Both the position numbers and the translations under genes were made by a program. The notes under the pieces were generated by a model that saw only the letters and a program-made list of their open reading frames with translations, had not been told where the DNA came from and did not search any database. DNA of 40,389 nucleotides, taken from an uncultured Bacteroidota bacterium. Lineage in GTDB: Bacteria > Bacteroidota > Bacteroidia > Flavobacteriales > Flavobacteriaceae. The DNA lies in NCBI GenBank assembly GCA_902609035.1, contig CACLQG010000008.1:1-40389 (forward strand). Reading direction: 5' to 3'. Positions 1-40,389 of the stretch are shown in pieces. Positions within the stretch are counted from its first letter, which is position 1; the number at the start of each line of letters is the position of its first letter.

Positions 1-510
1 AGTCAAGCCCAATACTATTTTGAATTGGCTGTAAATGGTCAACAATCTGATTCTCTTTTTAAAAAGTCTTTGAATGGAGGAGAGGGAAAATATGGATTTT
101 TAGACATTATTGAAAATTATAGTGGTACTCCTGCTGCCAAACTGGCTACTTATAGTGCGGGTATGGCTTATCTCAATTTGGGAGATTATGTGAGTGCAAT
201 AGAATATCTCGATAAATTTAATACAGATGATATAATATTAAAAGCTTTGGCGAAGGGTGCCATTGGTGATGCTTTCGCACAGATTGGCCAACCCGAAGAT
301 GCTTACGATTATTACGTATCAGCTTTTGAGTCTAGCGACAATACTTTCAGTGCTCCTAAATACCTTTTCAAAGCGGGTATGTTAGGTGCTTCTCTAGGTA
401 AAAATAAAGATGCATTAAATTATTTTAATAGAATTCAGTCTGAATTTCCTGATTCAGCTGAAGCTAGAAGGGTTGGGGTCCAGATAGGTCGTTTGGAAAA
501 TCTTGATTAA
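1..510 (+). CDS. Tetratricopeptide repeat protein, 5' end outside window
   Basis: The reading frame is open from base 1, so the N-terminus and any signal peptide lie outside the window; the first in-frame TTG at 25 is not a believable start. About 169 residues are visible. They show helical TPR-like pairs (a segment with AKLATYSAGMAYLNLGDY, then GAIGDAFAQIGQPEDAYDYY, then LFKAGMLGASLGKNKDALNY) with the usual small/aromatic spacing of TPRs. TPR proteins scaffold protein-protein contacts, and no enzymatic motif is visible. The stop TAA overlaps the ribH ATG as TAATG, so the two genes are probably co-translated. A TPR gene directly before ribH is a familiar flavobacterial order, but the specific role is unknown. 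Confidence 0.85.
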   Translation, partial: SQAQYYFELAVNGQQSDSLFKKSLNGGEGKYGFLDIIENYSGTPAAKLATYSAGMAYLNLGDYVSAIEYLDKFNTDDIILKALAKGAIGDAFAQIGQPEDAYDYYVSAFESSDNTFSAPKYLFKAGMLGASLGKNKDALNYFNRIQSEFPDSAEARRVGVQIGRLENLD

Positions 511-983
511 TGGCCACTTTTACAAACCGTCTTTCTCAATACGATCGTTCAAAAGTACCAGACGGAAAAGGCTACCGCATTGGATTGGTCGTATCTAAAT
601 GGAATGAAACCATTACAGAATTACTCTACAAAGGTGCTAAAGACACTTTACTAAATCACAATGTTGCTGAAAAAAATATTATCAGAATAGATGTACCTGG
701 AAGCTTTGAATTGATCTATGGGGCTAGTCGCGCTCAGCAAATGAGTTTAGATGCAATAATTACCATTGGGTGTGTTATAAAAGGAGATACAAGACATTTC
801 GAGTTTATTTCGAATGCAATAGCCCAAGGAATCAAAGATCTAAATCTTAATGGAAAAGCACCCGTGGTATTTTGTGTACTGACTGATGACAATATAGAAC
901 AGTCTAAGGCAAGAAGTGGAGGAGATAAAGGTAATAAAGGCGTAGAAGCAGCTGTAACCGCCCTGAGTATTATTACCCTCTAG
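510..983 (+). CDS. ribH: 6,7-dimethyl-8-ribityllumazine synthase
   Basis: Lumazine synthase condenses 5-amino-6-ribitylamino-uracil with 3,4-dihydroxybutanone phosphate, the penultimate step of riboflavin synthesis in the cytoplasm. The 157-residue length is normal for the family. Visible signatures are the substrate-binding segment RIGLVVSKWNETIT (about 23-36), the PGSFEL loop (about 63-68), IGCVIKGDTRHFEF (about 86-99) with the catalytic-region histidine, and VFCVLTDDNIEQ (about 120-131). The ATG overlaps the stop of the upstream TPR gene by one base (TAATG), which favours this start. No FMN riboswitch is visible, and no other riboflavin gene is present in the window. Confidence 0.97.
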   Translation: MATFTNRLSQYDRSKVPDGKGYRIGLVVSKWNETITELLYKGAKDTLLNHNVAEKNIIRIDVPGSFELIYGASRAQQMSLDAIITIGCVIKGDTRHFEFISNAIAQGIKDLNLNGKAPVVFCVLTDDNIEQSKARSGGDKGNKGVEAAVTALSIITL

Positions 984-1034
984 TTTTTCAATTATAAATT
1001 ACCTAAACTCGATGAAAATTTCACTCACTTTAGT

Positions 1035-1042
1035 TAAATTTG
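1035..1042 (+). promoter_or_regulatory. Possible Bacteroidota -7 box before the small membrane protein gene
   Basis: TAAATTTG matches the Bacteroidota primary-sigma -7 consensus TAnnTTTG, about 40 nt before the ATG at 1082. No convincing -33 TTG is seen at the expected 19-nt spacing, so this is a weak call. If real it would give the 1082-5791 genes their own promoter apart from ribH. Confidence 0.35.
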
Positions 1043-1081
1043 AATTGTTTATCACCTCGCCCTAACATCAATTAATAGTGC

Positions 1082-1369
1082 ATGAAAATCAGTCTTTTTA
1101 AAGTCAAAAAAAACCGAAGGTACAACTACACCCCGCGCTATTACAGAGGGAAGCAGGACAGTAATCCCTATGATTTTGATTCTAAGTTTTACAAGTATCG
1201 CGAAAATTATAATCAAAACGATTTTGGACATAAGTGGCAAGAGGTACGATTGAAAATGCGTAATCGTTCTAACCGTGGTAATTCTTCTCGACTGATTATC
1301 ATCATTATAATTCTGATTTTGGGATTTCTTTACGTTATTGATTTTGATTTATCCATATTCCAAGGCTAA
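1082..1369 (+). CDS. Small conserved membrane protein between ribH and mutL
   Basis: A 95-residue protein with a strongly basic, aromatic N-terminal half (motifs RRYNYTPRYYRGK and FYKYRENYNQNDFG) followed by one C-terminal transmembrane segment of isoleucine/leucine residues (about 72-87) and a short acidic tail. It resembles small flavobacterial proteins sometimes called riboflavin synthase beta subunit in databases. That label is probably carried over from the ribH neighbour, since nothing here resembles lumazine synthase. The stop overlaps the mutL ATG as TAATG, suggesting translational coupling. It is likely a single-pass inner-membrane protein with a cytoplasmic basic domain; the function is unknown. 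Confidence 0.8.
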   Translation: MKISLFKVKKNRRYNYTPRYYRGKQDSNPYDFDSKFYKYRENYNQNDFGHKWQEVRLKMRNRSNRGNSSRLIIIIIILILGFLYVIDFDLSIFQG

Positions 1370-3156
1370 TGGCTGACATCATATCGCTCTTACCGGACCA
1401 TGTCGCCAACCAAATTGCTGCAGGGGAAGTCATTCAAAGACCAGCCTCTGTAGTAAAAGAACTGCTGGAAAACGCTATAGATGCAAAGGCTACGGAAATT
1501 CAATTATTAATCAATGGTGCTGGAAAAATTATGATTCAGGTTATTGATAATGGTATTGGCATGTCCAAAACCGATTTAAGTTTGGCATTTGAGCGTCATG
1601 CTACTTCAAAAATCAAATCTGCTGATGATTTATTTTCCATAACTTCCATGGGGTTTCGGGGAGAAGCCTTAGCTTCTATAGCTGCAATTGCTCGGGTGGA
1701 AGTTCATTCTAAGAGAACAGAAGATGAAATGGCGAGTTCTCTCAAAATATTAGGAAGTAAAGAAGAGGTTCTAGAGATATCTATTGCGTCTGACGGAACC
1801 TCGATAGCCGTTAAAAATCTTTTTTACAATGTACCCGCTAGAAGAAATTTTCTCAAATCAGATAAGGTAGAATTGCGTCATATTATTGACGAATTTCACA
1901 GAGTAGCGTTAACTCACCCTGAGGTAAAATTTTTTTTTTTACAAAATGGATCAGAACTTTTTAATCTACCAATTGGAAGTCATAGAAAAAGAGTTGCAAA
2001 TATTTTTGGAAACAAAATAGAGGAAAAATTAATCCCAATTGAAGAGATGACTACAGTTGCAGGTGTTGAGGGTTTTATAGTAAAACCTGAGTTCGCAAAA
2101 AAATCAAGAGGTCAACAATTCTTTTTTGTAAATAACAGGTTCATTAAAAGTTCCTTTTTACATCATGCTGTAAGTTCTGCTTTTGAGGGGTTGCTAAGAG
2201 ATCAATTTCATCCTGGTTATTTTATTTATATCCAGATTGACCCCAAAACAATTGATATTAATATTCATCCTACCAAAACGGAAATAAAGTTTGAGGAAGA
2301 GCAAAACCTCTACGCTATTATAAAATCAATTGTAAAACATAGTTTAGGAATGTTTCAAGCCTCTCCTATTTTAGATTTTGAACGAGATCCAGGCCTAGAT
2401 ATTCCCTACAGCCAACAAAAATACACACCTAATAATACACCTTCCATTGAAGTAGATTCAAGTTTTAATCCTTTCCAAAAAAAATTAAAAAATATACCTC
2501 AATCATCCAAAAAAATATGGGAGAGCATTTACTCAGGTCTTGAAATGCCAGTAGAGATCTCTAATAAAGAGAAAGAACTTCAATTGGATATTCATCAAGT
2601 CCCTAAAGTTTTTCAATTATTTCGAAAGTATATAGTTACTTCCACAAGATCTGGTCTTTTGGTCATTGATCAACAACGTGCTCATCAACGTGTGCTTTAT
2701 GAGAAATTTCTTTACAGTATTACGAAAAAAAACATGGTTAGCCAACAATTGGTTTTCCCTAAAGAAATTGAGTTATCCCAAAAACAGATTGCTTTATTTG
2801 AAGAATTAGAAGCTAATTTAAATGCAATGGGGTTTGTGGTAAAACAAAAGGAAAAAAGTATACTAATTACAGGCGTTCCATCGATTTGTGATGATAAACA
2901 TATGGGTAAGCTTTTTGAAGATATATTTTCTTCATTCAATGAAGAGGACCAGCTAGGGAGTTTCAGTCAAGCAGATTATATGGCTAAAATATTATCTAAA
3001 TCACTCTCTATTAACGTAAATGTAATCCTTTCCGTACAAGAACAACAAGCATTGATGGATGATCTATTCGCCTGTAAAGACACCCTTATTAGTCCTTTTA
3101 ATCGTAAGATTTTTATTACTTTAGATAAAGAACAATTGGAAAACAAATTGGATTAA
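1369..3156 (+). CDS. mutL: DNA mismatch repair protein MutL
   Basis: MutL is the GHKL-ATPase that links MutS mismatch recognition to strand processing. The N-terminal ATPase is complete: IAAGEVIQRPASVVKELLEN (about 16-35), DNGIGM (about 60-65), HATSKI, GFRGEAL and the GTSIAVKNLFYNVPARRNF segment. The C-terminal dimerisation domain follows a divergent linker. Where nuclease-type MutL has DQHA-x2-E-x4-E, this one reads DQQRAHQRVLYE, and the C-terminal CPHGRP-type element is replaced by SPFNRKIF. The endonuclease site therefore appears absent, although the second glutamate of YE is kept. Length (595) is normal. The ATG overlaps the previous stop (TAATG), and its own stop overlaps the next ATG in the same way. 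Confidence 0.96.
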   Translation: MADIISLLPDHVANQIAAGEVIQRPASVVKELLENAIDAKATEIQLLINGAGKIMIQVIDNGIGMSKTDLSLAFERHATSKIKSADDLFSITSMGFRGEALASIAAIARVEVHSKRTEDEMASSLKILGSKEEVLEISIASDGTSIAVKNLFYNVPARRNFLKSDKVELRHIIDEFHRVALTHPEVKFFFLQNGSELFNLPIGSHRKRVANIFGNKIEEKLIPIEEMTTVAGVEGFIVKPEFAKKSRGQQFFFVNNRFIKSSFLHHAVSSAFEGLLRDQFHPGYFIYIQIDPKTIDINIHPTKTEIKFEEEQNLYAIIKSIVKHSLGMFQASPILDFERDPGLDIPYSQQKYTPNNTPSIEVDSSFNPFQKKLKNIPQSSKKIWESIYSGLEMPVEISNKEKELQLDIHQVPKVFQLFRKYIVTSTRSGLLVIDQQRAHQRVLYEKFLYSITKKNMVSQQLVFPKEIELSQKQIALFEELEANLNAMGFVVKQKEKSILITGVPSICDDKHMGKLFEDIFSSFNEEDQLGSFSQADYMAKILSKSLSINVNVILSVQEQQALMDDLFACKDTLISPFNRKIFITLDKEQLENKLD

Positions 3157-3896
3157 TGCGGAACGTTACTGAAACAGTAAAACACTTACTTATCATCAAT
3201 GGAATCTTTTTCTTAGCAACTTTAAGTCTTGGTAATCAGGTATACGATTGGTTCGCATTACACTATCCCGGAAATCCAAAATTTGAGTTTTGGCAGCCCT
3301 TGACCCACATGTTCATGCATGGGGACATTTCTCATATTTTTTTCAATATGTTTGGCCTGTATATGTTTGGCTCTCCTTTAGAACAAATGTGGGGAAAACA
3401 AAAATTTATTTTCTTTTATTTATCCACAGGTTTTGGTGCAGCTGCGTTACAATTATTATTATACTATTACCAAGTAGATAATGTCAATAGCGCTCTAACA
3501 GAATACGGGCTAAGCGCTCCTCAAATTAGTAATTTTTACCAAACAGCAGAATTGCCTAACTCGGCAATTGATACAATAGGAGAGGGACAGCTTTCGGGCG
3601 CATTCAATGCGTTTCGTTCTGTTATGGTTGGTGCTTCTGGTGCTTTATATGGAGTATTGGTGGGGTTTGCTATGCTTTTTCCTAATGCACAGTTAATGCT
3701 ATTGTTTCCACCGATTCCCATAAAAGCTAAGTTCTTAGTTCCCGTTTTGATTTTTGCTGACCTTTTCTTTGGTTTTTCGTCTTACTCTATAGGCCCCATT
3801 GCTCATTTTGCCCATGTGGGAGGAGCAGTTACTGGACTGGTCATGATGTGGTATTGGAAAAAAAATCAGTTCAATAATAACCGATGGGATTTATGA
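3156..3896 (+). CDS. Rhomboid family intramembrane serine protease (first of two)
   Basis: Rhomboids cleave transmembrane helices inside the membrane with a Ser-His dyad. This 246-residue protein has about six hydrophobic segments. HMFMHGDISHIFFNMFGLYM (about 51-70) is the conserved H/N-containing TM2 region; the catalytic serine is in GASGALYG (Ser161), and the histidine is in HFAHVGGAVTG (His220). An inserted polar loop of about 45 residues (about 107-152) lies between TM3 and the serine helix. It starts by TAATG overlap with mutL and ends inside the start of a second rhomboid gene. The substrate is unknown. Confidence 0.93.
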   Translation: MRNVTETVKHLLIINGIFFLATLSLGNQVYDWFALHYPGNPKFEFWQPLTHMFMHGDISHIFFNMFGLYMFGSPLEQMWGKQKFIFFYLSTGFGAAALQLLLYYYQVDNVNSALTEYGLSAPQISNFYQTAELPNSAIDTIGEGQLSGAFNAFRSVMVGASGALYGVLVGFAMLFPNAQLMLLFPPIPIKAKFLVPVLIFADLFFGFSSYSIGPIAHFAHVGGAVTGLVMMWYWKKNQFNNNRWDL

Positions 3897-4753
3897 ATAT
3901 TTGGGACAATATCAAATACAAGTACGTTACTTTTTCTATTGCTGAAAAAATTATTTTAATAAATGTGATTTGTTTCGTCATGCCAATGCTCCTAAATGTT
4001 TTTTTCTTTTTATTTAATATTTCCAGCAGTGCGTATATGAGTTTTCTTCAGCTCTCACCTAATTTGAGTACATTTATTACCAGACCCTGGACACTGGTCA
4101 CATATTCTTTTATTCACAATGGGTTTTTCCATCTTTTGTGGAATATGGTGCTTCTTTTTTATGCGGGTCGCTTACTTCTTAATTTGTTTCCCGATAGGAT
4201 TTTGATCAATAATTATTTTTTAGGAGTCATTGCCGGAGGGGTAATTTTTATTACCAGTTATGCTTTATTTCCAGTTTTCCAGGGGACTTATCCTCCTATG
4301 ATAGGAGCCTCTGCTGGGGTTATGGCAGTCTTTATATTCATATGCACCTACACACCTGATCAAGAAATACGTTTAATATTAATAAATATAAAATTAAAAT
4401 ATCTAGGTATTGCTTATTTTATTCTTGATGTCATACAAATACCTTATGGAAATTCAGGAGGCCATTTAGCTCATATTGGAGGAGCTGCACTGGGCTTTCT
4501 GTATGCACGTCAGTTAGTAAAAGGAAAAGATATTGGAGCGAGTTTTCAAAATATATGGCATGCTGTTTTTCAAAAGAAACAACTAAAAACAGTATACCGG
4601 TCAACTCAGAAAAAATCCTCACCTACGAAAAATGAAAAAGAAGTCGAATATCAAAACAAAATTGATACCATTCTGGATAAAATTAATAAATCTGGTTACG
4701 ATAGTCTAAGTAAAGAAGAAAAGGACTATTTATTCCGAGCTGGAAAAGAATAA
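3893..4753 (+). CDS. Rhomboid family intramembrane serine protease (second of two)
   Basis: A paralogue of the preceding gene, divergent in sequence. I chose the ATG at 3893 because it overlaps the upstream stop as ATGA; an in-frame ATG at 3884 would add three residues. The 286-residue product has about six membrane segments, GFFHLLWNMVLLFYAG in TM2, catalytic serine in GASAG (Ser140) and histidine in HLAHIGGAALGF (His194). After the membrane domain comes a charged cytoplasmic tail of about 75 residues rich in Lys/Glu, ending in a predicted helix (NKIDTILDKINKSGYDSLSK). Two active-looking rhomboids overlapping by 4 nt suggest co-production, possibly with different substrates. Confidence 0.93.
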   Translation: MNIWDNIKYKYVTFSIAEKIILINVICFVMPMLLNVFFFLFNISSSAYMSFLQLSPNLSTFITRPWTLVTYSFIHNGFFHLLWNMVLLFYAGRLLLNLFPDRILINNYFLGVIAGGVIFITSYALFPVFQGTYPPMIGASAGVMAVFIFICTYTPDQEIRLILINIKLKYLGIAYFILDVIQIPYGNSGGHLAHIGGAALGFLYARQLVKGKDIGASFQNIWHAVFQKKQLKTVYRSTQKKSSPTKNEKEVEYQNKIDTILDKINKSGYDSLSKEEKDYLFRAGKE

Positions 4754-4783
4754 ACTGAGGTAAAAGCAACTAGCCCCATAACT

Positions 4784-5791
4784 ATGAAATTAAATTTTGT
4801 CTCAAGAATTTTACTCTTAATTAATTCGATTTTATTGACACTTCAGCTATTTCTTATGGGAACTTTTTGGGGTTTTTTCAAATATCCTTTTCTCAATTTA
4901 ATGGTTCCCATCATAGCATTGATCAACTTTATGTTTTTTATTTACTGGATATTTAATTTCAAATGGCCTTTATTTCTTTTCATTTTTTCTCTTATTTTAG
5001 GATTTAAAGACTGGGGTAAACTCTACAAGTTTCAAAATAATGCAATTCCTATCTCTAGGGGTATTAAGGTGATGAGTTTTAATGTCAGACTATTTAACAG
5101 CTATCAATGGATTAAATCAAAAGAAGTTCCTCAATCAATAGAAAATTTCATTAATAAAGAAAACCCTGATTTGATTTGCCTTCAAGAGTTCTCCAAAAAG
5201 TTCAGTCCAAAATTTAAAAACTACCCTTATCAATTCATTGGGTCCTCCAAAAAAAACGGAAAAAATGGTCTTTGTATTTTATCTAAATTCCCTCTTATTA
5301 ATCAGAGTCGTATCGACTTTGAAGATTCCAATAATAGTGCAGTCTATGCTGATTTGTTTTACAAAAAAGATACCATAAGAATTTATAATGTGCATCTAGA
5401 ATCGTTGAGAATAAATTTAAAGGACACCCTTTTTACAAAACAACATCCTCAAAAATTTATTAATAGAATTCGGATAGTTTCTCAAAAACAGGAGCTACAA
5501 ATTGATCGTTTTGAAATAGTAGATCAAAAGAATCATCACCCAACAATTATTTGTACAGATCTAAATAACAACGCGTTTTCTAGGGTTTATGATCGTCTCA
5601 AAGACGATCGCTCAGATGCATTTGTTCTCTCTGGTAATGGTTTAGGAGCGACTTATAAATTAGCCTATTTTCCTTTTAGAATAGATTTTATTTTTACCGA
5701 TCAAAAATTTAAAGTCATAAAATTTAATACTTACCACGATCTTAAACTTTCAGACCACAAACCTATTTCAGCTTTATTGGATTGGAAATAA
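4784..5791 (+). CDS. Membrane-anchored endonuclease/exonuclease/phosphatase family protein
   Basis: The first 80 or so residues contain two or three hydrophobic segments. They are followed by an EEP (DNase I-like/inositol polyphosphatase) fold: MSFNVRLFN (metal-binding Asn), DLICLQEF (metal-binding Glu), GLCILSKFP, IYNVHLES (catalytic His), TIICTDLNN (Asp/Asn pair), RIDFIFTD and the final SDHKPISALL His. All core catalytic residues are present. The nuclease-like domain could face either side of the membrane; the multiple N-terminal helices leave this open. Families of this kind cleave phosphodiesters in nucleic acids or lipids, and I cannot tell which. It lies 30 nt after the second rhomboid gene and is convergent with the WbqC gene. 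Confidence 0.88.
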   Translation: MKLNFVSRILLLINSILLTLQLFLMGTFWGFFKYPFLNLMVPIIALINFMFFIYWIFNFKWPLFLFIFSLILGFKDWGKLYKFQNNAIPISRGIKVMSFNVRLFNSYQWIKSKEVPQSIENFINKENPDLICLQEFSKKFSPKFKNYPYQFIGSSKKNGKNGLCILSKFPLINQSRIDFEDSNNSAVYADLFYKKDTIRIYNVHLESLRINLKDTLFTKQHPQKFINRIRIVSQKQELQIDRFEIVDQKNHHPTIICTDLNNNAFSRVYDRLKDDRSDAFVLSGNGLGATYKLAYFPFRIDFIFTDQKFKVIKFNTYHDLKLSDHKPISALLDWK

Positions 5792-5795
5792 AAAA

Positions 5796-6395
5796 TCAAT
5801 TTTTGATTTGTTTAAGATAATCCAAAGTCAGAGGTCCCAAATTAAACAATAAGTCCAATACACTCAGATCATTTAAAAACCCGTGTTTTGATTTAAATAC
5901 TTGCTGGTAATAAGGGCATACTTTTCTTTTTTTGGGCTTCGCAATAATTAGATCGACAAACTCTTTTATAGGCTTTTCTTTGGTTAGAATTGATACTTCT
6001 GCCCCGATTAGCAAAAGAATTTTTTGAATTAAATCAATATTAAAATCCATGAGTTTTTCAAACTTTTGATGATAAAATGGATAAAAATCATCCTCGTAAA
6101 ATTCAAAGAAAGGGGAGGAGCGATAAGAGGCCTCTAGGGATTTCCAATGCACTTTTTGCCAATTATTTTCAAAGTTTATACTAACCTCATAGTCGAATTG
6201 TCGTCTACTGGATTTTTTATGAATTACAGGTATACTAAGTCTTAGTTTCCCATTAGGGCTATAAATTTCTGCACGATTTCGGTAAGTTTGTTTTTGGTAG
6301 GTATTATTTGTGACGAAAGAAATCTCTTGCTGTGATAAAATCCAGGCCATGTATTGGATACTGGGCAGATAAGCAGGACATACTCCAGCGATCAT
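5796..6395 (-). CDS. WbqC family protein
   Basis: A 199-residue protein beginning MIAGVCPAYLPSIQYMAWIL, then residues typical of WbqC-like proteins: NTYQKQTYRNRAEIYSPNG, LRLSIPVI, and WQKVHWKSLEASYRSSPFF followed by FYEDDFYPFY. WbqC proteins occur in O-antigen and other surface-polysaccharide loci, but their chemistry is unproven. I prefer the start at 6395 because its ATG overlaps the lepB stop as TAATG and matches the family N-terminus; a longer reading from 6446 would lie inside lepB. It is the last gene of the parA-to-lepB run. Confidence 0.88.
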   Translation of the reverse strand: MIAGVCPAYLPSIQYMAWILSQQEISFVTNNTYQKQTYRNRAEIYSPNGKLRLSIPVIHKKSSRRQFDYEVSINFENNWQKVHWKSLEASYRSSPFFEFYEDDFYPFYHQKFEKLMDFNIDLIQKILLLIGAEVSILTKEKPIKEFVDLIIAKPKKRKVCPYYQQVFKSKHGFLNDLSVLDLLFNLGPLTLDYLKQIKN

Positions 6396-8098
6396 TAGAC
6401 TTGCCTTTTCTTTTTTCTTTTGTTGAAGAAAGCATAGGCTTGCCAAAGGGTAATCAAAATAATAAAATAGGGGAAGTAGGAGACCCTCTCGCCCGATCCA
6501 CCTACAGTGGAAAAAACCCTATTCCATCGAATTTTCCAATTTGTAATTCCATCATTGATACCATCAATACTAAACCATATGAAGACAGGTTTTCCTACAA
6601 TATGATCGGCAGGAACGAATCCCCAAAACCGACTGTCCTCTGATCGATGACGGTTATCACCCATCATCCAATAATAGTCTTGTTGAAATACATATTGATT
6701 GGTCTTTTCTCCATTGATAAAGATAGTTTTGCCATCACTTTTGAGACTATTTTTTTCATAATCCACAATGATTTTTTTGTACAGAGGTAAGTTATTTATA
6801 TCTAGTTTTATCTTAACACCCTCTTTTGGGATAACTATTGGGCCAAAATTATCTTGGTTCCAGTCAAATGGAATTTTATTGGGGAAAAAAGAAGAATTGG
6901 GAGTTTTTATCTTTTGATTTCTTTGAACTAAACTATCAATCCAACTTTGACTTTCAATCTTTTTAGCTTCTTTAATAGTTAAATTTAAGTCCTTAGATTG
7001 TTGTAGAATTTCACTAACCCTTAATCCCAAAGAGCTTATTAAATCTAGAGGCAAACCTGTATGCCTTGTAAATACTGTAAAATTATCTTGACTATTCCCA
7101 ATGTTGCCCAAAACGTAGGGAGCGATTTGATCATAACTGGTTTGAGTTATATTATCTATACGAAACCTTCGGTTGAAGTCTTTAATCCCTAGATTAAGCA
7201 ATTTTCTGGATGAAATTCCTCTGCTGCTATAGGCCTTAAAGTTATAAAGGACTTTCGCCCGATCGGGTAGAATATTTTTTTTCCCATTGATGTGAACAAA
7301 ACCTCCAATGATTTCGAGTGTATCTCCTGCTAAACCAACACACCTTTTTACGTAATTAGATTTTTTATCTATAGGTTTTTTTACGCCAGCCTCCTTAACA
7401 AAAAATTTTCTTACTGTATCCGCAGGCCAATTGAATACCACTATATCATTCCTTTTTATTCTTTGAAATCTTGGAAGTCTAAGATAAGGCAACTGTGGCT
7501 TGCTGAGATATGATTTATTTTTAAGAATTGGTATCGTATCATGAACCATTGGAAAAGCAAGTACGGTTGAAGGAATTCTAGCACCATAATGGAATTTACT
7601 AACAAACAGAAAGTCACCTATCAATAATGATTTTTCTAGTGATCCCGTGGGTATAATGTAAGGTTGAAAAAAATAATTGTGGACAAAGGTTGCCGCTACT
7701 ATAGCAAACACAATAGAGCCTATCCATTCACTAAATACTGATCTTGAAATTTGTTTTTTTTCGGATATATACTTGGGGTTTTTTTGGTAATTGATTAAAT
7801 AGATATAAAACCCTAAACTCGCAACAGCCAAAACACCATCTATAGGTTTGTTTTTCCCAAAATATTTTACTATATCAATCCATATAACCATTAACATCAT
7901 TAAGTTGATAACTGGAAGAAACAATAAAAAAGTCCACCATTTGGGTCGGTTAATGATCTTAAATAGTACAAAAGCATTATAAACAGGCACAAGAGCTTTC
8001 CAAGGTTTTTCTCCTGCAGCTTTATATAATTTCCAGGTCCCAAGGAAGTGAATAACTTGAATTACTAGGGCAAATAAAATCCATTGAATTCCACTCAT
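6395..8098 (-). CDS. lepB: Signal peptidase I, long Bacteroidota type
   Basis: This leader peptidase removes Sec and Tat signal peptides at the outer face of the inner membrane. The 567 residues are much longer than the proteobacterial enzyme. The N-terminal ~130 residues hold several hydrophobic helices (TWKLYKAAGEKPWKALVPVY region), followed by an anchor and the catalytic domain. The nucleophile serine is in PTGSLEKSLLIGDFLFVSK (about 193-211), the general-base lysine is in YVKRCVGLAGDTLEI, and the C-terminal box is MMGDNRHRSEDSRFWGFVP (about 480-498). A family-specific insertion of about 180 residues lies between the lysine box and the GDN box. It sits 4 nt after dapB. Confidence 0.95.
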   Translation of the reverse strand: MSGIQWILFALVIQVIHFLGTWKLYKAAGEKPWKALVPVYNAFVLFKIINRPKWWTFLLFLPVINLMMLMVIWIDIVKYFGKNKPIDGVLAVASLGFYIYLINYQKNPKYISEKKQISRSVFSEWIGSIVFAIVAATFVHNYFFQPYIIPTGSLEKSLLIGDFLFVSKFHYGARIPSTVLAFPMVHDTIPILKNKSYLSKPQLPYLRLPRFQRIKRNDIVVFNWPADTVRKFFVKEAGVKKPIDKKSNYVKRCVGLAGDTLEIIGGFVHINGKKNILPDRAKVLYNFKAYSSRGISSRKLLNLGIKDFNRRFRIDNITQTSYDQIAPYVLGNIGNSQDNFTVFTRHTGLPLDLISSLGLRVSEILQQSKDLNLTIKEAKKIESQSWIDSLVQRNQKIKTPNSSFFPNKIPFDWNQDNFGPIVIPKEGVKIKLDINNLPLYKKIIVDYEKNSLKSDGKTIFINGEKTNQYVFQQDYYWMMGDNRHRSEDSRFWGFVPADHIVGKPVFIWFSIDGINDGITNWKIRWNRVFSTVGGSGERVSYFPYFIILITLWQAYAFFNKRKKKRQV

Positions 8099-8102
8099 TT
8101 GT

Positions 8103-8801
8103 TTAAAGATTTATAACATCGTCCATTTTAAATATTCCTTTTTTACCAACAATCCATTCTGAAGCAATTATAGCTCCAATTGCAAATCCTTCTCTATTTT
8201 CGGCTTTGTGCTCTATCGTGATTTCGTCTATTTTAGATCGGTACTTAATATTATGCGTGCCTGGAAACTCTCCTGATCGAATAGATTTAATATTAACTAT
8301 ATCCTTATCATCTCCTTCCAACTTCCACCCAGTGTGATCACTATTTTCAATAATTCCTTCAGCCAGGGTAATAGAGGTTCCGCTGGGCACATCCAATTTG
8401 TGAATATGGTGTATTTCTTCCATAGAAACTTTGTAATCATTTTGATGGCGCATCATTTGAGCTAAAATCTTATTTAATTTATAAAAGATATTTACCCCCA
8501 AGCTAAAATTTGAGGCATAAAGGAAAGCAGTTTCGTTTTTTTCAGCATTTTGAGTTACCTGCTCATAGGCATCCAACCAGCCAGTGGTTCCGCAAACAAC
8601 TGGTATAGATAGATTTAACGCTTTATTGATGTTTTCAACGGCAGCATTAGGGACACTAAAATTTATGGCTACGTCAGCCCCTGTAAGTACTCCATCACTT
8701 CGATTTTTATCTATTTTACAAATTATCTTGTGTCCCCTTTCGAGTGCGATTTTTTCAATCGCTTTACCCATCCTACCATATCCTAATAATGCAAGTCTCA
8801 T
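8103..8801 (-). CDS. dapB: 4-hydroxy-tetrahydrodipicolinate reductase
   Basis: DapB reduces 4-hydroxy-tetrahydrodipicolinate with NAD(P)H in the diaminopimelate/lysine pathway. The Rossmann motif LGYGRMGKAIEKIA is at residues 5-18. GTTGW (about 71-75) and the signature EEIHHIHKLDVPSGTSITLA (about 127-146) with the catalytic His and Lys are present. Length 232 is typical for Bacteroidota, which have a shorter form than E. coli. It is flanked tightly by the DUF5683 gene and lepB, the standard flavobacterial arrangement. Confidence 0.96.
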   Translation of the reverse strand: MRLALLGYGRMGKAIEKIALERGHKIICKIDKNRSDGVLTGADVAINFSVPNAAVENINKALNLSIPVVCGTTGWLDAYEQVTQNAEKNETAFLYASNFSLGVNIFYKLNKILAQMMRHQNDYKVSMEEIHHIHKLDVPSGTSITLAEGIIENSDHTGWKLEGDDKDIVNIKSIRSGEFPGTHNIKYRSKIDEITIEHKAENREGFAIGAIIASEWIVGKKGIFKMDDVINL

Positions 8802-8808
8802 ATCTATT

Positions 8809-9363
8809 TTATAGTTTGGCCAAGACTTTTAAACCAATATTTGTTTTAACGCCAAATAAGTCTGGTTCAAATTTAGGCTTTACACTTAAATTATCTTTAA
8901 TGTTAAACTGCATTAGATGTGCACTTACGTTCGCGTCTAAAATATTTAACATATATGTTCCCAATATAAAGAGAAATGACATGTCTCTGTAGTTTTTGTG
9001 AAATTTCATCCCCTCAAGTAATTTGTTTTTATCTGGAATTAGTAGGATAAACTCATCATCTATATGACCTGCATTCCTTCTCTTATAGGCTGTCCTGTAA
9101 CGGTCTAATTCTTTTTGATTATGAACATAACCATAAACGGATGCTCCGATAGCAGCATATACAAAGGGAAGCTTCCAAGCTTTACCGATATAAATTTGTC
9201 CCAACCCCGGAAATATTGCGGAGTAAAACGCTGCTTTGGATGGCGTCAATGGGCTTGCAGTTAGCCATTCTTTCCTACTCATCTCCTCCTGATTGGGAAG
9301 TTCTTGAGCAAAAACTTGCAGGTAAATGAGAATTAAAATTGGGATAAAGACTTTAGTCTTCAC
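8809..9363 (-). CDS. DUF5683 domain-containing protein
   Basis: The 184-residue product starts with an apparent signal peptide (IPILILIYLQVFAQ, about 6-19). The DUF5683 core follows: AAFYSAIFPGLGQIYIGKAW (about 45-64), a hydrophobic stretch with YAAIGASVYGYV, then DRYRTAYKRRNAGH, and a second hydrophobic helix. The domain is widespread in Bacteroidota and is usually found right after parB, as here; its function is unknown. The start overlaps parB by 11 nt. The protein is likely membrane-associated in the envelope. Confidence 0.88.
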   Translation of the reverse strand: MKTKVFIPILILIYLQVFAQELPNQEEMSRKEWLTASPLTPSKAAFYSAIFPGLGQIYIGKAWKLPFVYAAIGASVYGYVHNQKELDRYRTAYKRRNAGHIDDEFILLIPDKNKLLEGMKFHKNYRDMSFLFILGTYMLNILDANVSAHLMQFNIKDNLSVKPKFEPDLFGVKTNIGLKVLAKL

Positions 9364-10249
9364 GTTTCAATTTTTTGGTGATATCGTCGAGATTTTTTTT
9401 TGAATTAAATGGAATTTGTATTACGCCTTTTCCCTTATCGTTTACTTTAACAGATATAGAGGTATTAAAATAATTTTTCAGCTCCTCAGCTATATCCCCA
9501 TAAAATTCTGATTTAAGACTTTTAGTTTTTTCGTTAGGTTCAGCTTTTTTACTTTTTTTAACGAGTAATTCAGTTTCCCTAACTGAAAGTGATTGCGCAA
9601 CGATTTTTTCGTATATCTCTAATTGTTTTTCGGTTTCATCAATGTTAATTAGTGCCCTCCCATGACCCATAGTAAGGAATCCATCTCTAATACCTGTCTG
9701 AATAATGGGGTCTAGTTTAAGCAAACGTATATAATTGGCTATGGTTGATCTTTTCTTTCCTACCCGCTGACTCAATTGGTTTTGAGTGAGATTGATCTCC
9801 TCGACCAGTCGCTGGAAGGAAAGTGCAATTTCTATTGGATCCAAATCTTTCCTCTGGATGTTCTCAACCAATGCCATTTCAAGTGTTTCTTTATCATTGG
9901 CGATTCTCACAAAAGCTGGAATAGCTTTAAAGCCTAAAGATTTTGCAGCCCGAAAGCGTCGCTCTCCAGAGACCAACTGATATTGGCTTTTTCCTAATTT
10001 TCTTACTGTTACTGGTTGAATGATGCCTAAGGCATTAATAGATTCTGCTAGTTCTTCAATAGACTCCTCATTAAAATGTGTTCTTGGTTGATACGGATTG
10101 ACTTCAATTTTATAGATTTCCAAATCAATGACTTTACCGACTACTTTGTCAGAATTAGTATCACTAGATGTGCTAATTTCTCTTTCGGAATTGTCTAAAA
10201 GAGCTGAAAGCCCTCTTCCCAATACTCGTTTTTTATTTTTCTTAGCCAT
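9353..10249 (-). CDS. parB: Chromosome partitioning protein ParB
   Basis: ParB is a CTP-dependent clamp that loads at parS sites and works with ParA to segregate the chromosome. A basic N-terminus (LGRGLSALLDN, the conserved ParB start) leads to the ParB/Srx domain with NPYQPRTHFNEESIEELAES (about 51-70) and the CTP-binding motif SGERRFRAAK (about 94-103). The helix-turn-helix has TQNQLSQRVGKKRSTIANYI, and a C-terminal dimerisation region follows. Length 298 is normal. Its start overlaps the parA stop by 8 nt. No parS palindrome was found in this window. Confidence 0.96.
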   Translation of the reverse strand: MAKKNKKRVLGRGLSALLDNSEREISTSSDTNSDKVVGKVIDLEIYKIEVNPYQPRTHFNEESIEELAESINALGIIQPVTVRKLGKSQYQLVSGERRFRAAKSLGFKAIPAFVRIANDKETLEMALVENIQRKDLDPIEIALSFQRLVEEINLTQNQLSQRVGKKRSTIANYIRLLKLDPIIQTGIRDGFLTMGHGRALINIDETEKQLEIYEKIVAQSLSVRETELLVKKSKKAEPNEKTKSLKSEFYGDIAEELKNYFNTSISVKVNDKGKGVIQIPFNSKKNLDDITKKLKRED

Positions 10250-11030
10250 TAACTAATTTTTTATTTTTCTTCTTCTTCTTAAGAATTTCATAGGCTAGTG
10301 ATAAGTAGTTTTTAGCGCCCCTACTCGTAGCATCGTAATCAATAATACTTTCACCAAAACTTGGGGCTTCACTCAATCGAATATTACGTTGGATAATAGT
10401 TTTAAATACCATTCTCCCAAAATGATTTTGAACCTCCTCAACAACTTGATTGGAGAGCCTTAAACGTGAATCATACATTGTAAGCAGTAAGCCTTCAATG
10501 TCTAGGTATTTGTTATGAATTTTTTGAACACTTTTAATAGTATTCAGGAGCTTACCCAACCCTTCCAAAGCAAAAAATTCACACTGAATGGGTATAATCA
10601 AGGAATCTGCAGCTGCTAGCGCATTGAGGGTGATTAACCCTAAAGAAGGAGCACAATCAATGATTATGTAATCATAATTGTCAACAACAGAGACCAGAGC
10701 CTTTTTGAGCATGTATTCCCTGTCTTTTTTGTCAACCAATTCAATTTCTGTAGCTACAAGATCTATATGTGAAGGGATCAAGTACAGATTTGGGGTTGAA
10801 GTTGTAATAATAGTTTCATTGGCAGTAGCAGCATGCTCCAGTAACTGATAAGTTCCTAATTTTTGATTTTTAACATCAATTCCCAATCCAGAGGTGGCAT
10901 TGGCTTGCGGATCGGCATCTACCAATAAAATTTTCTTTTCTAAAATTGCTAGTGCAGCTGCAAGATTTACAGCGGTTGTGGTTTTACCCACCCCTCCTTT
11001 TTGGTTTGCAATTGCAATGATTTTAGCCAT
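10242..11030 (-). CDS. parA: Chromosome partitioning ATPase ParA
   Basis: A deviant Walker-A ATPase of the ParA/Soj family that forms dynamic nucleoid-bound gradients driving origin segregation with ParB. The Walker A box KGGVGKTTTAVNLA is at residues 10-23, the switch I region DADPQANATSGLG at about 40-52, and Walker B YDYIIIDCAPSLG at about 117-129. Length 262 is normal. The C-terminus ends in a lysine-rich run (KKKKKNKK). It is the first gene of the run through WbqC, and about 80 bases separate it from the upstream gene on the same strand. Confidence 0.96.
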   Translation of the reverse strand: MAKIIAIANQKGGVGKTTTAVNLAAALAILEKKILLVDADPQANATSGLGIDVKNQKLGTYQLLEHAATANETIITTSTPNLYLIPSHIDLVATEIELVDKKDREYMLKKALVSVVDNYDYIIIDCAPSLGLITLNALAAADSLIIPIQCEFFALEGLGKLLNTIKSVQKIHNKYLDIEGLLLTMYDSRLRLSNQVVEEVQNHFGRMVFKTIIQRNIRLSEAPSFGESIIDYDATSRGAKNYLSLAYEILKKKKKNKKLVNG

Positions 11031-11109
11031 TTTTTAGAATCAAATTTTGATAAAAATACAATTAAAATTAGGGCTTAAAAAATTAAAGCAAACCAGATTC
11101 AGTAAAAGT

Positions 11110-11412
11110 TTAGTTAATTTTTGAGTTGTCTAAACTGTCCTCAAACTCTATGTAGAAAATAGTTTCTTCCTCCTTTTTATGTCCGTAATTTTCTCTTGCA
11201 TAACGCTCTAAACTATCTTTACTGCTTAGTTGTTGAATATTGGTCTTATCTTCATTAATCATGTTAATAAGATCTTTTTTTCTTTCCTCTAGTTTTTTAA
11301 TTTCTTGGTTTAGCTCGTTATGAATTTTTAATGAATGGGTATCCAAAAAAATCATCCAGATCAAAAAGAATAAAAAAATCAACACATAAAAATATCGGTA
11401 AATTTTACCCAA
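11110..11412 (-). CDS. FtsB/DivIC-like septum formation initiator
   Basis: A 100-residue single-pass protein. A short basic cytoplasmic N-terminus is followed by one transmembrane helix (VLIFLFFLIWMIFLD, about 11-25), then a coiled coil (LNQEIKKLEERKKDLINMIN, about 34-53), then the C-terminal SLERYARENYGHKKEEETIF element that is diagnostic of the FtsB/DivIC family (pattern YARENYGM). Such proteins bridge FtsQ and FtsL in the divisome. It lies 15 nt after the cytochrome c gene. It may be transcribed with that operon, although its role is unrelated. Confidence 0.88.
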   Translation of the reverse strand: MGKIYRYFYVLIFLFFLIWMIFLDTHSLKIHNELNQEIKKLEERKKDLINMINEDKTNIQQLSSKDSLERYARENYGHKKEEETIFYIEFEDSLDNSKIN

Positions 11413-11427
11413 AATAATAAATCTTAT

Positions 11428-11829
11428 TTATTTTTCTATGTTGTCCACTTGTTCTGCCGTTATCACTTTGTTGAATTCGTTTCCCCAATTATTTAGTATG
11501 TAATTCATTACATCTGCAATTTCAACATCATCAAGTCCCTGATTTTGCATGATACCATTGTATTGCTCTCCATTAACAACTATGGGGCCACTCAATCCAT
11601 ATTTAAGACCTCGAATGCTCATTTCTATATTGTTGATCAAATAATCTGATTTTGCTAACGGGGGAAATACTCCTGAAACTCCTTCGCCATTGTCCAGATG
11701 GCATTGTATGCAAAAGTCCAGATAAATTTCCTCCCCATCAGTTATGCTTTGTTCAAGTGGTTTATTTTGATAGATCCATGTTCCCTGAATAAGTATAAAA
11801 AACCCGACTATACCGAAAAGTATTTTCAT
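11428..11829 (-). CDS. Exported mono-heme cytochrome c
   Basis: A 133-residue protein with an N-terminal hydrophobic segment (ILFGIVGFFILIQG) acting as signal or anchor, and one heme-binding CIQCH (about residues 41-45). A later methionine (GIMQNQGL) is a plausible axial ligand, and the C-terminal helix DVEIADVMNYILNNWG is typical of small class I cytochromes c. It starts by TAATG overlap with the stop of the sugar dehydrogenase gene, so it very probably takes electrons from that enzyme in the periplasm. This partnership is inferred from the gene arrangement. Confidence 0.92.
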   Translation of the reverse strand: MKILFGIVGFFILIQGTWIYQNKPLEQSITDGEEIYLDFCIQCHLDNGEGVSGVFPPLAKSDYLINNIEMSIRGLKYGLSGPIVVNGEQYNGIMQNQGLDDVEIADVMNYILNNWGNEFNKVITAEQVDNIEK

Positions 11830-12950
11830 TATTTCTGAATAACCTTAAGAATACCCTTTCCCTCTACCCCTAGATAAAGATAACCATCAGGCCCTTGTTT
11901 AACGTTTCTTACCCGTCCAATTTCATCAAGGATTTTTTCCCGTTTTACTACTTTTCCTCTTTTGAGGACCAAACGTTCCAAATATTTAAATTTTAATGAC
12001 CCCACAAAAAGATTTCCTTTCCATTTTTTGTAAATATTTGAACTGGAAAAAGCCATCCCACTTGGTGCAATCGACGGTACCCAATAATATAGGGGTTGTT
12101 CCATACCGGGCATGGATCTCTTATCTGTAATGGAGGTGCCACTGTAGTTGATACCATATGTAATTAAAGGCCACCCATAGTTTTTTCCTTTTTGAACAAT
12201 ATTGATTTCATCCCCTCCTTTTGGGCCATGCTCATTTTCCCAGACCTCACCGGTTTTGGGATGAATGGTTATGCCTTGAGGGTTTCTGTGACCATAGGAG
12301 TAAATTGCTTTTAGTGCTCCTTCTTGATCGATGAAGGGGTTGTCGCCAGGAATACTTCCATCAAGATTTAAACGATATATTTTTCCTCCATCACGTTTCA
12401 AATCTTGAGGGTTTACATCTCGATTTCCACGATCTCCTATAGCAAAAAATAAATGTCCCATATCGTCAAAAACAATTCTTGATCCCCAGTGCTGTCCCTT
12501 TTTGGTATTGGGCTTGCCTTTATAGAAGAGTTTTAGATTGGAAATGCTGTTGCCATTTAATTCAGCGCAGTAAAGGGCAGTATTGCCACCGGCATCACCC
12601 TCTAAGTGAACTGCAGCGGTGAAGTAGATCAATTTGTTGTTTTTAAAATCAGGATGTAAAGCAACATCCATGAGGCCTCCTTGGCCTCTTTGATAGATTT
12701 CTGGAAGACCAGAAACTTCAACTTTATTTCCATTTGTGACCCTGTAAAGAATCCCTTTTTTCTCAGTTACTAAAATTTCATTTTCACTGATAAAATCCAT
12801 TCCCCAAGGAATGTCTAGGCCGTCTACTATTATTTCAGTAGTGAATTTTGACTGGTCTGGTGTTTTAACCTCAGGAGGATTTTCTTGAGATATACATGAG
12901 ATTACACAGAATACGCCTATGAATAATGGTGCAAAATTTTTATTTGTCAT
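11829..12950 (-). CDS. PQQ-type sugar dehydrogenase, lipoprotein
   Basis: A 373-residue member of the glucose/sorbosone dehydrogenase (soluble aldose dehydrogenase) beta-propeller family. It begins with a lipoprotein signal ending in VISC (Cys about 19). Family motifs are IPWGMDFI, GGLMDVALHPDF, QHWGSRIVFDDMGHLFFAIG with GDRGNRD, YGHRNPQGI, and NEHGPKGGDEINIV (about 238-251), which carries PQQ- and Ca-binding residues in characterised relatives. It would oxidise aldoses outside the cytoplasm and pass electrons to the overlapping cytochrome c gene product. No PQQ synthesis gene is in the window, so the cofactor may come from elsewhere. The exact sugar is unknown. Confidence 0.92.
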   Translation of the reverse strand: MTNKNFAPLFIGVFCVISCISQENPPEVKTPDQSKFTTEIIVDGLDIPWGMDFISENEILVTEKKGILYRVTNGNKVEVSGLPEIYQRGQGGLMDVALHPDFKNNKLIYFTAAVHLEGDAGGNTALYCAELNGNSISNLKLFYKGKPNTKKGQHWGSRIVFDDMGHLFFAIGDRGNRDVNPQDLKRDGGKIYRLNLDGSIPGDNPFIDQEGALKAIYSYGHRNPQGITIHPKTGEVWENEHGPKGGDEINIVQKGKNYGWPLITYGINYSGTSITDKRSMPGMEQPLYYWVPSIAPSGMAFSSSNIYKKWKGNLFVGSLKFKYLERLVLKRGKVVKREKILDEIGRVRNVKQGPDGYLYLGVEGKGILKVIQK

Positions 12951-12973
12951 ATCAACATAAATTTAACAAATAA

Positions 12974-14329
12974 TTATTCTTCAATCGCTTTTTTGTAAGC
13001 TTCTGTGGTGGTATAATATTTACTAATCATATTGGGCACCTCCCATTCTGGCAGTTTACTTTCCTTAAAGTACTTTAGGAAATTATTCGTAACCTGACTA
13101 AAATGAGCTTCATGTCCTATTTTTAGTACCTTGGGTATTACAATTTTCCATTGCAAGTCAGACATTTTATCTGCCTTAATTCCTGGATAAAATCCTTGAA
13201 GTGACTGAAGGGCCTGATTTAGGTTTGACTCAAAGTTAGCACCTTTTTTTGCGGATACATAAAGCGTGGGTTTGAAACTTTCATCTTCCCCTTGTTTGAT
13301 AATTAGATCGCTTTTTGTGCCACGCATAATACTTTGGTGGGTATCTCCCGTTCCCTCAGGTGCTTTATAATTCCATATTACGGAAACCTTTGCGTGCTTT
13401 CCTTTGATGGTATAGTTGATTTCTCCATTACAATATATGTTGAGGGTGTCTGACTCCACATCTTTTTGAAGGTATTCAGGGTAACTATCCAAACCGGTAA
13501 TGTTCTTAAACTGATTGGGAGCCAGATTAGTGGTCCACCTTTTGGCGGAAATGATTTCAATATCCGATCGGTTAATGATCTGGTTTGGAAAGGCTTCCCA
13601 TTGAACCAAATCTACCAAATGGGTAGTGACATCTACAATGCCCTCTCCCTGTTGGTTTGTATCTAGAAACCAAGCTGGTCTAACGAGTGGTTTTCCTGAG
13701 ACATTTTTGGACAAATGGTGAATACTTTCTTTACTGATGGATGGTTTTGATGGAGACCCATCCAAAAGCATACCGAATACCTCGGGTTTCATGGAAAGTG
13801 CTTTTTGAATACCTGTAGTAACTTCAAATCGCTCAGTCATGATGTCGTAAACCAAAAGATTTTTCTTTTTGGCGATTTCAAAGACTTTTTCAAGTTTTTT
13901 AAAACCATCTTGATCAACAACTAGTGGCTTATCGGCATAAACATTCAATCCTGCATTGACTGCTGCCAAAATGTAATCGATTTTTTTGGAGTTTTTACCC
14001 GAAACAACCATTACATTTCCCGGTTTTTCAACTATCATTTTTTCGAGGTAATCCTCACTGAAGTGAGTTTTTACAATCCAATTAGTGGGTTTTTTTGTTC
14101 TGATGTTATAACCTTCTATTTTGTTTAAAAAGTCTTTGACTTCAGGGCCTTCGGGCGCATAGACATCAACAGTTGGATCAATGTCTTTATAAGAAGTTTT
14201 TTGGATCAAAGCGGCGTGAAAATGACCGGGGTCGAGCGTCATCAATTTTACTTTTGAGTTTTCTTTTTTTGGTGTGCAACCCAAGACGAATGCAGCAATT
14301 GTAATCCAGTAAAATTTTTTAGTATTCAT
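12974..14329 (-). CDS. Gfo/Idh/MocA family oxidoreductase, lipoprotein form
   Basis: The 451-residue protein starts with a lipoprotein signal (ITIAAFVLGC, Cys 18). The Gfo/Idh/MocA Rossmann domain is atypical: KLMTLDPGHFHAALIQ replaces the usual GxGxxG, while NVYADKPLV (about 130-138) takes the place of the canonical EKP motif. The C-terminal half fits the putative oxidoreductase C-terminal domain found in similar Bacteroidota proteins (VDVTTHLVDLVQWEAFPNQI; GTGDTHQSIMRGTKSDL). Location at the membrane with a degenerate nucleotide site raises the question of whether it uses a tightly bound NAD(P). It lies between another Gfo/Idh gene (5 nt gap) and the sugar dehydrogenase (23 nt gap). Confidence 0.9.
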   Translation of the reverse strand: MNTKKFYWITIAAFVLGCTPKKENSKVKLMTLDPGHFHAALIQKTSYKDIDPTVDVYAPEGPEVKDFLNKIEGYNIRTKKPTNWIVKTHFSEDYLEKMIVEKPGNVMVVSGKNSKKIDYILAAVNAGLNVYADKPLVVDQDGFKKLEKVFEIAKKKNLLVYDIMTERFEVTTGIQKALSMKPEVFGMLLDGSPSKPSISKESIHHLSKNVSGKPLVRPAWFLDTNQQGEGIVDVTTHLVDLVQWEAFPNQIINRSDIEIISAKRWTTNLAPNQFKNITGLDSYPEYLQKDVESDTLNIYCNGEINYTIKGKHAKVSVIWNYKAPEGTGDTHQSIMRGTKSDLIIKQGEDESFKPTLYVSAKKGANFESNLNQALQSLQGFYPGIKADKMSDLQWKIVIPKVLKIGHEAHFSQVTNNFLKYFKESKLPEWEVPNMISKYYTTTEAYKKAIEE

Positions 14330-14334
14330 TTTAA

Positions 14335-15711
14335 TTAAGCTTTTAATTGATTGGTTCCGTATGGTTTTCTTTGAGGTCTTTCCAAAAGAGCATTGGCCTC
14401 ATTATCATTGATGAATTTCTCTATTTTTGAATCCCACTCAAGTTTACGAGGTATTTTCATAGCGATGTGACTGATCAAACAGACCACACACGCCATATGA
14501 CCAATATTAACTGGAGAGATAGGAGCTTTTCTGGATTCAATACAGTCAATCCAGTTGCCGTGCTGGTCATCAATTTTATAGAGATGGGTTTCATTGGACC
14601 CAATTTTAGAATCTAGAATTTTTGGATCGGAGGCGTCTAATGCTTTTTTACTTTTTTCCAGTGCAACAGGATCGGAGCTTGATGCCACATAAGTCCCTCG
14701 TGAAACAAAAATCCACCCCTCTGATCCTTCATATCTTACCCCATTAGGATATCCTCCACTAGTCAAGACAGTTATGCCATTCTCGTATTCGTGTTTGACC
14801 ATGAAATCACCATGGACATTCCATAAACCTGATTTGGGAAAATCCGCAATGGCTTGAACCGATGAAGGTCCAACCAATTCGGTATTCATACCCCAAGCAG
14901 CCGAGTCATAATGGTGTTGTCCCCAACCCGTAATCATTCCTGCACCGTAATTTTCATGTCTGAGCCAACCCGGCCTGCTGTATCCCTTCTTAGGATGAAC
15001 CCCAATTTCTGTGTAGGGAACCTCGGGAGTTGAGCCCAACCACATGTCAAAATTCAAATTTTCAGGAATGGGCATGGCAGGTGCCTCAGGCCCTCCTGGA
15101 TCACCGGGAAGCCCAATTTTTACGGTATGTAAATTTCCAATTCTACCGTTTCTTACCAATTCGGCAGCAATTCTAAATTGAGGCATAGCCCTTTGTTGTG
15201 TTCCTACCTGAAGAATGACCTTGTTTTTTTGAACTGCATTGACCAATTGTCTCCCCTCTTTGACGGTCAGTGAGGTAGGTTTCTGAAGATAAATGTCTTT
15301 TCCTGCCATGGCTGCCTCTATAGCAGGTTGAGAATGCCAGTGGTCGGGAGTGGAGATTAACACAGCATCTATATCCTTGTTTATCAGCATTTTACGATAA
15401 TCTTCATACATCTTTGTACCTTTGTAGTTGGCTTTTTCTTTTTTCTTTTGATAAAATTGATCGACCAACAACTTTCCATCTTTCATACGATTGGTATCCA
15501 CGTCACAGACTGCCATAACATTGGCATTGTTAAAGGCCATGGTGTCAATCAGATCATGTTGACGAGCAATACGCCCACAACCTATTTGTCCGATATTAAT
15601 TTTGTTACTGGGAGCATTTTTTCCAACTACACTTGCTGGGACTATTGAGGGGTACCCAATCATAGCAGCTGTTCCTAGTGAGGTTTTACTTATAAATTTT
15701 CTTCTCTTCAT
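14335..15711 (-). CDS. Gfo/Idh/MocA family oxidoreductase with Tat signal
   Basis: A 458-residue oxidoreductase exported folded via the Tat pathway: the N-terminus has RRKFIS followed by a hydrophobic stretch and IVPASVVG. The Rossmann motif is NIGQIGCGRIA (about 38-48). DIYLQKPTSLTVKEGRQLV stands at the EKP site (about 139-157), and GAGMITGWGQHHYDSAAWGM (about 258-277) contains the conserved catalytic-region Asp/His. Tat export fits a protein that binds NAD(P) in the cytoplasm and carries it out. Family members of this type oxidise or isomerise sugars and inositols. It is 4 nt from the DUF6807 gene and 5 nt from the second Gfo/Idh gene. Confidence 0.93.
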   Translation of the reverse strand: MKRRKFISKTSLGTAAMIGYPSIVPASVVGKNAPSNKINIGQIGCGRIARQHDLIDTMAFNNANVMAVCDVDTNRMKDGKLLVDQFYQKKKEKANYKGTKMYEDYRKMLINKDIDAVLISTPDHWHSQPAIEAAMAGKDIYLQKPTSLTVKEGRQLVNAVQKNKVILQVGTQQRAMPQFRIAAELVRNGRIGNLHTVKIGLPGDPGGPEAPAMPIPENLNFDMWLGSTPEVPYTEIGVHPKKGYSRPGWLRHENYGAGMITGWGQHHYDSAAWGMNTELVGPSSVQAIADFPKSGLWNVHGDFMVKHEYENGITVLTSGGYPNGVRYEGSEGWIFVSRGTYVASSSDPVALEKSKKALDASDPKILDSKIGSNETHLYKIDDQHGNWIDCIESRKAPISPVNIGHMACVVCLISHIAMKIPRKLEWDSKIEKFINDNEANALLERPQRKPYGTNQLKA

Positions 15712-15715
15712 TGGT

Positions 15716-16960
15716 TTAATTATTTTGAAATTTTATTGAGGGTTGAAAAGCAAATGCTTTCCAGTGTTTTTCAGCTTCTTCGGATGTAATTTTACCATCA
15801 AAAACAAGCATACGATAATTCAGTTCATAGGTTTGCTCTGGGTCAATTTTCCATTCTTCGTGACGAATGGGGCAAAATTCAAAGAACATATCTCCTCTTC
15901 CATTATTGGAGTCTGGTGGCCAAATTCTCATGGGTTCTGGATGCGATTGATTATTGGGGTGACTCATAAAAAGGACACCTGTACTGCCTTTTCCATCGCT
16001 GGCATCTCCATAAACAATACACCATCTTGAAGAGGTACCATCAGCTTCAGTTCTATTTTTTCCCTCGGAAGTAATGACCTCACAATTATATTTATTCCAT
16101 AATTCCTTAAAGCGGAATCCCAAACCACCTCCATATCGGTACGCTTCGAAAAGGATGCCGTTTTCTAGAGGAGTACTGAAGTTGGAAGTGTAATCTATGA
16201 AGTACTGATTTGGATTATTATTTTTCCATACTTTGACTATTAAGTTTTCGTTGAGTGCCAATTGAGGTCTAGTTTTTTGGTTCAAATTGAAATGTTCTTG
16301 ATGTGCATTGAAACCTGCATAAACACCTCCTGATTCGATGTTGTGAAAACTTTTAAATAAAACTGTGCCTTGTCCGTCCCTCAAATTCCAAAAGTCAACC
16401 CCAACATCGTCGATTCTTGTTCTGGTCCAAGGACCCCAAACCCCATAATGGTGATAGTGATCGGGGGGTTGAATTCGAGTCAGTGTATCTCCTTTTGGGG
16501 AAATTACGGGGTGGATATAGCCGGATTTTTGGTAAAGTTGATTGATGCCTTCCGGTGGTGATTTCATTTCATAACGATAATGAATTAATGATTGTTTTCC
16601 GTGAGAAAGTTTTAGATCACCCCCCTCTTTTTTTAAATTAAATGCTTGGTTAGTGATTTGGTTTTTTTTTGGCTCAAAACAGTAAGTCGTTTTGATTTGG
16701 CCATCACTTTTATGATTAAACCAAATTTTATTCTCTTTTTGGACATCTAATTGATAATCAATCACTTTAGCTTTAATCTCAGATTTTTTAATCAATATCA
16801 TTTCGGGATTCCAACAATTATTTTTTTCTTCTATTAAAATTGAAATGGGTCTTTCAGGGCTTTCTAGGTCAAAATCTTGAACTTCTATACACAAGCAAGG
16901 ACTTTCCGCTTTGAAGGAACACCCGATAATAACTAAGAATAATAGACAAGAAAATTTCAT
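15716..16960 (-). CDS. DUF6807 (PmoA-like) family lipoprotein
   Basis: The 414-residue product has a lipoprotein signal (LLFLVIIGC, Cys 14). The C-terminal two thirds match the DUF6807/PmoA-like domain: KSGYIHPVISPKGDTLTRI, PPDHYHHYGVWGPWTRTRID (about 166-185), and later EADGTSSRWCIVYGDASDGK, GVLFMSHPNNQSHPEPMRIW and FEFCPIRHEEW. The domain is often found with Gfo/Idh oxidoreductases and glycoside-processing genes in Bacteroidota; the name PmoA does not imply methane oxidation. It leads the minus-strand operon and diverges from the ThuA gene across a palindrome-rich intergenic region. Activity is unknown, with a sugar-related surface role inferred. Confidence 0.85.
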   Translation of the reverse strand: MKFSCLLFLVIIGCSFKAESPCLCIEVQDFDLESPERPISILIEEKNNCWNPEMILIKKSEIKAKVIDYQLDVQKENKIWFNHKSDGQIKTTYCFEPKKNQITNQAFNLKKEGGDLKLSHGKQSLIHYRYEMKSPPEGINQLYQKSGYIHPVISPKGDTLTRIQPPDHYHHYGVWGPWTRTRIDDVGVDFWNLRDGQGTVLFKSFHNIESGGVYAGFNAHQEHFNLNQKTRPQLALNENLIVKVWKNNNPNQYFIDYTSNFSTPLENGILFEAYRYGGGLGFRFKELWNKYNCEVITSEGKNRTEADGTSSRWCIVYGDASDGKGSTGVLFMSHPNNQSHPEPMRIWPPDSNNGRGDMFFEFCPIRHEEWKIDPEQTYELNYRMLVFDGKITSEEAEKHWKAFAFQPSIKFQNN

Positions 16961-17067
16961 AGAACAGTTGTAAAATAATCAAAATATTTTACAGCGAAGA
17001 ATTGAAATATTTAATTAAGTGATGTCTTTTATCTATTTTCATATTCTGTTACATATAAACATTGAAA

Positions 17068-17106
17068 GAACAGACGTTTTTATACGCCTGTTCGTGTACG
17101 CACACG
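17068..17106. promoter_or_regulatory. Paired inverted repeats in the divergent promoter region
   Basis: Two adjacent inverted repeats stand out as GC-rich in an AT-rich spacer. GAACAG (17068-17073) pairs with CTGTTC (17088-17093) across 14 nt. CGTGT (17093-17097) pairs with ACACG (17102-17106) across 4 nt. They lie between the divergent starts at 16960 (minus) and 17189 (plus), a natural place for an operator controlling both arms of the sugar-oxidation cluster. No regulator is encoded next to it, and no clear TAnnTTTG box was found for either gene. Confidence 0.5.
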
Positions 17107-17188
17107 CCAATAAAAGTAAATTTAGTAAATTCAAAAAAATATTTATCATTTAATTTTCATAATCTTGTCTTTTAATCAAATAATCTAA

Positions 17189-18121
17189 ATGAGTCTCAAT
17201 TTTAAATCATTAATTTTCATTATTCTCTTTATTTTTAATTCAGTGCTGCAGGCACAAAGCTTACCTTCTTTTGAATTGAACTCTGAGTGGAGAACAAGTA
17301 TTAAATCAATGGTCAATTCTCAAAAGAAATTGAGCTTGAAAGAAAAAAAGAAGCTGTTAATTTTTTCATTACATACTGGATTTGAGCACTGGACTATTCC
17401 TCATACAGAAGCTGTAATGGAGATTATTGCAAGAAATTCAGAGGTATTTGAAATAGACTTATCAAAAGATATTTCAGTTTTTGAAAAGGACCAATTATCG
17501 AAATATGATGTAGTGATACTCAATAATAATTGTTCGAAAGGAGATCGAAGAGATATATTTTGGGATGTGTTGAAAACGGAATCATCTTTACATGAACAAG
17601 AGTTGATCAAAAAAGCCAGTGAATTGGAGAATAACCTTATTCTTTTTGTAAAAAAAGGTAAAGGTTTAATGGTTCTTCATGGTGGAATTGTAATGCAGAA
17701 TAATTCATTAGATTTTAGTGATATGATAGGAGGAAGTTTTGATTATCATCCTCCTCAGCAAGAAATTAATGTTAAATTAGTAGATCCTGATCATCCATTG
17801 GTAAGTGATTTTGACCCAGAGGGTTTTGTTCATTTCGATGAGCCTTATTTTTTCAAAAATGCATATTATAGATATAATTTTCGACCCCTACTCTACATTG
17901 ACTTGGATCAAATTTTAATGAATAGAAAACGACCCAGTGACAAAATCAAATACATTTCATGGATTAAACGTTTTGGAAGAGGAAGGGTGTTTTATTGTTC
18001 CCCTTCTCACAACGCCCAAAGTTATGATAATCCTAAACTGCTTCAATTTCTTACAAATGGATTGTATTATGCTGCAGGTTTAATATCTTGTGACGATTCT
18101 CCCATTGGGGATATTCAGTAA
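17189..18121 (+). CDS. Exported ThuA domain-containing protein
   Basis: A 310-residue protein with a signal peptide (FIILFIFNSVLQAQS, cleavage near 23). The ThuA-like domain (class I amidotransferase-like fold) shows LLIFSLHTGFEHWTIPHTEA (about 55-74), YDVVILNNNC, KGKGLMVLHGGIV, DYHPPQQEINVKLVDPDHPL, and the C-terminal GRGRVFYCSPSHNAQSYDNP. ThuA proteins belong to disaccharide catabolism via 3-keto intermediates in rhizobia, and in Bacteroidota they occur with Gfo/Idh oxidoreductases, as here. The enzymatic activity is not settled for this family. It diverges from the DUF6807 operon and is followed by an alpha/beta hydrolase. Confidence 0.9.
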   Translation: MSLNFKSLIFIILFIFNSVLQAQSLPSFELNSEWRTSIKSMVNSQKKLSLKEKKKLLIFSLHTGFEHWTIPHTEAVMEIIARNSEVFEIDLSKDISVFEKDQLSKYDVVILNNNCSKGDRRDIFWDVLKTESSLHEQELIKKASELENNLILFVKKGKGLMVLHGGIVMQNNSLDFSDMIGGSFDYHPPQQEINVKLVDPDHPLVSDFDPEGFVHFDEPYFFKNAYYRYNFRPLLYIDLDQILMNRKRPSDKIKYISWIKRFGRGRVFYCSPSHNAQSYDNPKLLQFLTNGLYYAAGLISCDDSPIGDIQ

Positions 18122-18127
18122 CCTTAA

Positions 18128-18910
18128 TCCAAAACCATCAAAAAATATCTAATCATATTATTAATATTAGGATTTACCTCTGTATCTGCACAAGAATATG
18201 AACCAAATGTTTTTTTCCATCGGAATGACACCTTGCCTTACAGAATTCTTTTACCTGAAGATTTTGATTCACAAAAATCCTATCCTTTATTAGTAATTCT
18301 TCATGGATCAGGCGAACGTGGTAATGATAATGAATTACAACTATTTCATGGAGGCTATCTTTTTAAAACAGAAGAATTTAGAGCTAAATACCCATCTATT
18401 GTTGTTTTTCCACAGTGTCCTGTGGAGTCTTACTGGGCAAGTGTGTCCGAAGATTATGACACATCATCATTAAAAAAAAAATACACTTACGCGAAATCAC
18501 TACCTAAAAATTCACAGTTGGATATAGTTGAATCTTTAATCAAATCCTTGGAGCAGAATTACCCTATTGATACTAGTCGACGCTACCTAGGAGGTTTGTC
18601 CATGGGAGGTATGGGAACCTTTGAATTAGTGAGCAGGAATCCAGATTTTTTTGCGGCTGCATTTCCTATTTGTGGTGGTGCTAACCCCAATTGGGCCCCT
18701 TTGTTAAGCAAAACCCCTTTATGGTTATTTCATGGAGAAAAGGATGACGTGGTTTGGGTTAAGCATTCCAAACGCGTTTTTAAGGCACTCAAGAAACTCG
18801 GTGCTCCTGTTAGGATTACACTATATCCCGATGTTAAACACGATAGCTGGAATTATGCCTTTGCAAATCCAAATTTGATGAAATGGTTGTTTAGTAATAC
18901 GAAAAAATAG
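18128..18910 (+). CDS. Exported alpha/beta hydrolase lacking a canonical start codon
   Basis: From just after a TAA at 18125-18127 the frame reads a clear signal peptide (KKYLIILLILGFTSVSAQ) and then a complete dienelactone hydrolase/carboxylesterase-like domain of about 240 residues. Visible motifs are YPLLVILHGSGERG, the nucleophile GLSMGGMGT, the acid LFHGEKDDVVWV and the histidine DVKHDSW. No ATG, GTG or TTG precedes the signal peptide. Where MKTIKKY would be expected the DNA gives TCC-AAA-ACC-ATC. The options are a rare ATC start at 18137, a mutated start (young pseudogene), or sequence error. The TTG at 18233 would remove the signal. It lies 6 nt after the ThuA stop, so the two are probably co-transcribed. 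The stop abuts the 3' end of a convergent tRNA gene. Confidence 0.8.
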   Translation, partial: SKTIKKYLIILLILGFTSVSAQEYEPNVFFHRNDTLPYRILLPEDFDSQKSYPLLVILHGSGERGNDNELQLFHGGYLFKTEEFRAKYPSIVVFPQCPVESYWASVSEDYDTSSLKKKYTYAKSLPKNSQLDIVESLIKSLEQNYPIDTSRRYLGGLSMGGMGTFELVSRNPDFFAAAFPICGGANPNWAPLLSKTPLWLFHGEKDDVVWVKHSKRVFKALKKLGAPVRITLYPDVKHDSWNYAFANPNLMKWLFSNTKK

Positions 18911-18984
18911 TCGGGATGACAGGATTTGAACCTGCGACCCCACGCACCCCATGCGTGTGCGCTACCAAGCTGCGCCACATCCCG
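18911..18984 (-). tRNA. tRNA-Pro (anticodon GGG)
   Basis: Reading the minus strand gives a full cloverleaf: acceptor CGGGATG pairing with CATCCCG, D-stem GCGC/GCGC, anticodon stem CACGC/GCGTG with loop ATGGGGT (anticodon GGG), and T-arm with GGTTCAAATCC. The discriminator is A. No CCA is encoded: the next bases on this strand are CTA, the complement of the hydrolase stop TAG. It reads CCC/CCU codons. It lies 34 nt downstream of tRNA-Pro(TGG), likely in one transcript. Confidence 0.96.
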
Positions 18985-19018
18985 AGTTGACCTTACGGTA
19001 ACTGTTGTAAAATAATTG

Positions 19019-19093
19019 TCGGGGTGGCAGGATTCGAACCTGCGACCTCCTGCTCCCAAAGCAGGCGCGATGACCGGGCTACGCTACACCCCG
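19019..19093 (-). tRNA. tRNA-Pro (anticodon TGG)
   Basis: The minus strand gives acceptor CGGGGTG pairing with CACCCCG, a D-arm containing AGCCCGGTCATCGC, anticodon stem CCTGC/GCAGG with loop TTTGGGA (anticodon TGG), and T-arm GGTTCGAATCC. The discriminator is A with no encoded CCA. It reads CCA/CCG and probably other proline codons. It is first in a two-tRNA unit with a good promoter about 30 nt upstream. Confidence 0.97.
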
Positions 19094-19123
19094 AGACAAT
19101 CTTAAGGTATTTCAATAGGTGCG

Positions 19124-19153
19124 CAAATATAGGATTAAATAAAATTAATGCAA
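19124..19153 (-). promoter_or_regulatory. Promoter of the tRNA-Pro pair
   Basis: On the minus strand TATATTTG (19131 down to 19124) fits the Bacteroidota -7 consensus TAnnTTTG. A TTG (19153 to 19151) lies 19 nt upstream, the expected -33 spacing. Transcription would start about 25 nt before the first tRNA base. The remaining sequence from about 19160 to 19410 is AT-rich with no gene or repeat that I recognise. Confidence 0.7.
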
Positions 19154-19413
19154 ATCGTCTATCATTATTATTTGGAAACAATCCTGATAAATTTTCGATA
19201 TTAAATCCATTAAAATTATTTTACAAGAAATGAAATAACTTATACACTTGGACTTAGCTTAATTCTTTGATCCGAAAATTGAAAAACAATAATTTATTGT
19301 TTAAAAATCAAATTACCTAACACATATATTATGCCTTAGCTATTTTTTATTATAATGATCATCATGCCTATTAATTTTAACATTTTATCAACACTAATTC
19401 AATGTAAAAAAAA

Positions 19414-19421
19414 ATATATTT
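19414..19421 (+). promoter_or_regulatory. Possible -7 box before a small ORF
   Basis: TATATTTG matches TAnnTTTG and lies 22 nt before the GTG at 19443. No good -33 element is seen. It supports transcription of the small reading frame that follows, or of a short RNA. Confidence 0.4.
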
Positions 19422-19442
19422 GTTTATGTACAATTGACTATA

Positions 19443-19649
19443 GTGAAAAGAGAAAAAACATCTTCAACTTATTTTTTTTACAAAAGTATTTTACGAAAAG
19501 TCAGCTTTAACGCGGTTCTTTTTGAGAAAGAACTCTTTAAGGCACTATGTGTTTTGTCCAAAAGAGAGGGAGAAAGATTATACAGATGGTCGCTTGTTTT
19601 TACAAAATCTTATCCAGAATTGCAGGCCAACCTTAATATTTCATATTAG
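19443..19649 (+). CDS. Possible small hypothetical protein
   Basis: From GTG 19443 (alternative TTG 19434) a 68-residue frame reads YFFYKSILRKVSFNAVLFEK, then LFKALCVLSKREGERLYRWS, and ends LQANLNISY. The pattern of KVSF-x-LFxKEL-KAL followed by L/ERLxxW resembles small conserved Bacteroidota proteins of 60-70 residues that I remember only vaguely, with no known function. A -7 box lies upstream. The 3' end overlaps the convergent oxyR-like gene by 17 nt. The lack of an ATG and the short length keep this uncertain. Confidence 0.45.
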   Translation: MKREKTSSTYFFYKSILRKVSFNAVLFEKELFKALCVLSKREGERLYRWSLVFTKSYPELQANLNISY

Positions 19650-20580
19650 ATTTTTCGGGTGTTATAATTTTGATGTTTTCAAATTTTATAGCCCCTCTGA
19701 TAACGCTAGTAATAGTTGATCTCAGTGCATTTATTATGGGTAGTTTCAGTTTGCTTTTATAGTAAATCAAGCTAACCTCTCTTGCTGGTGCTGGTTCTGG
19801 AAAATATCTAATATTTTTCTTTTTTGGTTCTGTTAGGGTGTTGCTATGTAGATAGGGAAGTAAAGTCATTCCCAATCCCTCCTCTGCCAAATTGATTAAA
19901 GTCTCAAAACTACCACTTTTTAGATCAAACGGATTACTTTCAATCCTGTTTAGTTGACAAAGATTTAGAACGTGATTTCTAAAACAATGTCCATCCTCAA
20001 GGACTAATAAATCTGTTATATTGAGGTCATCGATTTGAATTTGTTCAATAGAGTGAAGCGAATTACCCTTGGGAATGTATCCCACAAAAGGTTCGTGATA
20101 TAGTGGTTGTTCCAAAATGTGATTAAGGCCTAATGGGGTGGCAGCAATACCTGCGTCCAAATGCCCGTCCTCCAATAACTTGGTGATATTTTGGGTGGTC
20201 AACTCTTCAATTTTGAGATCGACTTTCGGATATTTTTTGATAAAAGTATTTAGAAACATCGGTAGTAATGTGGGCATTACTGTGGGAATGATTCCCAATT
20301 TAAATTCGCCCCCTATGTAACCCTTTTCGGCAGAAACTAAGTCCTGCATTCGTGTGGCTTCCACTGTAATTTTTTTGGCTTGACCAAGGATTTTTTTTCC
20401 TATGTCAGTTAGTACAATAGGCTTGGTAGATCTATTAAATATTTTCACACCTAATTCTTCCTCTAATTTTTGAATTTGCATACTCAATGTAGGTTGGGTA
20501 ACAAAGCAACTTTCAGCTGCGAGGGTAAAGTTTCCGAATTCTGCAATTGCAGTCATATAGTGAAGCTGAGTAAGTGTCAT
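19633..20580 (-). CDS. oxyR: OxyR-type LysR regulator of peroxide response
   Basis: A 315-residue LysR-family activator. The N-terminal winged helix reads MTLTQLHYMTAIAEFGNFTL then AAESCFVTQPTLSMQIQKLE. The effector domain contains LVLEDGHCFRNHVLNLC, in which the two cysteines fall at residues 199 and 208. These are the same numbers and the same spacing as the peroxide-sensing disulfide pair of E. coli OxyR, so redox sensing is well supported. No catalase or peroxiredoxin gene is adjacent, so its targets lie elsewhere. A palindrome just upstream suggests autoregulation. Confidence 0.93.
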   Translation of the reverse strand: MTLTQLHYMTAIAEFGNFTLAAESCFVTQPTLSMQIQKLEEELGVKIFNRSTKPIVLTDIGKKILGQAKKITVEATRMQDLVSAEKGYIGGEFKLGIIPTVMPTLLPMFLNTFIKKYPKVDLKIEELTTQNITKLLEDGHLDAGIAATPLGLNHILEQPLYHEPFVGYIPKGNSLHSIEQIQIDDLNITDLLVLEDGHCFRNHVLNLCQLNRIESNPFDLKSGSFETLINLAEEGLGMTLLPYLHSNTLTEPKKKNIRYFPEPAPAREVSLIYYKSKLKLPIINALRSTITSVIRGAIKFENIKIITPEKSNMKY

Positions 20581-20613
20581 AGTAAAGTATTATTAATAAT
20601 TTAAATATAATAA

Positions 20614-20635
20614 TATTTTACTATTTTGTAAAATA
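20614..20635. promoter_or_regulatory. Inverted repeat upstream of oxyR
   Basis: TATTTTAC (20614-20621) and GTAAAATA (20628-20635) form a perfect 8-bp inverted repeat with a 6-nt spacer, 34 nt before the oxyR start. A second imperfect dyad (AGTAAA near 20581, TTTACT near 20622) spans the start region. LysR proteins bind such dyads and often control their own genes. The high AT content makes chance palindromes common. Confidence 0.4.
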
Positions 20636-20687
20636 ATTAGCTTAAAAAAGCCATAAAAAATGATAATTAATACTACAATTATTATAA

Positions 20688-21374
20688 TTACTTAATAATT
20701 TTTGTTTTGATATAGACATTACTGATAGGCATATCTCTGTTATCAACTTTAACTTCATTAATTTTGTCAACTACCTCCATTCCATCAATGACCTCTCCAA
20801 AAGCAGTATAGTCCCCATCCAAATGATAAGCTCCAGGTGATTGTTTAACAATAAAGAATTCATATGGAGATGCGAGTTTATGTGGATTGTCTATTTCACT
20901 ACTAGGCATGGATACTACTCCTCGATGGTGAGAATATCCTTTCTTAGTGTCGGCAGGAAGAAGATAACGTCCAATTTTATGTCTTTTTTTCGTACTTGTC
21001 CAACTATCCGAGTTCCCTCCTTGAATTATAAAATTTGGAACGACCCGATGAAACATTGTGCCGTCGAAATATTTTTTCTTTGTCAGGTAAATAAAATTTG
21101 CTCGGTGGTAGGGTGTTTTTTCGTAAAGTAGAATATCAATATTACCATATTTGGTGATGATCCTGACCTTATTTTCTTTGTTTTTTTGAGCGTACTCAAA
21201 CAAAAAAGGAATTGCATTTATGTTATCTAAAAAAATTTCTTCTTCTTTATTATCTAATTTTTTTAATTGTTTTTTTTCAGGAACTTTGTCTATTAACTTA
21301 TTCTTTGAAGGTTTTTCGTTGCATCCAATTTGAATGAGTACCAAGACATATATAAATATTTTTAGATATTTCAT
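20688..21374 (-). CDS. Cyclophilin-type peptidylprolyl isomerase, lipoprotein
   Basis: Cyclophilins catalyse proline cis-trans isomerisation and help proteins fold. From the ATG at 21374 the 228-residue product has a lipoprotein signal (YLKIFIYVLVLIQIGC, Cys 18), a charged linker, and a cyclophilin domain with YDILLYE-type strands: RIITKYGNIDILLYEKTPYH, YFDGTMFHRVVPNFIIQGG (catalytic Arg), GVVSMP, SPYEFFIV and YTAFGEVIDGMEVVDKI. A longer frame from 21437 would lack the signal start and enter the neighbouring gene. The ATG overlaps the divergent NUDIX ATG as CATG. It is likely anchored in the envelope. Confidence 0.93.
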   Translation of the reverse strand: MKYLKIFIYVLVLIQIGCNEKPSKNKLIDKVPEKKQLKKLDNKEEEIFLDNINAIPFLFEYAQKNKENKVRIITKYGNIDILLYEKTPYHRANFIYLTKKKYFDGTMFHRVVPNFIIQGGNSDSWTSTKKRHKIGRYLLPADTKKGYSHHRGVVSMPSSEIDNPHKLASPYEFFIVKQSPGAYHLDGDYTAFGEVIDGMEVVDKINEVKVDNRDMPISNVYIKTKIIK

Positions 21375-22017
21375 GGAATTTGATGATTTTTTGAGACTTT
21401 TCACAAAGTTAAAAAAAAACAAAGTTGATGCTGGCATAGCACATTCTCTATTGGCACCTAATATTAGGGACGAACAAATTAAGCAAACACATATGGAAGA
21501 TATTAAACCAAAAAATGCGGCTGTTTTGCTTCTAGTTTACCCCAACACAAATGGAGAAATGAGTTTATTATTGATGAGACGTAATCAATATAAGGGTACT
21601 CATTCTAGACAGATTAGTTTTCCAGGCGGAAAGCCAGAATCTCAAGATATTGATCTTTGGTCTACCGCGCTAAGAGAAACTTTTGAGGAGGTCGGCATCT
21701 CTTCAAATCAAATCTTTCTTATAAGACCTCTTTCTCAACTCTATGTCCCACCAAGTAATTTTTTAATTAGCCCTTTTCTTGCCTATACTAAACACCCTTG
21801 TGAGTTTGTCCCTGACCGAAAAGAGGTAGATAAAATTATAGAAATACCTCTGAAAAATTTAATTTCCACTGAACCATTTATGACGAAGCAGTATAGTTCC
21901 TCACTTGAATTGATCTATGCTCCCGCCTATATTTTTGATCAAGATGAAGTCTGGGGGGCAACTGCCATGATATTATCTGAATTTAAAATGTTATTAATAG
22001 CAAGCCTATTCAAATAG
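21373..22017 (+). CDS. NUDIX hydrolase, CoA pyrophosphatase-like
   Basis: The family hydrolyses nucleoside diphosphate derivatives; this subgroup resembles coenzyme A diphosphatases. From ATG 21373 it has 214 residues. LLMRRNQYKGTHSRQISFPG is the subgroup signature preceding the Nudix box, which continues GGKPESQDIDLW and ends RETFEEVGI with the metal-binding glutamates. A later internal ATG at 21493 would begin just before the Nudix domain and is an alternative start. The favoured start shares two bases with the divergent cyclophilin ATG. It is followed 33 nt later by an acyltransferase gene. Confidence 0.92.
   Translation: MEFDDFLRLFTKLKKNKVDAGIAHSLLAPNIRDEQIKQTHMEDIKPKNAAVLLLVYPNTNGEMSLLLMRRNQYKGTHSRQISFPGGKPESQDIDLWSTALRETFEEVGISSNQIFLIRPLSQLYVPPSNFLISPFLAYTKHPCEFVPDRKEVDKIIEIPLKNLISTEPFMTKQYSSSLELIYAPAYIFDQDEVWGATAMILSEFKMLLIASLFK
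21404..21411 (-). promoter_or_regulatory. Possible -7 box of the cyclophilin gene inside the NUDIX gene
   Basis: On the minus strand TAACTTTG fits TAnnTTTG and lies 30 nt upstream of the cyclophilin ATG, within codons 11-13 of the NUDIX gene. No -33 TTG at 19 nt was seen. Confidence 0.4.
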
Positions 22018-22019
22018 TT

Positions 22020-22027
22020 TATATTTG
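22020..22027 (+). promoter_or_regulatory. Possible -7 box before the acyltransferase gene
   Basis: TATATTTG (TAnnTTTG) begins three bases after the NUDIX stop and 31 nt before the acyltransferase ATG. The -33 region has no clear TTG. The gene may be transcribed both from here and by read-through. Confidence 0.4.
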
Positions 22028-22050
22028 TGTTATTGTATCTTTAGTTATAG

Positions 22051-22842
22051 ATGTTAAAAAAAAACCCTTTTGGCCATTATTTGATTCTAAAAAAATGGCT
22101 TATTTTTTTTATGGGCTGTATTACTCATAGACGTTATAGAGGATTTAACCAACTTCAAGTCGAAGGTTCTGATGTAATAAGACAGTTGCCTGAAAACAAC
22201 GTTTTGTTTGTTTCCAATCATCAAACTTATTTTGCTGACGTAGTGGCTATGTTTCATGTTTTCAATGCAAGTTTAAGTGGTCGTATAGATTCGATTAAAA
22301 ATATCTGGTACCTATGGAATCCAAAACTCAACATCTATTTTGTAGCTGCAAAAGAAACCATGAAAGCTGGATTTTTACCAAGAATTTTGGCCTACGCAGG
22401 ATCCATTTCCATTGAGCGAACATGGAGAGAAAAAGGTATTGACATAAATCGACAAGTGAAGATGAGCGACATATCAAATATTGGAATGGCATTGGACGAT
22501 GGCTGGGTAATTACTTTTCCCCAAGGGACTACAACTCCCTTCAAGCCCCTTAGAAAAGGGACTGCACATATTATAAAACGCTACAAGCCTATTGTAGTTC
22601 CTATTGTAATTGACGGGTTTAGAAGATCTTTCGATAAGAAGGGTATTAGAATAAAAAAAAGAGGAATCCTCCAATCAATGGAGGTTAAAGAACCCCTCAA
22701 TATTGATTACGAAAATGAATCTGTGGAGTCTATAATTCAAAAAATACAATTCGCAATTGAACAGCATCCGTCATTCTTAAAAGTAATTCCTGAGGAAGAG
22801 TTACATAACGAAGAGCAACTCAACAAATGGCGGGAGTGGTAA
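22051..22842 (+). CDS. Lysophospholipid acyltransferase family protein
   Basis: The 263-residue product fits the PlsC-like (LPLAT) superfamily, which transfers acyl groups to lysophosphatidic acid and related acceptors at the inner membrane. A hydrophobic N-terminal stretch (KKWLIFFMGC) is followed by motif I VSNHQTYFADVVAMF, where the His and Asp are separated by five residues instead of the usual four. Later motifs are AYAGSISIERTW and VITFPQGTTTPFKPLRKGTA, where FPQGT replaces FPEGT. PIVIDGF closes the fold. These deviations mark a divergent branch, so the exact acceptor is uncertain. Confidence 0.87.
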   Translation: MLKKNPFGHYLILKKWLIFFMGCITHRRYRGFNQLQVEGSDVIRQLPENNVLFVSNHQTYFADVVAMFHVFNASLSGRIDSIKNIWYLWNPKLNIYFVAAKETMKAGFLPRILAYAGSISIERTWREKGIDINRQVKMSDISNIGMALDDGWVITFPQGTTTPFKPLRKGTAHIIKRYKPIVVPIVIDGFRRSFDKKGIRIKKRGILQSMEVKEPLNIDYENESVESIIQKIQFAIEQHPSFLKVIPEEELHNEEQLNKWREW

Positions 22843-23457
22843 TTTAACTTTTATGGCTAATGGGTAATTCCTGCAACACTCACGCAAGTATCGGCAGCAT
22901 TTTGTCCTTAGTTTTGAGAAAAAAGATCATCAATTACTTTAAGATAAATTGTTGCCTTTTATAAACATTTATAAAGAAGATATTCAATAAATCAGTTCTA
23001 GATTTGATTTTAGCTTGACCTATTTCATAGGCCTCAAAATTTCCAATATGTCCTATCTGAAATTTATTTTCATTTTTTCCATGCTCTTTGCTATTCAACA
23101 GGTCGATTCCAATATATACCAATAAATTTATTAATTGAAGAGGAACAATCTGAATTTTCGTGTAAATTAATTGTATGATAACGAAGTTTTAAACGAAAAC
23201 ATCCACTTCAGGAAATCAACAAGGTTTTTTTTGGCTAAAAATAAAATCATTAAGGCACTATTTCAACTTCTGATATGGATATTAATTTTAATTTTTCCCA
23301 AGCAATTTTCCTGTCAATTCAACTGCGTGATTAAAATTGTCACTAATACTATGAGTATAGCTTTTTCATACTTCTTCATCTTATTATTTTTATTCTTAAA
23401 TTCTATTAAATGTACTAACTTTAAGAATTGTGTGTTTAACAATTGCCTTACAAATCT
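22843..23457. other. Intergenic stretch without a recognised gene
   Basis: About 615 bases. Two weak reading frames exist: one on the minus strand (about 22934-23190, no ATG) and a hydrophobic one on the plus strand (from a TTG at 23171). Neither has a recognisable motif, a credible start or a promoter. No repeat, terminator or RNA gene was recognised. It could hold remnants of decayed genes. Confidence 0.5.
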
Positions 23458-24489
23458 ATGAAACTATCCAAATTTGTCAATAACTTGTTACTTCTGATTA
23501 TTATTGGTTCAAGTAGTTGTAAAACAGTTTACCAAAATATCCCTTTCAAAGAAGAATTAGTTCCTGAAGAACCAGATTATTCAGAATCCAAAAGCTGGGC
23601 GGTATTACCGGGAAAATATCCGAGGGTACTAAAGGAATTTGAAAAAATAAATAGTGACCAAAAAGCAGACGTTTTTTATATCTATCCAACCCTTTTTTCA
23701 GATAAAAATATAAAAGATTGGAATTCGAATATTTGGTCCTCTTCAATACGACAAGATGTTTTTGATTCGGCTGTGAAATATCAAGCTTCTGCATGGCTTA
23801 ATGCAGGAGATTTATATGTTCCATTTTATCGACAAGCACATTATAGAATTTTTATTGAACAATATAGTGAAATTGGGAGGCCTGCATGGCAAATCGCATA
23901 TGATGACATCAAAAATGCTTTTCATTACTACTTGAAACACTACAATGAGGGAAAACCAATTATCATAGCATCACATAGCCAAGGAAGTATGCATGCCAAA
24001 AGATTAATTAAAGAATTTTTTGATAAAAAGTCATTAAGAAGTCAATTGGTAGCGGCTTATCTCATTGGAACTCGAGTTTTACCCAACGAGTTTGAAACTA
24101 TTCACCCACTTCAAGATCCTAAAGCCACGGGTGGATTTGTCAGTTGGAATGCTTATAAAATGGATAAATTTCCTAAAAATTACATCCAATGGTTTCTGGG
24201 AGGGGTAACCTCGAACCCCATTACATGGGATACCCAAAAAACTTCAGAAAAAAATAACCACAAAGGTCTTCTTAGTAGAGACTTAAAACTTTATCCCAAG
24301 AGTCTCAATATTGAATTGATTGATGGAGTTCTTTGGACTTCCCTTCCTCAAATTCCTGGGCGGGTTTTTTTCTCTTTGATTAAAAATTATCATTTTGCAG
24401 ATATTAATCTTTTTTGGAAAGATATAGAACAAAATTCTATTGTAAGGGTAAAATCATGGTATCAAAAAAAGCAGAATGAAAATCAATAA
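23458..24489 (+). CDS. DUF3089 family lipoprotein, alpha/beta-hydrolase fold
   Basis: From the ATG at 23458 the 343-residue product starts with a lipoprotein-like signal (LLLLIIIGSSSC, Cys 21). It continues with DUF3089 features: DVFYIYPTLFSDKNIKDWNS, a region around SAWLNAGDLYVPFYRQAHYR, AWQIAYDDIKNAFHYYLKHY, and the nucleophile elbow IIIASHSQGSMHAKRLI, where the serine sits in SHSQG. The fold suggests an esterase or lipase at the cell surface; the substrate is unknown. A longer frame from 23443 adds five residues without merit. Its end overlaps the SDR start by 14 nt. Confidence 0.88.
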   Translation: MKLSKFVNNLLLLIIIGSSSCKTVYQNIPFKEELVPEEPDYSESKSWAVLPGKYPRVLKEFEKINSDQKADVFYIYPTLFSDKNIKDWNSNIWSSSIRQDVFDSAVKYQASAWLNAGDLYVPFYRQAHYRIFIEQYSEIGRPAWQIAYDDIKNAFHYYLKHYNEGKPIIIASHSQGSMHAKRLIKEFFDKKSLRSQLVAAYLIGTRVLPNEFETIHPLQDPKATGGFVSWNAYKMDKFPKNYIQWFLGGVTSNPITWDTQKTSEKNNHKGLLSRDLKLYPKSLNIELIDGVLWTSLPQIPGRVFFSLIKNYHFADINLFWKDIEQNSIVRVKSWYQKKQNENQ

Positions 24490-25265
24490 AAAAGTTGTAT
24501 GGATTACTGGGGCCTCCTATGGTATTGGGGCTGCACTGGCAAAAATATATTCTATTAAAGGAGTCAATCTGATTTTATCCGCAAGGAGGAAAAATAAATT
24601 AAAAAAAGTCAAATCGGAGTTTAATAATTCTGAAAATGTTAAAATCTTATCTTTCGATACAACTGATTTTAAAGAATCAGATAAAATGGTCCAAAAAGCT
24701 TATAATCTTTTTGGAAGGGTTGATATTTTGATTAATAATGCAGGAGTAGGCCAGAGATCTTTATTGGCAGAAACTAAATTCAAGGTTTTTGGAAAATTGA
24801 TGGATGTAAACTATCTAGGCATAGTTTCCCTCAGTAGGTCTTTACTTCCTTTTTTCATAAAACAAGGTGGTGGACAATTTGTTGTAGTAAATAGTGTCAT
24901 GGGAAAATATAGTTCACCCTTCAGGTCAGGTTACGCTGCTTCCAAGCATGCATTAAATGGATTTTTTATGCTATGAGAATGGAACATCAAAAAGATAATA
25001 TTGATGTAACCATGATTTGTCCAGGTTTTGTATGTACTTCAATTGCAATAAATTCTCTTAAAGGGAACGGTGAACCTCCTGGAGTGGATGATATTGCTAC
25101 AAGTAAAGGCATGAAAGTAGATGATTTTGTTCGTAAAATGGTCAAAGCAGTTGATCAAAAAAATGGGAGGTTTCTTTTGGTGGAAAGTAGAGATTGGGGA
25201 TTTATTTAAAAAGATTATCCAATAAGCTATTGCATAATATTGTTATTAAAAGTAAAGTGAGATAA
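24476..25265 (+). pseudogene. Short-chain dehydrogenase/reductase, broken by two frameshifts
   Basis: The first frame (24476-24976) holds WITGASYGIGAALAKIY (cofactor motif), INNAGVGQ, the serine in VVVNSVMG and the YAASKH active site, then ends at TGA 24974. One missing T in the run at 24962-24967 explains this: restoring it reads GFFYAMRMEHQKDNIDVTMI, joining the frame at 24973 that continues through CPGFVCTSIAINSL. That frame stops at TAA 25207. Adding one T near 25201-25203 reads GFYLKRLSNKLLHNIVIKSK and stops at 25263-25265, the usual C-terminus of this SDR group. The repaired end falls 3 nt before the next gene's ATG, which supports the reconstruction. Repaired length is about 263 residues, normal for the family. 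Confidence 0.88.
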
Positions 25266-25268
25266 ATA

Positions 25269-26165
25269 ATGATAAACAAACATAATGGAAAACGCAGGGT
25301 CGTATTAAAAAAAATAACACTTACTTAATTGGGATTACCCTTAACTGAAAAATTTAAAATCAACCAAGTAGATAATTATAAAATATTAAATGAGATGAAT
25401 AGAAAAGGAAACATCAATCACTCAGTTTGCAAATGGTGTTATAATAATATATCACTCGAGGAATTCGCAATTAATATAAAATTAATAGGGATTACAGGGA
25501 TAGACTTGATTGGACCCGAGCAATGGCCCATTTTAAAAAAATACAATTTGAACTCTTCCATGTGTAATGGAGCTGAGATAAGTTTGACAGAGGGTTGGAA
25601 TGATAAGCAATATCATGGTGTATTAGTCAACAAATACTTAAATCACATCGATTTGGTCGCAGCTGCTGGATATCAAAATCTAATTTGTTTTTCTGGAAAT
25701 AGGAGAAATATAGATAACGAAACAGGCATGAATAATTGTGTTGAAGGATTGAAGAAGATTTTGGGTCATGCAGAAAAAAAAGGAGTTATGATTCAAATGG
25801 AATTACTAAACTCAAAAATTGATCACGAGGACTATATGTGTGATAATTCACATTGGGGATTTGAATTATGTCGTAGACTAGACTCCAATAATTTTAAGTT
25901 ACTTTATGATATTTATCACATGCAAATAAATGAGGGCGATGTAATAAGAACAATTAATGAAAATTATGAGTTTATTGGACATTATCATACTGCTGGAGTA
26001 CCCGGTAGAAATGAGATAGATCACACCCAAGAATTGTGTTATCCTGCGATAATGAAATCTATTTTAGCTACTGGTTTTAAAGGTTATGTAGCTCAAGAAT
26101 TCATACCCAAAAATAAGCAACCATTAGAATCCCTCAAAAAGTCCATTGATGTTTGTGATGTTTAA
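25269..26165 (+). pseudogene. Hydroxypyruvate isomerase-like TIM-barrel protein; stop codon in Tat signal
   Basis: From ATG 25269 the frame reads NKHNGKRRVVLKKITLT, then TAA (25326-25328), then LGLPLTEKF and a full isomerase domain in the same frame. This looks like a twin-arginine leader (KRRVVLKK) interrupted by one nonsense codon. The domain has WCYNNISLEEFA, VMIQMELLNSKIDHEDY (metal-binding Glu), YDIYHMQINEGD, GHYHTAGVPGRNEIDHT and the C-terminal GYVAQEFIPK, as in Hyi/sugar-phosphate isomerases. A cytoplasmic form might still be made from TTG 25329 or ATG 25395. It follows the broken SDR at 3 nt. The intact barrel suggests recent loss, or reading error. Confidence 0.8.
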
Positions 26166-26213
26166 GTGAATTTAGCTTCAAAATATAATTTCAAAATTTT
26201 AATAATTATTTAT

Positions 26214-26221
26214 TAGCTTTG
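26214..26221 (+). promoter_or_regulatory. -7 box of the OmpA/TSP3 gene
   Basis: TAGCTTTG fits TAnnTTTG and ends 14 nt before the ATG at 26236, implying a very short 5' leader. A matching -33 element is not obvious. Confidence 0.5.
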
Positions 26222-26235
26222 TAAAAACTATAAAA

Positions 26236-27567
26236 ATGAAGAAATCATACTTAATAATGTTGTTTTGCATTGCTAGCTTGTTTATTGCCAATGCTCAAAC
26301 TACAGACAGTCCTTGGGCAGTAAGTCTTGGTGCTAACCTAGTAGGTGTCCAAGATGACTCAGTTGATTCAAGTGTTGGACTAGGAATCCCCACGCTGAGT
26401 TTATCAAGATACATTGCAGGAGGTTTTTCAATTGGAGCTCAATATAGTATCAATTCTATTGAAGTCGACAATGTTGATCTAGATTACACATCTTTAGATG
26501 CAATTTTAAAATTTAACTTATCCGAGGGAGATATTTATCCTTATTTATTTGCAGGTTATGGCCTGTCAAATTTTGGAAAAGAGACTGATTCAGATGGTTT
26601 ATTTCCATCCTCTGGAGCAGGAAGAACTTATTTGGGAGGTGCAGGAGTAAATTTTTTCATTTCAGACAATTGGACTATTAATGCAGGTACATCTTACAGA
26701 TCAACCGATGAGAAAGGTAGTTATAATCATTTACAGCATGTAATAGGATTTAGCTATGTTTTTGGCGCTCAAGATACGGACCAAGATGGTGTATCTGATA
26801 AAAAAGATATTTGCCCCGAAGTACCTGGTTTAAAGGAATTCGAAGGATGTCCTGATACTGATGGTGATGGAATTCCAGATAACAAAGACGCTTGTCCTGA
26901 AGAGGCTGGAAGCGCTGAATTAAATGGTTGCCCTGATGGAGATGGTGATGGTATTGCCGATAAAGATGATGCTTGTCCTGATGAAGTTGGTTCTGCTGAA
27001 ATGAACGGATGTCCTGATTCTGATGGTGATGGGGTAGCAGATAACCTAGATAAATGTCCAGAGGTAGCGGGAGACGTTGCTAATGATGGCTGTCCTTTGG
27101 ATGATCGTGACGGAGATGGTGTTGCGGACAAAGACGATGTATGTCCAGATGTGGCTGGAGACGCTGCTAATAATGGGTGTCCTGATATACCTGAAAAATT
27201 AGTATCCTTCATTGGAGGAGAAAAATCAACTTTACTATTTGTAGTTGATAGTTCTGAGATTACTGACGACTCAAATGCAAAGCTGGAAGAACTTGTTGAA
27301 TTGTTGAATTTATACCCTAATGCTTCCTTAATTATTGAAGGCCACGCCTCTAGCGATGGTAGTATGGCATACAATCAAATTTTATCTGAAAAGAGAGCCA
27401 ATAGTGCTAAAGAGGCGCTAATCGGAATGGGTATTGATGGCTCCAGGCTTGAAACAGCCGCTTATGGAGAAACCAAACCCACAGCAGATAATAAAACCAG
27501 AAAGGGTAGAGCTGCTAACAGAAGGGTCAAATTCGAGAGAAATGTTGAGCTTAAAGTAGTAGAATAA
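26236..27567 (+). CDS. OmpA family outer-membrane protein with TSP3 repeats
   Basis: The 443-residue protein has a signal peptide (MLFCIASLFIANAQ, cleavage near 21) and an N-terminal eight-strand-like beta-barrel (about 22-178). Next come five calcium-binding thrombospondin type 3 repeats of roughly 28 residues (about 180-320, pattern DxDGDGIxDxxDxCP...GCP). The C-terminal OmpA domain binds peptidoglycan: LIIEGHASSDGSMAYNQILS, KRANSAKEAL, and GRAANRRVKF (conserved Asp/Arg equivalents). It ties the outer membrane to the cell wall, a common abundant protein in Flavobacteriia. It has its own promoter and terminator, so it is monocistronic. Confidence 0.96.
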   Translation: MKKSYLIMLFCIASLFIANAQTTDSPWAVSLGANLVGVQDDSVDSSVGLGIPTLSLSRYIAGGFSIGAQYSINSIEVDNVDLDYTSLDAILKFNLSEGDIYPYLFAGYGLSNFGKETDSDGLFPSSGAGRTYLGGAGVNFFISDNWTINAGTSYRSTDEKGSYNHLQHVIGFSYVFGAQDTDQDGVSDKKDICPEVPGLKEFEGCPDTDGDGIPDNKDACPEEAGSAELNGCPDGDGDGIADKDDACPDEVGSAEMNGCPDSDGDGVADNLDKCPEVAGDVANDGCPLDDRDGDGVADKDDVCPDVAGDAANNGCPDIPEKLVSFIGGEKSTLLFVVDSSEITDDSNAKLEELVELLNLYPNASLIIEGHASSDGSMAYNQILSEKRANSAKEALIGMGIDGSRLETAAYGETKPTADNKTRKGRAANRRVKFERNVELKVVE

Positions 27568-27588
27568 ATTTAATTGGTATTAATATTT

Positions 27589-27619
27589 AAAACTCCCACT
27601 ATAGTGGGAGTTTTTTTTT
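27589..27619 (+). terminator. Rho-independent terminator after the OmpA gene
   Basis: A near-perfect hairpin, AAACTCCCAC / GTGGGAGTTT with a TATA loop, is followed by a T tract ending at 27619. It lies 22 nt after the OmpA stop codon and is the clearest terminator in the window. Confidence 0.95.
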
Positions 27620-27961
27620 GGACTTCAACTATAAATTAAAAAAAAGGGAAATAAAGACATTAATTAATTAAATGTATATTTAAAATGTTTCTCAGTACCT
27701 CAATCTACAATTTGTGGAGAAAATTAGATATTTTCCAGATTTATTAAATTCCGATTTTAAAGGCTAATGTTAAGAGGATGGTTTTAAATATACTTACTCT
27801 GATTTCAGATTATTAATAATATAATTTAACCAATTAATAATTAACTATCAAGGTATTTATAGAAATTGAATCCATTAAGAAATCGCTTATTTTTAAATAT
27901 TTAGACTTCAAGAATATTTATTAAAATATGATCAAATTAATTCAAAAAATAGCTTAATATA
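27620..27961. other. AT-rich intergenic stretch, nothing recognised
   Basis: About 340 bases between the OmpA terminator and the convergent symporter stop. No reading frame, RNA gene or repeat was recognised. Confidence 0.6.
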
Positions 27962-29623
27962 TTACCAAAGAAGAGAATATGTAACGGTTAAAATAATTAA
28001 AGTAGCAAAAGCACCAATATTAAAAAGGGGAGAGGTTTTAAATATTCCATGAGGTAAATTGATTGCTTTAGCGTCATCAGCGCTTTTGTTTTGCCTGAGA
28101 CTCACGATTATAATAACAGCCATAGTTAAAAGAGCGGTGAGACCCATCTGATCCATCCATGGCAGGGTGGGGAAAAAAGCTTCAAGTGCCGTTCCATCAA
28201 CCCATCCATTTGATCCAACTTTAAGAATCATGGCAATAGGTATAGAACTCAATGCACCCCAAATGGCAGCTTTGTTGGTAGTTTTTTTCCAAAACAAACC
28301 GAGTATGAAAACAGCTAGGATACCTGGGCTTACAATACCAGTGTACTCTTGAATAAACTGAAAGGCTTGATCAATGCCTCCCAAAAGAGGTGCCATTGTA
28401 GCACCTATAATCAGTGCAACAGCAGCAGACAAACGTCCAACTTTAACTATTTTCTTATCGTCAGCATTTTTATCGATCAATTGTTTGTAGATGTCCATTG
28501 TGAAAATGGTCGAGGTAGAATTCAACATAGAAGCCAATGAGGATACAATAGCTGCAGCCAAAGACGCAAATGCAACTCCTTTAAATCCTACTGGCAAAAA
28601 CTGCATCAACCAAGGGTAGGCTTTATCAGCTTTTCCCTCTGCTGGAATATTCATCATTCCATTTTCACCTAAACTTGCAAGTATTTCAGGGTCATTGACA
28701 ATGACATATGCCGCTATTCCAGGAATGACTACAATGAATGGAATGATTAATTTAAGCCCTGCAGCAAATAATATCCCCTTCTGAGATTCTCTAAGTGACT
28801 TTGCAGCCAGGGTGCGTTGGATTATATACTGGTTGAATCCCCAATAGTAAAGATTGGCGACCCAAAGTCCACCCACCAATACGCCAATACCAGGCAGGTT
28901 ATTGTATTCTGGGTTACTTTTGTCTAAGATCATTTCAAAACGATCTGGTGTAGCATTATAAATGGATTTTAAACCCTCTAGAACCCCTTGACCCTGAGAC
29001 ACAGTGTCCAAGGCCAAAAAAGTAGTAACCAAGCCTCCTAAAACAAGAAAAATGACTTGTATAATATCAGTCCAAGCTACTGCTGTCAATCCTCCATAGA
29101 GTGAGTAGGCTGCTGCAAAAAGGGCCAATCCTGCAACTGCATATACCAAGTCTATTCCTATGATAGTTTCCAATGCCAGCCCTCCCAAATACATTACTGA
29201 AGCTAGGTTGACAAACACATATAGTCCAATCCAAAAGATTGCTAAAATCGTTTTCAGTTGTGATGAAAAACGTTTTTCAACAAACTCTGGAATAGTATAT
29301 AATTTTTTTTCTATAAAAATGGGCAGGAAGTATTTCCCAACAATAATTAGCGTTATTGCTGCCATCCATTCATACGAAGCAATGGCTAAGCCCAAAGCAA
29401 AACCTGAACCCGACATACCGATAAATTGTTCGGCTGAAATATTGGCAGCAATCAATGATGCTCCAATGGCCCACCAAGGGAGAGACTTACCTGCTAAAAA
29501 GTAGTCCTCAGCACTTTTTTCTTCTCCTTTTTTATCTCTTGAAACCCAAAGTCCCAAGCCCAATATAACTAGGGCATAAACAAAAAAAATAAGGTAGTCC
29601 AAAAATTCAAAGCTAGAATTCAT
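27962..29623 (-). CDS. Sodium/solute symporter, SSS (SGLT-like) family
   Basis: A 553-residue polytopic inner-membrane transporter with about 14 hydrophobic helices. Family features are YFLAGKSLPWWAIGASLIAA (about 41-60) and NISAEQFIGMSGSGFALGLA (about 61-80, with the Na+-site residues), AAAYSLYGGLTAVAWTDIIQ, NQYIIQRTLAAKS and FASLAAAIVSSLASMLNSTS. The last region corresponds to the conserved TM8 sodium site. It resembles Bacteroidota SGLT-type sugar symporters. The start overlaps the galE stop as TAATG, so the two are coupled, which makes a sugar such as galactose or glucose a reasonable guess, not a proven substrate. Confidence 0.93.
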   Translation of the reverse strand: MNSSFEFLDYLIFFVYALVILGLGLWVSRDKKGEEKSAEDYFLAGKSLPWWAIGASLIAANISAEQFIGMSGSGFALGLAIASYEWMAAITLIIVGKYFLPIFIEKKLYTIPEFVEKRFSSQLKTILAIFWIGLYVFVNLASVMYLGGLALETIIGIDLVYAVAGLALFAAAYSLYGGLTAVAWTDIIQVIFLVLGGLVTTFLALDTVSQGQGVLEGLKSIYNATPDRFEMILDKSNPEYNNLPGIGVLVGGLWVANLYYWGFNQYIIQRTLAAKSLRESQKGILFAAGLKLIIPFIVVIPGIAAYVIVNDPEILASLGENGMMNIPAEGKADKAYPWLMQFLPVGFKGVAFASLAAAIVSSLASMLNSTSTIFTMDIYKQLIDKNADDKKIVKVGRLSAAVALIIGATMAPLLGGIDQAFQFIQEYTGIVSPGILAVFILGLFWKKTTNKAAIWGALSSIPIAMILKVGSNGWVDGTALEAFFPTLPWMDQMGLTALLTMAVIIIVSLRQNKSADDAKAINLPHGIFKTSPLFNIGAFATLIILTVTYSLLW

Positions 29624-30651
29624 TATAATTTACGTATTTTTTTTTCCCATTGCCAAGCAGTTTTCAGTGCCTCTTCAAGATCATTTTCAGCCTTCCATCC
29701 CAAGATTTTATTGGCTTTGGAAGCGTTGGCATAAGCCTCCACAATATCACCTGTCCTTCGGTCTACAATATCGTAGTCTAGAGAGAAACCAGATACTCTT
29801 TCGAAGGTTTTAATTACTTGTAAAACACTATTACCTTTACCCGTACCCAAATTGAATACATCAAAATTTTCATTTTGTTCACCGGACATCATTCTTTTAA
29901 GTCCGAGGACATGAGCTTTTGCCAAATCTACAACATGGATGTAATCTCTTATACAGGTTCCGTCAGGAGTAGGGTAATCATTGCCAAAAACGTTAAGTTT
30001 TTGATGAATCCCTGCAGCTGTTTGGGTTATAAATGGAACAAGGTTTTCTGGTTTTCCCTTTGAAAGCTCACCGATTTCAATACTCGGATGACACCCAATG
30101 GGGTTAAAGTATCTAAGTGAAATTACCTTTAAATTATTATTGGAACAGGTATTGTCAAAAAGAATATCTTCACCTATCTGTTTGGTATTTCCGTAGGGAG
30201 ACTCAGCTTTTTTTATGGGTGCCATTTCAGTAATTGGGAGTTGATCGGCTTGGCCATAAACAGTGCATGAGGAACTGAAAATAAATGAAAGGGCTTGGGT
30301 TTTCTCCGCAATTGCTTGAAGTAAATATATAAGAGAAACTAAATTATTTTCGTAATATGCTAAGGGTTGATTGACGCTTTCTCCAACTGCTTTTGAGGCA
30401 GCAAAGTGAATGACTCCGGAAATTTCAGGGTAATCCTTAAATAATTGGTATAATTTTTTTTTATTCCTTAAGTCAAGTTTAATGAATTTTGGTGTAACTC
30501 CTGTGATTTTTTTTATGCCTTTTAATACTTCAACAGAGCTATTGGAAAGATTGTCAATAATTATGATTTCAAATCCCTGTAGGATCAACTCTACACTGGT
30601 GTGTGAGCCTATATAACCCAGACCGCCCGTGACTAAAACTTTTGAAATCAA
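29623..30651 (-). CDS. galE: UDP-glucose 4-epimerase
   Basis: GalE interconverts UDP-glucose and UDP-galactose, feeding the Leloir pathway and polysaccharide synthesis. The NAD-binding motif GGLGYIGSHTSVEL is at residues 8-21; VIHFAASKAVGESV, FIFSSSCTVYGQA (catalytic Ser/Thr region) and the YxxxK in SPYGNTKQIGED are present. Later motifs SLRYFNPIGCHPS, TPDGTCIRDYIHVVDLAKAH and FNLGTGKGNSVLQV confirm the epimerase over other SDR-extended enzymes. Length 342 is normal. It is the first gene of a two-gene unit with the symporter. Confidence 0.95.
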   Translation of the reverse strand: MISKVLVTGGLGYIGSHTSVELILQGFEIIIIDNLSNSSVEVLKGIKKITGVTPKFIKLDLRNKKKLYQLFKDYPEISGVIHFAASKAVGESVNQPLAYYENNLVSLIYLLQAIAEKTQALSFIFSSSCTVYGQADQLPITEMAPIKKAESPYGNTKQIGEDILFDNTCSNNNLKVISLRYFNPIGCHPSIEIGELSKGKPENLVPFITQTAAGIHQKLNVFGNDYPTPDGTCIRDYIHVVDLAKAHVLGLKRMMSGEQNENFDVFNLGTGKGNSVLQVIKTFERVSGFSLDYDIVDRRTGDIVEAYANASKANKILGWKAENDLEEALKTAWQWEKKIRKL

Positions 30652-30676
30652 TATGTTATTTCTCTATGGTTTGAAG

Positions 30677-30684
30677 CAAATTTA
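30677..30684 (-). promoter_or_regulatory. Possible -7 box of galE
   Basis: On the minus strand TAAATTTG matches TAnnTTTG and lies 25 nt before the galE ATG. No matching -33 TTG is found at the standard spacing. Confidence 0.45.
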
Positions 30685-30801
30685 ATTTTTTTATTTAATT
30701 CTTTGATCTAAGTAATCAATAATACTCCTAATAACTTTTTAAGTAGTTTGATTTTTTTATAATTAGTAATACTTATAAAATCATATTAAGGGATATAAAA
30801 C

Positions 30802-30809
30802 TATATTTG
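30802..30809 (+). promoter_or_regulatory. -7 box of typA
   Basis: TATATTTG fits TAnnTTTG and lies 19 nt before the typA ATG. The -33 region shows no clear TTG. Confidence 0.55.
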
Positions 30810-30828
30810 CGCTCGACAAAATCAATCC

Positions 30829-32628
30829 ATGTCTGAAATAAAAAATATAGCGATAATTGCCCACGTTGATCATGGCAAAACTACACTTGTAGATAAAATT
30901 ATGTTCCATTGTCAGCTATTTAGAGACAATGAAAATAAAGGTGATTTAATTTTGGATAGCAACGACTTGGAACGTGAGAGAGGGATTACAATTTTATCTA
31001 AAAACGTTTCTGTTGAATATAAGAACTATAAAATAAACATAATTGACACACCTGGTCACGCCGATTTTGGTGGAGAAGTAGAGCGGGTTCTCAACATGGC
31101 CGATGCGGCCATCTTGTTGGTAGACGCTTTTGAAGGTCCAATGCCACAAACACGTTTTGTATTGAAAAAAGCACTAGATTTAAAACTAAAGCCTCTTGTG
31201 GTAATCAATAAAGTTGATAAGGAAAATTGTCGACCAGAAGAAGTCTATGAATCTGTTTTTGATTTGATGTTTGATCTTGGGGCAGAGGAGTGGCAACTGG
31301 ATTTTCCAGTAGTATATGGTTCTGCGAAAAACAATTGGATGGGTCATGACTGGACTAATCCAACAGATTCTATTGAACCATTATTGGATATGGTAGTGAA
31401 TCAAGTTCCAGCTCCTCAGATTAAAGAGGGTAATACGCAAATGCTGATTACCTCATTGGATTACTCTTCCTTTACTGGTAGAATAGCTATTGGAAGACTT
31501 AACCGTGGGACTTTAATATCTAATATGAATGTGAGTTTAGTCGATCGAAACGGAGGCATCACAAAATCAAGGATTAAAGAACTTAATGTTTTTGATGGTT
31601 TAAGGAGGCGAAAAGTCGATCAAGTAGAAGCTGGAGACATTTGTGCGATTATAGGGTTGGAGTCTTTTAATTTAGGTGATACCATTGCAGATGCGTTTGA
31701 ACCAGAGGCATTGCCTACTATTGATATCGATGAGCCTACCATGAGCATGCTTTTTACGATTAACGATTCTCCTTTTTTTGGAAAAGATGGAAAATTTGTA
31801 ACCTCACGCCACATCAAGGAGCGATTAGAAAAAGAGCTAGAGCACAACTTAGCATTGCATTTGGATACAACAGATTCTACAGATAAATTTTTAGTTTTTG
31901 GTAGAGGTGTAATGCACCTTTCTGTTTTGATTGAAACCATGAGAAGAGAAGGTTATGAACTTCAGATTGGTCAACCTCAGGTGATTATAAAAAATATTGA
32001 TGGTGTCAAATGTGAACCTATTGAAAGCTTGACTATTGATTTACCTGAAAATCTATCTGGTAAAGCCATTGAAATGGTAACCCTAAGAAAAGGGGAGATG
32101 GTCAGTTTGGAAAATAAAGGAGACCGAATGCTTTGCGAGTTTATTATTCCATCAAGAGGAATCATAGGTTTAAGGAATCAACTTCTTTCCAATACTGCTG
32201 GCCAGGCCATCATGAATCATCGTTTTATCGAATTCCAAAACTTTAAGGGAGAAATACCTAGCCGAATTAATGGATCGTTAATATCAATGGAGAAAGGAAG
32301 TGCCGTTCCATACGCTTTAGACAAACTCCAAGATCGAGGTAAATTTTTTGTTTTCCCAAACGAGGAGGTTTATAGAGGACAAGTCATAGGAGAAAATATC
32401 CGAATGAACGATTTGGTGGTTAATGTTACCAAAACCAAAAAACTATCCAATGTACGAGCATCGGGTACAGACGAGAAAGTAAGCCTTGCCCCACCAATTA
32501 AGTTTTCTCTCGAAGAGGCACTAGAATATATTCAATCTGATGAGTATGTAGAAGCTACTCCAAATCATTTACGCTTAAGAAAGATTTTTTTGGATGAAAA
32601 CCAGAGAAAAAGAAATGCCAATAAATAG
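30829..32628 (+). CDS. typA: Ribosome-associated GTPase TypA/BipA
   Basis: TypA/BipA is a translational GTPase related to EF-G that helps 50S assembly and stress or cold adaptation. The G1 motif [14 protein letters not shown] is at residues 11-24, ERERGITI marks switch [17 protein letters not shown] is at 73-88, and NKVDKE is at about 127-132. Domain II ([20 protein letters not shown]), EF-G-like domains III and V ([33 protein letters not shown]) and the BipA-specific C-terminal domain ([20 protein letters not shown]) complete it. Length 599 is standard. It is preceded by its own promoter. Confidence 0.97.
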
Positions 32629-32734
32629 AATTGTTTTACTCTTTTTTGGTTTTGGCGATTTCTCAAAATCATACAACATATTGGTTTTTAAATATTAAAA
32701 TAATTTTTTTTTACAAATTTAGAGATCACTTTCG

Positions 32735-33190
32735 ATGAGGTCTTCAAAAATTGTAATTTTTCCTATTTTTTTGAGATTTGCGATTGCTGGTTTGGGTATT
32801 GAACCCACTACTTTTTCTAATTCTTAGACAAAAGAGGAGGCTTTCCACTTCTAGATTAGGGTCGAGATAATGGATAATTATCCATTTTTGAAACCAGAGA
32901 GTGAAAACATAATCAGAGCAAAGTGTTTTCCTGAATTAGGAGTTAAATCTTTACATTAGGAATTGAAATCCGTCAAGCTTATTAATCCTCAAAGAAAAGA
33001 ATGTTGAATTAACTTTAGAAAAACTTACCCTAAGACTTCTACTTTTTGAAATTCATGGCGCGATAAGCGTTTAGGGAGTCTATGATCCAGAGGGAAGAGT
33101 GAATATGAAGATAAGAGAGGTAGTGGGGAAAGAAAACTTATTTCTACTTCTATGGATTTATATTTTAATTTTTCTAAAAACTCACCCATG
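32735..33190 (+). pseudogene. Decayed N-terminal remnant of an M81 (MlrC-like) peptidase
   Basis: No long frame exists, yet the conserved M81 N-terminal pattern is readable across three frames with several stops. One frame (32771 on) reads RFAIAGLGIEPTTFSNS, TAG, TKEEAFHF, TAG, IRVEIMDNYPFLKPESENII, RAKCFPELGVKSLH, TAG. A second (from 33000) reads LLLFEIHGAISV, TAG, GVYDPEGRVNMKIREVVGKE. A third (from 33137) reads LISTSMDLYFNFSKN. These match the family pattern of an IAGLGIE start, YPFL, FDIHGAM, DDPEGDF, IREVVG and STSMDLHGNVS. The remaining two thirds, including the whole C-terminal MlrC domain, are gone. The rest of 32629-33282 shows nothing else. Confidence 0.82.
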
Positions 33191-33282
33191 TATCATCCTG
33201 ATAAAAAGTTTCGCGATTTAAATTTAAAAACAAAATTAATTCCAATATCTATTAATAACTTTACTAAATAATCATATAGACC

Positions 33283-34248
33283 TTGGGTCGGTTATTAATC
33301 TTCTCGTTCTTTTCAATATCCTTCACGTGGGCACAGATCCCTTTAGTAGAAAATGACTTAAGGGTGAACGATTTTAAAATAATTGACAAGGACACTTTAA
33401 TGGTACATTGGTATCCAGCAATTTCCCAGAATGAAAATCCAACTGGAGCCATCGCTTTCTTTTTTGGAGGAGGTTGGAGTGGAGGGAGTTATACACATTT
33501 TAATAGGCAAGCCTTATATTTTTCTCACAGGGGGTTTAGTACTTTCCTATTTGATTATCGAACAGAATCTAAACATAATGTGAGTCCAGTTGAATGTATA
33601 AAAGATGCTAGAAGTGCAATGCGTTATTTAAAAATAAACCACAATACGTTTAATATTGATCCTCAAAAAATTATTGCCTCTGGAGGTTCTGCAGGTGGAC
33701 ACATTGCTGCCGGAACAGGAACATTAAACGCTGTAAATGAATCGACGGATGATTTAAGTATAGATCCAACTCCATTTGCCATGGTACTTTTCAATCCTGT
33801 TTTTGACAATGGTCCTAATGGTTACCATGGCAATCAAGCAAAAGATATCATAGAACTTGATTTTAAATGCTATTGTTCCGCTTACCAGATCCCTAACGGA
33901 AAATGGGCCTCCTTATTCAAAAGAAGGTATCAACAACTTTCTCCTTTTCATAATGTCACAATTGATGTCCCCCCAACCCTTTTACTTTTTGGAGATAGCG
34001 ATTATTTAGTCCCTGTTGAAACAGTTAAAGAATTTGAAAAGAAAATGAAAAATCTAAATAATATTTGTCAAGTAGCTATATTCAATAAAGCTATACACGG
34101 TTTTTTTAATGGAGTTTTTGAGAAAGTTAATCAGAAAAATTTAACTCAGGCAAATTATTTTTTTGATACTGTTCAGGCTGTTGATGACTTCCTGGTAAAT
34201 CTCAAGTTACTAGAATCCTCTGTAGATGTTCGGGATTACTTTCACTAG
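33283..34248 (+). CDS. Exported alpha/beta hydrolase (esterase-like)
   Basis: The 321-residue product starts with a signal peptide (RLLIFSFFSISFTWAQ). The hydrolase fold shows GAIAFFFGGGWSGGSYTHFN (the HGGG-like oxyanion region, here FGGGW), FDYRTESKHNVSPVECIKDA, the nucleophile elbow IIASGGSAGGHIAAG (Ser in GGSAGG), LLLFGDSDYLVPVETV (Asp) and NKAIHGFFNG (His). This arrangement is seen in bd-FAE/acetyl-esterase-like enzymes acting on carbohydrate esters. The only start is TTG 33283, six nt after an in-frame TAG; no ATG precedes the signal, so the start is unusual or mutated. It sits beside the M81 remnant and is convergent with the barrel protein gene. Confidence 0.85.
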   Translation: MGRLLIFSFFSISFTWAQIPLVENDLRVNDFKIIDKDTLMVHWYPAISQNENPTGAIAFFFGGGWSGGSYTHFNRQALYFSHRGFSTFLFDYRTESKHNVSPVECIKDARSAMRYLKINHNTFNIDPQKIIASGGSAGGHIAAGTGTLNAVNESTDDLSIDPTPFAMVLFNPVFDNGPNGYHGNQAKDIIELDFKCYCSAYQIPNGKWASLFKRRYQQLSPFHNVTIDVPPTLLLFGDSDYLVPVETVKEFEKKMKNLNNICQVAIFNKAIHGFFNGVFEKVNQKNLTQANYFFDTVQAVDDFLVNLKLLESSVDVRDYFH

Positions 34249-34267
34249 ATTTTTTAAATGCAGGATT

Positions 34268-35470
34268 TTAAAAAAACTTTGATATCGTCATACTTAAATA
34301 ACTATCCATTTTAAAAAATAATAGGAACAATTCTTCGTCCGATACTCCACTGAAGATTCTACCCTCAATTGAACATACTAATCCATTTGAAAGCCTTCTT
34401 GTGGCCTCTAAACTAATAATATGTGACTGCGTGTCTAAATCATAAATACCACCTCCCAAAATGGAAGTATCCTGAGTGTCATTGAGTGCCACTCTCGATC
34501 CATAGAAAATATCATTTTGGAATCCTGAAAGCGACCAATCACCTCTCTCGTCGTGTAGGTATTCTCCCAAAAGACCAATATCCAACCCATTATCATCCAC
34601 ATTGGAAAAAGTAAATTCAAATCCAGCATCCATGGCAAAAAACTCTTGTTGTTCTGCTTTTCGAATAATGGATTCAAATTTCAGTAATAATGCTCCAGCC
34701 GTAATTTGCAAATCTAATCCGATTTGATGAATTAAAGGATAAAAAGCGTTGATGTTTCCCTGCTCATCAAATTCAAAAAAAGGTTCTCGGCCATTTCCAG
34801 TAAAATAAGATAATCCAATATCCAAAATACCTATATAATGTTTCCACCTTGCTGCAAAGTCGGGATGCCACTCTTCTTTTTCGCTTTCGTAGCCTATTGC
34901 GCTTGACTCCAAAACAGTGCTGAATCTAAAACGCCCTTTCTCACCAGCAAAACCGCGTTTTCTATGATAGGGTAGATAAAATAAATCCAGACTTCCCCAA
35001 TTTGAACTGAACCAACTGAATTGAACCATAGGCTGCCCCAATTTTTCCTCACCATCAAAACTTTTAAGGGCATCCGATTGATTGATAACATCAATCAAAT
35101 GAATGGCCTCTGAGACCCCCCAGAATATTTTTTTTAGCCCGACACTCAGCTCCCAATTATTTTTTGCTTTTTGATAATAAAATTCCCTAAGATCCCAGTA
35201 TCTTCTGTTCTCATCACGATCCCAATTAAAATAAGCAGAAGCTATAAAACTTTGATAACCAACGTCCCATTTAACAGTGTAAGTCGGTTGAATCCCTAAA
35301 GATGGATAGTCATATAATTGTTTATCAAATTGGGGAGATTCATAAAAATACCGATACTGCCCATTCACTTCCCATTCGATGGAGGTGATTACCTCCTTTT
35401 TTTCCATTTGACCAGTTACCCCGTGTAAAAATATGAGCGAAAAAAATAAAAATAAATGGGTTTGTTTCAT
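34268..35470 (-). CDS. Putative outer-membrane beta-barrel protein of the RND cluster
   Basis: A 400-residue protein with a signal peptide (LFLFFSLIFLHGVTGQ), then alternating amphipathic strands rich in Tyr/Trp/Phe (YFYESPQFDKQLYDYPSLGI; YWDLREFYYQK; LSVGLKKIFWGVSEAIHLID; GLDIGLLGEYLHDERGDWSL). It ends in a strand with a C-terminal phenylalanine (MTISKFF), typical of outer-membrane barrels. I do not recognise a named family with certainty; by layout it resembles DUF1302-like barrels encoded with MMPL exporters and LolA-like proteins in Proteobacteria. It is last in the three-gene unit, 58 nt after the LolA-like gene. Confidence 0.75.
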   Translation of the reverse strand: MKQTHLFLFFSLIFLHGVTGQMEKKEVITSIEWEVNGQYRYFYESPQFDKQLYDYPSLGIQPTYTVKWDVGYQSFIASAYFNWDRDENRRYWDLREFYYQKAKNNWELSVGLKKIFWGVSEAIHLIDVINQSDALKSFDGEEKLGQPMVQFSWFSSNWGSLDLFYLPYHRKRGFAGEKGRFRFSTVLESSAIGYESEKEEWHPDFAARWKHYIGILDIGLSYFTGNGREPFFEFDEQGNINAFYPLIHQIGLDLQITAGALLLKFESIIRKAEQQEFFAMDAGFEFTFSNVDDNGLDIGLLGEYLHDERGDWSLSGFQNDIFYGSRVALNDTQDTSILGGGIYDLDTQSHIISLEATRRLSNGLVCSIEGRIFSGVSDEELFLLFFKMDSYLSMTISKFF

Positions 35471-35528
35471 AATTTAAATACATATTCCCGATGAAGAGAC
35501 TATGATGTATACTTCACATTATGAAGGC

Positions 35529-36299
35529 TTAGTTTCCCGCTCTGCGTAATGCCAATTCAGTGAAATCGTCATCTTTAAGGTTCACATCAAAATTGTAATT
35601 ATCAAAAAACAATTGAGTTTCCTTATTGCTTTGGTGGTTAATCATTTCTAACTTACCGGCTCTCCAAAATTTATCTCTGTAAAGTTTATACTCAGAGTAA
35701 TTTAAAGTTTTGAGCAGTGACCCTTTTCTGTCATAAAATTGAATCATTTCCAAACGATAATTTTTTGCCTTATTATAAGAAGCAATTCTTTTTTTGTATC
35801 CCGATTTCGGATCTACAGGATATTGCTCTACAAAGAGTAAATCACCTTCATCCTTGATGAATTTGTAAGTGTTTTTTTCCAATTCAACCGAGGATAAATC
35901 TTCATAGGCAAATTCACTACCAACAAATGGACCCGATTTATTACTTGACGAAATTCGCTTTGTACGTTTGATGGAAGGCAAGAACAGCCACTGATCATCG
36001 GCTCCTTTTTTATGGGTAAATGTCAAGGTGGAGGTTCCCTTAATATCTTTGGGACTTGTAAAAACAATCATTGACTTATCCCCGTCAATATCCAACTCAA
36101 GTGTCTTGTTACTGAGTGTTCTTTCGCTTATTTGTCCGTTTTTATTTTTCAAAACCATTTTCAAATCAACGGTGGAACTTCCAAAACCCCTATCGGCATC
36201 AATGGCATCAGAAACAATTTGGTAACCTTTTTCCTCATCTGTTTGCGCAATTGTGATTAGAGGAAAAATTATCAATAGTGTAAAAATTAATTTATTCAT
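35529..36299 (-). CDS. Outer-membrane lipoprotein-sorting-like (LolA-like) protein
   Basis: A 256-residue exported protein (signal LLIIFPLITIAQ) with a LolA-like fold: DLKMVLKNKNGQISERTLSN, MIVFTSPKDIKGTSTLTFTH, DQWLFLPSIKRTKRISSSNK, GPFVGSEFAYEDL, and late strands with YNKAKNYRLEMIQFYDRKGS. Such proteins are distinct from housekeeping LolA and are commonly encoded beside MMPL/RND exporters; they probably carry a hydrophobic cargo through the periplasm. It lies 23 nt after the exporter gene and before the barrel gene. The cargo is unknown. Confidence 0.88.
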   Translation of the reverse strand: MNKLIFTLLIIFPLITIAQTDEEKGYQIVSDAIDADRGFGSSTVDLKMVLKNKNGQISERTLSNKTLELDIDGDKSMIVFTSPKDIKGTSTLTFTHKKGADDQWLFLPSIKRTKRISSSNKSGPFVGSEFAYEDLSSVELEKNTYKFIKDEGDLLFVEQYPVDPKSGYKKRIASYNKAKNYRLEMIQFYDRKGSLLKTLNYSEYKLYRDKFWRAGKLEMINHQSNKETQLFFDNYNFDVNLKDDDFTELALRRAGN

Positions 36300-36322
36300 G
36301 ATATGTAATTATAGGTATTAAA

Positions 36323-38656
36323 TTATGCTGCTTCTTTTAATATTTTTTTTTCTTTGTAAGCCAAAACCAAGATTGAAGGGAGTAGAACAAAATCAATCAC
36401 CAGTGCAGATGAGATGATTACTACAGTAATTCTGGCCATATAGCTATTAAGTGCAAATGGTGATGTGGAAAGTACAGTAAAACCTGCAACCAGAACAATC
36501 GTGGTAATGACTAAGGCTCTTCCTACAGTTTCAAAGGCATAGATTACAGACTCTTTAGCATTGTAATTCAATTCCCTTCTTGCTCTGAGGAACTTACTCA
36601 TAAAGTGAACAGTATCGTCTACGATAATGCCTAATGTCATTCCAAAAACAACAACCATACCGGTATTGATTTCGCCCAGATAGAGTGCCCAAAAGCCAAA
36701 ACCCACAATTACTGGTGTAAGGTTTGGAATTAAACTGATTGCTCCTATTTTAAAACTTTTTAGAGCGATCATCAAAACCAATGAAATCAACAATAAGGCG
36801 ATGATATTCCCTTTTACCATACTCTCAGCTTGACGAAAACCGAGTTTGGCAAACATAACCGTAGGGCTCACCCCTATGGCATGCATATATTCTGGCGTAT
36901 TTTTTTTCAACCAGTTTTCAGCTCTTTTTGTGAACTGTAACATTTTCTTACTTCCAAGATTTTGAAGTACTACGTTCAATCTGGTTTCCGATTTGTCAAC
37001 GTTGATTTGATTGTTTAAATCCAAACCAAAGGGAAGAGATAGTTCATAAAGCAGTAAATACTGAGCCGCCTCCTCTCTTTTAGTGGGTATCTTATAGTAA
37101 GATTCATCATCGCCATGCATGGATTTGTTAATCTTTCTGGTTACCTCAGCAAAAGAATTCACATGAATTACCTCCTCTTGTTCATTCAGCCATTCTTCGA
37201 AATCATTTAATTTTTCTAAATAAGCTGGATTGTTAATTCCCCCACTTTCACCACTTCCGATGGAGAACTCCGCATTATATATACCTGTAAGATTTTTATT
37301 TATGAAATCACTATCTGTTCTAAACTTCACAGTTTCATCAAAATAATCTACAAAGCTATCATTGAATACATTTTGAAGGGCAAAAACTGTCATGGCCACA
37401 ATAAAACCAAAGGAAATTAACGTTAGGCGAACAGGTTGTTTAACAATCAATTGACCCAATTGAGTATAAAAAGTGGCTTTTTTCAATCTAATCTCTTTCT
37501 TTGTACTTTTCCAAATGGGGAGGATAGCCATCAAAGCAGGCAGGGTAGTGGTAGAGTATAAAAATGCCATACACATCCCAAATGCGGTAATATTACCTAA
37601 ATGCCAAAAGGGAGGCACCTCCCCAAAATTTAAAGTCAAAAATCCAACTACGGTAGTTAAACTAGTTATGAAAACGGGCATAAAATTGAGCCTCATACTC
37701 TCAATAATGGCCTCCTTTTTTTGATATCCTTCTTTTCTGAATTTTTGCAATAGCGTCACTAATATGTGAATACTATCTGCCACAGCCAAAGTAAGAATCA
37801 TGGTGGGGAAAACAGATGAAGGAGCAGTGAGTTTAATGCCACTTAAACCGATAAACCCTACAGCGCTCATGATGGAAAACAGTACCACTACTAATGTAGC
37901 AAGGGTAGCAAAAATATTTCTTGTTAGTAGTAAGGTCACGGCAATTACAATCATAAACATGATTCCAATCAATGCCAGATCATTTTGCGAGGATTCAAAA
38001 AAGGCAGTACTCAAGGGAACATTTCCTGATACATAAACATCAAATTGAGGATATTTTTCCTCGAAAGCTGCAATCATGGCTCGATTGACCTCAGTAATTT
38101 CTGGAATTTCCTTTGCACTGTCTAAACCTGGGAGACGTACCGTAACATTGATTGCCGCTACACTTCCATCTTCGTTGACCAAACGGTGAACCAAAACGGG
38201 ATCGTTCAATGCAATTTTTTTTATTTCTTCAACCTTTTCAGCGGTAAGATTCTCCGACTCGTATGATAAATCTTCAACATATAAATCATCGCCCACAGCA
38301 CGGGTGTGTTGGTAGTTGGTTAAGGCATCAACTCGGGAGGAATAGGGTGTATTCCATGCTTTTGCAGTCAATTCTTCAATAGCAATTAGATTTTCCCTCG
38401 TAAAAACGTTCTTATTTTTTGGGGCCAAAACCATGATGATGTTATCGACCTTTGAGTACTTTTCTTGCAAAGCATCGAAGGCCTCTAATTCTGGGTTGGA
38501 CTTACTAAAGAAAACATGGTAATCTCCATCAAATTCCATCTTACCTTGTGAACCAAGCCCCACTGCTAAAATCAGTGTAAGAAGTAATACAATCCAGTTG
38601 TTTTTTACTACTATTTCACCCCATTTCACAGCGAAAGAGTTTTGAATTTTATTCAT
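36323..38656 (-). CDS. MMPL/RND family transporter
   Basis: A 777-residue inner-membrane exporter with about 12 helices and two large periplasmic loops. The first helix (NNWIVLLLTLILAVGLGSQG) precedes loop 1. The sterol-sensing-like half follows (TMILTLAVADSIHILVTLLQ, with the conserved D in ADSIHI), and the second half repeats it (GMTLGIIVDDTVHFMSKFLR, about 676-695, the proton-relay Asp pair). The SGESGGINNP and YKIPTKREEAAQYLLL loops are typical of the MMPL/hopanoid-exporter-like branch, which moves lipids or other hydrophobic molecules. It leads the operon with the LolA-like and barrel genes and diverges from an HxlR regulator. Confidence 0.92.
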   Translation of the reverse strand: MNKIQNSFAVKWGEIVVKNNWIVLLLTLILAVGLGSQGKMEFDGDYHVFFSKSNPELEAFDALQEKYSKVDNIIMVLAPKNKNVFTRENLIAIEELTAKAWNTPYSSRVDALTNYQHTRAVGDDLYVEDLSYESENLTAEKVEEIKKIALNDPVLVHRLVNEDGSVAAINVTVRLPGLDSAKEIPEITEVNRAMIAAFEEKYPQFDVYVSGNVPLSTAFFESSQNDLALIGIMFMIVIAVTLLLTRNIFATLATLVVVLFSIMSAVGFIGLSGIKLTAPSSVFPTMILTLAVADSIHILVTLLQKFRKEGYQKKEAIIESMRLNFMPVFITSLTTVVGFLTLNFGEVPPFWHLGNITAFGMCMAFLYSTTTLPALMAILPIWKSTKKEIRLKKATFYTQLGQLIVKQPVRLTLISFGFIVAMTVFALQNVFNDSFVDYFDETVKFRTDSDFINKNLTGIYNAEFSIGSGESGGINNPAYLEKLNDFEEWLNEQEEVIHVNSFAEVTRKINKSMHGDDESYYKIPTKREEAAQYLLLYELSLPFGLDLNNQINVDKSETRLNVVLQNLGSKKMLQFTKRAENWLKKNTPEYMHAIGVSPTVMFAKLGFRQAESMVKGNIIALLLISLVLMIALKSFKIGAISLIPNLTPVIVGFGFWALYLGEINTGMVVVFGMTLGIIVDDTVHFMSKFLRARRELNYNAKESVIYAFETVGRALVITTIVLVAGFTVLSTSPFALNSYMARITVVIISSALVIDFVLLPSILVLAYKEKKILKEAA

Positions 38657-38672
38657 TAAAATATATTTTTTG

Positions 38673-38680
38673 CAAAGATA
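38673..38680 (-). promoter_or_regulatory. -7 box of the RND operon
   Basis: On the minus strand TATCTTTG fits TAnnTTTG, about 17 nt before the exporter ATG at 38656. The palindrome at 38689-38705 lies directly upstream, within the -7 to -33 spacer. Confidence 0.6.
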
Positions 38681-38688
38681 TACTAATA

Positions 38689-38705
38689 AGTTACATAAAG
38701 TAACT
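38689..38705. promoter_or_regulatory. Candidate HxlR operator
   Basis: AGTTAC (38689-38694) and GTAACT (38700-38705) form a perfect 6-bp inverted repeat separated by 5 nt. It lies between the -7 and -33 positions of the RND promoter, where a bound repressor would block transcription, and upstream of the divergent hxlR-type gene. The short arms with 5-nt spacing fit a dimeric winged-helix regulator. Binding is inferred. Confidence 0.55.
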
Positions 38706-38732
38706 AATGATTTAATACTTATATTTTATTTT

Positions 38733-38740
38733 TAGATTTG
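38733..38740 (+). promoter_or_regulatory. -7 box of the HxlR regulator gene
   Basis: TAGATTTG fits TAnnTTTG and ends 13 nt before the ATG at 38754, so the leader must be very short. Confidence 0.5.
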
Positions 38741-38753
38741 TAAAAAAACCACA

Positions 38754-39077
38754 ATGATGAGTTTATTTGATTTCTCGTGTCCCATCGTGAACGCGATGAA
38801 AATATTGGGCGGTAAATGGAAGTTACCCATTCTTTTCAAACTCATGAGTGGTCAAAAGCGTTTTTCAACATTAGCAACTTTAATTCCTAGTGTCTCGCGG
38901 AAGGTACTCTCCGATCAACTTAAGCAAATGGAAAAAGATGGATTGGTAGTTCGGAAAGAGTTTCAAGAGTCTCCTCCAAAAGTGGAATACTCACTTACCC
39001 GACGGGCTAAAAAACTAAAACCCATATTGGAAGATTTATCTGATTGGAATAAGTCCTCAAAAGGTCAAATTGATTGA
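38754..39077 (+). CDS. HxlR family transcriptional regulator
   Basis: A 107-residue winged-helix protein. The HxlR signature is CPIVNAMKILGGKWKLPILF (about 10-29), then SGQKRFSTLATLIPSVSRKV (recognition region), LSDQLKQMEKDGLVVRKEF and PPKVEYSLTRRAKKLKPIL. The conserved N-terminal cysteine (Cys10) is the residue that senses oxidants or electrophiles in studied relatives. Start may be ATG 38754 or the adjacent ATG 38757. It is divergent from the RND operon, with the palindrome between them, so it most likely controls that operon and itself. Confidence 0.93.
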   Translation: MMSLFDFSCPIVNAMKILGGKWKLPILFKLMSGQKRFSTLATLIPSVSRKVLSDQLKQMEKDGLVVRKEFQESPPKVEYSLTRRAKKLKPILEDLSDWNKSSKGQID

Positions 39078-39106
39078 TTAAATATAACATTCACGCTTTT
39101 GGTGAT

Positions 39107-40389
39107 TTATAAAAAGGTTAGAGCAGAACCCTCTTTACCTGCTCTTCCTGTTCGGCCAATTCTGTGAATATAGCTTTCCTTTGAACTTGGTATTCTATAA
39201 TTTATGACATGGGTAATATTATCAATATCAATTCCTCTGGAGGCTACATCGGTAGCTACCATAACTTGTATACTTCCAGACTTGAATTTTTGAATTGCCT
39301 TGGAGCGATATTGCTGAGATTTATCTCCATGGATCTCATCTACTCTAAGGTTAGACTTCTTTAGAATTTTGCACAACTTAGAAACCTGTCTTTTAGTTTC
39401 AGAGAAAATCAACACCTTTTTGAATTCCTTTTTTCTCAAAAGATCAACCAACATTTGGTTTTTTTCCTCATCATCTTTAGTCTTGATCACATCTTGATAG
39501 ATATTGTCTCTATTAGCTTTTCCCTCTGAAACTCTAACTATTTCATAGTTCTGAATCAGGGAATCAATTATGTTTTGCTGTTTTGGATTTTCAGTGGCAG
39601 AGAAAAGAACAGTTTGTTTCCTTTGGTGCATTTGATCAATGATTCTCTGTACATCTTGTAAAAAGCCCATATCCAACATGATATCAAATTCATCCAATAC
39701 GACTTTAGAAAAATTATGTAATTTCAACGCCCTACGGTTGATCATGTCATTTATTCTCCCTGGAGTTCCAATGATGACATGATTAAGTCTTCTCAGTTTA
39801 TCAATGTCTTTATTTACGTTTGTCCCACCTATAAAACAATTGCTAAAAATTTTAAGTCCCTTACACAGACTTTTGAATTCTTGTTCCACCTGTTGTGCTA
39901 ATTCTCTGGTAGGAATTAAAACGATGGTCTTATTTTTATTTTTATTATTAATAAGTCGGTTGATGATGGGAATCAAAAAGGCCCCGGTTTTTCCTGTTCC
40001 TGTATTGGCTTATCTTGGATTTCAGTAGTATTTTCAAATCCTTTTTTTTTAATTCTAGACTTTAGTTGTGGATTAATATTTAATTGTTCAAATCTTCTGG
40101 TTTGAATATCCATTTTTTCTTCTTCCAGTTTGATAGTTTTATTCACCATCATACTGGGGTCTATATCAGATTTTTCAAATCTACCTCCAGATTTACCTCT
40201 GGGTTTTGAATTTTTTCTCCTGCTTCGGTCTGAGAATTTCTTTAGTCCTCTGGTACTTGAACTTTCTTTGCTGTATTGATTTGAAGATTTATTTTTTTTG
40301 GATCGTGAATTGCTTTTATCTTTTGAATTGAACTCAGTAGCTCGATCCCTTTGCACCTTTCTATTTTTTCTTAGCGAATAATCTTTTCT
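39107..40389 (-). pseudogene. DEAD/DEAH-box RNA helicase with internal deletion; 5' end outside window
   Basis: The N-terminal frame is open to the window edge. It is basic and Ser/Arg/Lys-rich, then reads INPQLKSRIKKKGFENTTEI and QDK (Q motif) before passing into an aberrant tail that stops at 39973. Another frame starts at about 40009 and reads ANTGTGKTGAFLIPIINRL (Walker A), then PTRELAQQVE, GTPGR, VVLDEFDIMLDMGF (DEFD for DEAD), LFSATENPK, DVASRGIDI and YIHRIGRTGRAG. Relatives have about 14 residues between QDK and ANTGTGK, so about 43 nt are missing and the frame is shifted. The C-terminus also ends abruptly after SALTFL. A helicase made this way could not be full length. Confidence 0.85.

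Follow-up and report, generated by a model that had tools for sequence, protein, structure and literature searches.

Seven consecutive genes (positions 11428–18910) in a stretch of 40,389 nucleotides from an uncultured Flavobacteriaceae bacterium (contig CACLQG010000008.1; the whole stretch is called the window here) raise the question of whether they form a single exported sugar-oxidising pathway, as an original prediction had it, or a composite of separate parts. Four or five of the seven genes seem to belong together. In our judgement, the best explanation of the locus as a whole is a periplasmic 3-keto cassette for uronosides that was inserted beside a resident GSDH block, a reading to which we give a probability of roughly 0.55.

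Gene content and export signals of the locus

An ORF check recovered all seven predicted genes in their positions and on their strands, and every product matched a Pfam family above the gathering score. The minus strand encodes a single-haem cytochrome c (CIQCH; Cytochrom_C; 11428–11829), a GSDH-family (PQQ) sugar dehydrogenase lipoprotein with which it is paired (11829–12950), a PF16490 lipoprotein (Oxidoreduct_C, 432.7 bits; 12974–14329), a Tat-exported Gfo/Idh oxidoreductase (GFO_IDH_MocA; 14335–15711; hereafter the Tat enzyme) and a putative DUF6807 lipoprotein (PF14100; 15716–16960). On the plus strand lie a ThuA-domain protein, divergent from the cassette operon (17189–18121), and an alpha/beta hydrolase of the esterase/S9 type (18233–18910), whose orthologues adjoin ThuA in three related loci (L004, L007 and L138). 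Two tRNA-Pro genes (18910–19093, minus strand) mark the outer cassette edge and are a candidate insertion hot spot; megablast linked the locus to no plasmid. A Pfam scan of 30 window ORFs agreed with the original prediction in finding neither a TonB receptor nor a glycosidase family, and it gave no match to SusC, SusD or the 3-keto hydrolase family PF06439. Relatives differ in this respect: of 80 related loci, 23 have a cluster annotated as SusC beside the cassette and 22 one annotated as SusD.

The original prediction has all seven products carrying export signals. The N-terminus of the Tat enzyme carries a twin-arginine motif (MKRRKF) whose R3 and R4 are invariant in 29 aligned sequences, the window's included, and a crude RR motif was found in 57 of 61 Tat-enzyme entries compared to 1/80 for PF16490, 1/20 for DctP, 1/22 for SusD, 0/20 for UxuA and 0/31 for SDR. 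Cys18 in the lipobox of the PF16490 protein is invariant in 15 aligned sequences, and a lipobox test based on guessed starts was passed by 39/80 PF16490, 18/50 DUF6807 and 6/9 GSDH entries. The window's own PF16490 and GSDH proteins pass this test, while its DUF6807 protein fails it, the N-terminus reading ...LVIIGC by eye. ThuA and cytochrome c have hydrophobic N-termini, which carry no weight for export since the same hydrophobic-stretch test was positive for 7/8 ParA proteins. The alpha/beta-hydrolase ORF as called (start TTG at 18233) has no export signal; a signal-peptide-like stretch runs in frame from 18128, with no ATG, GTG or TTG before it. In its relatives, an in-frame GTG directly precedes the signal-like stretch (L004 and L138) or an in-frame ATG lies farther upstream of it (L007).

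A conserved core unit

Conservation was assessed in 397 Flavobacteriaceae genomes, a family sample used instead of an earlier order-wide one (119 genomes, 2 positives including the centre genome, G004). A PF16490 orthologue (E <= 1e-120) was present in 46 genomes, and the gene for the Tat enzyme lay adjacent to it in 46/46, on the same strand and 15–324 bp away. The Tat enzyme itself occurs in 48/397 genomes; DUF6807 is present in 41 of these 48, on the same strand within 3 kb in 40/48. Exceptions exist in both directions: 5/46 genomes have DUF6807 but no Tat enzyme, and 7/48 have the Tat enzyme but no DUF6807. Co-occurrence of PF16490 and of DUF6807 with the Tat enzyme gave Fisher P values of 3e-58 and 7e-43, which are not corrected for shared ancestry. 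ThuA was found in 46 of 80 anchored loci. The DUF6807–Tat enzyme–PF16490 genes together with the divergent ThuA gene are a real unit; GSDH and cytochrome c have a different neighbourhood in relatives (see below).

Similarity of the Tat enzyme to glycoside 3-dehydrogenases

The Tat enzyme belongs to the Gfo/Idh/MocA family by its NAD-binding domain (PF01408, 66.4 bits; cut-off 24). Its closest solved fold is the glucoside-3-dehydrogenase AL3 of Alistipes (8tdf; Foldseek, E 3.2e-18), which is also its top sequence match and makes it a candidate glycoside 3-dehydrogenase. On the negative side, it scored 138.8 bits with the NCBIfam model NF058561 (BT_2158), far below the equivalog cut-off of 750, so it is similar to the BT_2158 type but does not count as one of its members. 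A second point against the assignment is that the Asp-x3-His of many Gfo/Idh enzymes is Gly-x3-His in the Tat enzyme, at G262 and H266, which are invariant in 29 aligned sequences (motif position read by eye). The usual dinucleotide loop of Gfo/Idh enzymes, GxGxxG/A, is replaced in the PF16490 partner by LDPGHFHA, likewise in its solved homologue 4oo3, and PF01408 is unmatched, so that NAD use by this Gfo/Idh-like protein is uncertain. ThuA matched PF06283 with 115.2 bits (cut-off 33.4). Our searches found no enzyme of exactly the family at issue here with measured activity.

As the best explanation, we propose that a single clade of marine Flavobacteriaceae with small genomes goes back to an ancestor in which the cassette (ThuA and DUF6807–Tat enzyme–PF16490, here with the alpha/beta hydrolase) came to lie with the two tRNA-Pro genes on one side and, on the other, a GSDH–cytochrome c–DivIC–ParAB block that was already resident. 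In the periplasm, the Tat enzyme would oxidise the C3 hydroxyl of a glycoside with tightly held NAD(P), and the resulting 3-keto-glycoside would then be split by DUF6807 at its glycosidic bond. Returning the redox state or rearranging the keto-sugar would be the task of the PF16490 partner, possibly with ThuA, so that an external electron acceptor would not be needed. The preferred sugar would most likely belong to the uronic acids (D-glucuronate class) found in sulfated algal glycans. The released uronate would be imported by a TRAP transporter and degraded by uronate isomerase, mannonate oxidoreductase, UxuA, a PfkB kinase and KDPG aldolase, whose genes lie elsewhere in clade genomes, apparently under the same operator.

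Uronate genes and a candidate operator

Genes for an SDR, UxuA or DctM neighbour the cassette in 25 of 48 fully flanked loci. In one such locus (L009; one SDR and one UxuA scored), both proteins exceeded their NCBIfam cut-offs, the SDR as a D-mannonate oxidoreductase and the UxuA as a mannonate dehydratase, and the cassette loci of cultured relatives have added UxuA, mannonate oxidoreductase, TRAP and SusCD genes. In the remaining 23/48 fully flanked loci, which include every Cyclobacteriaceae locus, all three neighbours are absent, as they are in the window. This absence, together with the structure of AL3 solved with trehalose (8tdh), speaks for an unlikely yet serious alternative in which neutral glycosides are the substrate of the 3-keto pathway and the uronate genes are just common PUL cargo. 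However, UxuA of five other genomes is 63–74% identical to the Arenibacter cassette copy, whereas the second, general UxuA carried by each of the same six genomes (Arenibacter and the five) is only 46–49% identical to it.

A further point against neutral glycosides is a palindrome common to the cassette and the glucuronate operon. This sequence, CGTGTACGCACACG, lies at 17093–17106 of the window (no strand assigned); it recurs in ThuA/DUF6807 regions of the clade, including L138, and upstream of glucuronate, SusC and fusion operons in cluster-bearing genomes. It is absent, even with one mismatch, from one of the nine clade loci whose upstream region was available (L008). The motif GTGTNCGNACAC occurs 26 times across six clade genomes that bear the cluster, compared to 6 for the reversed control; in seven other small-genome relatives the counts are 2 and 7, respectively. 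All except two of the 26 sites (24/26) lie outside called ORFs. Sorted manually, five belong to a LacI/uronate operon, three to ThuA/DUF6807, three lie before the Gfo/Idh-fusion pair and nine before SusC; of the remaining six, three sit at DUF5916 or next to a sulfatase, and the other three have no obvious link (H+-pyrophosphatase twice, one unclear). We propose the palindrome as the operator of a LacI-family regulator. Most likely, the core unit serves a periplasmic 3-keto-glycoside pathway that acts on glycans containing uronate, and ocean bacteria probably use the exported cassette to break sugar-acid bonds via prior oxidation of the sugar.

A proposed role for DUF6807 in keto-sugar cleavage

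The Pfam name of DUF6807 denotes a protein of unknown function, and the one paper with this name in the literature searched uses it as a label only. Three clade genomes (G001, G002 and G003) encode DUF6807 fused to a PF06439 3-keto-disaccharide hydrolase, and these fusion genes adjoin a Gfo/Idh gene and sulfatases. The fusion suggests that DUF6807 accompanies keto-sugar cleavage, and we regard the window protein as a candidate 3-keto-glycoside cleaving enzyme (lyase or hydrolase). With co-occurrence far beyond chance, the fusion also upholds the predicted tie of an exported Gfo/Idh and ThuA unit to 3-keto-sugar metabolism. No PDB sequence matched DUF6807 up to E 1. Its model resembles a PL26 lyase over 331 residues, a fold shared by a large superfamily; the alpha-mannosidase Ams1 equals PL26 in score and mutarotases nearly do so. 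An improbable alternative is that the Tat enzyme and/or the PF16490 protein themselves hydrolyse glycosides in the NAD-dependent manner of GH109, with DUF6807 as a mutarotase or binding protein. GH109-type matches do occur, but they come 44th and 49th when sorted by E-value, behind AL3, and the fusion suggests a role for DUF6807 in cleavage instead.

What this analysis usefully adds is a proposed place for DUF6807 in 3-keto chemistry. With the fusion, the partner pair and the operator as starting points, its function becomes directly testable, and marine Flavobacteriaceae could gain a further known means of cleaving glycans. Tentatively, and with the odds against it, DUF6807 might even be a new enzyme class, a lyase or hydrolase with supersandwich fold that cleaves uronosides (as 3-keto-glycosides) after their oxidation at C3. 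One LacI-type regulon of small-genome ocean Flavobacteriaceae would then unite this oxidative route with sulfatases, SusCD transporters and the catabolism of glucuronate, all serving the use of sulfated uronate glycans as one system.

The GSDH–cytochrome c pair as a separate module

The original prediction had read all seven genes as one extracytoplasmic respiratory pathway, with electrons from the same substrates passing through GSDH and cytochrome c to the respiratory chain, a reading we now consider quite improbable. In its favour, GSDH and cytochrome c are co-directional with the cassette operon in the window, with 23 bp between GSDH and PF16490 and a one-base overlap of cytochrome c and GSDH, and 13/80 relatives have a comparable partner, a fusion of DUF7133 with cytochrome c, no more than 10 kb from PF16490. 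In a PF16490 tree with long-branch rows kept, the linked group of 12 rows contains no unlinked row, which fits a single origin of the cassette–GSDH junction. The window GSDH itself has the GSDH domain (PF07995, 420.2 bits; structural relatives 7cdy and 2g8s). Of 18 genomes scanned for PQQ synthesis genes, PqqE exceeded the cut-off in 0/18 and PqqC matched in 0/18, in a scan whose control genomes likewise stayed below cut-off.

Against one pathway, a GSDH orthologue is present in 300/397 Flavobacteriaceae genomes compared to 48/397 for the Tat enzyme, and GSDH adjoins the cassette in 2 of the 38 cassette-bearing genomes whose GSDH position was among the matches listed (38 of the 46 Tat-positive genomes having GSDH). 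Neighbourhoods were taken for 12 of the 13 best GSDH matches (G476 was left out). DivIC, ParA and ParB (9353–11412, minus strand) are neighbours of the pair with or without the cassette and served as the empty-site anchor. In ten relatives, GSDH–cytochrome c adjoins DivIC–ParAB at a site without the cassette; Flavivirga has the pair with udk–DivIC–ParAB and likewise no cassette; and cytochrome c adjoins GSDH in 10/12 loci outside the clade. The locus therefore consists of two modules, and the frequencies, adjacency and cassette-free sites rule out the seven genes as a conserved unit and undercut the dehydrogenase and cytochrome c as the electron outlet of the cassette. In this one clade, where the pair is co-directional with the cassette, it may still have been recruited. 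That the genes are chance neighbours without joint function fits the relation of GSDH–cytochrome c to the cassette outside one clade but is hardly credible overall, and for the core genes it is ruled out by the adjacent oxidoreductases in every PF16490-positive genome. Under the preferred reading, the seven genes look like one pathway because the cassette now adjoins a respiratory enzyme pair of separate history, an example of how an insertion flanked by tRNA genes can mimic a new respiratory pathway when a PQQ dehydrogenase is already resident next to it.

Comparison with known systems

A 3-keto-glycoside pathway of Bacteroides thetaiotaomicron (BT2157–BT2160) was reportedly described by Nasseri et al. 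in Nature in 2024. BT2158 is also described in the accessible part of PMC11300592, and in that of one paper BT2157 or BT2158 mutants had no growth defect on raffinose-family sugars. As far as these texts go, the shared feature is a periplasmic Gfo/Idh glycoside 3-dehydrogenase, the nearest solved structures to the window enzyme being those of Alistipes AL3. The window enzyme differs in falling below the BT_2158 cut-off, and its cassette has DUF6807, PF16490 and ThuA instead of a DUF1080 gene.

According to the accessible text of PMC9007349, the Caulobacter lacABC and DUF1080 lactose pathway similarly combines periplasmic C3 oxidation with a proposed DUF1080 (PF06439) cleavage of the 3-keto-glycoside, by the same domain that is fused to DUF6807 in the three clade genomes. 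Its dehydrogenase, however, is a three-component membrane-bound enzyme, and that text does not mention DUF6807. The Agrobacterium AtOGE O-glycoside beta-eliminase operon, in the portion of PMC10628242 that is available, shares C3 oxidation, elimination, hydration and a reductive step catalysed by a Gfo oxidoreductase; AtOGE itself depends on Mn and folds as a TIM barrel, whereas the DUF6807 model is a supersandwich. Two Maribacter papers, in their available parts, mention an arabinogalactan PUL that includes a mannonate dehydratase and a Gfo/Idh GH109 but not the window cluster, and no description of the cassette was found among the titles and abstract openings searched.

The window GSDH aligns with the GSDH-type structures 2g8s and 7cdy over the whole domain; unlike them, it has an N-terminus of the lipoprotein type and a cytochrome c partner of its own. 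The NS5_D sugar-acid PUL of marine Flavobacteriaceae is described in the accessible part of PMC9122927 with no mention of a 3-keto cassette, a DUF6807 fusion or the operator. In genomes of ~2.0 Mb and 37% GC, it combines TRAP transporters, uronate isomerase and mannonate dehydratase, as does the operon of one of our loci (L124).

Gene content and export signals in the window

ORF calls and family profile matches confirmed all seven genes that the original prediction had joined into one exported sugar-oxidation cluster, each belonging to the family named. From cytochrome c to DUF6807 (15716..16960, minus strand) the spacing is operon-like: cytochrome c and the PQQ sugar dehydrogenase (GSDH) overlap by 1 base, and gaps of 23 bp, 5 bp and 4 bp separate GSDH from the PF16490 lipoprotein (12974..14329, minus strand), the latter from the Tat-exported Gfo/Idh protein (Tat enzyme; 14335..15711, minus strand), and this from DUF6807. 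ThuA diverges from DUF6807 across 228 bp. The Tat motif of the Tat enzyme was invariant in 29 of 29 aligned sequences, and the lipobox cysteine of the PF16490 protein in 15 of 15. Export of the alpha/beta hydrolase is less secure than originally claimed: its frame (18128-18910) encodes a signal-peptide-like stretch without a preceding ATG, GTG or TTG, while three relatives have an in-frame start, which leaves start loss, a rare start codon or a sequencing error. Two tRNA-Pro genes follow (18910-19093).

Residues 32-39 of the PF16490 protein read LDPGHFHA in place of the usual dinucleotide loop, a motif kept in 4oo3, and in the alignment two invariant histidines stand where others bind NAD. In two related loci (L017, L021) the gene for the Tat enzyme is broken into a pair of overlapping reading frames, through assembly errors or decay. 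A hydroxypyruvate-isomerase-like TIM barrel, a sodium/solute symporter and an NAD-epimerase lie 6-12 kb past the cassette (25329-26165 and 27962-30651).

Conservation of the unit

Genome contigs were scanned with the PF16490 alignment, and among the best 80 loci, many of them interrupted by contig ends, the Tat enzyme was found in 60, DUF6807 in 50 and ThuA in 46; the 48 loci flanked by 9 kb on each side gave 42, 37 and 37, respectively. A second test, less prone to bias, covered 397 Flavobacteriaceae genomes (three draws, treated as one set because their genome identifiers agree). The Tat enzyme (E <= 1e-150) occurred in 48 genomes, the PF16490 orthologue (E <= 1e-120) in 46 and DUF6807 (E <= 1e-60) in 46. 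All 46 PF16490 genomes carried the Tat enzyme, on the same strand and 15-324 bp away, and DUF6807 was present in 41 of the 48 Tat genomes, in 40 on the same strand and no more than 3 kb away. At these thresholds, seven Tat genomes lacked DUF6807 and two lacked PF16490, and five DUF6807 genomes lacked the Tat enzyme. The Tat enzyme was rare in a wider sample of the order (2 of 119 genomes, centre genome counted).

GSDH and cytochrome c as a separate neighbourhood

The original prediction had counted GSDH and cytochrome c as cassette members, with cytochrome c as the electron outlet. This was not borne out, because GSDH orthologues (E <= 1e-125) occurred in 300 of the 397 genomes, GSDH adjoined the Tat gene in only two (G376, G157) of the 38 Tat-positive genomes with a listed GSDH position, and ten GSDH sites lacked the cassette. 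GSDH was present in 46 of the 48 Tat-positive genomes; among the 38 positions, the nearest non-adjacent copy was that of G358, at 14.6 kb from the Tat gene. Twelve relatives outside the window clade (small-genome marine Flavobacteriaceae with the cassette beside GSDH–cytochrome c) had GSDH in other contexts, with cytochrome c found alongside in 10; the two Flavivirga genomes among these twelve read GSDH-cytochrome c-udk-DivIC-mutase-...-ParA-ParB and had no cassette there. Neighbourhoods were examined for 12 of the 13 best GSDH matches: two contained the cassette (L138, L139), and the other ten read GSDH-DivIC-ParA-ParB with no cassette; cytochrome c was found in nine of the ten. A distant Gfo/Idh gene lies at the outer end of one of them (L137), and one genome (G450) has the cassette at a different place. 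GSDH–cytochrome c is a neighbour, whether or not it has been drafted in the window clade.

Despite the wide occurrence of GSDH in the family, no PqqE above the cut-off and no PqqC match was found in 18 genomes (G001-G014, G017, G018, G157, G376), searched without a positive control; PQQ may be scavenged. In 13 of the best 80 loci (for example L014:1130-3421), a DUF7133–cytochrome c protein, counted as a protein cluster of which one member was scanned with Pfam, lies no more than 10 kb from PF16490 and may be a different kind of electron partner.

Seven cassette-less loci were scanned for tRNA genes: six (L129, L132, L134, L135, L137, L140) have the tRNA-Pro pair between LysR and GSDH, and the seventh (L131) has neither gene. 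Gene content of the LysR-to-GSDH interval differs among these six loci and the window, and the interval looks like an insertion hot spot. The 12 GSDH-linked rows of the 83-row PF16490 tree form one group (support 99/86, one change), which fits a single origin without proving it. The simplest history would be one insertion of the cassette at the tRNA-Pro interval, the mechanism being conjectural.

A candidate operator

The palindrome CGTGTACGCACACG (17093-17106), in the divergent ThuA/DUF6807 region, is a putative operator. In 2.09 Mb of loci selected around these genes, GTGTNCGNACAC occurred at eight sites, five at ThuA/DUF6807 and three at LacI/uronate operons of the same clade. Six cluster-bearing clade genomes contained 26 sites versus 6 for the control; seven other small-genome relatives, including G450 with its cassette elsewhere, contained 2 versus 7. 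Outside ORFs of at least 70 codons lay 24 of the 26 sites, against a non-coding share of 6.8% in the stretches; these had been selected to surround the sites, and related genomes do not supply independent sites. By our sorting, five sites belong to the LacI/uronate operon, three to ThuA/DUF6807, three to a Gfo/Idh gene with a DUF6807 fusion, nine to SusC operons and six to other places. One of these six lies before a sulfatase, one has a 3-keto hydrolase on one side and a sulfatase on the other, and one separates an arylsulfotransferase gene from a DUF5916 gene; two concern an H+-pyrophosphatase and one is unclear. The two H+-pyrophosphatase sites (L170:4515, L173:4565), from two genomes, have a DUF5686 gene on their other side and are unexpected for a purely catabolic regulon. 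Among the nine clade loci that cover this region (the window and eight others), five had the exact motif, three a variant, directly upstream of ThuA in L017 and L139, and one (L008) neither.

The fusion joins DUF6807 to a 3-keto-disaccharide hydrolase (PF06439; L158:5920-7539, L161:1608-3179, L163:5933-7552) and, in three genomes, has a Gfo/Idh gene and sulfatases next to it and the same palindrome in front.

Uronate neighbours and proposed pathway

In Arenibacter, and partly in Maribacter, Zobellia and others, the unit is accompanied by SusC/SusD, a LacI regulator, an SDR, UxuA and a TRAP transporter; in L009, the SDR scored above the NCBIfam cut-off for D-mannonate oxidoreductase, and UxuA above that for mannonate dehydratase. 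At least one of SDR, UxuA or DctM was found in 25 of the 48 fully flanked loci among the best 80. Each of four window-clade genomes tested had one uxuA match (E <= 1e-40) at a locus other than the cassette, surrounded by a mannonate-oxidoreductase-like SDR and DctPQM. The stretch in G002 also encodes UxaC, a PfkB kinase, KDPG aldolase, KduI, an SDR, DUF4861, an MFS transporter, a Gfo/Idh protein, a PhoD-like phosphatase and GH88. Uronate neighbours were missing from the Cyclobacteriaceae loci and many of the Prolixibacteraceae loci examined, so the substrate may differ there. Seven loci (L045, L052, L058, L060, L062, L063, L076) have a URO-D/methylcobalamin-methyltransferase-like gene upstream of DUF6807, assigned as a protein cluster from one scanned member.

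We propose that the unit serves a redox-neutral periplasmic 3-keto-glycoside pathway for uronate-containing glycans. The Tat enzyme would oxidise the glycoside, DUF6807 would cleave it, PF16490 and ThuA would reduce or rearrange the product, and TRAP would import the uronate. A redox-neutral step is suggested because the two oxidoreductases are constantly paired; we infer it by analogy with glucose-fructose oxidoreductase. No description of the DUF6807 role, the DUF6807 fusion or the shared operator was found in the literature searched; the proposed scheme itself is a variant on an already known type of pathway.
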